From assembly GCA_027054335.1 (NCBI GenBank), contig JALUPA010000042.1:1-41332 (forward strand): a stretch of 41,332 nucleotides of DNA, written 5' to 3'. A program made the translations under genes and the position numbers. Shown here in pieces: positions 1 to 41,332 of the stretch. This stretch comes from Ardenticatenaceae bacterium (lineage in GTDB: Bacteria > Chloroflexota > Anaerolineae > Promineifilales > Promineifilaceae). The first letter of the stretch is position 1; every line of letters begins with the position of its first letter. The notes under the pieces are model-generated. The model was not told the DNA's origin. It ran no database searches and saw only the letters and a list, made by a program, of their open reading frames with translations.

Positions 1-2
1 AT

Positions 3-1034
3 CAGGCGGAGACGGTTTTGATGAATCTGCTGCGGGGCAGCGGACTGGCCGGGCTGGGGGGGATGCGTCCTGTGGGGCGTGTGCCGGGGACGGAAGAATT
101 GGTGTTGCTCCGGCCGTTGCTCCACACTTCCCGCGCCGACATTGAAGCATACTGCGCCGTCCACCAACTCCAGCCCCGTTATGACGAAAGCAACCGGGAC
201 GTCAGCTACTTCCGCAACCGGATTCGCCACCAGCTTTTGCCTTTGTTGACCGCTTTCAATCCCCAAGTCAAGCCCCGTTTGGGCCAGCTGGCGCAGGTGG
301 TGCAGGCAGATTACGATTTGTTGCAGCAGCTTTTTCAAGAGCAGTGGCCGGATTTACTGGCCGGACAGGGAGAGGGCTGGCTGGCGCTGCGGCGGGCGGC
401 GTGGCGGGAACTGCCGGTTAGCTGGCAGCGGTTGGCGTTGCGGCAGGCGGTGTTGGCGGTACGGCCGTCGCCAACCGAGATTGGCTTCCGTTCCATCGAG
501 CAGGCCAGGGAACTGGCTTTACAGGACGGTTCCGGGGCGCAGGCGCATCTGCCGGGGGACGTGACTTTGACGGTGGGGTACGAGCGGCTCTTTTTTGCCT
601 TGCCGGATGCGGTCACGCCGCTGGACGCTCCGCAAATTTCAGGGCGTATGCCGCTGCCTGTACCGGGGCAGGTGGCTTTGTCCGGCGGATGGATGTTGGA
701 AACGGCCGTCGTCCCCCAACCCGATTTAGCCGTCATCCAAAACAATCCCGACCCCTGGACGGCTTACGTGGACGGGGACGCGGCGGGCAGCCTGTTTGTC
801 CGGCCCCGGCGGCCGGGGGAACGATTTCAACCATTGGGGATGGACGGCCGTTCGGCCAAATTGAAGGATGTGATGATCAATCGTAAAATTGCGCGGGACT
901 TACGGCCGTATTGGCCCATTGTTGCCCACGAGAAACATGCCGTTTGGCTGGTGGGGCAGCAAATTGACGAGCGGGTGCGGGTAACGGCCGTGTCCCAAAA
1001 TATCTGGCAAATAAGATGTTACCAACAAAAATGA
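3..1034 (+). CDS. tilS: tRNA(Ile)-lysidine synthase, C-terminal part (5' end outside window)
   Basis: TilS attaches lysine to C34 of tRNA-Ile(CAU) in the cytoplasm so that it reads AUA. The frame is open from base 3 and begins with QAETVLMNLLRGSG, which matches the conserved segment after the HHADD loop of the N-type ATP pyrophosphatase domain. The PP-loop and the gene start therefore lie upstream of the window. Next comes the typical linker (SRADIEAYC, then YDESN and FRNRIRHQLLPLL), a helical middle part, and the TilS C-terminal tRNA-binding domain (RRPGERFQPLG to the end, including LKDVMINRKI and RPYWPIV). About 343 residues are visible. The stop TGA at 1032-1034 overlaps the ATG of tupA (ATGA), so the two are probably cotranscribed, although no functional link is known. 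Confidence 0.93.
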   Translation, partial: QAETVLMNLLRGSGLAGLGGMRPVGRVPGTEELVLLRPLLHTSRADIEAYCAVHQLQPRYDESNRDVSYFRNRIRHQLLPLLTAFNPQVKPRLGQLAQVVQADYDLLQQLFQEQWPDLLAGQGEGWLALRRAAWRELPVSWQRLALRQAVLAVRPSPTEIGFRSIEQARELALQDGSGAQAHLPGDVTLTVGYERLFFALPDAVTPLDAPQISGRMPLPVPGQVALSGGWMLETAVVPQPDLAVIQNNPDPWTAYVDGDAAGSLFVRPRRPGERFQPLGMDGRSAKLKDVMINRKIARDLRPYWPIVAHEKHAVWLVGQQIDERVRVTAVSQNIWQIRCYQQK

Positions 1035-1855
1035 AACGAACAAGCATACAAATCATTCTGGTTTCAGGTTTATTTTTTCTTTTGACAGCGTGTCAAAGTC
1101 AAAGCGAACCGCAGCAGTTAAAAATCGCTACAACCACATCTACCAATGATTCCGGCCTGATGGATTATTTGCTGCCGGAGTTTGAGGAGAAATATGATGC
1201 TAAGGTAGATGTGATTGCCGTGGGTACCGGTCAGGCGTTGGCTTTGGGCGAATCGGGGGATGTGGATGCGGTGCTGGTTCACGCCCGGCCGTTGGAAGAC
1301 AAATTTGTGGCCGACGGGTATGGCGTCAACCGGAAAGACGTGATGTATAACGATTTCATCATCCTCGGCCCGGCGGACGATCCGGCGGGTATTGCCGGGA
1401 TGGAGAGCGTGGCGGAGGCGCTGGCCCGGATTGCGGCTACCGGGTCACCATTTGTATCCAGAGGAGATAATTCCGGCACGCACGTCAAGGAGATGGCTTT
1501 GTGGGAGATGGCCGGTGTGAAACCGGCCGGCGACTGGTACCTGTCCGTGGGGCAGGGGATGGGGGCGACGTTGACTGTGGCGGATGAGCAGCAGGCGTAC
1601 ACCCTCAGTGACCGGGGTACGTACCTGAAACGATTGTCTGAAGGGATAGATTTGGAAATTATGGTGGAAGGCGATCCGCCGCTGAATAATCCGTATGGCG
1701 TCATCATGGTTAACCCGGAACGTTTTCCTGACGTAAACGCCGACCTGGCCCAAAAGTTTGTGGACTGGCTTACTTCTCCGGAAACGCAAGAGGCGATTAA
1801 CGCTTACCGGGTGAACGGGCATCAACTCTTTTTTGCCGACGCGCCTGGAGGCTGA
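1031..1855 (+). CDS. tupA: Tungstate ABC transporter substrate-binding lipoprotein TupA
   Basis: TupA is the extracytoplasmic receptor that captures tungstate (WO4 2-) and hands it to TupBC. From the ATG at 1031 the protein has a lipoprotein signal peptide (MKRTSIQ, then a hydrophobic run) ending in the lipobox LTAC. The family signature follows: IATTTSTNDSGLMDYLLPEF, VIAVGTGQAL, GDVDAVLVHAR and VMYNDFIILGPADD, then FVSRGDNSGTH. The length of 274 aa is normal. An in-frame ATG at 1016 would add five residues before the signal peptide. I prefer 1031 because it forms the ATGA overlap with tilS and gives a cleaner signal sequence. tupB starts three bases after the stop, so tupABC is one operon. 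Confidence 0.93.
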   Translation: MKRTSIQIILVSGLFFLLTACQSQSEPQQLKIATTTSTNDSGLMDYLLPEFEEKYDAKVDVIAVGTGQALALGESGDVDAVLVHARPLEDKFVADGYGVNRKDVMYNDFIILGPADDPAGIAGMESVAEALARIAATGSPFVSRGDNSGTHVKEMALWEMAGVKPAGDWYLSVGQGMGATLTVADEQQAYTLSDRGTYLKRLSEGIDLEIMVEGDPPLNNPYGVIMVNPERFPDVNADLAQKFVDWLTSPETQEAINAYRVNGHQLFFADAPGG

Positions 1856-1857
1856 TT

Positions 1858-2544
1858 GTGTTTCTTTCGGCTCTTAGAGAGGCACTTTCTCTAATCCTGA
1901 GCGGTGATTCGGCCTTGTGGCAAATTGTTTGGCTGACGCTGCTCGTAAGTGGCACAGCTTTGTTTATCTCGGCGGTGGTTGGCGTACCTTCGGGGGCGTT
2001 TTTGGGGCTGCGTTCTTTTCGAGGATTGCGCTGGCTGACGGCCGTTATCTACACAGGTATGGGTTTGCCGCCGGTGGTGGTAGGGTTGGTCGTCTTTTTG
2101 CTGCTCTCCCGGCAGGGGGCGTTGGGCGATTTGGAGTGGCTCTTTACGCCGCAGGCGATGATCCTGGCCCAGGTGATTCTGGCAGTGCCGCTGGTGATGG
2201 GGGTGACGATGACGGCCGTGCGCGGCGTCAGCCGGGAATTACGGCCACAGCTTCGTTCCCTGGGGGCGACAGATTGGCAGGTGCTACGCGCCATCCTGGG
2301 CGAAGCCCGGTTTGGCGTTATTGTGGGGCTGGTGGCCGGTTTTGGCGCGGCCATCAGCGAGGTGGGCGCGGTGATGATTGTGGGCGGGAATATTGAAGGC
2401 AAAACCCGCGTCCTGACGACGGCTATTGTCTTGGAGACCCGTCAGGGAAACTTTGATTTGGCGCTGGCCTTGGGTATCATCTTATTATTACTGGCGTTTA
2501 TAACCAATGCCCTGGCAGTAAGATTGCAGGGACGAGTAGATTAG
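1858..2544 (+). CDS. tupB: Tungstate ABC transporter permease TupB
   Basis: This is the membrane channel subunit of the tungstate importer. It has 228 residues with about five or six hydrophobic segments. The permease EAA loop, which docks on the ATPase, is visible as ELRPQLRSLGATDWQVLRAI followed by a Gly-rich stretch (about residues 125-150). Other TupB-like segments are VYTGMGLPPVVVGLVV-type residues (here IYTGMGLPPVVVGLVVFLLL), AISEVGAVMIVGGNIEGKTR and VLTTAIVLETRQGNFDLALA. The start is GTG at 1858, two bases after the tupA stop, and the stop lies six bases before tupC. The tight spacing supports translational coupling. Confidence 0.93.
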   Translation: MFLSALREALSLILSGDSALWQIVWLTLLVSGTALFISAVVGVPSGAFLGLRSFRGLRWLTAVIYTGMGLPPVVVGLVVFLLLSRQGALGDLEWLFTPQAMILAQVILAVPLVMGVTMTAVRGVSRELRPQLRSLGATDWQVLRAILGEARFGVIVGLVAGFGAAISEVGAVMIVGGNIEGKTRVLTTAIVLETRQGNFDLALALGIILLLLAFITNALAVRLQGRVD

Positions 2545-2550
2545 TTTTGT

Positions 2551-3279
2551 ATGTCCCCATCACCCATTTATTCAGCTAAAAATATCACGCAGGTCTATAA
2601 CGGCCGTACTGTCCTGAACCTAGACGCGCTGGAGGTGCGAGCAGGGGAAGTATTGGCCATTGTGGGGCCGAGCGGGGCGGGGAAGAGTACACTGCTGCGG
2701 CTGCTGGCTTTTCTGGAACGGCCGTCGGCGGGGGAGTTGGCTTTTTACGGCCGTCCTGTGACTGACCAATGGCCGGATTTGGCGGCGCGGCGGCGGGTGA
2801 CGATGGTGTTTCAACGGCCGCAGCTTTTGCGCCGCTCTGTACGGGAGAATGTGGCCTACGGGTTAGGGGTGCGGGGGGAACAGGAGAATGGGCAGGTTAC
2901 GGCCGTGCTGGATCAACTGGGTCTGACTACTGTAGCCACGGCCAAAGCTCACACCCTCTCTGGCGGCGAAGCGCAGCGGGTAGCCCTGGCCCGCGCCCTC
3001 GTCCTCCAGCCGGACGTGCTGCTCCTGGATGAACCGACGGCCAATCTGGACCCGTACAACATCAACATTATTGAGCAATTTGTACGCCGGGTGAACGAGG
3101 CACAAAACACTACTGTCGTTATTGTTACCCACAACATTTTTCAGGCGCGACGGCTGGCGCATCGCGTGGGGTTGCTGCTGGACGGCCGTCTGGTGGAGAT
3201 TGCCGAGACGGAGGATTTTTTTGTACGGCCGTCACAGCCGGAAACGGCCGCTTTCGTCAAGGGGGAGATCATTTATTGA
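2551..3279 (+). CDS. tupC: Tungstate ABC transporter ATP-binding protein TupC
   Basis: This is the ATPase that powers TupAB. It has 242 aa with a complete ABC cassette: Walker A GPSGAGKSTLL (about residues 39-49), Q-loop VFQRPQLLRRSV, signature LSGGEAQRVALARAL, Walker B VLLLDEPTANLD, and H-loop VIVTHN. The short C-terminus without a regulatory domain is usual for this subfamily. It is the last gene of the tupABC operon. I see no terminator between its stop and the convergent methylase gene 57 bases downstream. ACGGCCGT occurs several times inside this gene and is then absent for about 2.5 kb, which marks the edge of the next island. Confidence 0.93.
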   Translation: MSPSPIYSAKNITQVYNGRTVLNLDALEVRAGEVLAIVGPSGAGKSTLLRLLAFLERPSAGELAFYGRPVTDQWPDLAARRRVTMVFQRPQLLRRSVRENVAYGLGVRGEQENGQVTAVLDQLGLTTVATAKAHTLSGGEAQRVALARALVLQPDVLLLDEPTANLDPYNINIIEQFVRRVNEAQNTTVVIVTHNIFQARRLAHRVGLLLDGRLVEIAETEDFFVRPSQPETAAFVKGEIIY

Positions 3280-3336
3280 TGATGAGGGGTGATAGAATGA
3301 TGACAGTCACTCTGGGAGATAACCGCCTTGCTGATT

Positions 3337-4248
3337 TTACAAATCATAATCAGCTTGTGATTCTTCCAGTTGCAAAAGAGGTTTTTGTAGGGCTAACTGG
3401 CCGCCCTGAGGATAAAGTAGATCGTTTGTATGGGGATCGAAATTAGCAATGAGTACTTCCTGGTTCAATACTCGTTTGCTTCCGTTCTTTTTGGCGCTCA
3501 TACCTGAATATGATTTTATGGGAATAATTTGATAACCGGGGTACATTTGGCGAACTTCAGGTGTATCATAAGAAGAGAGAATCCATTTGCACTTGGTTTC
3601 TGACAGCCGGACTGCCAATCGCCGGTGATCTTCCCAATCTTGCATATTATGTTTATAATTGCATCCGTTTTTAGGATAAGGTGGATCAAGATACATGAAA
3701 GTTTTGGGACGATCATAACGGTCAATGCACTGTTCCCAACTCAGATTTTCGATAATAACAGTGCGGAGCCGTGCGTGGACTGGTTCCATCCGCTTCCGCA
3801 AGTGCTTTAAGGCGCCAATAAGACGATTCCCGTGACCACCATCGGAAATACTGGTTTGAAAACGGGGATAGTCCAGTTCGCCTCCCCATCCAGCCATGAT
3901 AAGATAATAAAATCGGTGGGCACGTTCTATATCGGATAATTGAGAAGGGTCCGATTGCGCCAATCTTTCAAATTCTGCGCGGGAAACCAATTCCCATTCA
4001 AAGGATTGGATTAACTCTTCTGGTTTATGCTTGAGGACGCGGAAGAAATTGATGAGTTCTTGATCAATGTCGTTGATAACTTCGACTGGGCTTGGCTGTT
4101 TACCAAATAGCACCCAGGCGCCACCGGCAAATGGCTCTACATAACAGGTATGATCGGGTATTAACGGGATAATGTGTTTCCGCAACCGTGATTTCCCACC
4201 GACCCAACGTATGGGACTATTGATCATTTTTTGTTTGTTAGAAGCCAT
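3337..4248 (-). CDS. DNA N6-adenine methyltransferase, D12 (Dam/M.DpnII) class, probable R-M modification subunit
   Basis: This enzyme should methylate adenine in a short DNA site and so protect it from the neighbouring nuclease. Near the N-terminus it has RWVGGKSRL and then YVEPFAGGAWVLF (motif I, S-adenosylmethionine binding), and it has MYLDPPYPKNG (motif IV, DPPY catalytic loop), in the order typical of the D12 class. NDIDQELINFFRVLK also fits the class. I chose ATG at 4248 (303 aa) because it follows GGTGGT at SD distance. An in-frame ATG at 4287 would place a perfect inverted repeat inside the coding sequence. The gene is divergent from an HTH gene plus a nuclease-like gene. Its base composition is more AT-rich than the flanks and it has no ACGGCCGT. 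The recognition site cannot be read from sequence. It could also be an orphan methylase. Confidence 0.88.
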   Translation of the reverse strand: MASNKQKMINSPIRWVGGKSRLRKHIIPLIPDHTCYVEPFAGGAWVLFGKQPSPVEVINDIDQELINFFRVLKHKPEELIQSFEWELVSRAEFERLAQSDPSQLSDIERAHRFYYLIMAGWGGELDYPRFQTSISDGGHGNRLIGALKHLRKRMEPVHARLRTVIIENLSWEQCIDRYDRPKTFMYLDPPYPKNGCNYKHNMQDWEDHRRLAVRLSETKCKWILSSYDTPEVRQMYPGYQIIPIKSYSGMSAKKNGSKRVLNQEVLIANFDPHTNDLLYPQGGQLALQKPLLQLEESQADYDL

Positions 4249-4260
4249 AAAATTACCACC

Positions 4261-4279
4261 ATGTCTCTGATAGAGACAT
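4261..4279. promoter_or_regulatory. Perfect inverted repeat, candidate operator of the R-M controller
   Basis: ATGTCTCT-GAT-AGAGACAT has perfect 8-bp arms around a 3-bp centre. It lies 12 bases upstream of the methylase start and about 95 bases upstream of the divergent HTH gene. That is where controller-protein operators sit in type II R-M systems. Binding by the 80-aa HTH protein is inference. Confidence 0.55.
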
Positions 4280-4372
4280 TTTACCACTTTTTATCCGAAA
4301 TAGCAAGGAATATGCACAAATGTTCTTTAGTATAAGCGACTCGAAGAGCATTAGGCAAGTTGAATTTAGCGA

Positions 4373-4615
4373 ATGGAACGCTTCGGTGAAAAATTACACG
4401 CTTTGAGAAAACATCATCGTGTAACTCTACAATGGTTAGCCAACAAATTAGGATATTCAACTCACAGCTACATCAGTGAGATAGAAAAAGGGCAAAAAAT
4501 GCCCACAGCACAGTTTGTTCTTAAGGTTTCAAGGCTGTTTCAGGTTTCAACTGATGTGTTACTAAAAGATGAAATGGAGTTGGATTTAGAAAGGTCAAGG
4601 ATTGTAGATATATGA
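4373..4615 (+). CDS. XRE-family HTH regulator, possible R-M controller (C) protein
   Basis: This is an 80-aa single-domain protein. FGEKLHALRKHHRVTLQWLA, then KLGYSTHSYISEIEKGQKMP and FVLKVSRLFQVSTDVLL, is a complete Cro/C1-type five-helix HTH (residues 4-66). The size and position match C proteins, which bind operators near the methylase and nuclease genes and delay nuclease expression until DNA is protected. The stop overlaps the ATG of the next gene (ATGA at 4612-4615), so expression of the two is coupled. The start has no clear Shine-Dalgarno sequence. The family assignment is firm; the C-protein role is inferred from context. Confidence 0.85.
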   Translation: MERFGEKLHALRKHHRVTLQWLANKLGYSTHSYISEIEKGQKMPTAQFVLKVSRLFQVSTDVLLKDEMELDLERSRIVDI

Positions 4616-5388
4616 GCGTTCCTTTTGTAGAACGAACTCCCACTGACGCTGAAATTGAAAGATTGAGGCTGATTCTGAGTACCTATCAGGATGGCAGCGG
4701 CATGTTACAACGTGATGGAGGGATCACGCTGCCAGGCTGGCGAGACTTTGAACGCTCGGTAGCGGCCGCCTTTTCAGGAAAGGTGCTTGAAAGCAAATGG
4801 ATTTATGATGTTATTCTGACTAATCCAGAGGGCGCTCAGTTTGGCGTGTCATGCAAAATGAGGGGAACGTTGCGGGAAGTAGAACGTAAAGGGCGTGTAA
4901 CCATTGAACTTTCCAATGCATCTGGCGAATTTTGGGATTCGGTGAAGAGGCAGGGAATAACGCAAGAGAATTACCACAATCATCCTGAAATTGTAGGGGC
5001 TACTATTATTGAAGTGGTGGAAGGTTGGCATGAAAACGTTGGTCTTGACAATGGCGGTTTCATTGATCATTTCCGGAGTTTTCTCTTGTCGCTACAATGG
5101 GAGCCGAAAACAGGCCGGTACCAGTTGTTTCAATATCCTGTTGATTTACCTGATCCCGGAGAACTGGTTTGGGAAGTGGTTGGCAGACGTTTAATTGGAC
5201 GGGATCAGAAAGGTGTTCTGTTTGAATGGTATGGTTTGTCTGGCGGTCAGCTGAAGTATTATCCGTTAGCAGGTTTGGCAGATTGGCAATCCAGCGTATT
5301 TTATCTGGAGCCGTTGCCGGATGATCTTGAGTATGGGTTGCAGCGTAAGGCTGAGTTGTACTTTTCAGACATATGGCCCGGTGATTGA
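4612..5388 (+). CDS. Probable type II restriction endonuclease, PD-(D/E)XK-like
   Basis: This 258-aa protein is coupled to the HTH gene by an ATGA overlap. It should cut DNA at sites left unmethylated by the divergent methylase. Residues 41-85 look like a PD-(D/E)XK core: GWRDFERSVAAAF with E47 on a helix, then YDVIL with D66, then the strand FGVSCKMRG with K82. S80-C81-K82 replaces the usual E-x-K, a variation known in restriction enzymes. I do not recognise the rest (VTIELSNASGEFWDSV, YYPLAGLADWQSSVFYLEPL) as a named family. The function rests on the core motif plus the methylase/controller context. Like its neighbours, the gene is AT-richer than the surrounding DNA and lacks ACGGCCGT. Confidence 0.65.
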   Translation: MSVPFVERTPTDAEIERLRLILSTYQDGSGMLQRDGGITLPGWRDFERSVAAAFSGKVLESKWIYDVILTNPEGAQFGVSCKMRGTLREVERKGRVTIELSNASGEFWDSVKRQGITQENYHNHPEIVGATIIEVVEGWHENVGLDNGGFIDHFRSFLLSLQWEPKTGRYQLFQYPVDLPDPGELVWEVVGRRLIGRDQKGVLFEWYGLSGGQLKYYPLAGLADWQSSVFYLEPLPDDLEYGLQRKAELYFSDIWPGD

Positions 5389-5561
5389 AAAAGACTGTAA
5401 ACTAAAGCTCTTCATTTTCTGCGCAAAACCAGGCAGGTACGACTTGAATAAACGCTTATCTCAATTTGTTTGGGCCACATTCGCAAAAATGGTATTTGGG
5501 GCCATAGGGACGTATAATTTTGTCCACGCTTTATCAGAGCTTTCCAGGTTCAGGAGATACA

Positions 5562-6098
5562 ATGGTGTCCCGTCTTCCCTTTACTTTTTGGCTTGTTCCC
5601 GCCGCTCCCGCTTACGAAACATTCGCGGAGACAATCCGAAAGCTGGCGCAGCAGTATGAGGCTGTTCCCTTTGAGCCGCACGTCACCTTTTTTACGGGAG
5701 AGGCTGAACCGCAAGAGAAATTACTCCAACTGGGGGCTGAACTGGCCCAAACACATCCGCCCCTGACACTGACCGGACAAATGGTAAATTTTTCCACCCA
5801 TTTCTTCAAAACGGTGTTTGTGGCATTTTTTGACGACCCGATTTTGACGAGCCTCTATCGGCAAACGGCCGTTGCCCTGGACGATTACAACTATAAACTG
5901 GAACCGCACATGAGCCTGATTTACAAGAATACGGCCGTTTCCACCAAGAAAAAAATCGTCCAATCCCTCAAGTACGAGCTGTCCACTGTCCCCTTCGCTA
6001 CCATTAAACTGGTCTTCCCTAATCCGGAAACCGGCGATTTTGCCGATATTGGCGGTTGGCAAGTTGTCCATTCCTGGAAATTAGGCGAAGGGGGTTAG
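5562..6098 (+). CDS. 2H phosphoesterase, cyclic phosphodiesterase-like
   Basis: This 178-aa protein has the two HxT/S motifs of the 2H (LigT/CPDase) superfamily: PHVTFFTG near residue 42 and PHMSLIYKN near residue 119. The two histidines form the active site that opens 2',3'-cyclic or 1'',2''-cyclic phosphates. The opening PFTFWLVPAAPAYETF and the spacing between motifs fit the plant/yeast CPDase branch better than LigT. The start at 5562 is set by AGGAG nine bases upstream; an in-frame start at 5520 has no such signal. A TATAAT-like box at 5513-5518 without a good -35 may be its promoter. Its substrate in the cell is unknown. ACGGCCGT reappears in this gene after the R-M island. Confidence 0.8.
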   Translation: MVSRLPFTFWLVPAAPAYETFAETIRKLAQQYEAVPFEPHVTFFTGEAEPQEKLLQLGAELAQTHPPLTLTGQMVNFSTHFFKTVFVAFFDDPILTSLYRQTAVALDDYNYKLEPHMSLIYKNTAVSTKKKIVQSLKYELSTVPFATIKLVFPNPETGDFADIGGWQVVHSWKLGEGG

Positions 6099-6103
6099 GG
6101 TTT

Positions 6104-8041
6104 TTGCGCAGTCAACTAAATCCTTCACGCAATCCGCACCGCGCCAGCCACATCACGCAGTGGTTTCCCGAAACGGCCGTTCTCCTCATTACGGCCGTTT
6201 TTCGCATAATCAGTCTGCAGGACGTACCGCCAGGATTATCCCAGGATGAAGTGTTGAATGCGGACATCGTGAGCTTCATCCGGCAGGGACAGCACGCTCT
6301 TTTCTTCCGGGAGGGATTTGGGCACGAGCCGCTGTACCATTACTGGAGCGTCCCTTTTCAAGTGTTGCTAGGGGATAATTTTCTCTCTATTCGCCTGCCG
6401 GCGCTCTTTTTGGGGCTGCTGCTGGTGGCGGCAACGCTGCGTTGGGTCAGGCGGGATTTTGGCCGGCTAACGGCCGTAACTGCCGGTCTGCTTATAGCGG
6501 TAAGCTGGTGGCCCATTATTTTCAGTCGTGTTGGTATCCGCCCTATCATGGAGCCGCTGCTGCTGCTGGGGATGGCCTGGTTTTGGCAAAAAAGGCCAGT
6601 TGTGGCCGGCTTGTTTCTGGGATTGAGTCTATACACGTATACCGGGGCGCGGGTTGTTTTTCTGATTCCTGTTTTGTATGGTTTGGTTCAACTCGCCGCC
6701 GCACCGGACAGGGTGGCGCGGCAGCGGGCTGCCCGTATCTCGGTCGTTATTTTGGCTGTATCTCTTCTGGTTTATTTACCCATGCAGCTAACCCTTTGGG
6801 CTGATCCCACCTTGCAGCAACGGGTGGATCAATTGGCCGGCCCGCTGGACGCCTTGCGACAGGGGGATTGGCGGCCCGTTAGGCAATCTACGTTACTAAC
6901 GTTGGGCGTGTTCAGTTTTACTGGCGATCCTCGCTGGACGTACACCTGGCCAGAACGGCCGTTATTTGATTGGATAACGGCCGTATTCTTCTACGCCGGT
7001 CTCGTCATCGCTTTGCTTCGCGTCCGCCGGCCCCAATATACGCTGTTGTTGGTCTGGTTGGCTGTCACTCTGCTGCCCAGCGCCATCACCCCCCAGGCCC
7101 CCAGCATCATTCGTATCATCGGAGCCGTTCCCGTCGTTTATGTTTTGGTGGGATTGGCAGTTGTGGCTATCGGTTACCGGCTACCGGTTATCAGTAATCG
7201 GTTTAGCGATCACCGAATACCGATTACCGTTTACGGATTACTGATTGTTGTCTTTCTGACTACGGCCGTGCGCACCATTCAATACGGTTTCATCCGTTGG
7301 CCGCAGGCAGTAGAGACGCGCCTGAACCATTACCAGACCACTTTTTTGGATATAGCTCGTTACTGGCAGCAAAATCCGGTAGAGCAGTTGGTAATTGCCG
7401 ATTCGTTTTTTGAGCCGATTGACGCCGCTTCTTTTCGGCGCGATTTGGGTTATGAGAATGATGCCCGTTGGGTGCAGGCCGGGCCATTGGTAGCCGGGGC
7501 GTTGGTTTTTCCCCAGGGTGAGGAGGGATACGGCCGTCTCTACGTCCCCGAATACGCGCCAATAAATCCTATTTTCTTCCAGGCATCACTCCTGCCCGCC
7601 GATCCCCTTTATCGCAGCTCAAGCAACCCCTCATTTGCTGTATACGGTCTACCGGTGCAGCCAGCGATACCTTTACTGCCCCAGCCCGTCACTTTTGCCG
7701 GAAAAATTTCGTTAGTAGGGTATGAGATTTTAACAGACGTTCCGGAGGATGTGATACCGTTGCTGACTTACTGGCGGGTGGAGGAACTGCTTCCCTGGAA
7801 CTTGAAATCATTTGTTCACTTAACAACAAAAGACGGAGAATTGTTGGCTCAATTCGATGGTCTGGACGCCGTTCCTTCTCGACTAAAACCAGGAGATATG
7901 TTTGTTCAGTACCAGCCAGTTCCCAAGCCGGCCGATCTGCCGGAGGAATATCTGTTGCAGTTGGGTCTATACACGCCAGACAACAATCAACGTCTCTTAC
8001 CGGCTGGAGAATCGGCGGATCGTATCCTGATTGTACCCTAA
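6104..8041 (+). CDS. GT-C (GT39/PMT-like) membrane glycosyltransferase with C-terminal beta domain
   Basis: This multi-pass protein of about 645 aa probably moves a sugar from a polyprenyl-phosphate carrier to an acceptor outside the membrane. The first extracytoplasmic loop carries an acidic pair (PPGLSQDEVLNADIV), where GT-C enzymes keep their catalytic Asp/Glu. It is followed by a second loop with HEPLYHYW and by about ten hydrophobic segments. From about 7680 a soluble beta-rich domain follows (TFAGKISLVGYEIL, LLTYWRVEE, FVHLTTKDGELLAQFDG, LQLGLYTPDN). This domain recurs in four neighbouring genes. The start is uncertain: TTG 6104 follows GGGGGTTAGGG, while the frame is open back to TTG 6056 inside the previous gene. 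A repeat-derived insert lies at 7168-7250. The acceptor and sugar are unknown. Confidence 0.8.
   Translation: MRSQLNPSRNPHRASHITQWFPETAVLLITAVFRIISLQDVPPGLSQDEVLNADIVSFIRQGQHALFFREGFGHEPLYHYWSVPFQVLLGDNFLSIRLPALFLGLLLVAATLRWVRRDFGRLTAVTAGLLIAVSWWPIIFSRVGIRPIMEPLLLLGMAWFWQKRPVVAGLFLGLSLYTYTGARVVFLIPVLYGLVQLAAAPDRVARQRAARISVVILAVSLLVYLPMQLTLWADPTLQQRVDQLAGPLDALRQGDWRPVRQSTLLTLGVFSFTGDPRWTYTWPERPLFDWITAVFFYAGLVIALLRVRRPQYTLLLVWLAVTLLPSAITPQAPSIIRIIGAVPVVYVLVGLAVVAIGYRLPVISNRFSDHRIPITVYGLLIVVFLTTAVRTIQYGFIRWPQAVETRLNHYQTTFLDIARYWQQNPVEQLVIADSFFEPIDAASFRRDLGYENDARWVQAGPLVAGALVFPQGEEGYGRLYVPEYAPINPIFFQASLLPADPLYRSSSNPSFAVYGLPVQPAIPLLPQPVTFAGKISLVGYEILTDVPEDVIPLLTYWRVEELLPWNLKSFVHLTTKDGELLAQFDGLDAVPSRLKPGDMFVQYQPVPKPADLPEEYLLQLGLYTPDNNQRLLPAGESADRILIVP
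7168..7250. repeat. In-gene degenerate short tandem repeat (ATCGGTTACCG/CCGATTACCG type)
   Basis: Related units (cggttaccgg, taccggttatc, aatcggttt, then ccgaataccgattaccgtt and ggattactgatt) occur first in one orientation and then in the complementary one. They lie inside the glycosyltransferase gene and encode a short polar stretch (GYRLPVISNRFSDHRIPIT) between two membrane segments. The insert keeps the frame open. Confidence 0.6.
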
Positions 8042-8101
8042 ACGTTTTTTGACGAATGGGGCAGGCATAAGATAATATCCCCTCTGTTTATATAAAATCA
8101 T

Positions 8102-8118
8102 CAACCTGTCCCAGGTTG
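8102..8118. other. Short perfect hairpin upstream of the secreted FN3-like gene
   Basis: CAACCTG-TCC-CAGGTTG has perfect 7-bp arms and a 3-base loop, 26 bases before the GTG start at 8144. It has no T-run, so an intrinsic terminator is unlikely. It could be an operator or an mRNA leader structure. Its role is unknown. Confidence 0.4.
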
Positions 8119-8143
8119 TTTATAGTATCGAGGAGGTGGCAGA

Positions 8144-9478
8144 GTGAAAAAACTTGCAACCAATAGTGTCTATCGCCGGACGGCCGTTATCTTCAGTATT
8201 GTTTTGGCCGTCAGTTTTATTTTTGTTATTGTGCAATCGTTAATTGCGGCAGAAGGGGGTACGGCCGTGCGTAATGCCGGTAATACGCCGATCAATCAGA
8301 CCGGCGTCATCACCACCACCGGCAGTGCAGATGGTGATGCCTGGGCTGCCTACATGCAGGCGCATTACACGTCAGGCCGGCCAGAGCCTGCTGCCGAGGC
8401 GGCAGAACCGTTGCCTGAACCTGCGCCGCTTGCCAGTCCCCCGCCGCCAGTTGGCAATTTGGGCGTGCTTACTCCCGTTGTTTACTTGCCTCTTGTTTTT
8501 AACCCGCCGCCCAAACTGGCTATTACCGTTACCAGGGCCAACAGCGCCAATCAGTGGACAGTTTCCTGGAATAATGGCGGTTCAGCCATTACTGCTTACG
8601 AGTTACAAGAAGCACAGCAACCTGATTTCAGCGACGCCAGTACGATATATAGCGGGGCCAACTTGCAGCAACTAATATCCGGCCACGCCGCTTCCTTCAA
8701 TAATGAGTATTATTACCGGGTGCGTGCCGTTGCCGGCAGCCAGAGCGGGACTTGGTCAGATACCGGGCTGGGCGTTGGCGCTTATCTGGATAACTTTACT
8801 GATAATACCAGCGGTTGGGCTATCCGCCGCACAACCTATCTGGAAGAAGTGCGTACCTGGTACGAAAATCATAGCGCCGCCGAAGACAACTGGCAGCTTA
8901 TCATTCAGGTAGAAGATTCTTGGGATTGGGGTATAAGCAGCCCGCTGCGTCGCGCGCCAGCCCCGCCTTACGCCATCGAGTATAAGGCCATGCCGGCCAA
9001 CCTGGGCAACCTCGTTTCGCACGGCGCCGTGTTTGGCGGTGACTGGAACGGGCAGTCTTGTCCCGATTACAGTTCGTTTGACGGTCTTTACAAGCATAAC
9101 ATCTGCTTTAACCGTTTCTACAACACCAATACGATTTGGTTTTCCCAACTAAAGTTGTTGTTTGAAAAGGTAGATTATTTGGAATGGCGGCCGCAGGATG
9201 GCGGCAGCCCCATGAAACGCGGTTCCTATGCCAACTTTACCGACTGGATTGATAAAGAACTGTCCCCTTACGTTAGCAATCCCGACGGCTGGAATACGTA
9301 CCGGATTGAGGTGCGCAACTCCGGTATCAAGTATTATGTCAACGGCAATTTTGTCACGGAAATGTTGTCTACCCAGTGGGTGGATGGGCCGTACTTTGGC
9401 GTTTTTGCCTCCACGGATGAATACAGCAACTCGACCTGGCGGATTGACTATTACAAAGTAACGCCGCTGGATAATTAG
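8144..9478 (+). CDS. Secreted protein with FN3-like domain and C-terminal LamG/jelly-roll-like region
   Basis: The protein has 444 aa and a GTG start preceded by AGGAGGTGG at SD distance. The N-terminus is a signal peptide or anchor (RRTAVIFSIVLAVSFIFVIV). Next is a low-complexity Ala/Pro linker (residues about 75-110). A fibronectin type III-like domain follows (AITVTRANSANQWTVSWNNG, AITAYELQEAQ, YYYRVRAVAGSQSGTWSD). From about residue 215 there is a long beta-rich part (YLDNFTDNTSGWAIRRTTY, YAIEYKAMPANLG, WNTYRIEVRNSGIKYYVNG, YFGVFASTDEYSNSTWRIDY). That pattern is typical of concanavalin-like domains in extracellular glycan-binding or hydrolytic proteins. No catalytic residues are evident. 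Its place among glycosyltransferases suggests a cell-surface role. Confidence 0.75.
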   Translation: MKKLATNSVYRRTAVIFSIVLAVSFIFVIVQSLIAAEGGTAVRNAGNTPINQTGVITTTGSADGDAWAAYMQAHYTSGRPEPAAEAAEPLPEPAPLASPPPPVGNLGVLTPVVYLPLVFNPPPKLAITVTRANSANQWTVSWNNGGSAITAYELQEAQQPDFSDASTIYSGANLQQLISGHAASFNNEYYYRVRAVAGSQSGTWSDTGLGVGAYLDNFTDNTSGWAIRRTTYLEEVRTWYENHSAAEDNWQLIIQVEDSWDWGISSPLRRAPAPPYAIEYKAMPANLGNLVSHGAVFGGDWNGQSCPDYSSFDGLYKHNICFNRFYNTNTIWFSQLKLLFEKVDYLEWRPQDGGSPMKRGSYANFTDWIDKELSPYVSNPDGWNTYRIEVRNSGIKYYVNGNFVTEMLSTQWVDGPYFGVFASTDEYSNSTWRIDYYKVTPLDN

Positions 9479-9498
9479 GAGATTGGAGATTGGAGATT
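9478..9498. repeat. Heptamer array GGAGATT x3
   Basis: Three perfect copies of GGAGATT begin at the last base of the TAG stop of the upstream gene. A complementary-style remnant (tctccaacctcaaatctctaatc) lies at 9633-9656, so the array brackets the palindromic element at 9501-9616. Confidence 0.85.
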
Positions 9499-9500
9499 CC

Positions 9501-9616
9501 GTAGATCCAAATTTCAAAAGTCTGAGCTGCAGATTACGCAGATTTACCCGGATTTTTATAAATTAAATCCCCAAAATCTGCGTAATCCGCGGCTGAAAAG
9601 GAAAATTTGGATCTAC
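9501..9616. repeat. 116-bp nested inverted repeat, MITE-like palindromic element
   Basis: The outer arms are GTAGATCCAAATTT (9501-9514) and AAATTTGGATCTAC (9603-9616), 14 bp and perfect. Inner arms GATTACGCAGATTT (9532-9545) and AAATCTGCGTAATC (9574-9587) are also perfect. The inner arms belong to the same GATTACGCGGATT family found at about 14420, 16810 and 23102. It fills the gap between two genes and has no coding capacity. Confidence 0.8.
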
Positions 9617-9665
9617 TTAGATTAGCAATTTCGTCTCCAACCTCAAATCTCTAATCCCTTGCTCC

Positions 9666-12074
9666 ATGATGTTCAGGAATCGTTGGGCAGTCTGGCTGGG
9701 TACGGCCGTACTCTTCCTTATGTATGCCCTGGCCCTGACCAGCATGGTGCAAAAGTCACCCACTTTTGACGAGCAAGGCTTCATCACCCGCGGCCTGGGC
9801 TATCTGCGCGGCGAAAACCGGCAGATGCGCGTCGGCCACCCCCTGGGATTGAATGCCATCAATACCGCTTTTCTGGTCAATGATCCCACGGTCAGCCTGC
9901 CCACCGCTGACCTCTCCTGGCAGGGAACCAATTTTCACCGCCCCAGCGAACTGTTCCTCTGGGAAAGCGGCAACAACGTGGCACACGTCATGTTTCTGGC
10001 CCGCTTGCCCACGATTTGGCTGGGGATGTTGCTGGCGGCCGTAGTCAGTCGTTGGGCCTGGCGTATGTCCCGGTGGCGTTGGGCCGGTTTGCTGGCTTTA
10101 ATCCTTATTGCCCTCGATCCCAATATTTTAGCCAGCGCCCGTCTGGCTACCACCGATTTAGGTCTGGCCTTGGGCACGGCCGTCGCCGGCTTTACTTTGT
10201 GGCGTTTTCTGTTACGGCCGTCCTGGACAAACGTCATCATCGCCGGTATCGGTCTGGGCCTGCTGCAAAACACCAAATTTACCGCCCTCCTCTTCATCCC
10301 GCTCTTTGCCCTGGTCATTCTCGTCTATTTTGGCTTGACGATTTACGATTTACGATTATCCCCGCGCCGCGCCAACCAATTACCAATTACCAATTACCAT
10401 TCCCTGGTAAAAACCCTTTTAATGCTCCTCACCGCCTACCCGTTAGCCGCTCTGTTCACCCTGTGGGCTGCTTACGGCTTCCAGATTGGCACGCTGCCGG
10501 CCGAATTACCCGTTTTACCCCAATTAGCCGGCCTGACCCTGCCCCTCTCCCGCCACATCGAGCAGCTTTTGGACATCGGCGGCCGTTTGCAGGTAGAAAC
10601 CCCATCCTTCCTCCTGGGCCAATACAGTGATTCCGGCTGGTGGTATTATTTCCCGGTAGCCTTTCTGCTCAAAACACCCTTGCCCACGTTGATTTTGCTG
10701 GCGGCGGCCTTCGTATTGCGTATTGTATATTACGTAAAACAGCCGATTACCAGACTGCCAGACTGCCTCACCGACGCCGCTCTCCTCATCCCCGCCCTCG
10801 GCTACTTGGCCATCGCCCTCACCAGTGAGATTAACCTCGGCTACCGTCATCTGCTGCCCATCCTTCCCTTCCTGGCTGTGTTTACTGCCAATTCCCTGTC
10901 CGCCTTTCGCGCCCGGCTCCGTTCACAATTCACAATTCACAATTCACAATTCACAATTCGCCCCGTCTCTATCCTCCTTCTTTGGCTCCTCTTTACCGCC
11001 CTCTGGATTTACCCCAATTATCTGGCCTACTTTAACGTGCTGGCGGGCGGGCCGGATAACGGCTGGCGGGCATTGGTAGACAGTAACATTGACTGGGGGC
11101 AGGATTTGGGCGGTCTGGCAGCGTGGCTGGAGAAAAACGACGTAGATTGGGTCTGGCTTAGTTACTTTGGCGAGGCCCGCCCCGAATATTATGGCATCAA
11201 TTACGTGGGCCTGGATAGTTGGCCGCCCCGCCTGGTGAACCCGCAGGCACGGCCGTATGCCCCAACCAACCCCGCGCCCGGCGTCTACGCCATCAGCGCC
11301 ACCAATCTGCAAGGCGTCCACTTTGCCAACCACGATCAGTTTGCCTGGTTCCGCCAGCGCGACCCCATCGCCAAAATCGGCTACAGTATCTTCCTGTATG
11401 ACGTGCCGGCATCCGGCCCGCCGGTAGACGCGGCTTGGGGCGGCGTCCAGCCGGATGAGATTGCTCCGCAGGATTACGCCCGGCTGCAAAGCAATGACGT
11501 CACTTCCCGCTGGTTTGATCCGGCGCAAAGTTTGCTGCGGCCGTCCGGGGAAAATCGGTATGTGATTGTGGGTGGAACCATACACTCCCTCATCGCCGCC
11601 CAAATTGCCGCTTACGAATCCATCGCCGCCAACGACCAATACGCCATCTACCGCCTGCCGCCCCATGATACCAGTCCAATTCGCTTGACGACCTTCCGGC
11701 AAGATGGCGGGGAGATTGGTTTTGCCGGGGGAGAAGTTGTGGGGGATACGGCCGTATCCGGCCAAACCCTCAGCCTCGTCACCCATTGGCGGCAGGAAGC
11801 CGATCCCCGCCCCGTCAAAATCTTCATCCACCTGCTGGACGCGGACGGCCGGATTGCCGCTCAATGGGACGGGCTGGGTGCCATCTGGCAAGGCTGGCGG
11901 CCGGGCGACCAGTTACAGCAAATCCACGACGTCCCCCTGCCGGCCGATCTCCCCCCCGGCTCCTACGAAATCCGCGCCGGCCTCTACCACCCCGACACCG
12001 GCCAACGCTGGCAGACGGCAGACGGCGCCGATTTTGTCATCATCGGCCAGATAGAAATTGGGGGAAAAGAATGA
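9666..12074 (+). CDS. GT-C (GT39-like) membrane glycosyltransferase with C-terminal beta domain
   Basis: This 802-aa multi-pass protein shows the acidic first-loop motif (SPTFDEQGFITRGLGYLRG) after the first membrane segment. It then has about ten hydrophobic segments, with EINLGYRHLLPILPFLAVF as a typical late segment of this family. The segment between about residues 455 and 560 (ALVDSNIDWGQDLGGLAAWL, YFGEARPEYYGINY) is extracytoplasmic. The C-terminal beta domain (residues about 680-795: GFAGGEVVGDTAVSG, VTHWRQEADPRPV, FIHLLDADGRIAAQWDG, IRAGLYHPDTGQRW) matches the ends of the neighbouring transferases. Tandem heptamers at 10338-10398 and 10925-10959 are translated as polar repeats such as SQFTIHN. 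The start is ATG 9666 or ATG 9669, with no clear SD. The substrate is unknown. Confidence 0.82.
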   Translation: MMFRNRWAVWLGTAVLFLMYALALTSMVQKSPTFDEQGFITRGLGYLRGENRQMRVGHPLGLNAINTAFLVNDPTVSLPTADLSWQGTNFHRPSELFLWESGNNVAHVMFLARLPTIWLGMLLAAVVSRWAWRMSRWRWAGLLALILIALDPNILASARLATTDLGLALGTAVAGFTLWRFLLRPSWTNVIIAGIGLGLLQNTKFTALLFIPLFALVILVYFGLTIYDLRLSPRRANQLPITNYHSLVKTLLMLLTAYPLAALFTLWAAYGFQIGTLPAELPVLPQLAGLTLPLSRHIEQLLDIGGRLQVETPSFLLGQYSDSGWWYYFPVAFLLKTPLPTLILLAAAFVLRIVYYVKQPITRLPDCLTDAALLIPALGYLAIALTSEINLGYRHLLPILPFLAVFTANSLSAFRARLRSQFTIHNSQFTIRPVSILLLWLLFTALWIYPNYLAYFNVLAGGPDNGWRALVDSNIDWGQDLGGLAAWLEKNDVDWVWLSYFGEARPEYYGINYVGLDSWPPRLVNPQARPYAPTNPAPGVYAISATNLQGVHFANHDQFAWFRQRDPIAKIGYSIFLYDVPASGPPVDAAWGGVQPDEIAPQDYARLQSNDVTSRWFDPAQSLLRPSGENRYVIVGGTIHSLIAAQIAAYESIAANDQYAIYRLPPHDTSPIRLTTFRQDGGEIGFAGGEVVGDTAVSGQTLSLVTHWRQEADPRPVKIFIHLLDADGRIAAQWDGLGAIWQGWRPGDQLQQIHDVPLPADLPPGSYEIRAGLYHPDTGQRWQTADGADFVIIGQIEIGGKE
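10338..10398. repeat. In-gene heptamer arrays ACGATTT and CCAATTA
   Basis: ACGATTT runs about three times from 10338, and CCAATTA is repeated three times at 10376-10396. Both lie inside the 9666 glycosyltransferase in a loop between membrane segments and are translated in frame (LTIYDLRL, NQLPITNYH). Confidence 0.8.
10925..10959. repeat. In-gene heptamer array ACAATTC x5
   Basis: Five perfect tandem copies of ACAATTC encode a 7-aa periodic peptide (SQFTIHN SQFTIRP). Because 7 is not a multiple of 3, gain or loss of one unit would shift the frame of the glycosyltransferase. Confidence 0.9.
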
Positions 12075-12087
12075 TCCGCCCAAAATA

Positions 12088-12204
12088 CCGGGAATGCAAT
12101 TCCCGGCCTGAAACAGGAAGTACGCTAAAGCGCAGTGGGGTAAGCCGCATCCCCCAACGCGCTTCAGCGCGTTTCCCGTCCCAGACGCCGGATTGCATCC
12201 GGCG
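12088..12204. repeat. Structured intergenic region with several small hairpins
   Basis: CCGGGAAT-GCA-ATTCCCGG (12088-12106) and CGCCGGAT-TGC-ATCCGGCG (12186-12204) are perfect 8-bp stems with 3-base loops. Between them lie GGGG/CCCC (12138 and 12152 region) and CGCG/CGCG pairings. It fills the 162-base gap between two glycosyltransferase genes. No T-run is present, so it reads as a structured intergenic repeat rather than a terminator. Confidence 0.6.
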
Positions 12205-12236
12205 GCGATATGGACGATATGGGGAGGGTGTCAGAT

Positions 12237-14387
12237 ATGCCTGATCGCCACCCTGTCACCTTGTCACCCAGGCAACTGAAAGTTGCCCACCTTGTCATCA
12301 TTTTAACGCTTATCCTCCTCCTGGCCGCCTTCCTCCGCTTCTGGCAATTGGGTAGCTTCCCGCCCGGCTTTTACCACGACGAGGCGTACAACGGCCTGGA
12401 CGCCCTCTCCCTGACGCAAGGCAAAACCTTCCCCCAATTTTACGAAGGTTGGGAACTGTATGCCCAGGACGCCCACGCGGAACGTCCCCCCGTAGAGACC
12501 CGCTTCCCCCTGTTTTTTGAGGGGAATTACGGCCGTGAACCGTTCCACATTTACCTCATGGCCCTCAGCGTCAAATTATTCGGCCCCACCCCATTCGCCA
12601 TTCGCGCTGTCCCCGCCTTCTTCGGCGTCCTGGCTGTCCTTACCACCTTCCTTGCCGCCAAAGCGTTAATTGGAGATTGGAGATTAGAGATTAGAGATTC
12701 AGGGCAGTCTCCAATCTCCAATCTCCCAATCTCCCAATCTCTAATCACCCCCCTCGCCGCCGCCTTCGCTCTGGCCGTCCTCTTCCCCGCCGTCCATTTC
12801 AGCCGCTTCGGCCTTCGCGCCATGCTCTTCGTCCCCGTCGAAACCCTCGCCGTCTACTTCTTCTGGAAAGCCGTCAATTACCAATTACCCAATCACCCAA
12901 TTATCAATTACCCAATCACCAATTACCAATTACCAATCTCCCGCTCCACCCTCTATTTCCTCATCTCCGGGTTCCTTGTCGGCTTTGGCCTTTACATTTA
13001 CGCGGCTGCGCGTCTTTTTCCCTTGCTGTTTATCATCTTTGTTCTGGTCTGGTTCTGGCGGGATCGGGCAGCATTGCGGGCGCATTGGTTGAATGTGGGG
13101 CTGATGGGAGGCACGGCCGTACTCACTGCCCTCCCCCTTCTCATTTTCTTTTGGCAGTACCCCTACTTTTTCCTGTTCCGCATGGCCTACGTGGCTAACA
13201 AGGGAAAGGGTGCCGTAGAAGGCAAACCATACCTGACCTGGCTGCTCAACGTGCCCCGCGTCATCGGCAGCTTCTTTTGGCTGGGGGAGACCCATCTGCG
13301 CCACAATTTACCGGGACGGCCGTATCTGGACCCCATTCAAATTATCTTCTTCCTTACCGGTATCCTCAGCGCTATCCGCCGCCTTTTCCGGCCGCGCATC
13401 TTCTTCCTCTTCCTCTGGCTGGGCGTTATGCTCCTGCCCACCATTATGAGCGGTGACGCCCCCCATTTTGGCCGCATGACCGGGGCGGCTCCGGTGGTAG
13501 CGATATTCATTGGGTTGGGGGTGGACAGAGTGTTCAGTGTTCAGTGTTCAGTGTTCAGTAAACGTCTACTGAAAACTGAACGCTGCTCACTGAAAACTGT
13601 CCAATGGTTACTGATTACTGCTTTGCTGCTCAGTGCCGCCTGGACGGGGTACGATTACTTCGTTCGCTACGCCAATCACCCGCAAATTGAGGCGGATTTT
13701 CAGTTGCCGGATTGGCAGATGGGGCAGTATGCGGCGCAGGCGCCGGAGGACGCCATCATCTATCTGACGCCAACACAGGAAGAATTGGCGACTATCTATT
13801 TTGCTCTCGCCGACCCGGAACGGCTGCAAGATTATACGGGCAACGAGACGCTGTTACCGCTGGGTGTACCGGGGAAGGAAAGTTTGTATTTGATACGGCC
13901 GTCTGACCCCATCACCCTGTCCCGCTTGCCGGCCATCTTTCCCGATGGAACCTTTGGCCCGACTACTGACAACTACACGCCCTTCCACGTGCCTGCCGCC
14001 GCGCCGCGCAATCTGGCCCAAAACCGGACTGATCACAGCTTTGCCGGTAAAATCCGGCTGGCCGGTTGGACGGAAAGCCGGGCAGCGGATACCGTCACCT
14101 TCACCCTGTTCTGGCAGGCGGAAGAGGAGGTAGCGCAAGATTATACCGCCTTCATTCATCTGGTAGACGAAACCGGCCAACCCGTCGCCCAGATTGACCG
14201 CCCGCCGGATGGTCGTCCCACAAACGACTGGCTGCCGGGCGAAATAATCATGGACAGCTTTACCATCCCCCTGCCGCCCGATTTGCCGGAAGGCGACTAT
14301 ACCTGGATAACCGGCTTTTACTATTTGCCCACGCTGGAACGGTTGGGGGAAGCAGTGACGATTGAATCCGCAGATTTCGCAGATTAG
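12237..14387 (+). CDS. GT-C (GT39-like) membrane glycosyltransferase with C-terminal beta domain
   Basis: This is a 716-aa multi-pass protein. The first-loop motif is PPGFYHDEAYNGLDAL and the second loop has FEGNYGREPFHIYLMAL, both typical of GT39-like enzymes that use polyprenyl-phosphate sugars. Around 13436 the segment LLPTIMSGDAPHFGRMTGAA precedes the last membrane helices. The C-terminal beta domain starts near 14030 (FAGKIRLAGWTESRAADTVT, FTLFWQAEEE, FIHLVDETGQPVAQIDRPP, LPPDLPEGDYTWITGFYY). I chose ATG 12237 because GGGGAGGG lies at SD distance; ATG 12210 in the same frame does not have this. The gene carries three tandem-repeat inserts. Its stop codon lies within a palindromic repeat (last residues SADFAD). 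The substrate is unknown. Confidence 0.82.
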   Translation: MPDRHPVTLSPRQLKVAHLVIILTLILLLAAFLRFWQLGSFPPGFYHDEAYNGLDALSLTQGKTFPQFYEGWELYAQDAHAERPPVETRFPLFFEGNYGREPFHIYLMALSVKLFGPTPFAIRAVPAFFGVLAVLTTFLAAKALIGDWRLEIRDSGQSPISNLPISQSLITPLAAAFALAVLFPAVHFSRFGLRAMLFVPVETLAVYFFWKAVNYQLPNHPIINYPITNYQLPISRSTLYFLISGFLVGFGLYIYAAARLFPLLFIIFVLVWFWRDRAALRAHWLNVGLMGGTAVLTALPLLIFFWQYPYFFLFRMAYVANKGKGAVEGKPYLTWLLNVPRVIGSFFWLGETHLRHNLPGRPYLDPIQIIFFLTGILSAIRRLFRPRIFFLFLWLGVMLLPTIMSGDAPHFGRMTGAAPVVAIFIGLGVDRVFSVQCSVFSKRLLKTERCSLKTVQWLLITALLLSAAWTGYDYFVRYANHPQIEADFQLPDWQMGQYAAQAPEDAIIYLTPTQEELATIYFALADPERLQDYTGNETLLPLGVPGKESLYLIRPSDPITLSRLPAIFPDGTFGPTTDNYTPFHVPAAAPRNLAQNRTDHSFAGKIRLAGWTESRAADTVTFTLFWQAEEEVAQDYTAFIHLVDETGQPVAQIDRPPDGRPTNDWLPGEIIMDSFTIPLPPDLPEGDYTWITGFYYLPTLERLGEAVTIESADFAD
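12671..12746. repeat. In-gene self-complementary heptamer array (GGAGATT / CCAATCTC)
   Basis: Units of ggagatt and agagatt (12671-12699) are followed by ccaatctc and cccaatctc units (12710-12746), the reverse complement of the first half. The transcript could form a long hairpin. It lies inside the 12237 glycosyltransferase and encodes a polar insert (GDWRLEIRDSGQSPISNLP). Confidence 0.85.
12874..12940. repeat. In-gene 7/8-mer array (CCAATTA / CCCAATCA)
   Basis: Units caattac, ccaattacc, caatcac and caattat alternate about nine times. They are translated as a Pro/Asn/Tyr-rich stretch (NYQLPNHPIINYPITNYQLP) between hydrophobic segments of the same glycosyltransferase. Confidence 0.8.
13531..13558. 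repeat. In-gene heptamer array TGTTCAG x4
   Basis: Four perfect TGTTCAG units are followed at 13566-13601 by the complementary-style units ctactgaaaactgaacg and cactgaaaactg. They encode VFSVQCSVFS, then KRLLKTERCSLKTVQ, inside the 12237 gene. This is again a self-complementary pair. Confidence 0.88.
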
Positions 14388-14573
14388 CGCAGATTTTTAT
14401 TGAATGGCTTTACCGAAAAAAGCCGCGGATTACGCGGATTATCTGGATTTTACTCGACTAAAATTTGCGCTGTTTTGTCTGCCAAAGGGCTTTTTTCGGA
14501 AGACTCATTGAATAAATCCTGAAAAATCCGCGCAATCCGCGGCAAAATGGAGACTGGAGATTGGAGATTAGAG
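14366..14573. repeat. Palindromic GCCGCGGATTACGCGGATT repeat with adjoining direct units and a GGAGATT tail
   Basis: CCGCAGATTTCGCAGATTAG at 14371-14390 carries the TAG stop of the upstream gene. Arms GCCGCGGATTACGCGGATT (from 14421) and AATCCGCGCAATCCGCGGC (to 14543) form an imperfect inverted repeat around about 85 bases. The motif AAATCCTGAAAAATCCGCG next to the right arm recurs at 23131. A heptamer tail (ggagactggagattggagatta) follows and contains the probable TTG start of the next gene. Confidence 0.75.
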
Positions 14574-16822
14574 GTTCGCGCAAACAATTTGTTTTAGTGA
14601 CGGCCCTGCTTGCCGGGTTGGCGGCGTTGTTTATGCACCGGGTTTTGTGGCCGCCGGTGGGGCAGGCATTGGCCGGGAATGACATCCGCAGCCTCTTTGT
14701 GCCCTGGTGGACGTTTGCGCGGGAGGCTGTGCGGGGCGGCCGTCTTCCCCTCTGGGACCTCTCCCAATTCAGCGGCTACCCCTTCCTCAGCAATCCGCAA
14801 GTGGCCTTGTTTTACCTGCCCACCTGGTTAGCCCTCATTCTGCCCGTGCGCCTGGGTATTAGCTGGTATGTCCTCCTGCATCTGGTCATCGCCGGGGTGG
14901 GGATGTTCGCCTACGTCCGCTTCGTCAGCCGCAGTGACGGGGGGGCGTTGCTGGCGGCGTTGGCCTTTGCCTTCAGCGGTTTCATGGCTGCCCGCATCTG
15001 GGCCGGGCACGTGGGCCTCATCGCCGTGCATAGCTGGCTGCCCTGGATGTTGCTGGCCCTGGCCTGGAGCGTGCCGCGCAAAAGCGTCTGGGCTGGTATT
15101 TTGGCCGGATTGCCTTTTGCCCTGGCGGTATTGGCCGGTCACACCACGTCGCTTTTGTACGTGGGATTGATTTGGGCGGCATTTGGCCTGTTTTTAATTT
15201 GGACAGGCCATAGTTGGAAACTGGTGGCGCGCCAGATGGTGTTGGCGGGCAGTGTGGGAGTAGCCTTGAGCGCCGTACAGTTGCTGCCCCTCCTGGAATT
15301 TATGGGCGCATCCTCCCGCACGGCCGCGCCCAGCTACGAATTTGCCGCTGCCTTCTCCCTGCCGCCGGCCCATCTCATCACCCTGCTCCTCCCCGAATTT
15401 TTTGGCGAGCCGACCCGCGCCGGCTACTGGAGTGTGCCTTCTTTTGATGAACTGGCTTACTACGTGGGCGTCCTGCCGCTGCTGGGATTGGTTTTGGCCC
15501 TGCGAAAACCGACACGGCTGGTCTGGTTTTATGTGGTTCTGCTGGTCATCGGCTTATTGTTAGCCCTGGGTAGTTACGGCTTTTTGCATCCCATCGTCTA
15601 CGACCTGTTTCCCCCTTTCCGCCTGGCCCGCGCCCCCGCCCGCGCTGCTTTTCTGTATGTTTTTGCTGCTTCCGCCTTGCTGGGGGAGGGGATTGCCATC
15701 TGGCAGCGTCGCCTTCCGGCAGATCGGGCACAGTTAGCGCAGCTTTTGCGCTGGACGCTGGGGATTGGCCTGGCGGCAGGTATGGCGGCGCTGGCGGCCA
15801 CCGGCGCAGTTTTTGCCGCGCAGCATCCCACGGAAACGAGCGGCCGTTTGTGGCATCAGTTAGGCGGTTGGGGGCTGGCGTTGTTGTTTTTGCTGGCTGG
15901 CGGCGCACTGCTTTGGTGGTATCTGACGGCAGCGGGAAAACGGCCGCGCACTTGGGCCTTAGCAGGATTAGCTGTCTTACTGCTGTCGGATTTGTGGATT
16001 TTTGGCTTCAAGCTGGTCTATTTGGGCGACACGGCCGTTGCCCCCATGTGGACCGACGCCAAAACGATCATCGGTGACGAAGCGACGCGCGTTTTGCCCT
16101 GGGGCGTCTCCATCTTCGAGCAAAATGGAGCCGGGCAGGTGGGGCTGCAAAGCATCTTTGGCTACAACGCGCTGGAAATCGGGGCCAACATTGCCTTTGC
16201 TTCCTCTGTGCCTGACCCGCGCTCGGCCGCTTACGATATTTTGGGCGCGGGTTACGTGATCGCCGATGGCAAGCTGGACAATTACGGGGATGGGGTACGG
16301 CCGTTGCAATTAGTGGCGCAAACCGATAACGTCTGGGTCTACCGGCGCGGCCGCATCCTGCCCCTGGCCCGTCTCGTCAACCAGATTGAGGTCATCCCGA
16401 ACACAGAGCAGGCCACCGCCCGCGTCCACGAGCCTGATTTTGACCCTTCCATCACTGCTATTTTGGCCGAGCCGGTATCTTGTGAATCGGCTGGCGACGC
16501 AGAATTGGGCACGGCCGTCATCGAGGAAAAACGCAGCGGCTACTGGCGCATCCGCACAGACAGCCCCGCGCCGTCCCTTCTCGTTCTCAGCGAGACGGCG
16601 TATCCCGGTTGGAAAGTAACGATTGACGGGGAACAGGTGGAATGGCAAAAGGCGTATACGGCCGTGCGTGCTGTCTGCGTTCCGGCGGGCAAGCATGTCG
16701 TGGAATGGACGTATGCGCCCGGTGTGTACAAAATCGGCGGGCTGATCTCGCTGGCGGCTTTGGGGCTGCTGTTTGTGTCGTTGGTAAAGTTGCGCCGGGA
16801 AGAATCTGAGGACGCAGATTAA
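14561..16822 (+). CDS. YfhO-family multi-pass membrane protein, probable glycosyltransferase-like
   Basis: This is a 753-aa protein with about 12 hydrophobic segments. The first extracytoplasmic loop has GNDIRSLFVPWWTFAREAVR followed by LPLWDLSQFSGYPFLSNPQ, the hallmark of YfhO-like proteins (DUF-type GT-C relatives linked to lipoteichoic-acid or surface glycosylation in Firmicutes). SGFMAARIWAGHVGLIAVHS and LPEFFGEPTRAGYW are further family segments. The C-terminal part (VLSETAYPGWKVTIDGEQV, VPAGKHVVEWTYAPG) is the usual YfhO beta domain and differs from the ends of the five GT39-like neighbours. The start is uncertain: TTG 14561 lies within a heptamer repeat, and GTG 14597 is possible. The stop TAA is part of the inverted repeat at 16810. 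The exact reaction is unknown. Confidence 0.82.
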   Translation: MEIRGSRKQFVLVTALLAGLAALFMHRVLWPPVGQALAGNDIRSLFVPWWTFAREAVRGGRLPLWDLSQFSGYPFLSNPQVALFYLPTWLALILPVRLGISWYVLLHLVIAGVGMFAYVRFVSRSDGGALLAALAFAFSGFMAARIWAGHVGLIAVHSWLPWMLLALAWSVPRKSVWAGILAGLPFALAVLAGHTTSLLYVGLIWAAFGLFLIWTGHSWKLVARQMVLAGSVGVALSAVQLLPLLEFMGASSRTAAPSYEFAAAFSLPPAHLITLLLPEFFGEPTRAGYWSVPSFDELAYYVGVLPLLGLVLALRKPTRLVWFYVVLLVIGLLLALGSYGFLHPIVYDLFPPFRLARAPARAAFLYVFAASALLGEGIAIWQRRLPADRAQLAQLLRWTLGIGLAAGMAALAATGAVFAAQHPTETSGRLWHQLGGWGLALLFLLAGGALLWWYLTAAGKRPRTWALAGLAVLLLSDLWIFGFKLVYLGDTAVAPMWTDAKTIIGDEATRVLPWGVSIFEQNGAGQVGLQSIFGYNALEIGANIAFASSVPDPRSAAYDILGAGYVIADGKLDNYGDGVRPLQLVAQTDNVWVYRRGRILPLARLVNQIEVIPNTEQATARVHEPDFDPSITAILAEPVSCESAGDAELGTAVIEEKRSGYWRIRTDSPAPSLLVLSETAYPGWKVTIDGEQVEWQKAYTAVRAVCVPAGKHVVEWTYAPGVYKIGGLISLAALGLLFVSLVKLRREESEDAD

Positions 16823-16879
16823 CGCGGATGACGCTGATTTTTTCTTTTTTATCTGCGTCATCCGCGTTAATCCGCGTCC
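16810..16879. repeat. Inverted repeat with 25-bp arms, GATTAACGCGGATGACGC type
   Basis: The arms at 16810-16834 and 16855-16879 pair over 25 positions with a single mismatch (A/G) around a 20-base T-rich loop. The left arm encodes the last residues and the TAA stop of the YfhO-like gene (EDAD, stop). A transcription terminator role is possible, but the loop rather than the tail carries the T-run. Confidence 0.85.
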
Positions 16880-16890
16880 CTGAATAAACT

Positions 16891-18804
16891 ATGTGGAAAC
16901 GAATACGGCCGTATTGGCCTTTAGCCTTGTTGTTATTGATTGCCGTTGCTGCTCTCGGTTACTTTCTGCGTACTGAACTGGCCTTTACCGGCGGCGTTTT
17001 GGGTTCTCCGTTGGACGACGCCTGGATTCACTTCCAGTTTGCCCGCAACATCAGTCAGGGCAACGGCTTCAGCTTCAACCCCGGCGATCCTCAGCCCGGT
17101 TCCACCGCCCCCTTGTGGACGATCTTTCTGGCTGGCGTCGGCTTGTTCACTCAGGGGTTTATGGTTCCGGCTCTGCTATTGAGCGCCAGTTTTTTCTTGC
17201 TGACAATTGGTTTGACGTATGGCTTCACTTTCTGGTTGACGCAAAATAAATTCGCGGCATTTTTGGCCGGCTTAGGCGTCGTTTTGTCCGGCAGGCTGTT
17301 GTGGGCCGGGCTGGCAGGAATGGAGACGACCGCTTTTGCCGCGCTTAGTCTGGTGGCCGTCTGGCTGTATACGAAAAAGGGATTACGGCCGTTGCCCACC
17401 CTCCTTTTCGCCCTCGCCAGCCAGATTCGCCCGGAAGGGCATTTGTTGTTTGGTTTGGCGGTGGTGGATAGTGTGTGGAGATTGGAGATTAGAGATTGGA
17501 GTTTGAAGGGCGTCGCCCGATCTCCCATCTCTAATCTCCTAATCTCCTTTCTTATTTACCTCCTCGTATCTGCCCCCTACGCCCTGTTCAGCCTGAGCGT
17601 GACGGGCAAACCGCTGCCCAACACCTTTTACGCCAAAGCGGATACCGCCCAATTCTTTAGTTGGCGTACCTTGCGCGAGACGATGACCCTGCACTGGCTG
17701 GATAATCCCGTCAGCCTGATTCTGGTTTTGTTCGGCCTGCTTTCCACCTGGCGCAAAAGCCGTCTGTCAGTGTTGTGGCTGGTTGGCTTGTGGCTGCTGA
17801 CGCCGGTTGTGGTGGATCAGGTGTGGCATCACGGCCGTTACACCATGCCCCTCATCCCCTTTCAAATGGTCGTCGCCGGGGTTGGCCTGGCCTGGCTTTT
17901 GCAGCGATTGGGAAATAGCGGTTGGCGACAAAAATTACCCAATTACCCAATTACCCAATTACTCACCCTCCTCATCTTCACTCTTTCCGCTCTTTGGCAG
18001 CTTCCCCAATGGGCCAACATGTTGGCGACCAACACCAAAGAAGTGCAGGATATTGACGTGGCGTTAGGGCGGTGGCTGGCGGAAAACACGCCGCCGGACG
18101 TCCTCATCGCTGTAGACGATATTGGCGCGATTGGTTTCCTCTCCGGGCGGCGCATTGTGGATATGAACGGGCTGGTCTCGCCGGAGATGTGGCCGGCCGT
18201 GCAGCAGCCGGTGGGGTTGCCGCGTGACCGGGCATTGACCCGCCTCCTCTCGCAAAGCCAACCGGATTACATGGCTGTCTTTCCCCTGTGGCATTGGGAG
18301 TTGACCTCGAATACGGCCGTATCCCAACCCATCCACAAAGTAGAAACCGCCACCCACACCATCATCTTCCAGCCGGAAGCCTACATCTACCGGACGGAAT
18401 GGCCCTATCTGGCTGAAGCACAGCCGCAAGAACGAATAGCGGCCGTGTTTGGCGAAGTGATTGAACTGATCGGCTATGACGTGGGTGGGGATGAGGCCAC
18501 TCTGGAATTGACCTTCTACTGGCGCAGTCTAGTCCCTGTGGCCGAGGATTACGACGTTTTTATTCACGTGGTAGACGCGGAGGGGAACATCCTGGCCCAG
18601 GCAGACCGTCAGCCGCTCAACAGTCTGGCTGCCACCAGCGTTTGGCAGCCCAGCGACGTGATCCGCGACCCGTATACCATCTCCCTGCCGCCCGATTTGC
18701 CGCAGGATACGGCCGTGCGTGTCGGCCTCTACCTGCGGGAAACAGGCGTCCGCTTGCCGGTAAACGGCCGTGACTTTGTGGAAGTAGTGAGGATAGCGAA
18801 TTAG
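16891..18804 (+). CDS. GT-C (GT39-like) membrane glycosyltransferase with C-terminal beta domain
   Basis: This is a 637-aa multi-pass protein. The first-loop acidic motif is GSPLDDAWIHFQFARNISQG, followed by FSFNPGDPQPGSTAPLWTIF, a pattern seen in large bacterial GT-C families. An extracytoplasmic stretch after the last helix (VALGRWLAENTPPDVLIAVD, GAIGFLSGRRIVDMNGLVSP) resembles the post-membrane region of many such proteins. The C-terminal beta domain (ELIGYDVGGDEATLELTFYW, VFIHVVDAEGNILAQADRQP, LPPDLPQDTAVRVGLYLRE) matches its neighbours. Heptamer arrays at 17477-17547 and an octamer array at 17933-17962 are translated within loops. ATG 16891 lies 12 bases after the palindromic repeat. The gene ends in a hairpin shared with the convergent gene. 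Confidence 0.82.
   Translation: MWKRIRPYWPLALLLLIAVAALGYFLRTELAFTGGVLGSPLDDAWIHFQFARNISQGNGFSFNPGDPQPGSTAPLWTIFLAGVGLFTQGFMVPALLLSASFFLLTIGLTYGFTFWLTQNKFAAFLAGLGVVLSGRLLWAGLAGMETTAFAALSLVAVWLYTKKGLRPLPTLLFALASQIRPEGHLLFGLAVVDSVWRLEIRDWSLKGVARSPISNLLISFLIYLLVSAPYALFSLSVTGKPLPNTFYAKADTAQFFSWRTLRETMTLHWLDNPVSLILVLFGLLSTWRKSRLSVLWLVGLWLLTPVVVDQVWHHGRYTMPLIPFQMVVAGVGLAWLLQRLGNSGWRQKLPNYPITQLLTLLIFTLSALWQLPQWANMLATNTKEVQDIDVALGRWLAENTPPDVLIAVDDIGAIGFLSGRRIVDMNGLVSPEMWPAVQQPVGLPRDRALTRLLSQSQPDYMAVFPLWHWELTSNTAVSQPIHKVETATHTIIFQPEAYIYRTEWPYLAEAQPQERIAAVFGEVIELIGYDVGGDEATLELTFYWRSLVPVAEDYDVFIHVVDAEGNILAQADRQPLNSLAATSVWQPSDVIRDPYTISLPPDLPQDTAVRVGLYLRETGVRLPVNGRDFVEVVRIAN
17477..17547. repeat. In-gene self-complementary heptamer array (GGAGATT / AATCTCC)
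   Basis: ggagattggagattagagattggag (positions 17477-17501) is answered by ctcccatctctaatctcctaatctcc (17522-17547), its near reverse complement. It is translated as WRLEIRDWSLKG, then SPISNLLIS. This is the same type as 12671-12746 in a different gene. Confidence 0.85.
17933..17962. repeat. In-gene octamer array AATTACCC x3
   Basis: Three perfect AATTACCC units and a partial fourth (aattactc) encode NYPITQLLT in the 16891 glycosyltransferase. The period is 8 here rather than 7, so the unit length varies among arrays. Confidence 0.85.
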
Positions 18805-18840
18805 GGAAGCAGCGAATTTTTTCCAATTCGCTGCTTCCCT
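18803..18840. terminator. Bidirectional hairpin between convergent genes
   Basis: The perfect 16-bp arms AGGGAAGCAGCGAATT (18803-18818) and AATTCGCTGCTTCCCT (18825-18840) enclose a 6-base loop. It sits exactly between the convergent genes 16891-18804 and 18839-20809 and overlaps both stop codons. It lacks long flanking T-runs, so termination efficiency is uncertain. Confidence 0.7.
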
Positions 18841-20809
18841 AATTCATTGTCTTCTCCCAAATGACCACGCCATCCAGCCCATCCTCTGTTAACAGCCGCT
18901 CCCCAGTCGCCGCATCATACAGGCCAACGACGAGGCGGTATGCACCGGGGGACAGGTCTGGCGGCAGGGGGAGGCGGTAGCTGCCGGCCACTGTTTCGCC
19001 GCCTGACCAGCAGGTGGGCGGCCATTGGCCGTTGACCGGCCAGTTGTCTTGTTGGGTGATGATCTCGTTTTGCTCATTGAGCAGTTGGGTGAAGACGGTG
19101 TACGGCCGTGCCGCTCCCTTATCCGCTTCCCAGAACAAGGTAAAATCTAACACTTCCTCTGATTGGGTGAGGGTGTAGCCGGTCAGGGTGATTTGGGCGG
19201 CGTTGGGCTGATCTTCAAGGAATATGACGTTGACGGCCGTGTCCGGAACCGTGGTGGGGGGAGACGGCCGTACCGCGTTCACCGTCACCGCCCGTACCGG
19301 CTGCCAGGCCAAAGCCAGACTGAGCGTAATGAACAGTTGCAGCCCAATAATGAGAACCGACTGCCAGGTGCGCGGCTGCACCTTCTTCAGGAATTGGGCG
19401 GCCGGCAGTGCCATCAGCGGCATAAAGAACAACCACAGCCGCCCCACTTCTCCCCGCGCCGAGCCGGAGAGGTCGAGAATAAGGATGAGGGCGGTGAGGC
19501 TGAGAGCGAGAGATTGGAGATTGGAGATTGGAGATTTTTTAACTATTTTACGTATAGTCAGAATAATAATTCCTAAAAAGCCGATAATCAATGGCAGCCC
19601 GATGAAAATCAACAAATCTACAAGGTTGGAGATGGCCCACCAGCTATAATTGCGTTTGAGTGTGACCAGTTCATAATGTTGGGCCAGACCGACTTGGTAG
19701 ATGGCCCAGGGTGGGACGCCCCAGAGCAGCCAGTACGTTAGCCAGAGGGCGATTGTGCCAAGAGCAAACGTCAGCCCGCCGCCGAGCAGTTTGCGCCAGC
19801 CAACCGGCCATCCCCCTGACCACAGGTACAGCAGGGCAAAAACGACCAACAGTCCGGCCAGCGCCGTGTTGCCCAAATTGAGAAAGGTTGCCAGGGAAAA
19901 CAGCAGCCCGGCTAAAAAGAACCAGCCCCACGACCAACGTTTTAATCCCAGATAAAAGGCCAGGAAGATGAGCAGGCCGAGTGGCGCGTAAAATTGCACT
20001 GCTTTGGGGGCAAAGAGGAGCAGGGCGGGGATGGCAGCGGTGAGGGCGACGGCCAGAGGTACGGCCGTATCCGGCAGCATCTGTTTGCTTAAAGCGTCGG
20101 CGGGCAGGATGGTCAGCGCGGCGGCCAGCAGGGGGAGGATGGCCCAGACGGTCAGGGCGGCGGCCACGGCCGTATCCCGGTCCAGCAGCCATAAATCAAT
20201 ACAGCGGGCGGCGCGGGCCGGCGGGGCCAGCCATTCCGCCAGCGCCGGGGCGCGCCGCAGCCCCTCCACCGTCAGCCGGTTGGCGATGAGCAGGCCGGGC
20301 GGATGGGTGCGGGCATGTTCGGAGGAGAAGCCGGGCATGAGTTGCGGGTATTGGGGCAGCGCTTCCGGCAGCGGCGGCAGTTCCACGGCCGTCTGGAAGA
20401 AGCCGCTGGCCAGGTTGGAGTAGACCCGGTTGATCATCTCGTCCCGGATACGGCCGTTGTCCGCGCCCATCAGGCCGATTTGCAGGAGAAAACTGCCCCC
20501 GATGAGCGCCAGCAGCCCCCATTTGGCGTGACGGCCGTGCCCCACTTTTAACCACCAGGCGGAAATCCCCAGCATGAGCAAAGTGGCCAGAGCGGGGATG
20601 AGCCAGCGGTTGTACGGCCGTATCAGATGCGGCCAATACCATTCGGCCGTTTCCGGGGCCGGGCCGCGCAGCCAGGGCAGCCAATCCGTCCAGATCAGCC
20701 CGACCAGCAGCAGGGTGACGGCCGTCAATGCCAGGGTAAACCATCTTTCTCGCGTCATAAGCCAGGGAAAGATAACAGAAAACAGGCCAGACACCAATGC
20801 GATTGACAC
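18839..20809 (-). CDS. Multi-pass membrane protein, GT-C-like, with the shared C-terminal beta domain
   Basis: This 656-aa protein is on the strand opposite to the other four. It has about 12 hydrophobic segments. The early loop contains ADNGRIRDEMINRVYSNLAS and later SEHARTHPPGLLIANRL, which resembles GT39-like loops (an acidic RDE plus HPPG), though less canonically. The C-terminal beta domain is clear (ITLTGYTLTQSEEVLDFTLF, VFTQLLNEQNEIITQQDNWP, LPPDLSPGAYRLVVGLYDAA). The start may be GTG 20809 or ATG 20758; neither has a strong SD. A GGAGATT array (19510-19536) falls in a cytoplasmic or loop region. I infer a role in the same surface-glycan process as its neighbours. Confidence 0.75.
   Translation of the reverse strand: MSIALVSGLFSVIFPWLMTRERWFTLALTAVTLLLVGLIWTDWLPWLRGPAPETAEWYWPHLIRPYNRWLIPALATLLMLGISAWWLKVGHGRHAKWGLLALIGGSFLLQIGLMGADNGRIRDEMINRVYSNLASGFFQTAVELPPLPEALPQYPQLMPGFSSEHARTHPPGLLIANRLTVEGLRRAPALAEWLAPPARAARCIDLWLLDRDTAVAAALTVWAILPLLAAALTILPADALSKQMLPDTAVPLAVALTAAIPALLLFAPKAVQFYAPLGLLIFLAFYLGLKRWSWGWFFLAGLLFSLATFLNLGNTALAGLLVVFALLYLWSGGWPVGWRKLLGGGLTFALGTIALWLTYWLLWGVPPWAIYQVGLAQHYELVTLKRNYSWWAISNLVDLLIFIGLPLIIGFLGIIILTIRKIVKKSPISNLQSLALSLTALILILDLSGSARGEVGRLWLFFMPLMALPAAQFLKKVQPRTWQSVLIIGLQLFITLSLALAWQPVRAVTVNAVRPSPPTTVPDTAVNVIFLEDQPNAAQITLTGYTLTQSEEVLDFTLFWEADKGAARPYTVFTQLLNEQNEIITQQDNWPVNGQWPPTCWSGGETVAGSYRLPLPPDLSPGAYRLVVGLYDAATGERLLTEDGLDGVVIWEKTMN
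19510..19536. repeat. In-gene heptamer array GGAGATT (3 full copies plus a partial)
   Basis: gagatt followed by three perfect GGAGATT units lies inside the minus-strand membrane protein. On the coding strand it reads AATCTCC units and encodes part of KSPISNLQSLAL. Confidence 0.85.
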
Positions 20810-20927
20810 ATTTTTTACAGACGGTTTTACGATAATTTAACTGCGTTTCCCTTGCATAGCTTGTTATACTGAAAGAAGTGTGCCAGATATTGATGGCAAA
20901 CTACCCATTCAAGGTAAAGGTGTGTCT

Positions 20928-21641
20928 ATGATTCAATGGCTTAAGCGAATTTTTGGCGGGGGGAAACCAGCCCGTCCGGTTGAGGCAAAAATGGCGGCGA
21001 CGGCCGTTCCCAGCCCGCCGCCTGAACCGAAAACTCAATCCGGGATGGCCGAAGCCCAGCAGTACATCGAGAAGGTGCAGGGCAAGATTGACAAACTGAT
21101 CGAGGATTTTGCCGAAGGCAATATCAACCAGGCGCAGTTCAAGGAACTGTATGCCCATTACCAGCAGGAAGTTCGTTCTGTTGCAGGCTTGCTGGAGATG
21201 AGCGATGCGGATTGGCAGGATGCGGCCACCGAAGGGCAAAGTTACGTCATCCGCCGCCAGCACGCGCCCAGAGCCAAGGGATACGCCATTTACGACAACG
21301 AGTCCGGTATGCCCATCAGCACGTTGGGTAAATTTGAAGTGGACCCGGCCTTGTTTGTGCCTATGCTCTCTTCCTACCGGGCAGCCACAGCGGAGATTTT
21401 TGGCGGCGGCGTAAAGGCGACGGCTATTGAAGGCGGCCGTTGGCTCTGTTTTGTACCCGGCGAATTGACGACGATGATGGCTTTGTTCAAGGCAGAACCG
21501 GCTCCAAAGCAGCTTGAATTTCTGGCCCAGTTGCACCGCCATTTTGAAAAGGCCAACCAGGGGCACCTGGCAAACCCGCCAGTCGATCCGGCCGCGCTGG
21601 TATTTCCGCAGGAACAGTATTTGGGTAAATGGCAGCGTTGA
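20928..21641 (+). CDS. Roadblock/MglB-like protein with N-terminal coiled coil, partner of the adjacent GTPase
   Basis: This is a 237-aa protein. The N-terminus (MIQWLKRIFGGG) could be an amphipathic membrane-associating helix. A Pro-rich linker follows, then a charged helical stretch (AEAQQYIEKVQGKIDKLIED to about residue 105) likely to form a coiled coil. The C-terminal about 110 residues (GYAIYDNESGMPISTLGKFE, MLSSYRAATAEIFGGGVKAT, GRWLCFVPGELTTMMALF, LAQLHRHFEKAN) have the length and pattern of a Roadblock/LC7 domain. Such proteins act as GTPase-activating partners or scaffolds of small GTPases. I chose ATG 20928 over upstream starts because AAAGGTG precedes it. It overlaps the GTPase gene, which supports a functional pair. 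A TATACT box at 20865-20870 is a weak promoter candidate. Confidence 0.65.
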   Translation: MIQWLKRIFGGGKPARPVEAKMAATAVPSPPPEPKTQSGMAEAQQYIEKVQGKIDKLIEDFAEGNINQAQFKELYAHYQQEVRSVAGLLEMSDADWQDAATEGQSYVIRRQHAPRAKGYAIYDNESGMPISTLGKFEVDPALFVPMLSSYRAATAEIFGGGVKATAIEGGRWLCFVPGELTTMMALFKAEPAPKQLEFLAQLHRHFEKANQGHLANPPVDPAALVFPQEQYLGKWQR

Positions 21642-22150
21642 TAATGCCTTCTGTTCCTTTACTCAAAGTGGTGGTAGCCGGGGATGGGGCGGTAGGCAAA
21701 ACGTCGCTCATCCGCCAATACTGTGAGGGCCGGTTTGAGGCGTCACGAGTGGCTACCATCGGCGTGGATTTTCAGACGAAGATGGTGCAGATTCGGGGGC
21801 AGGATGTCAAGCTGTCCATCTGGGATATGGCCGGGCAGATTCATTTTCAGTCGGTGCGCCTGGGGCTGTATCGTGGCAGCCGGGCGGCGGCGTTGGTGTA
21901 TGATTTGTCTGACCCGGCCTCGTTTGCCAGTTTGGGGCGCTGGTATGAGGAAATCCGGCAGGTGACGCCGGATCAACGTTTTTTGGTGGTGGGGAATAAG
22001 TGTGATTTATTGCCGGCGGTAGAAGAAACGGCCGTGGAAACCTTCGCCCAATCCATCCACGCCCCCTATTTGCAAACGAGCGCCTTGACCGGGGCAGGGG
22101 TAGCAAAATTGTTCAAATATCTGGCGCTGCTGGCCCTGACGCGACGATAG
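21629..22150 (+). CDS. Ras/Rab-like small GTPase
   Basis: This 173-aa protein contains all G-motifs of the Ras superfamily: G1 GDGAVGKTS, G2 TIGVDF, G3 WDMAGQ, G4 NKCD and G5 TSALTG. The WDMAGQ and TIGVDF versions are closer to eukaryotic Rab/Ras and to bacterial Rup/MglA-type GTPases than to Era or Obg. The last residues (LLALTRR) show no prenylation motif. It probably cycles between GTP and GDP states to control polarity, motility or membrane processes, with the upstream Roadblock-like protein as regulator (inference from known MglA/MglB pairs). The start at ATG 21629 overlaps the upstream gene by 13 bases; ATG 21644 is an alternative that begins directly before the P-loop strand. Confidence 0.88.
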   Translation: MAALIMPSVPLLKVVVAGDGAVGKTSLIRQYCEGRFEASRVATIGVDFQTKMVQIRGQDVKLSIWDMAGQIHFQSVRLGLYRGSRAAALVYDLSDPASFASLGRWYEEIRQVTPDQRFLVVGNKCDLLPAVEETAVETFAQSIHAPYLQTSALTGAGVAKLFKYLALLALTRR

Positions 22151-22153
22151 TAT

Positions 22154-22183
22154 TTGCAATTCTATCTTGTTAGCGAGTACAAT
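22154..22183 (+). promoter_or_regulatory. Sigma-70 promoter upstream of the antitoxin gene
   Basis: TTGCAA (22154-22159) is followed after 18 bases by TACAAT (22178-22183). The start codon of the antitoxin gene is at 22223, leaving a short leader. The match to consensus is good and the position is plausible; this is sequence evidence only. Confidence 0.5.
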
Positions 22184-22222
22184 GTCTGTAACTAACCGTT
22201 TAGCTGATGGAGTGAATTAACC

Positions 22223-22441
22223 ATGAGTATTGCCTATCAAATATCGAGCGACCAGGACGATATTGTTATCCGTCTTTCCCGGCGTTTCATAAATGAGCAA
22301 GAACTTACAAAGCTGCTTGACTACTTAGAACTTGAGGCTATTCGACGACGGAGCAAATTGTTGCCGGAAGATGCAAATATACTTGCGGGTGAAATTCAGC
22401 AAGGTGCATGGCAGCAAGTGAAACATCTTTTTGTGGAATAA
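22223..22441 (+). CDS. Putative antitoxin of a PIN-type toxin-antitoxin pair
   Basis: This is a 72-aa acidic protein with two helical stretches (EQELTKLLDYLELEAIRRRS, EDANILAGEIQQGAWQQVKH). It sits immediately upstream of a broken PIN-domain toxin gene (three bases between stop and GTG), the usual antitoxin-first order. The domain family is not recognised with certainty. The assignment rests on size, order and the neighbour. Since the toxin is destroyed, it is now probably an orphan antitoxin. It has its own promoter-like sequence. Confidence 0.6.
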   Translation: MSIAYQISSDQDDIVIRLSRRFINEQELTKLLDYLELEAIRRRSKLLPEDANILAGEIQQGAWQQVKHLFVE

Positions 22442-22444
22442 CTC

Positions 22445-22653
22445 GTGCCCGATTCCCGGCCGATTGTTGTTGATACCAATATTCTTTTCTCGGCCGTGAT
22501 GCTTATGAACTTTGCGTAGGTGTAGATGAAGCTGGCACACCTCACGTAGCACTGGCGATTCATCTTGATGCTTTATTGTGGACTGGTGATAAATCGCTAA
22601 AAAAAGGTTTGAGGCAAAAAGGTTTTAATCAATTTTTTGATCCCAATCAATAA
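22445..22653 (+). pseudogene. PIN-domain toxin, internally deleted remnant
   Basis: From GTG 22445 the frame reads VPDSRPIVVDTNILFSAV, the N-terminal strand of a PIN RNase with its first catalytic Asp (VVDTN), then stops at TAG. In another frame the C-terminal part of the same family follows: DAYELCVGVDEAGTPHVALA, HLDALLWTGDKSLKKGL and GFNQFFDPNQ, ending with TAA at 22651-22653. The middle of the domain, roughly 75-80 codons by comparison with the usual PIN length, is missing at the junction near 22496. The remnant cannot make a functional toxin. Its last 57 bases overlap the convergent aconitase X small-subunit gene. Confidence 0.8.
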
Positions 22654-23085
22654 TACGCCAGATTGACTGCGCTCAAGTGATGGTGATACGGCCCCGTCCC
22701 TCTCAACCTGTATTTTGTCCCCCGCGCGAATTTGGTGGTAAACGGCCGTATCCACCACCAACACCGGCGGCGCATGGTCATACATTTCGCGGGCCACCGC
22801 TGCGCCTAACGCCAGAATGGGATCAGGTACGGCCGTGATGATGGCCGCGGGCGCCGTCCCCGCCCGCACCGCTTCCAGCAAAATAGAACTGGCGCTGCTC
22901 GATCCTCGTCCCGACGGCAAAACCAACACTTTGCCCGTCACAATTTCGCCCGCCTGGGGATGCCGCCGGTCAATGATTTCCCCCGTTTCCGGGTTCAGGC
23001 CGCCCCACAAGCTCAACGGTTCCGCCAAAACCAGCGTCTCGCCCGCCGCTTCCCCCGCTACCAACACCCGCGCCTTAATTTTCAA
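22597..23085 (-). CDS. Aconitase X swivel domain (small subunit, DUF126)
   Basis: This is the small (swivelling) subunit of aconitase X, which works with the large subunit as a hydro-lyase. Known substrates of the family are cis-3-hydroxyproline in bacteria and 5-phosphomevalonate in archaea; which one applies here cannot be told. The 162 aa include ARVLVAGEAAGETLVLAEPL, SLWGGLNPETGEIIDRRHPQ, LPSGRGSSSASSILLEAVRA and ITAVPDPILALGAAVA, all typical of the family. The family normally ends near VERDG. About 30 further residues here (SPSLERSQSGVLLIGIKKLI onward) are read from the strand opposite the deleted PIN toxin, so the C-terminal tail is probably an accident of rearrangement. Confidence 0.82.
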   Translation of the reverse strand: MKIKARVLVAGEAAGETLVLAEPLSLWGGLNPETGEIIDRRHPQAGEIVTGKVLVLPSGRGSSSASSILLEAVRAGTAPAAIITAVPDPILALGAAVAREMYDHAPPVLVVDTAVYHQIRAGDKIQVERDGAVSPSLERSQSGVLLIGIKKLIKTFLPQTFF

Positions 23086-23101
23086 TTCTCCATCTCCATG
23101 A

Positions 23102-23160
23102 GCCGCGGATTACGCGGATTAGCCGGGATTAAATCCTGAAAAATCCGCGTAATCCGCGGC
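23102..23160. repeat. Perfect inverted repeat GCCGCGGATTACGCGGATT, 19-bp arms
   Basis: Arms at 23102-23120 and 23142-23160 are perfect over 19 bp with a 21-base centre. The centre plus right arm (TTAAATCCTGAAAAATCCGCG) repeats the sequence at about 14515-14530. It separates the two aconitase X subunit genes, which are usually adjacent, and could form a hairpin in their common transcript. Confidence 0.88.
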
Positions 23161-23167
23161 AAAAAAA

Positions 23168-24433
23168 TTACCAGCGCCACAATCCTTCATCCCGCCAAAC
23201 GCGCCCCAGCACCGCTGAGCGTACACACTCTTCCAGACTGCCGTACACCACGTCCAGGCCGATGTTGCCGGGGCTGTAATGGGCAAATTTGCCGGAATTG
23301 GTCATCAACACACCCCCTTTACTGCGGGTGATCGGGGCCACTACGACGCAGGTATCTACCACCAGCCGCACACCTGCCTGTTGCAATTCGTCCAGCCAGC
23401 CCCGCTTTTGCAATTCCGCCAGTACAATCCGGTTGGTGCAGACGATAAATTCCACGTCGGGGTGGATGGGGTGTTGGGCCAGCAAGGGCATCAGTTGGGC
23501 AAATTCGGCCGGTGAGTAGTGGGGGCTGCCCAGAGCGACGACCTGGATACGGCCGTCCGGCGCAGTAGAAAGCTGTTCGCGGGTGCGGCGCAAATCGGCC
23601 AGGGTGACGGGGACGACGGCTTCCGGCGGCTGGTGGTGCAGCGCCTCCGCCAGCGTGGGCGCTTCCGGCGTTACCCCGATAGCGTGGAACATGGCGGCTG
23701 ACCCTGAAGAAGCCGCCGCTGCGCCCAACGCCTTTAATTGGTCTTCTGTCACTTCCGGCGGTAGCCCCTCGATTACCGGAATTTTGTCACCGCTGTGCTG
23801 TCCCAAAAAGTAGCCCAGGACAGGGTAAAAGACGTCTTCTGCCAGCAGCTTGTCCGGGATGTTTTGCAGTTGGAACAGAAGCTGGCCGCGCCGGTTTTCC
23901 GTCAGGTGCAGTCCGGCGGCCGGCACGCGGCCGGTAAGGGCGGCGCAAATGTCAATAAAATCGCCGTACCGGTTCGTCCGCGCCCCCAAAACTGAGTTGG
24001 CAAAGACGATGGCGTTGCTTTCTGCCCAGGCAATCTGTGCGCCGAAGGCGGGGCGGTAGCTGGTTTGGTAGGGGGTACACGTCCAGATGGGTTGGCAGCC
24101 CATTTGTTGGTAAAGGCGCATCAGTTGGGCGGCGCGTTGGGCTTGAACGGCCGTGCCCTGGAACTGATCCGGATGCAGCAAATCAATCGCCCCCACGTTC
24201 AGCGTGGTGGGGACGCGCACCTGCGCCCCGCCGTCTACCAGCCGTTGGGCAAACGCAATCCCGGAATCGCCGTGGTAGAGGCAGCCGTCAATGTGCGCCG
24301 CTTCAATGTCCAGCAGCCGTTCCGCTCCATACACCCGCGCCATCGTCGTCAGAATACGCATGGCCATTTGTACGGCCGCACCCATCTCCCCGGCCAGCAT
24401 GGCTTCGTCTCGTTCTACAAACTGAAAAGGCAC
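23168..24433 (-). CDS. Aconitase X catalytic (large) subunit (DUF521)
   Basis: This is the catalytic subunit of aconitase X, an Fe-S hydro-lyase; it acts with the swivel subunit downstream. From GTG 24433 it has about 421 aa. Family landmarks are AMLAGEMGAAVQMAMRIL, AAHIDGCLYHGDSGI, VPTTLNVGAIDLLHPDQF, WTCTPYQTSYRPAFGAQIAW, AESNAIVFANSVLGARTNRY, and near the end VVDTCVVVAP and MTNSGKFAHYSPG. C-containing segments (TCTPY, DTCVVV) supply cluster ligands in the family. The frame is open to 24529, but that region is the brnA gene read in another frame, so I start just after the brnA stop. ATG 24400 is an alternative but would cut family-conserved residues. The substrate is not known; the window shows no proline or mevalonate genes. 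Confidence 0.88.
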   Translation of the reverse strand: MPFQFVERDEAMLAGEMGAAVQMAMRILTTMARVYGAERLLDIEAAHIDGCLYHGDSGIAFAQRLVDGGAQVRVPTTLNVGAIDLLHPDQFQGTAVQAQRAAQLMRLYQQMGCQPIWTCTPYQTSYRPAFGAQIAWAESNAIVFANSVLGARTNRYGDFIDICAALTGRVPAAGLHLTENRRGQLLFQLQNIPDKLLAEDVFYPVLGYFLGQHSGDKIPVIEGLPPEVTEDQLKALGAAAASSGSAAMFHAIGVTPEAPTLAEALHHQPPEAVVPVTLADLRRTREQLSTAPDGRIQVVALGSPHYSPAEFAQLMPLLAQHPIHPDVEFIVCTNRIVLAELQKRGWLDELQQAGVRLVVDTCVVVAPITRSKGGVLMTNSGKFAHYSPGNIGLDVVYGSLEECVRSAVLGRVWRDEGLWRW

Positions 24434-24440
24434 AATTGGG

Positions 24441-24668
24441 TTATGGGCTGCTTTTTTCCAGACGTTCAGCCAGCCAGATTTTAATGATTGATTGGCGGGT
24501 AACGCCCAATCGTTTAGCTTCTTTATCAAGCGCGTTGATCATCCAGATGGGAAAATCTACGTTTACTCTCTTTTGTTCCAGCACAGGCTTGCGTATTTTG
24601 GTTAGATCAAGTTGATCGAGGATACTCTCCCCGGCATCGAACTTTTCATCAAATTCAGAAGCTTTCAT
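24441..24668 (-). CDS. brnA: BrnA-like antitoxin
   Basis: This 75-aa protein has VNVDFPIWMINALDKEAKRL followed by GVTRQSIIKIWLAERLE. This ribbon-helix-helix DNA-binding part is typical of BrnA antitoxins. It would bind and neutralise BrnT and repress the operon. It starts 14 bases before the end of brnT (overlap 24655-24668), the usual toxin-first arrangement of brnTA. Its stop lies 7 bases before the aconitase X large-subunit start, so read-through transcription is possible. Confidence 0.85.
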   Translation of the reverse strand: MKASEFDEKFDAGESILDQLDLTKIRKPVLEQKRVNVDFPIWMINALDKEAKRLGVTRQSIIKIWLAERLEKSSP

Positions 24669-24915
24669 ATAAATTGATTTCCTCTTTTCTGGCGCGCCGT
24701 ACAGATATAATACGAATGTTACCGTCTCGATAGGTGATAATTCCCGCCCAATGCTTGCCAGATATTTTGCCTATTACCAGAAAACGGGGTTCATCTACTG
24801 TTCTGGCAGGAATTTCAATCAGGTTGCCGTCATCCCATAATTGTTGAGCCGTTTCAAAATCAATGCCGTGTTTCTTTTGGTTAGCTGCACTTTTGGCAGG
24901 ATCATACTCAAACAT
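24655..24915 (-). CDS. brnT: BrnT-like ribonuclease toxin
   Basis: BrnT is a RelE-fold RNase that slows growth by cutting RNA; BrnA blocks it. The protein from ATG 24915 (86 aa) starts FEYDPAKSAANQKKHGIDFE, which is the family signature (W/Y-DPxKxxxNxxKHGxxF). It continues with the strand RFLVIGKISGKHWAGIITYR and ends IRIISVRRARKEEINLYES, with the conserved R/RA-x-x-E motif near the C-terminus. An in-frame start at 24954 would add 13 residues before the signature. It is paired with brnA by an overlap. The gene is AT-richer than the aconitase genes. Confidence 0.88.
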   Translation of the reverse strand: MFEYDPAKSAANQKKHGIDFETAQQLWDDGNLIEIPARTVDEPRFLVIGKISGKHWAGIITYRDGNIRIISVRRARKEEINLYESF

Positions 24916-24972
24916 AACGGTATAGAAATTATACCATAAATATACCTTTGTCAAGAGAATGGCAATAAGTTG

Positions 24973-25323
24973 TTAAAGCAGTTGCTCACGCTCTGCTTTT
25001 TTCAAATTGGCAACGACGAGGGCATAAGAGTTGTCAATCATGCGCCATAGTTCGTCTTCGGGGAGGGTGGGGTCGGGGGTGACGGTGTTCCAGTGCTTTT
25101 TGTTGAGATGGTAGCCGGGCTGCACGGCCGTATACATATCCCGCAGTGCCAACGCCTCATCCGGGTCGCATTTCAGGCTGATACGCAGCGGCGGGTCTTC
25201 CGGTACCAGGGCGAACATCTTGCCCATTACCTTGTACACCAGCACGTCGGGGCCAAACGGCCGTTCCTCTGTCGCACCCTTTTTGTGCAAAAGATATGTT
25301 TGAATTGATTGGAAATCGATCAT
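24973..25323 (-). CDS. MmcQ/YjbR family protein (CyaY-like fold)
   Basis: This is a 116-aa protein with the full family pattern: FQSIQTYLLHKKGATEERPF, DVLVYKVMGKMFALV, LRISLKCDPDEALALRD, PGYHLNKKHWNTVT and LWRMIDNSYALVVANLKK. The fold is CyaY-like and members are often called DNA-binding; biochemical roles are poorly known. It lies between two toxin-antitoxin pairs, but nothing suggests it belongs to either. ATG 25323 gives the family's usual N-terminus. Confidence 0.88.
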   Translation of the reverse strand: MIDFQSIQTYLLHKKGATEERPFGPDVLVYKVMGKMFALVPEDPPLRISLKCDPDEALALRDMYTAVQPGYHLNKKHWNTVTPDPTLPEDELWRMIDNSYALVVANLKKAEREQLL

Positions 25324-25339
25324 TATGTTTAGGAGTGGT

Positions 25340-25696
25340 TTAGACGAATTCTTGAATAAAGCGGTAACTATTTTTCAGTGAATCGGCCGAATATTGTTGG
25401 ACGATGTTTTTCAAAGCGTGGCTTAACAGACTTCTTTTGGTTTGTCCTGGTACGACGATGACTCCCCAATGTTCCCGCTCTGCCAAGAACCAATCGGCAA
25501 CCAATGGAGCAAAATCTTGGGCATTGCTTGTGAGCAAAACTCGTTTTTGAATAGCGGCAAAAGCAAATACGTCTTCGTCGTCAGCGCCTTCAGGGAGTTG
25601 CGTTTGCACAAGCAGGATGTCTGCTCCTAAATCTTGTCCCACTCGAATTAACCCGCCCCAAACATGTTCATCAAGAAGAAATCTGGGGACACTCAC
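25340..25696 (-). CDS. DUF5615 PIN-like toxin
   Basis: This 118-aa protein starts RFLLDEHVWGGLIRVGQDLG, the N-terminal strand-Asp-Glu-His motif of DUF5615/Mut7-C-like PIN proteins. It continues with DEDVFAFAAIQKRVLLTSNA followed by QDFAPL, which carries the second group of acidic residues (a DEDVFAFA and TxNxxDF pattern). The family is predicted to have PIN-type RNase activity and is commonly paired with DUF433 proteins, as here. It overlaps the upstream DUF433 gene by four bases (ATGA), so the two are cotranscribed. Confidence 0.85.
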   Translation of the reverse strand: MSVPRFLLDEHVWGGLIRVGQDLGADILLVQTQLPEGADDEDVFAFAAIQKRVLLTSNAQDFAPLVADWFLAEREHWGVIVVPGQTKRSLLSHALKNIVQQYSADSLKNSYRFIQEFV

Positions 25697-26115
25697 ATTG
25701 ATTGTCCTGTTAAGCGGGCGTATTGTGCTGGAGACAGTTGTTTACGTAATTGGATGTGAACGGCTTCCTCGGAGTTGGCTGACAGTTCTTCGTTAATTTC
25801 AGTTTCGTGATCGTAAAAATAGGCAATAGCTTCGTAGATAGCGGCTCTGGGAATATGGGGCAGTGTCTCCTGGATAATTTCTTCAACCGTGTAACCGGCT
25901 TTGAGGAACGCGGCGATATGACGTACAGCCACCCGTGTACCTCGCAGATAAGCCTGGGGGCCGGCCGGGGTTTGTTTTTGCTCGATATGAGTTGCGCCGC
26001 CCAACTGCTGTCGTAACATCGTTTCTGCTATTTGTTCTGGTGTTGATTGTTTTTTTCTAGCCTGACGTTTCAGCAGTTTATAAGTTTCCGGCGAAATTTG
26101 AATGGTTGTCTCCAT
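25693..26115 (-). CDS. DUF433 antitoxin with N-terminal ribbon-helix-helix-like segment
   Basis: This 140-aa protein (start ATG 26115, preceded by GTGAGG; an in-frame start four codons upstream lacks this). Residues 1-35 (TTIQISPETYKLLKRQARKK) resemble a ribbon-helix-helix or short strand-helix DNA-binding part. Residues 50-110 (AYLRGTRVAVRHIAAFLKAG, YTVEEIIQETLPHIPRAAIY, EAIAYFYDHETEI) are a DUF433 domain, a winged-helix-like fold. It is the antitoxin of the coupled DUF5615 gene. The C-terminal tail (QLRKQLSPAQYARLTGQSM) probably contacts the toxin; that is inference. Confidence 0.85.
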   Translation of the reverse strand: METTIQISPETYKLLKRQARKKQSTPEQIAETMLRQQLGGATHIEQKQTPAGPQAYLRGTRVAVRHIAAFLKAGYTVEEIIQETLPHIPRAAIYEAIAYFYDHETEINEELSANSEEAVHIQLRKQLSPAQYARLTGQSM

Positions 26116-26170
26116 GATAAACCTCACGGTTCAGTATAGATTATTGTTATCTGGTTGGCAACGTTTGTAA

Positions 26171-26194
26171 TTGGGTAATTACTCAATTACCCAA
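26171..26194. repeat. Short palindrome of the AATTACCC repeat family at the capA-like gene end
   Basis: TTGGGTAATT-ACTC-AATTACCCAA has perfect 10-bp arms. It uses the same AATTACCC unit as the in-gene octamer array at 17933. The stop codon TGA (26183-26185 on the minus strand) of the CapA-like gene lies inside it. Confidence 0.8.
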
Positions 26195-27781
26195 ATTTTC
26201 CACCGGCAAAAACCGGGACAAAAAATAGACCCATTGCCGAATCGGCTCTGCTTCTTCCGGCGTCGCCAGGCGAGGCTGGCCGCTTTCCTGGACGATGGCT
26301 GGGATCAGTTCCAGGCTGCGCACGCCATCCCCATCCAGCCAGACGTTGAGGATGGCCGTGCCCGGATCGCCGTCAATCTGGAAAGCAAAATTGCCCAGGC
26401 TGTAGACAATCACCCCGTCTTTATAATACTCGATTCCCTGCAAAATGTGGGAGTGATGGCCGATGACGACGTCCGCTCCGGCGTCAATGGCAGCGTAGGC
26501 GGCGGCAATTTGCTCCGGGGCGGGCTGCTCCACGTATTCCAGGCCGCTGTGCAGGATGACGATGATGAGATCGGTTTGATCGCGCACGGCCGTAACGTCC
26601 GCCATAATTTCCTCCGGGTTGGCCCAGGCCACACCGGGGGCCGTCTCCGTCGCCGTCCAGCTTTCCGTGACGAAGTAAGGCGGGCTGCCTTCCATCCCCA
26701 CGTTGACGTAGCCCAGTACGGCCAGCTTCAGCCCGTTAATCTCCGTCAGATATGGCCGGTGGGCGGCGGTGTAATTCTCTCCCGCGCCGACGGCAGCCAC
26801 GTCCGCCGCCTTGAGCAGATCGATCCCTTGCAGCAGGGCTTCCGGGCCGTAATCCATGGCGTGATTATTCGCCAGAGACACCACGTCAAAACCAGCCAGG
26901 GCCAGGGATTTGGCTGCTTCCGGCGGGGCGCGGAAGGTGTAGGTTTTATCTTCCGGCTGCCCCAGCGTGCCCAGGGCTGATTCCATGTTGCCGATAGTCA
27001 AATCGGCGTTTTGCAGTAGGGGGACGACCGGGGCGAAGGGGAATTCCAGCTTGCCTTGCGCGATCAATTCCCCCAGCAGCCGGGCCAGCATCACGTCGCC
27101 TACGGCCGTAATCTTCACGCTCGGTTCGGGGGCCAGGGCGGTTTGCAGGGCGGCCGTCAGATCGGCGGCGGCCGTTTGCGCTTGGGGTACGGCCGTCAGC
27201 GTCAACCGTTTTTGCAGGGGGTAGGCGGCGTCGGTGGGATGCCGGCCGTCCACCCGCAGCGCTTTCAGGTCCGGCGTCATTTCGTCCCAGGAGAGGATGG
27301 TTACGTCGTCACGGCCGTTTGCCACAATCTCCTGCGCCTCCGCCAGGGTGACGGCTTCCCACGGCGTAAAGAAAGGCACGGCTAACACAATCGGCTCCTG
27401 GTAAACGAGCGTCCCGGTTCCTCTGCTGCTCAGGGCAATTTGCGCCTGGCCGTTGTTCAGGGCGTCCAGCGGGGCGTTGCTGACAATGATTTGCCATTGG
27501 CGATTGTCCAGCGGGGCGATGGCGGCCGTTACCGCCGTTTCCCATTCTGGCGGCAGGGCAATGATGACGGGAGCTGGTGCGGTTGGCGTAGGGGGTACGG
27601 CCGTAGGCGGCGTGTTTGTGGGCAGCGGCTGAGTGGCGGGGATGGGCTGCGGCGTGTTGACTGATTGGCTGATGGCGGTGGCGGGTACGGCCGTAGCCAA
27701 TTTTTCTGCTTCTCCATTCCCCTGGCAAGCAGCCAGCAGAACCAACGCCGCAAAAGCGGTTACGCAATACGTAATACGCAT
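26183..27781 (-). CDS. CapA-like lipoprotein (metallophosphatase fold) with N-terminal binding-protein-like domain
   Basis: This is a 532-aa lipoprotein: signal peptide MRITYCVTAFAALVLL then lipobox LAAC, a Thr/Pro-rich linker (to about residue 75), and two parts. Residues about 80-220 (WETAVTAAIAPLDNRQWQII, IALSSRGTGTLVYQEPIVLA, WDEMTPDLKALRVDG) resemble half of a periplasmic binding protein such as PstS. The second part is the CapA domain: VGDVMLAR, NMESALG, SLANNHAMDYG, LHSGLEY and GHHSHILQG contribute the metal ligands of this calcineurin-like fold. CapA acts in poly-gamma-glutamate synthesis, but many homologues have unknown jobs. The start ATG 27781 overlaps the stop of the upstream VanY-like gene (TGATG). 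ATG 27793 is an alternative. Confidence 0.82.
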   Translation of the reverse strand: MRITYCVTAFAALVLLAACQGNGEAEKLATAVPATAISQSVNTPQPIPATQPLPTNTPPTAVPPTPTAPAPVIIALPPEWETAVTAAIAPLDNRQWQIIVSNAPLDALNNGQAQIALSSRGTGTLVYQEPIVLAVPFFTPWEAVTLAEAQEIVANGRDDVTILSWDEMTPDLKALRVDGRHPTDAAYPLQKRLTLTAVPQAQTAAADLTAALQTALAPEPSVKITAVGDVMLARLLGELIAQGKLEFPFAPVVPLLQNADLTIGNMESALGTLGQPEDKTYTFRAPPEAAKSLALAGFDVVSLANNHAMDYGPEALLQGIDLLKAADVAAVGAGENYTAAHRPYLTEINGLKLAVLGYVNVGMEGSPPYFVTESWTATETAPGVAWANPEEIMADVTAVRDQTDLIIVILHSGLEYVEQPAPEQIAAAYAAIDAGADVVIGHHSHILQGIEYYKDGVIVYSLGNFAFQIDGDPGTAILNVWLDGDGVRSLELIPAIVQESGQPRLATPEEAEPIRQWVYFLSRFLPVENLGN

Positions 27782-28683
27782 CACGGGATACATGGCTCCG
27801 GCTGGTTTACCAACTGATAAGCCGTCAAGTAAGTACCGGCATTTTGCAATATGGTCGCCATCTCCACGCCGACGTAGCGATAATGCCACGGTTCGTAGAA
27901 AAAGCCGGTCAATTCTTGGCTCTCGCGGGGGTAGCTGAGGGTGAAGCCGTATTTCCAGGCATTTTCGCTCAACCAGACACCTTCCGGCGTTTTGTAGAAA
28001 TAGGTGTGGAATTGCAGCGTGGGATCGCCGCTGTATTCCGCCAGGTGGGGTGAACCGAAATCCAGCGTCGTGCCTAGTTGGTGTTCGCTGTGGCCCGGCG
28101 GTGCGCTGAGGATGTCCACCCGATCCGGAAATTCGGCAGCCCATTTGGCGTAGGCGGCGGCCTGTTCGCTGTAAGCCCGGTAACCGGACAGGATTTGCGG
28201 TTCCAGCCCGGCTGCCTGCATATCCCGAATCATTTGCAGCAGTGGTTCAATCATCACAGCCCGAAGGTAAATCGGGTAGCCCAGGGTGACGTCATTGCCC
28301 AGGTAGTCGGCCAGGGGAACGAGATCGTCCGGGGCGTAGCCGGAGCTGAGGCCGTAGGTTTTGGTGACGATAGTGAGCAGATCGCCGTTGGGCATACGGC
28401 CGTCGCAAGGGCCGATGGGGGTAGCGGTGGGTGTGGCTGTGGGGGCTGGCGTTGGCGTGGGAAGGGGTAGAGGGGTAGCGGTAGGGAATGGGGTAATGGT
28501 GGGCGGGGGCAGAACGGCCGTAGGCGCCAAGGTGGGCAATTTGGCGGAAACTTCTGCGGGTTCTGATATTTCTGAGGATTGGGCGTGAAGTACGGCCGTA
28601 TCTCCCGGCGATTCATCCCCCTGGCAGCCTGCCAAAAGTAAACCGAAAAGAATAACACTCCATAGCAATGCCCATTTCGTCAT
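27781..28683 (-). CDS. VanY-like D-alanyl-D-alanine carboxypeptidase lipoprotein
   Basis: This 300-aa lipoprotein has signal peptide MTKWALLWSVILFGLLLAGC, with a Pro/Thr-rich linker (residues about 45-95) that spans the wall. The M15B peptidase domain follows. SGYRAYSEQAAAYAKWAAEF, PPGHSEHQLGTTLDFG and FFYEPWHYRYVG hold the zinc ligands (His and Asp of SxHxxGxxxD, His of ExWH) and the catalytic Glu. It removes the terminal D-Ala of peptidoglycan stem peptides. It is coupled to the CapA-like gene downstream by a TGATG overlap, so both probably work on the cell envelope. Two ACGGCCGT copies lie in the linker-encoding part. Confidence 0.88.
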   Translation of the reverse strand: MTKWALLWSVILFGLLLAGCQGDESPGDTAVLHAQSSEISEPAEVSAKLPTLAPTAVLPPPTITPFPTATPLPLPTPTPAPTATPTATPIGPCDGRMPNGDLLTIVTKTYGLSSGYAPDDLVPLADYLGNDVTLGYPIYLRAVMIEPLLQMIRDMQAAGLEPQILSGYRAYSEQAAAYAKWAAEFPDRVDILSAPPGHSEHQLGTTLDFGSPHLAEYSGDPTLQFHTYFYKTPEGVWLSENAWKYGFTLSYPRESQELTGFFYEPWHYRYVGVEMATILQNAGTYLTAYQLVNQPEPCIP

Positions 28684-28689
28684 TTATGA

Positions 28690-28756
28690 TCTACACGTGA
28701 TACGTGATGCGTGATACTTTTTCTGGTCACGCATCACGCATCACGCATTACGCATC
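28690..28756. repeat. Self-complementary heptamer array (CGTGATG/CATCACG)
   Basis: CGTGATGCGTGA (28703-28714) pairs perfectly with TCACGCATCACG (28727-28738). Further tcacgcat, tacgcat units follow to 28756. The loop contains TTTTT. It lies between the VanY-like and DJ-1-like genes, both minus strand, and supplies the TGA stop region of the DJ-1-like gene (28755-28757). It might terminate transcription. Confidence 0.82.
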
Positions 28757-29336
28757 AAATTTCGATTTTAGCGCCCAAAACTTTGAGAAAATCGGCCATC
28801 CAGTTGGCGTTGGCCGGCCAGGCGGGGGCTGTTACCAGATTGCCATCTGTATAAGCCTGGTCTACGGGGATGTCCATAAATTCGCCGCCGGCGACGGTCA
28901 CGTCGGGGCCAACGGCCGGGTAGCAGGAGCATTGCCGGCCTTGCAGCACACCGGCTGCCGCTAATACCTGCGCCCCATGACAAATGGCGGCCAGCGGTTT
29001 GTTGTTGTCCATGAAATAGCGGGTAATTTCCAGCACGCGCTCATTCAGGCGGATATATTCCGGGGCGCGGCCGCCAGGAATGACCAGTCCGGCGTAATCT
29101 TCGGGGTTCACCTCGTCAAAATCAGCGTTGAGGGCAAAGTTATGGCCCCGTTTTTCGCTGTAGGTCTGGTCGCCTTCAAAGTCGTGTACGGCCGTGCGCA
29201 CCACATCTCCCGCCTTTTTATCCGGGCAGACGGCGTGAACAGTGTAGCCTACCGCCTGCAAAATCTGGAAGGGAACCATCACCTCGTAATCTTCTACGTA
29301 ATCACCAACAAGAAACAAAATTTTCTTTTCACTCAT
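28755..29336 (-). CDS. DJ-1/PfpI family protein
   Basis: This is a 193-aa single-domain protein of the DJ-1/PfpI superfamily (class I glutamine-amidotransferase-like fold). Landmarks: [20 protein letters not shown] with the conserved Glu, [15 protein letters not shown], and the nucleophile elbow [17 protein letters not shown] with the reactive Cys and following His. Members act as proteases, deglycases or chaperones. The acidic helper residues fit the PfpI/YhbO branch, but the substrate is unknown. The start ATG 29336 is set by AGGAGG seven bases upstream. It is monocistronic, next to the tRNA cluster, which is read in the opposite direction. Confidence 0.9.
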
Positions 29337-29422
29337 GTTAAGCCTCCTACTTCAGTGGATATAGATGAAACGGTCAACAAGGCTATTATACCGTTAGAAT
29401 GAGGCAGTTTACAAATTCTGTT

Positions 29423-29451
29423 TTGACATGGGGAAACGGCCGTGCTATACT
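29423..29451 (+). promoter_or_regulatory. Near-consensus sigma-70 promoter of the tRNA cluster
   Basis: A perfect -35 TTGACA (29423-29428), a 17-base spacer and -10 TATACT (29446-29451) lie 31 bases upstream of the first tRNA-Ser. The spacer contains the ACGGCCGT palindrome. This is the best promoter match I find in the window. Confidence 0.8.
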
Positions 29452-29482
29452 TTTTCGCCGGACGGAAACCCTCCGGTTTTGT

Positions 29483-29572
<90 letters not shown>

Positions 29573-29642
29573 TCAACAAAAGGATGCCTAACATCTGTTT
29601 TGTTGTTACAATATTTAACAAATGGCCTTCCAGGATGAACAT

Positions 29643-29731
29643 GGGGAGGTGCCAGAGTGGACGATTGGGGCCGCCTGCTAAGCGGTTAACGGTTTAAAAG
29701 CCGTTCATGGGTTCGAATCCCATCCTCCCCG
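29643..29731 (+). tRNA. tRNA-Ser (anticodon GCU)
   Basis: The acceptor stem GGGGAGG/CCTCCCC with discriminator G, the T-arm TGGGTTCGAATCCCA, and the anticodon loop CTGCTAA with GCT define it. A long variable arm (AACGGTTTAAAAGCCGTT) confirms the class II structure. It reads AGC/AGU serine codons. Confidence 0.95.
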
Positions 29732-29758
29732 CTCTCATCATAGTCAGGTCACTTGCAG

Positions 29759-29833
29759 GCGCCCTTAGCTCAGTTGGATCAGAGCGTGCGGCTACGAACC
29801 GCAAGGCCGGGGGTTCGAGTCCCTCAGGGCGCA
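29759..29833 (+). tRNA. tRNA-Arg (anticodon ACG)
   Basis: The acceptor stem GCGCCCT/AGGGCGC with discriminator A, D-arm TAGCTCAGTTGGATCAGAGC, anticodon loop CTACGAA with ACG, and T-arm GGGGGTTCGAGTCCC(T) define it. The A34 of ACG is normally edited to inosine by TadA. It is the last tRNA of the cluster. Confidence 0.95.
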
Positions 29834-29844
29834 CTATATATCTC

Positions 29845-29874
29845 AAAGTCCCACACCTTGCGTGTGGGACTTTT
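29845..29874 (+). terminator. Intrinsic terminator after the tRNA cluster
   Basis: AAAGTCCCACAC-CTTGC-GTGTGGGACTTT has perfect 12-bp arms and ends in TTTT, 12 bases after the tRNA-Arg. It is a standard Rho-independent terminator. Confidence 0.9.
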
Positions 29875-29907
29875 GTTATGCGGATATGTTAAGGGTAAAA
29901 TATAAAA

Positions 29908-30732
29908 ATGAAACTCTCAACACAAGATGCAGATTTGTTTTTCAAGCTCATGTGGTCTCTTCAGAATTACGTGAATCTGAAGATGTCTATTATTCCTGAT
30001 GTTACGACTGTTGCAGAATATGAACTGTTATCGCCGCCAGAAAAAATCAAGGTCAGGGATGCTCTTTACGATAATATTGAGATAATTGATTCATATGTGC
30101 AGGAAAACCCCCAAAATTTATCTCAGGAAGAGTTAGAAATCGTAAAGAGCTGGAAGAAATACCGGCGTGGCGATTATTTCATTGAACGGCTTCTCAAAAA
30201 ATACGCCATCTTTATTGGCGATGAAAAAGTATATGGCGTATTAGCACTTCACGATTCATTTGAGGATATGTTGGCGTATGTTCGGCTGCCATACTACGTA
30301 AAAGCGACGCTTTTACCATTCAAAGGCAAGATAATTTATGACAGCCTGTTGCAAGGATATAGCATATCCTTTGGCGGCGGGATAAGAGCTAACCTGAAAG
30401 AAACTTATATGGCGGCCAAGCAAAATGGTAAAATTATCGAAAGTTTTGAGCCGCAAGAACAGTTTGAAAGAGCGAACAGAAAGAAGAAACCAGACAAAGA
30501 TTGGACACCATTACTCGAAGAAATATCACAACAAGCAAAAAAACTACGTGCGAGCAAAGAGTCACCGGCGATTTATAGCCCTGCATTCAGTATTGCTAAA
30601 AGTGGCGTTGATTTTGCAAAATTGGCTGCAGAAAAACCGGATGATCTTGATGAATTATGGAAAGCTCTGAAGAAATTGGAACGGGCGATAAAGAAAGCGG
30701 GCACAGTGTTGCGCAGAGCGGAGTATTATTAA
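29908..30732 (+). CDS. Hypothetical protein, AT-rich orphan gene
   Basis: I do not recognise this 274-aa protein. It is soluble and mostly helical by appearance. Charged stretches (ADLFFKLMWSLQNYVNLKMS, YVKATLLPFKGKIIYDSLLQ) are followed by a Lys-rich C-terminal half (ERANRKKKPDKDWTPLLEEI, LWKALKKLERAIKKAGTVLR) that looks like a coiled coil or nucleic-acid-binding part. There is no signal peptide or membrane segment. Codons are AT-rich and it has no ACGGCCGT. It lies right after a tRNA cluster, a common landing site for foreign DNA. The upstream SD is weak (AAGGG at 12 bases or more). An acquired gene is a reasonable inference; function is unknown. Confidence 0.6.
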   Translation: MKLSTQDADLFFKLMWSLQNYVNLKMSIIPDVTTVAEYELLSPPEKIKVRDALYDNIEIIDSYVQENPQNLSQEELEIVKSWKKYRRGDYFIERLLKKYAIFIGDEKVYGVLALHDSFEDMLAYVRLPYYVKATLLPFKGKIIYDSLLQGYSISFGGGIRANLKETYMAAKQNGKIIESFEPQEQFERANRKKKPDKDWTPLLEEISQQAKKLRASKESPAIYSPAFSIAKSGVDFAKLAAEKPDDLDELWKALKKLERAIKKAGTVLRRAEYY

Positions 30733-30759
30733 AGTGGGGTAGGCCTTTACAGAAATGCT

Positions 30760-31104
30760 ATGATTACACCTGCCGGACAAGAGTGTCGTTTTTACTACCA
30801 GAATTTTCACCGGGGCCATTCGGAGCAGGAATGCCGCCTGATTGAACAGAACCGGAATTCCAAAGCGTGGCAGCCGAAGGACTGCGCCAAATGCCCCGTG
30901 CCGGAAATTTTACAGGCCAACAGCAGCCCGGATTTGGTGCTGGAAGCCACCATAAAGGAAGGGTTCATGGGGATGAACCGGCGGGTAGAGGTGAAAGCCT
31001 TTTGCAGCAAACACCTGATTGACGTGCCCCAACCCCACGTAGGCTGCCCGGAATGTGCCAAAGAAAAGCCCGGTTTGCAGGAACTGTTTGGCGATATTGA
31101 TTGA
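30760..31104 (+). CDS. Small Cys-rich protein, probable metal-binding
   Basis: This 114-aa protein has seven cysteines, including two CxxC pairs (DCAKCPVP, residues 42-45; GCPECAKE, residues 96-99) plus C9, C25 and C82 (AFCSKHLIDVP). This suggests two zinc- or iron-binding sites. The start MITPAGQECRFYYQNFHRGH is reminiscent of short conserved bacterial proteins of unknown role. The middle (SSPDLVLEATIKEGFMGMNR, RRVEVKAFC) reads as a beta-sheet. No function can be given. It lies 77 bases before the HAD hydrolase gene and is probably cotranscribed. The intervening stretch contains inverted repeat units (ggtgacaaag and ctttgtcacc). Confidence 0.6.
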   Translation: MITPAGQECRFYYQNFHRGHSEQECRLIEQNRNSKAWQPKDCAKCPVPEILQANSSPDLVLEATIKEGFMGMNRRVEVKAFCSKHLIDVPQPHVGCPECAKEKPGLQELFGDID

Positions 31105-31180
31105 ACAGGCAGCAGCGTTGCCAGGTGACAAAGTGACACAATACCTTCCACTTGGCAACTCTGCCGCTTTGTCACCCCTT

Positions 31181-31897
31181 ATGCTCAAAGCCATTTTGTT
31201 TGACCTGGATGATACGCTGCTGAAAACGTCTACAGAGGCGTTTTTGCGGCGTTATTTTGTGGCGATTGGGCGGTATGCGGCCGAGTTGATGCCACCGGAA
31301 AAGCTGCTGGCGGAACTGCAATACTGTACGAAGGTGACGATTCAGAATACGGACACGGCCGTAACCAACCACGACGTCTTCTGGCGATGCTTCTCCGAGC
31401 GCAATAATCTCGATCCAGCTAAAACCGAAGCCTTTTTCGACCAATTCTACCGCCAGGAATTCCCTAAAATGCGGAGCTTGACCCAGCCCGTCCCCGGTGC
31501 GCCGGCTGTGGTGCAGGCTTGTCTGGACGCCGGGCTGAAAGTAGTCATTGCCACCAATCCTCTCTTTCCCACGTTTGCCATTGAGGAACGGCTGCGCTGG
31601 GCCGGCGTTCCCGCCGACAAATACCCGTTTGCCTTGGTGACGACAATGGACAACATGCATGCCAGCAAGCCCAACCTGGCGTATTACCGGGAAATTCTGG
31701 ATGTGATTGGGTGTGAGGCGGATACGGCCGTCATGGTCGGTGACGACTGGAAACGAGACGTCCTGCCTGCGCACGACGTGGGAATGCACACCTACTGGAT
31801 CGCCCCCGATAACACCCAGCCGCCCGACGCTGACATTCCTTGCGGCTACGGTTCACTGGCTCATTTTTGCGATTTGCTAAAATTGAGCAGTGTTTGA
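31181..31897 (+). CDS. HAD-superfamily hydrolase
   Basis: This 238-aa protein has all HAD motifs: motif I FDLDDTLL (nucleophile and acid/base Asp) close to the start, motif II VIATNP, a Lys in ASKPNLAYYREI, and motif IV VMVGDDWKRDVLPA. A helical cap lies between motifs I and II (residues about 15-95), so it is a subfamily I phosphatase. The substrate is not identifiable; phosphoglycolate-like or nucleotide phosphatases are the common options. I chose ATG 31181, right before motif I; earlier in-frame starts run through the preceding gene and the repeat region. It is followed directly by a perfect 23-bp inverted repeat. Confidence 0.88.
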   Translation: MLKAILFDLDDTLLKTSTEAFLRRYFVAIGRYAAELMPPEKLLAELQYCTKVTIQNTDTAVTNHDVFWRCFSERNNLDPAKTEAFFDQFYRQEFPKMRSLTQPVPGAPAVVQACLDAGLKVVIATNPLFPTFAIEERLRWAGVPADKYPFALVTTMDNMHASKPNLAYYREILDVIGCEADTAVMVGDDWKRDVLPAHDVGMHTYWIAPDNTQPPDADIPCGYGSLAHFCDLLKLSSV

Positions 31898-31899
31898 CC

Positions 31900-31955
31900 G
31901 TAGCCGCGGTATCCCTACCGCGTAAGCATAATCGCGGTAGGGATACCGCGGCTAC
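31900..31955. repeat. Perfect inverted repeat with 23-bp arms (GTAGCCGCGGTATCCCTACC type)
   Basis: Arms at 31900-31922 and 31933-31955 are identical reverse complements over 23 bp with a 10-base loop (TAAGCATAAT). It starts four bases after the HAD gene stop and lies between convergent genes. It could terminate transcription, but no U-tract follows. The structure looks like a dispersed REP/MITE-type element, not seen elsewhere in the window. Confidence 0.85.
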
Positions 31956-31972
31956 AATTTGATGAAGGAAAT

Positions 31973-32008
31973 AATTGAGTAACCAGGCAATTACCCAGTT
32001 ACTCAATT
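31973..32008. repeat. Short palindrome of the CAATTACC/GAGTAAC family
   Basis: AATTGAGTAAC (31973-31983) pairs perfectly with GTTACTCAATT (31998-32008). Units caattaccca, caattacc and caattact continue to about 32020, the 3' end of fhs. Confidence 0.75.
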
Positions 32009-32021
32009 ACCAATTACTTCT

Positions 32022-33917
32022 TTAGAACAACCCCACAACCTTCCCCGTTTCCAAATCCAAATCTACGTCATAGTAAACCGGGCGGGTAGGCAGGCCGGGC
32101 ATGGTACTCATCGTGCCCAGGAGCGGGTAGAGGAAACCGGCCCCCACGCTGGCCCGAATCTCGCGCACCGGCACAATGAAGCCGGACGGCCGTCCCTTCA
32201 ACGTCGGGTCGTGGCTCAGGCTCAGGTGTGTTTTAGCCATACACATAGGCAGATTATCAAAGCCGTTGCGTGTGTACGCCTCAATTTGCGCTTCTGCTTT
32301 GGGCGAAAATTCCACCCCATCCGCGCCGTACATCTCTTGGGCAATAATCTCGATTTTTTCCTTGATGCTCAGGTCAACCGGATAGAGGAAGTGGAAGTCG
32401 GACGGTTTTTCGCAGGCGGCCATAATGGCCCGGCCCAGGTCCACCGAACCGGCCCCGCCTTCCGTCCAGTGATTGGTCATTACTGCGTCTTGCGCCCCGG
32501 CTTCCAGGGCGATGCGGCGCACCAGTTCCACTTCGGCCGGGGTGTCGTCCTTGAAGCGGTTGATAGCCACGACGACGGGGACGCCAAATTTCAGGGCATT
32601 TTCGATGTGCGCCACCATGTTCACGCAGCCCGCTTCCAGCAGTTCCAGATTTTCTTCCGTGTATTCCGGGGCCAAAGGCGCACCGGCCGTTACCTTGGGG
32701 CCGCCGCCGTGCATCTTCAGGGCGCGAATAGTCGCCACTAGGACGACGGCATTGGGAACCAGCCCACTGTAACGGCACTTGATGTTAAAGAACTTTTCCA
32801 TGCCGATGTCCGCGCCAAAACCGGCTTCCGTCAGGACGTACCCATCTGGGCCTACCAGTTTCAGGGCGATTTGATCGGCCACGATGGAGGAGTTGCCGTG
32901 GGCGATGTTAGCAAAGGGGCCAGCGTGAACAAAGGCGGGTGTGCCTTCCAGCGTTTGCATCAGGTTGGGCATGATGGCGTCTTTCATCAGCACCGTCAGC
33001 GCACCGCCCACGCCTAAGTCGTCGGCTGTAATTGGCTCGCCTTGCTTGCTCATGCCGATGACCATCTCGCCCAAACGCCGCCGCATGTCGGCCAAGTCAG
33101 TGGTCAGGGCCAAAATCGCCATAATTTCGCTGGCAACGGTGATGTCAAAGCCGGTTTCCCGTTCAAATTTTTCTTTGGGGCCGCGACCGATGGTGATGCC
33201 GCGCAGGTAGCGGTCATTGGTGTCTACGACGCGCCGCCAGGTGATGGCGTCGGGGTCAATGTCCAGGCGGACGAAGCGGGAAATTTCTTCTTCTGTCAGG
33301 TCGTTGGGATCGGTCTTGTCAATACCCAGTTTTTTCAGGCGGCGCAACATGACGGGAGAGAAGTGACGGGCGCCGTTTTTGTCTGGCGGGCAAAGGCGAC
33401 TCCATAGTTTTTCGTCGCTTTGGTATGATTCGTGGTGTATCCGGGTATCAATGGCCGCGGCCAGGAGGTTGTTGGCGGCGGTGATGGCGTGGATGTCGCC
33501 GGTCAGATGCAGGTTGAAATCTTCCATGGGGATAATCTGGCTGTAGCCGCCGCCGGCCGCGCCGCCTTTGATGCCAAAGGTCGGACCCTGGCTGGGCTGG
33601 CGGATGCAGGTGAATACTTTCTGCCCCAAATGCGCTCCCAACGCCTGGCTGACGCCGACGGTGGTGGTGGTTTTGCCTTCGCCCAGCGGCGTGGGGGTGA
33701 TGGCGGTGACGACGATATATTTGCCGTTGGGTTTGTCGGCCAGTCGGTCGCGCACAGAGAGGCGCACTTTGGCCTTGTCGTTGCCGTAAAGAATCAATTC
33801 TTCCGGCATCAGGCCGACTTCTTCGGCAATCTGGGTGATGGGCAAAGGTTCGACTGATTGGGCAATCTCAATATCTGAGGGGACAGGCATTTGTAAATTT
33901 TGCAATTTGCGGGGCAT
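32022..33917 (-). CDS. fhs: Formate-tetrahydrofolate ligase
   Basis: This enzyme makes 10-formyl-THF from formate, THF and ATP in one-carbon metabolism (and in the methyl branch of the Wood-Ljungdahl route). The 631 aa contain the P-loop [18 protein letters not shown], the family block [60 protein letters not shown] and [14 protein letters not shown]. It is longer than the usual bacterial enzyme (about 555-560 aa). The extra residues lie partly in the N-terminus and in an insertion around [18 protein letters not shown], like the longer type found in some bacteria and eukaryotic C1-THF synthases. ATG 33917 has GGAGG at SD distance. No other folate genes are nearby. Confidence 0.95.
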
Positions 33918-33952
33918 GGGAAATCCTCCATTGGTGTATTTTGGCCATGGAT

Positions 33953-33996
33953 TTACACAAATGTGACAGGTGTTGTTTGCTGATTTCTTTGTGTAA
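33953..33996. promoter_or_regulatory. Inverted repeat in the fhs leader, possible operator
   Basis: TTACACAAA (33953-33961) and TTTGTGTAA (33988-33996) are perfect 9-bp arms separated by 26 bases, 36 bases upstream of the fhs start. It might be a regulator site or a leader stem. I see no known riboswitch pattern in this region. Confidence 0.35.
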
Positions 33997-34106
33997 TTCT
34001 ATGGTGGGAATGTAAAAGATTATGGTATTTAGTTTCCATAAATTCATATGAATCTGCAAGTGACGTTTGTAATGAGAAAACAGGACAGTTTGCAGAACCG
34101 GGGCGG

Positions 34107-35022
34107 TCAGGGAGACACGGCCGTTTCTGCTCTTGCTTTTAAGGTGTTGGTAACGGCCGTCCTGTCTTTGACGATGTGTTGACTGACCTTATAGTAACAG
34201 AATCCGGCAGGAATAACGAGAAATTGAAAAGCGGCCGGGGTGATGGCGTAATTGTCAGGCGAGGGGTAATCGACGGCCAGGGCTGTGATGAGAAAACCGG
34301 CTGCGCCCACGCTGAGAGCGTTCCCCACCGCTCGGAAAAGGCGGCTGATGCCGATGACTGTGCCCCGGTGTTCCGGCAGGTTGACGTCGGTAAGCATGGC
34401 GGCCCAGTTGGACGGATCGCTGGATTGCAGGGCGATGGCGGCGAAGGCGACGAGAAAGGCGAAGATAACCCAGGGATTGGTGAAGAGGAAGCCCAGCCCG
34501 GCAATAACCAGAAAGGGCAGCCGCCAGTCGAGCGCGCCCAGCGTGCCGGCCAGCAGCGCCCCGCCCGCCGCCCCAATCCTCTGGGAGATGCTCCACAAGC
34601 TCAAGGCCATCCCCCGGCGCGGTACGGGAATGATGTCGCTGACGACGCTGAACCCGACGGAACTAATGCCGCCTACGCCCACGGCCGTAACCATCTGAAA
34701 GAGCAAAAACCAGGCAAAGCTGTGGGACAGGGCAGTGAGGATCATGGCTGCGCCCCAGAGGAGCGTGCCGTAGAACAGCAGCGGTTTGCGTTTAGTGCGG
34801 TCGCCGCGGTAGCCCCAGTAGATGGCGGACAGGGCGACGATGATCAGGTAAACGGCCGTGACGCCCCCCCAGCGCCGCATCATTAGCCCCCAAATCGCGG
34901 GAAATGATGGCGTAAAGCGGCGGCAAGACGCCCGCCGCCGCATTGTCCAGCGAAGCCAGAACAATGAAGACGACGAAGGAATACAGTAATTGCCAGTCGC
35001 GTTTGAGCGTGGGTTTGTTCAT
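34107..35022 (-). pseudogene. MFS transporter, frameshifted and apparently shortened
   Basis: The N-terminal part from ATG 35022 (MNKPTLKRDWQLLYSFVVFI, first membrane segment, DNAAAGVLPPLYAIISRDLG) runs out of frame at a run of seven C (34864-34870; G on the coding strand). Removing one G joins it to GVTAVYLIIVALSAIYWGYR in the other frame. That frame contains the MFS loop GYRGDRTKRKPLL, helices 3-6, and a C-terminal part ending ITPAAFQFLVIPAGFCYYKV. The total is only about 305 codons where MFS carriers have about 400. After helix 6 the sequence jumps to a late-half motif (SSDPSNWAAMLTDVNLPEHR), so helices about 7-9 also seem lost. The frameshift could be phase variation or a sequencing error; the shortness suggests decay. 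Confidence 0.75.
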
Positions 35023-35249
35023 TTGTTCCTGATTATATCTGCCATTTCGATTAGCCGGTGACGGCCGTTTTTCATCCTGCTTTTCCTTTGTGTCTGATGA
35101 GAGTTTTCCGGCGATAACTGTACGGGGGCTTGATACAGCGGGGGGGGAGACGATATTCTTTTGGCGCATACAGCCGGCTTAAATTAGGATCAGGGTTTCA
35201 GGAAACTAGGTAGCTGGAAGGTTACAGAAATGACAAAACAGGAGGTAAG

Positions 35250-35897
35250 ATGGCAGCGGTAGTTCGTGTGTTTGTCGTAGATAACTGTCCCGTGTTTTGC
35301 GCCGGCATTCAATTTGTTTTGCAGGATACGCCTGATTTGCAATTTTGCGGCAGCGCCGCTTCCTGGAGACATCTGGATGCGCAAGATTGGGAGGAGCCGC
35401 CCGACGTTATTTTATGGACGGCAGATACGGCCGGTAATTGCGTCCTGCCGGAAGCTGTTTTGGCCTGGAAACAGGAACAAAAAGGCAAATGGCTGTTGGT
35501 AATGCTGCCTGATAATGACGAAATTTGTCTGCGCCAATTGACAGCGCAAAGTGTGGACGGTTGCGTCCTCAAAAATGCCCCGCCGCGAAATTTTATCCTG
35601 GCTGTCCGGTCAGTGGCCATAGGGGAAAACTGGTTCAGCCGCCGGTTGCTGCAAGAAAGTTTACAAATACCGGCGGAAACGGCCGACCCTCTGTCTGTTT
35701 CCCCGGCTGATTTAACCGAACAGGACAAAACCATTTTGCGCCTGGTATGCGCCGAAAAGAGCAATGGCGAGATTGCCGCCGCCATGCACATTTCCGAACG
35801 GACAGTGTGCCGGTATCTGGAAGACGTTTATATCAAATTGGACGTCCATTCGCGGGTGGGGGCCGCAGTTTGGGTTGCTAAAAAAGGGCTGGCGTGA
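35250..35897 (+). CDS. LuxR/NarL-type regulator with a degenerate receiver domain
   Basis: This 215-aa protein (ATG 35250, AGGAGG at SD distance) has an N-terminal receiver-like domain (VRVFVVDNCPVFCAGIQFVL) and a C-terminal LuxR HTH (LTEQDKTILRLVCAEKSNGE, IAAAMHISERTVCRYLEDVY, IKLDVHSR). The position of the phospho-acceptor Asp (PPDVILWTADT) reads T57, while D11 and the conserved Lys (CVLKNAP) remain. It therefore probably cannot be activated by phosphorylation in the usual way and may respond to another signal or act constitutively. No histidine kinase is adjacent. It lies between the decayed transporter and an IS element. Confidence 0.85.
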   Translation: MAAVVRVFVVDNCPVFCAGIQFVLQDTPDLQFCGSAASWRHLDAQDWEEPPDVILWTADTAGNCVLPEAVLAWKQEQKGKWLLVMLPDNDEICLRQLTAQSVDGCVLKNAPPRNFILAVRSVAIGENWFSRRLLQESLQIPAETADPLSVSPADLTEQDKTILRLVCAEKSNGEIAAAMHISERTVCRYLEDVYIKLDVHSRVGAAVWVAKKGLA

Positions 35898-35942
35898 TTG
35901 CGCCATAAAAATGGCGTAATGCTGCCGCAAGATCGGCGCAAT
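35897..35942. terminator. Nested hairpins after the LuxR-type gene
   Basis: GATTGCGCC (35897-35905) pairs with GGCGCAATC (35934-35942). Inside, CGCCAT and ATGGCG form a second stem. A further hairpin ATCAGGC/GCCTGAT follows (35940-35968). These are likely termination or structural elements; the T-run is weak. Confidence 0.5.
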
Positions 35943-36204
35943 CAGGCAAGGTTTGTGAAGCCTGATATGTTATGATAACTCCCGTATATATTAACTGCTC
36001 GAGATAATTCCTTCTCGATACTTTCAGGCTTGATCGCTCTACATTGAGAGGAACTGAGTAAGTAATACGGTGAAATGTCAAGAGGCAAAATAAGCCAATT
36101 TTTACTGAAAAGCAGGTAAGCTACCGCGAACCTGCCACATCGCACTTTATCAACCGAATAGCAGGTTATGAAGCTGATATTACCAGCAGCACAGACTGGC
36201 TGTT
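35943..36204. other. Non-coding stretch at the 3' side of the IS110 element
   Basis: No gene is visible here. It contains ATCAGGC/GCCTGAT (35940-35968) and GCAGGT/ACCTGC (about 36111-36134) stems and is AT-rich. It probably holds the right end of the IS element. Confidence 0.5.
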
Positions 36205-37467
36205 TTAGCCGTTCTCGTCGTTAGGCGCCTGCCTGGCCCGGAACGGTTCGTTGGTCGTTAGCAGCCGCACAACCAACCGAACGAGCTTACGAGCGGTGAG
36301 TACAATGGCCCGCTTATGCCGATGATGACGAACTTCATGGTACTTTTTCTGGTAGAAAGCAGCATACTCAGCATCGTGCATTCTAACCAACTGAGCTGCT
36401 TCGCAAAGATAGTAACGGAGAAAACGTGAACCAGTCCGCTTGAGCCGGGTTTCTTCGGCGGTGAACTCGGCCGACTGATGTTTTGACCACTTGAGACCGG
36501 CATAACTGGCCACTTTGGCCTGATTGTAATCAAAACGAGCCAGGTTGCCGATTTCAGCAATGATGCCAGCGGCAAAGACCGGGCCGATACCGGGAATCGT
36601 GGTCAAGGTATTGGGATAGTTGTCCATCTGGTCAGCAATAGCCGTATCTATCCGGGTCAACAGTTGTTGCAACACGGTGATATGGCGCAAACTCAAGGTC
36701 ACGGCCGTATGAACCGAGGTCGCCCACTCATCCGGCAACCGGTAGGAATCGCGGGCAATTCGTTGCAGGCGGCGAGCGTTATCTTCCGGTTGCGCAAAAC
36801 GCCGTTTCCCCTGGATGTCCAGCCATTCAACCAGGTCGTCAAACGGCATGGCCGCTACTGTTTCCAATGAGGGGAACTCCTTGAGAACCGCCTGGCTGGT
36901 GCGGCTAAAGATGTTGGAAAAAGCGGGTTGGGCGGTGTACTCGCTGGCTTGGAGGTAGATCAGAGCCAGCGTGTGGGATTTGACCCGCACTAATTCACGC
37001 ACCAAATGGTAGCGATAACGAGTGAGGGTACGTAACGGCAGATAGCGCTCTTCCATATGAAAAGGATACGGCAGTTCCCGGCCAAAACGCAACCGTTCCC
37101 CGATAACGGCCGTGTCTAAATCGTCGGTTTTGTCCCAATCTCCCAGGGATTTACGGAAATTGTGGATAATTTTGGGGTTGAAGGGATAAAGAGACAAGGG
37201 CCAATCAGCCAGAGTGGGCGACCGTTCCAATTCACAGAAGAAGGGCAGCCAATAATTGCCGGTAGCTTCGGCAGCCACATGAATGTGGTCATAACCGCCG
37301 GCCTCGGCCAGCTCAGCCAGTTGGTTGGCCAGCGCAGCCGTACCGGGCCGGTTATTGGTCACCCGTAACCGGGACGTCAGCGTCCGGCCAGCGCCATTCA
37401 TAACCTGCACCACGTTAGTGCGGCGGTGAATATCCACGCCCACTAACAAATCATTTGTGGAAAACAT
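36205..37467 (-). CDS. IS110-family transposase (DEDD recombinase)
   Basis: This 420-aa recombinase moves the IS by RNA-guided recombination, as shown for IS110 relatives such as IS621. The N-terminal RuvC-like domain has LLVGVDIHRRTNVV (D12), HVAAEATGNYW (E67) and DKTDDLDTAVIGERLRFG (D115/D118), the DEDD acidic residues. The C-terminal Transposase_20 domain has LTTIPGIGPVFAAGIIAEIG, YAGLKWSKHQSAEF with the likely catalytic Ser, and RTGSRFLRYYLCEAAQLV. ATG 37467 follows AGGAGG at five bases. GTG 37473 in frame is less likely. The gene looks intact, so the element may still be active. Confidence 0.92.
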   Translation of the reverse strand: MFSTNDLLVGVDIHRRTNVVQVMNGAGRTLTSRLRVTNNRPGTAALANQLAELAEAGGYDHIHVAAEATGNYWLPFFCELERSPTLADWPLSLYPFNPKIIHNFRKSLGDWDKTDDLDTAVIGERLRFGRELPYPFHMEERYLPLRTLTRYRYHLVRELVRVKSHTLALIYLQASEYTAQPAFSNIFSRTSQAVLKEFPSLETVAAMPFDDLVEWLDIQGKRRFAQPEDNARRLQRIARDSYRLPDEWATSVHTAVTLSLRHITVLQQLLTRIDTAIADQMDNYPNTLTTIPGIGPVFAAGIIAEIGNLARFDYNQAKVASYAGLKWSKHQSAEFTAEETRLKRTGSRFLRYYLCEAAQLVRMHDAEYAAFYQKKYHEVRHHRHKRAIVLTARKLVRLVVRLLTTNEPFRARQAPNDENG

Positions 37468-37743
37468 AAACACCTCCTATTGTGGTTATTTGCCGCAAGA
37501 GGGGTCTGAATCCCTGAGTCCTGTTGAGGTCAGCAGCCTCGTTAAATGAGAACTTGACCAGCCGCGAGAATGCTCATCGGTCTGCTACCCGAATCGCCGC
37601 TGGCGTTGAACAAAATACGGGTTAGAAGTTCCCAACAGGCTGAGGGGCGCATACTTACGTAGAAGTCCTTCTGGCGAAGGCAACAAGGAGAAAGAGCGCT
37701 TCCTCTTGGGCTGTTTACTACAGCATCTCGGGGATTCAATTTA
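37468..37743 (-). ncRNA. Candidate bridge RNA region in the 5' end of the IS110 element
   Basis: The roughly 270 bases upstream of the transposase have no open frame of note but several possible stems: GAGG/CCTC (about 37526-37540), GGTCA/TGACC (37528-37559), and CCTTC/GAAGG (37667-37680). IS110 elements of the IS621 type encode their bridge RNA in this upstream segment, with target- and donor-binding loops. I cannot delimit the RNA or its loops by eye. The call rests on element type, position and length. Confidence 0.4.
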
Positions 37744-37748
37744 TTGTC

Positions 37749-37766
37749 AATGGGGATGTCCCCATT
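37749..37766. repeat. Palindrome AATGGGGA-TG-TCCCCATT next to the IS110 5' end
   Basis: It has perfect 8-bp arms with a 2-base centre, 29 bases before the next gene. IS110 elements often land near palindromes. It could equally be an operator of the gene at 37795. Confidence 0.6.
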
Positions 37767-37794
37767 ACTACATATCATACGAGGAGATAGCACG

Positions 37795-38736
37795 ATGCAA
37801 AGACCGAAGGTTTTTATAGGAATGGGAATGTTTGCAGGTTTCATAGTAGTTGTTGCCCTTTTGTTTAACTTGAGGCCACAGGGTGTAAACGCATCTTCAC
37901 GTATGAAATCTCTATCTGCATTACCTGATACTCCTTTGACTGCACAATCTGATCCCCAGGATGTATTGATGTTGATGCTCCACAGTCACTCGACATGGGA
38001 TACAGTAAGCCTTAGTGCTGTGGAGATGACACGTAATTTGGAAGATGGGAATATCGCTGAATCAGTGACGCATATGCAAATAAAACAACCAGACAAAGCT
38101 TTCCTGACGCGGACATTGGGTGGTCAGAAATATGTCTGGCGTACTGATGGCAACACAATTTTTACTGAATTGGACGATCTTAATGTTTATACAACCCAAG
38201 TTGTGCCAAATGAAGTAAAAGAGTCATTCCAAAACTATGTGGTGCCATTGATTGATTCAAGCGAGCCGGCTATTTACCCACATCCTTTTGGTGTTGGTAT
38301 ACCGACAGGGCTAAATGATCAAATTTACCCAACAGGTATCGCACAAAATATGTTTCAAAATGCTGAAGTTGCTATTTTGGGAAAAGAGACCATTGTCAAT
38401 CGTGCCGCTATCGTGATTTCACGCACACATGTTTTTGAAGATGGGACTATAGCCAAAAAACATACTTATTGGGTTGATGCTGAAACCGGAGTGATTCTCA
38501 AATATCAAGTTTGTGTCCCGGAAAACGAGAATCTTTTATACCAATATGGTTGTAATTGGATAATTCAGACAGTAATCACTCAAATCCTATTCGACAAGCC
38601 AATGACGGACAGTATGTTTGATCTTACAAAAATAACGACCAATAGCAGATATGTGCCATGGGATGAACTAGAAAGATTACTTTGGGGACAATCGCCTTCC
38701 GATTTACCTTTTGTTCAACAAGGAAAGGAGTCGTAA
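37795..38736 (+). CDS. Exported LolA/RseB-like protein
   Basis: This 313-aa protein (ATG 37795, GAGGAG upstream) has an N-terminal anchor or signal (KVFIGMGMFAGFIVVVALLF). The rest looks like the LolA/RseB/MucB beta-half-barrel: WDTVSLSAVEMTRNLEDGN, SVTHMQIKQPDKAFLTRTLG, KYVWRTDGNTIFTELDDLNV, and later VNRAAIVISRTHVFEDGTIA followed by HTYWVDAETGVILKYQVCVP. That last block, a carrier or stress-sensor motif, is typical of such proteins (outer-membrane lipoprotein sorting or anti-sigma-factor-binding). The DNA is AT-rich and has no ACGGCCGT. It starts an exported-protein run, with the next ATG two bases after its stop. The assignment is from pattern, not exact motif. Confidence 0.6.
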   Translation: MQRPKVFIGMGMFAGFIVVVALLFNLRPQGVNASSRMKSLSALPDTPLTAQSDPQDVLMLMLHSHSTWDTVSLSAVEMTRNLEDGNIAESVTHMQIKQPDKAFLTRTLGGQKYVWRTDGNTIFTELDDLNVYTTQVVPNEVKESFQNYVVPLIDSSEPAIYPHPFGVGIPTGLNDQIYPTGIAQNMFQNAEVAILGKETIVNRAAIVISRTHVFEDGTIAKKHTYWVDAETGVILKYQVCVPENENLLYQYGCNWIIQTVITQILFDKPMTDSMFDLTKITTNSRYVPWDELERLLWGQSPSDLPFVQQGKES

Positions 38737-38738
38737 AT

Positions 38739-39275
38739 ATGTCAAAAAAAATCTTGTCAAACACACGGAAATTTCTCTTAGCTATGTTTATAGCTTTATC
38801 ATTAGTAATAATGGTGTCTTTGCCTTTCGTATATGCTGCCTCGGCCGAAATTGCCGATGTGTCTGCGCAAAGTAGTGGCAGTCCGTTAAATCTGCAAGCC
38901 AGCTCCAGTTTTAAAGGGGGATTGGCACATAATTATTGTTCCAACCATCCAACGCGGTGTTCAAATTCAGTATGGGGGATGTGGGATATTCCTAACTATC
39001 GTCCTGCTGCTACCTATAGTTTTGAGGCATGGATTCCACTAAATGGCCTACCCGCAGACGCTACTGTAAAATATTATGTGAGTGGTTATACGGGGTATAG
39101 CCATTGGACGCCTGTGATAAATCAAGAAAATTATGCAAATGTATGGGTTTGGCTCGGTTCAGAATATGCTACGGGTAGTGGCTATCTGGGGCAAGTGACT
39201 TTATATAATACTTGCTATGGCGTTAATTGTACTTATACTGAGGTGTGGTGGGATAATGTCAAATATAGTTGGTAG
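38739..39275 (+). CDS. Secreted protein with golvesin-like C-terminal domain
   Basis: This is a 178-aa protein with signal peptide (KFLLAMFIALSLVIMVSLPF then VYAASAE). The mature part (ATYSFEAWIPLNGLPADATV, VKYYVSGYTGYSHWTPVINQ, ANVWVWLGSEYATGSGYLGQ, VTLYNTCYGVNCTYTEVWWD) follows the golvesin/xanthan-lyase-type pattern: strands ending VxYxV, a DQ/NQ-type turn, WVxLGxY and a final D-x-V. It has four Cys (YCSNHPTRC; NTCYGVNC), probably two disulfides. Golvesin-like domains bind or crosslink extracellular material, often in peptidoglycan-active proteins. Start ATG 38739 has AAGGAG at SD distance and overlaps nothing. No catalytic residues are seen. Confidence 0.6.
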   Translation: MSKKILSNTRKFLLAMFIALSLVIMVSLPFVYAASAEIADVSAQSSGSPLNLQASSSFKGGLAHNYCSNHPTRCSNSVWGMWDIPNYRPAATYSFEAWIPLNGLPADATVKYYVSGYTGYSHWTPVINQENYANVWVWLGSEYATGSGYLGQVTLYNTCYGVNCTYTEVWWDNVKYSW

Positions 39276-39298
39276 GATAGTGTAAAGAGCGGTTCCCA

Positions 39299-39685
39299 GT
39301 GGGCTTTGGTACGATTTTATGCTTCACCTCCGTGAAAAGTGTACGGTTTACGCAGACTAATAATTGCGCACCGGGTTGTAGTCAAAGTCATCGAAATGCA
39401 GTAAAAGCTGATTTGTATGGGGGTTATAATGCTTCAGGATGTTATTTTGGCTGGGTTTTGTATGGACATTTACATTCACCAATCAGTAATGGTGTGTGGA
39501 ATTTAAGCGGTGTTGGCAGCATTCAAGTTGGATATGTGGTTAACTATGTTCCTGGACAATGCCCTTACTACAATGATGATGATCATGTACACATGGAAAC
39601 TTTTAGTGGTATTCGGTTAGTAAGTTGGTGGAATTCACTCACGCAGGGAACTACACCGGTATACAAATTTTACGCAATATGTTAG
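39299..39685 (+). CDS. M23 (LytM)-like peptidase domain fragment
   Basis: This is a 128-aa reading frame. CSQSHRNAVKADLYGG could be the H-x(n)-D zinc-binding start, YFGWVLYGHLHSPISNG matches the YxHL strand, GSIQVGYVV the G-x-x-V-x-x-G turn, and DDDHVHMET the HxH (HLHFE) motif of M23 peptidases. The order is right, though the domain is compact. It lacks a signal peptide and an obvious start (GTG 39299 is unconvincing). It lies only 23 bases after the golvesin-like gene, and the two together resemble one multi-domain cell-wall peptidase split by a mutation. Whether it is functional is doubtful. Confidence 0.45.
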   Translation: MGFGTILCFTSVKSVRFTQTNNCAPGCSQSHRNAVKADLYGGYNASGCYFGWVLYGHLHSPISNGVWNLSGVGSIQVGYVVNYVPGQCPYYNDDDHVHMETFSGIRLVSWWNSLTQGTTPVYKFYAIC

Positions 39686-39732
39686 CGGGATGTGTTTCGG
39701 TTGTGTAAGGAAAGCGCAAGACATTTGGTGAA

Positions 39733-41163
39733 ATGTTAATCAGTATTACTTCTACCAAAACGAAAGTTGGTCACGCTCATGGTAGCACAATAAAGCATAT
39801 TGGTTACTATTTGTGTGTTTCGTGTTTACTTCTTTTAATTGGATGTGCAGGAACAAAAAATGTTGAGCGTACTGATACACTGCCGCTATCTCGTCTTTCA
39901 GAGCCAACCATACCTACGCCAGCCCTGTCCCCAACTTTTACAAGTGTTCCGGTCAGCACGATAACAGCTTCTCCTGTACCAGTAGACCAGCAAGAAAAAC
40001 AAGGGCCAACTCCAACTTTATTGGACACGTATAATGAATCACAAGAACAAGAGACGGAAGAAACAGTTAATACCTGTGTTGACACAGTTCTTGTATTTGA
40101 TTTTAATAATTCAGAAAAAGGGAAAATACGTTGGCGCTTCGATGATACTAACAATTTGTACTGTTGTGACTATTCATCCACAGTATATCAAATCAACCGG
40201 AATCCTGATCCTGCAAGTAGCCTGACTCTTTTTTCAGTTATAACAGATAACAATGTGCCATTGAATAGCGCTCTCACCCTGGTTGATTTGGTTACAGGTG
40301 AATTCAAGGTTTTGGAATCCGACTATGTTGGTGAACCAAAATACAAAGCGGTCTGGTTACCGAATGAACAGATTGTTTGGGCAGATAACAAAGGGGAACT
40401 TTACGTCGGTTCGATAGAGACTCAGGAACCGTTAAACGCCCCTGCCAGAATGACTGATTTATGGTTTGTGTTACCAAACCGTATTTTGGCACGAGACGAA
40501 ACATTGCAGTTTTGGTATTTTGATTTAAAAAACTCTATTTGGGTGCAATTGCCAGAAGATGAAAGCGCCAAAATCACGTGGGGCTGGATTGATTATGCTG
40601 CGGTGTCTGAAGATGGCGAATACGTCTTTTTCTTTTTCCCCGATTCCATTGCGATCTTGTCTAATGACTCAGCAACTATTAGCGTCATTGAACCTGAAGA
40701 ACCCTATCCTATAGCTAGCGGTGGATCGGACGAGTACCCTTTATGGTTTCCACCAGAACAAGTCAAAGGAACACCGTATTGGATGTTAAATTCAGTTTGG
40801 CTAATCCGAGACTTTTCTGGAATTAGTTATCCAACATTTAGGTTTATTATAGATTCAAAAACAGGCAAAATTGTGAAGCATGAGATTTTAGGTATTTCCC
40901 CTGAATTGGCTATATATGATTCTTATTTATCCCCCGATCGTTTGTGGGTGGCGGTTGAAGTGGTTAAGGCAGTTCAAACTTTGGAAACTTATCCTGCTCA
41001 AGTTTCGCAGACTTGGTTTATATCTTTTTCCACAGGTGAAGTGCGTGTGGAGGATGGCGAATTCAATGGATGGAATGCTGAAAGTCAAACTTACCTGAAT
41101 TCACCTTTGCCTTGTTCAGAACGGAATATAAAAATTGATTTGGCATCTTCAATAGAAGATTAA
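39733..41163 (+). CDS. Exported lipoprotein with beta-propeller-like repeats
   Basis: This is a 476-aa lipoprotein: signal peptide IGYYLCVSCLLLLIGC (lipobox LIGC), then a Thr/Pro/Ser-rich linker (residues 45-95) like those of the CapA- and VanY-type lipoproteins in this window. The rest alternates strands with WD/W-x-D-type blocks (VLVFDFNNSEKGKIRWRFDD, YKAVWLPNEQIVWADNKGEL, ILARDETLQFWYFDLKNSIW, YDSYLSPDRLWVAVEVVKAV), compatible with a beta-propeller. No enzymatic motif is seen. The DNA is AT-rich like the three genes before it. The product could bind or display surface material; the function is unknown. Confidence 0.6.
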   Translation: MLISITSTKTKVGHAHGSTIKHIGYYLCVSCLLLLIGCAGTKNVERTDTLPLSRLSEPTIPTPALSPTFTSVPVSTITASPVPVDQQEKQGPTPTLLDTYNESQEQETEETVNTCVDTVLVFDFNNSEKGKIRWRFDDTNNLYCCDYSSTVYQINRNPDPASSLTLFSVITDNNVPLNSALTLVDLVTGEFKVLESDYVGEPKYKAVWLPNEQIVWADNKGELYVGSIETQEPLNAPARMTDLWFVLPNRILARDETLQFWYFDLKNSIWVQLPEDESAKITWGWIDYAAVSEDGEYVFFFFPDSIAILSNDSATISVIEPEEPYPIASGGSDEYPLWFPPEQVKGTPYWMLNSVWLIRDFSGISYPTFRFIIDSKTGKIVKHEILGISPELAIYDSYLSPDRLWVAVEVVKAVQTLETYPAQVSQTWFISFSTGEVRVEDGEFNGWNAESQTYLNSPLPCSERNIKIDLASSIED

Positions 41164-41332
41164 TTACGGAAACAAACACTTCTGGAAGGCGGCAATTGTT
41201 CTCGGTGTGGGGCAAACGGGATAATTTCTTTAATATTTTGTGGTTTAGGTATTCTGAAGGCTCATAAGAAGTTGCTTATATGAGTAAAAATGAAAAGTAA
41301 CTTATGGGGTACCCATAATTGTTAAGATGTAG
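41164..41332. other. AT-rich end of window, no gene seen
   Basis: About 170 bases after the last gene. I see no gene, RNA or clear repeat in this stretch. Confidence 0.5.

Follow-up and report, generated by a model that had tools for sequence, protein, structure and literature searches.

We conclude that W, the IS110-group copy carried by the window (the whole 41,332-nt stretch of Chloroflexota DNA analyzed here), is very probably an intact insertion sequence whose predicted bridge RNA guides its recombinase to a Shine-Dalgarno sequence at a CT core. This reading joins two known facts, that bridge RNAs steer IS110 elements and that some IS110 elements enter ribosome-binding sites. If it is true, the guide alone sets the Shine-Dalgarno preference, the element follows a rule for placing itself between promoters and genes with translation starts intact, and genome engineering could draw on the natural variety of recombinases and guides in this clade.

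Extent and ends of the element

The ends of W (Table 1) were placed by alignment with independent copies at different sites. Three copies in one other Anaerolineae genome (L003, L004 and L006) and one in a second genome (L005) are 78–80% identical to W and diverge from it outside approximately 37785–36060, the interval over which homology extends. The left end begins with CT followed by CGTATGATATG and the right end finishes with ACCGTATTA followed by CT, the core being present on both sides. W occurs once in its own genome and, as judged by the alignment and the exact ends, is untruncated. An earlier note on this DNA had correctly recognized an intact IS110 element but had placed it at 35970–37743; its 5′ end (37743) fell 40 bases short, omitting both the junction −10 box and a near-palindrome, while its 3′ end (35970) lay 93 bases too far out and took in host DNA. 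The upstream non-coding stretch that it had put at about 270 bases is indeed long and structured, folding better than shuffled sequences (minimum free energy z = −2.62; 2 of 200 shuffles as low), but measures 316 bases from core to ATG. The near-palindrome at 37749–37766, thought at that stage to lie outside the element as a possible target feature, belongs to the left end and is retained in L003–L006 with compensating changes (AATGGG..CCCATT to AACGGG..CCCGTT); being both internal and covarying, it was ruled out as a target feature.

A search for empty sites, also suggested in that note, succeeded for relatives. The empty site of L041 was found at 302 of 302 bases (100%) in Enterococcus plasmids and that of L040 over 302 bases (97.4%) in a Priestia plasmid. 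These exact empty sites show that, in these two distant relatives, the element entered at a single CT and duplicated no target bases, and by analogy we infer the same for W. For the W copy itself none was found among 52 family genomes, six of which (W's own included) contain a homologue of the target gene, the best of the others being 34% identical; for L006 none was found within its genus (134 of 302 bases in genome G047).

Table 1. Positions in the window of W, its component features and its target site.
Feature	Position	Strand	Basis and remarks
Whole IS110-group element W	36063..37783	(-)	1721 bp, counting one CT core (the left one); ends by alignment with copies at other sites; relatives' empty sites fix the same junctions
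Left copy of core dinucleotide CT	37782..37783	(-)	W end alignment
Right copy of core dinucleotide CT	36061..36062	(-)	W end alignment
TATGAT, −10 box of predicted circle-junction promoter	37774..37779	(-)	In left end
TTGACA, −35 box of predicted circle-junction promoter	36076..36081	(-)	In right end; 17 nt from −10 once ends are joined
Near-palindrome, a hairpin inside the left end	37749..37766	(-)	Covaries in close relatives
Structured bridge-RNA region (predicted)	37503..37739	(-)	Closed by TGAATCCC/GGGATTCA; fold and covariation
Left target guide CTTTCTCCT	37686..37694	(-)	Flank has CTATCTCCT; permutation test
Right target guide ACGTAAG	37654..37660	(-)	Complementary to CTTAC of right flank; scan and permutation
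Left donor guide CCGTATTTT	37612..37620	(-)	Right end has CCGTATTACT; scan and permutation
Right donor guide ACGAG	37538..37542	(-)	Complementary to left end CTCGT
Transposase/recombinase ORF, DEDD and Tnp domains, catalytic S332	36205..37473	(-)	Likely start ATG at 37467; 420 residues; Pfam and profile alignment
Shine-Dalgarno AGGAG at insertion point	37782..37786	(+)	Opens with the two core bases; ATG at 37795 follows 13 nt on
Target gene, translation start region entered	37795..38736	(+)	No Pfam match

Guide segments fit the target flanks and the element ends

The four putative guides of W fit their expected partners at 8 of 9 positions (left target), through five bases in a row (right target, GTAAG), through seven in a row (left donor, CCGTATT) and at 5 of 5 positions (right donor). 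In an unbiased scan, in which every alignment column was compared with every target or donor position across 19 elements, the best target diagonal placed CGTAAG of W (37654–37659) against the right flank, and 14 of 2000 permutations reached it; when each related group was represented by a single element (n = 15), this right-guide signal was weaker (195 of 2000). The left target guide by itself was not outstanding in the same scan (z of approximately 3.3, reached by most permutations). With the left-end self-match set aside, the best donor diagonal placed CCGTAT of W (37615–37620) against the right end, and none of 2000 permutations reached it in either set.

The guide test was then widened to 26 unique RNAs, that of W included, with the register (two RNA classes) set by eye from the RNA alone; because the guide permutations ignore kinship, reduced sets with one element per group were also used. 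Agreement of the left guide with its own left flank came to 142 of 182 across the 26 elements, where 95.7 would be expected, and none of 20,000 permutations gave so high a value; agreement of the right guide with its own right flank came to 63 of 125 (25 elements; 45.3 expected; 2 of 20,000). The one-per-group sets gave 119 of 147 for the left guide (21 elements; 0 of 20,000) and 51 of 100 for the right (20 elements; 9 of 20,000). One close relative, L005, misfits its own left flank (3 of 9). On the donor side, agreement between the left guide and its own right end reached 121 of 150 against 79.5 expected (25 elements; 0 of 20,000), the guide changing together with the right end (CCGTATC, CCGTTGG, CCATTAG, CCACTGG and others). 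The right donor guide likewise follows the left end, CTCG going with CGAG and CTTG with CAAG (60 of 20,000); CAAG is confined to the two elements in which the left end begins with CTTG. Comparison of both loops with the flanking bases, which the earlier note had proposed as a check, thus came out in its favor: by scan and by permutation, the guides fit both target flanks and donor ends.

Insertion at Shine-Dalgarno sequences

When the flanks of W are rejoined they read TATCTC-CT-TACTC, the complement of which, GAGTAAGGAGATAGCACGATG, is a Shine-Dalgarno sequence located 13 nt before the ATG at 37795. Across Chloroflexota and Bacillota, 33 of 39 insertion sites lie 12–14 nt before a start codon, as compared with 60 of 478 control AGGAG sites in the sampled DNA. 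These 39 sites correspond to 26 unique RNAs, since a single RNA is common to L003 and L004 and likewise to the members of each multi-copy set; L063, which has no RNA, was counted only as a site. The six sites that miss are those of L005, L027, L028, L042, L060 and L070: L060 and L070 have an ATG at 12 nt that opens a short frame, the ATGs near the L028 site are 7 and 10 nt away, and the insertions of L027 and L042 are not at a Shine-Dalgarno sequence before a start codon. Public annotation of six plasmid relatives places the beginning of an annotated CDS right at the insertion point in all except L042. In W and most relatives, AGGAG and the start codon of the neighboring gene are left intact on the left-end side. 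Outward promoters that might serve the target gene were also sought; none was convincing by eye, and a scan found 2 against 2.2 expected.

The left guide of W (..CUCCU) is complementary to the Shine-Dalgarno sequence, and CTCCT occurs in 19 of the 26 left guides. The tail of 16S rRNA carries the anti-Shine-Dalgarno sequence, and we infer that the guide resembles it because a guide of this kind finds targets whatever the host and keeps insertions out of coding sequence. Some relatives depart from this motif. The Bacillota element L057 and its copies carry CCCCC in the guide, and 7 of 7 copies lie before start codons, at AGGGGG. Still other guides, with other matching targets, are found in L039, L042 and L027. 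This agreement indicates that guide and target move together, with most lineages staying on Shine-Dalgarno-like words. As an observation in its own right, L057 and the six further copies in genome G897, all at CCCCCT before start codons, form a natural multi-site data set.

The same counts bear on a rival account, in which the guide leads only to CTCCT-like words and the Shine-Dalgarno bias arises from selective loss of insertions within genes. The guide spans about nine bases, and 352 of the 478 control AGGAG sites lie within ORFs of at least 100 aa, both of which speak for such selection. Outside ORFs of that length, however, a start codon follows only 28 of 126 control sites, as compared with 33 of 39 insertions (Fisher 2.7e-12), and L057, with its altered guide CCCCC, still lies before a start codon in every one of its copies. 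We therefore regard selective loss as a possible but doubtful source of the bias, and prefer guidance to the Shine-Dalgarno sequence; that real starts are favored beyond other AGGAG words may reflect the combined length of the nine-base left guide and the right guide, or else selection.

A complete transposase and a predicted junction promoter

The transposase of W matches the Pfam families DEDD_Tnp_IS110 (4.3e-22) and Transposase_20 (1.4e-20), and a profile of 14 relatives matches IS621 (PDB 8wt6, E 1.4e-21) and ISCro4 (9t56, 3e-21). In the profile alignment D12, E67, D115, D118 and S332 of W align with D11, E60, D102, D105 and S241 of IS621 (residue names as given in excerpts of Hiraizumi 2024, PMC11208158). 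The four acidic residues are invariant in 14 of 14 sequences and the serine is kept in 13 of 14 (Thr in L028). Directly after the catalytic serine, W and three relatives carry alanine and the other ten carry glycine; IS621 has G242 there, a difference that tells against the reading for W. The earlier description of a complete transposase with the DEDD residues and the Tnp-20 serine is borne out by these matches.

Joining of the two ends of W would create the box pair TTGACA-17-TATGAT, which has 11 of 12 consensus bases, a score reached by none of 300 shuffles. A box pair with 17-nt spacing is present in 26 of 26 distinct junctions, with a mean of 10.9 of 12; the two ends in their integrated state, read together with the flanking DNA, give 8.5 and 8.9. 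The same layout is described, in the excerpts of the respective reports, for IS621 (Hiraizumi 2024, PMC11208158) and ISEc21 (Siddiquee 2024, PMC11187229).

That the W copy is a dead relic appears improbable. It is a single copy in its assembly, and deletion derivatives without the bridge RNA do occur among its relatives (L024 and L063), but W keeps its ORF, catalytic residues, both ends, junction promoter and guides. We continue to read W as intact, with the caution, which also bears on the alternative considered for its 5′ end below, that what is known of this copy comes from its sequence.

Fold and covariation of the 5′ non-coding end

The structure of W, drawn by hand, comprises the closing helix, a small 5′ hairpin, a target loop and a donor loop, with the closing helix (TGAATCCC/GGGATTCA) enclosing both loops. 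The target loop is built on the helix GAGG-AA-GCGC / GCGC-C-CCTC and an apical hairpin, CCTTC/GAAGG, and the donor loop is closed by CCTGTTG/CAACAGG. Across six related sequences pairing holds in 92.0% of cells, and of the 45 pairs 8 have changed on both sides as compared with 3.6 in shuffled controls, a number reached in 1 of 500. For the Bacillota, eight sequences and a structure drawn from L040 gave 22 of 48 pairs changed on both sides as compared with 12.4 (0 of 500); the helices were drawn from one sequence in each case, which favors that structure in slid controls. RNAalifold recovered only 14 pairs from a mixed alignment of 16 sequences, a low count that we put down to misaligned variable helices, and an Rfam search returned no family matching the bridge-RNA region. 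Two guide loops, helices that covary in both sequence sets and a junction promoter agree with what the earlier note had proposed for this 5′ end, namely an IS110 bridge RNA, which remains a prediction here. Both the guides and the covarying helices precede the transposase gene, which sets W apart from the IS1111 group, with its guide RNA in the right (3′) end. A candidate internal promoter in the left end, TTGACA-17-GATGCT, overlaps the closing helix of the RNA, has no counterpart in L027 or L029, and was left unproven.

It is very improbable that the 5′ end does no more than act as an untranslated leader and a cis-acting end of the DNA, with guide matches that are due to chance or inherited: related elements do share sequence, but each of the four guides matches a different DNA end, at columns that stay fixed, the matches are supported by permutation, and paired positions in the RNA region show compensating changes.

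Proposed mechanism

The scheme that follows takes circle formation, RNA transcription, synapsis and strand exchange from IS621, and combines them with the ends, guides, covarying RNA, junction boxes and site preference observed in W and its relatives. W would excise as a circle, in which the joined right and left ends form a sigma70-like promoter (TTGACA-17-TATGAT). That promoter would transcribe the 5′ non-coding end as a bridge RNA, followed by the recombinase. Around the CT core, the predicted target loop has a left guide equal to the left flank and a right guide complementary to the right flank, and the donor loop has guides fitting the two ends of W itself. Synapsis bridged by the RNA and strand exchange at CT would then insert the circle without target duplication. 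The predicted insertion site for the recombinase of W is TATCTCCTTACTC, and a guide of the Shine-Dalgarno type would give targets in almost any bacterium and spare coding sequence.

We lean slightly towards a broader reading, in which a wide IS110 clade, in Chloroflexota and Bacillota at least, carries a guide that imitates the 16S anti-Shine-Dalgarno tail and thereby uses a near-universal landing pad; this would also explain the entry of IS900 at translation starts.

Comparison with known systems

The target of W is a Shine-Dalgarno sequence, whereas that of IS621 is a REP element. The proteins differ in length (420 aa in W, 326 aa in IS621), and W has a left end of 316 bases and a closing helix around both loops. 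W resembles IS621 (IS110 group; PDB 8wt6) as portrayed in excerpts of Durrant 2024 (PMC11208160) and Hiraizumi 2024 (PMC11208158): both combine a DEDD and Tnp serine recombinase with a left-end bridge RNA, a target loop followed by a donor loop, a CT core and a junction promoter, the RNA and the promoter being predictions in W. ISEc21 and other seekRNA elements, for which an excerpt of Siddiquee 2024 (PMC11187229) reports that the upstream NCR is needed for circle formation and transposition, share with W that upstream NCR, the junction promoter and the lack of target duplication. ISEc21 has a different target, and according to the same excerpt its function is proven experimentally, whereas W has been studied only as DNA sequence.

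IS900, an IS110-family element of Mycobacterium avium subsp. paratuberculosis, has the target motif CATGNNNNNNTCTCCTT in the part of PMC8141618 that describes it, and the title of Doran 1997 states that it targets translation initiation signals. W fits the IS900 insertion pattern CATG-N6-TCTCCTT with CAT-C-GTGCTA-TCTCCTT, in which the spacing is the same and the single difference is C in place of G directly behind CAT; the start codon lies 13 nt from AGGAG in both, a likeness judged from the published IS900 motif. IS900 has hed on the opposite strand, whereas W has no plus-strand ORF of at least 80 aa within 36063–37783. A search for an IS900 sequence for comparison returned one Mycobacterium plasmid with a weak, partial match. 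Among open-licence PMC papers we found none linking bridge RNA, IS110 or IS900 with Shine-Dalgarno, anti-Shine-Dalgarno or ribosome-binding-site targeting. Targeting of ribosome-binding sites in the IS110 family is thus precedented by IS900, and what is added here is a bridge-RNA guide that accounts for the target.

Sampled relatives and additional observations

The following were left out of the counts: repeats of one locus (L001, L010, L011, L012, L019, L022, L023, L031, L033 and L044); L024, in which the bridge RNA is deleted and the left flank is Shine-Dalgarno-like by eye; elements with the left end absent or cut (L020, L030, L032 and L061); fragments (L009/L043, L018 and L021); and more distant elements (L014–L017 and, from W's own genome, L034–L036), one of which, L017, lies at a Shine-Dalgarno sequence by eye. 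L024 and L063 are deletion derivatives of 1419 and 1487 bp that have lost the bridge RNA and kept both ends, and are possibly mobile in trans. L020, a 63% relative, is a decayed copy that retains the right end, has a single in-frame stop and shows no recognizable left end.

A 55-base remnant that is 89% like the left end of W is present elsewhere in the same genome (contig C702, 19581–19624; L002, approximately 1501–1554), where it immediately precedes the Shine-Dalgarno sequence and ATG of a gene that, by eye, is molybdopterin-oxidoreductase-like. It is a solo left end or a scar that a related element left behind, and its location is of the same type as that of W.

Elsewhere in the window, two overlapping ORFs in different frames (34107–35169, minus strand) resemble, by their translations, one frameshifted membrane transporter, and three tRNA genes stand in tandem at 29483–29833 (plus strand).
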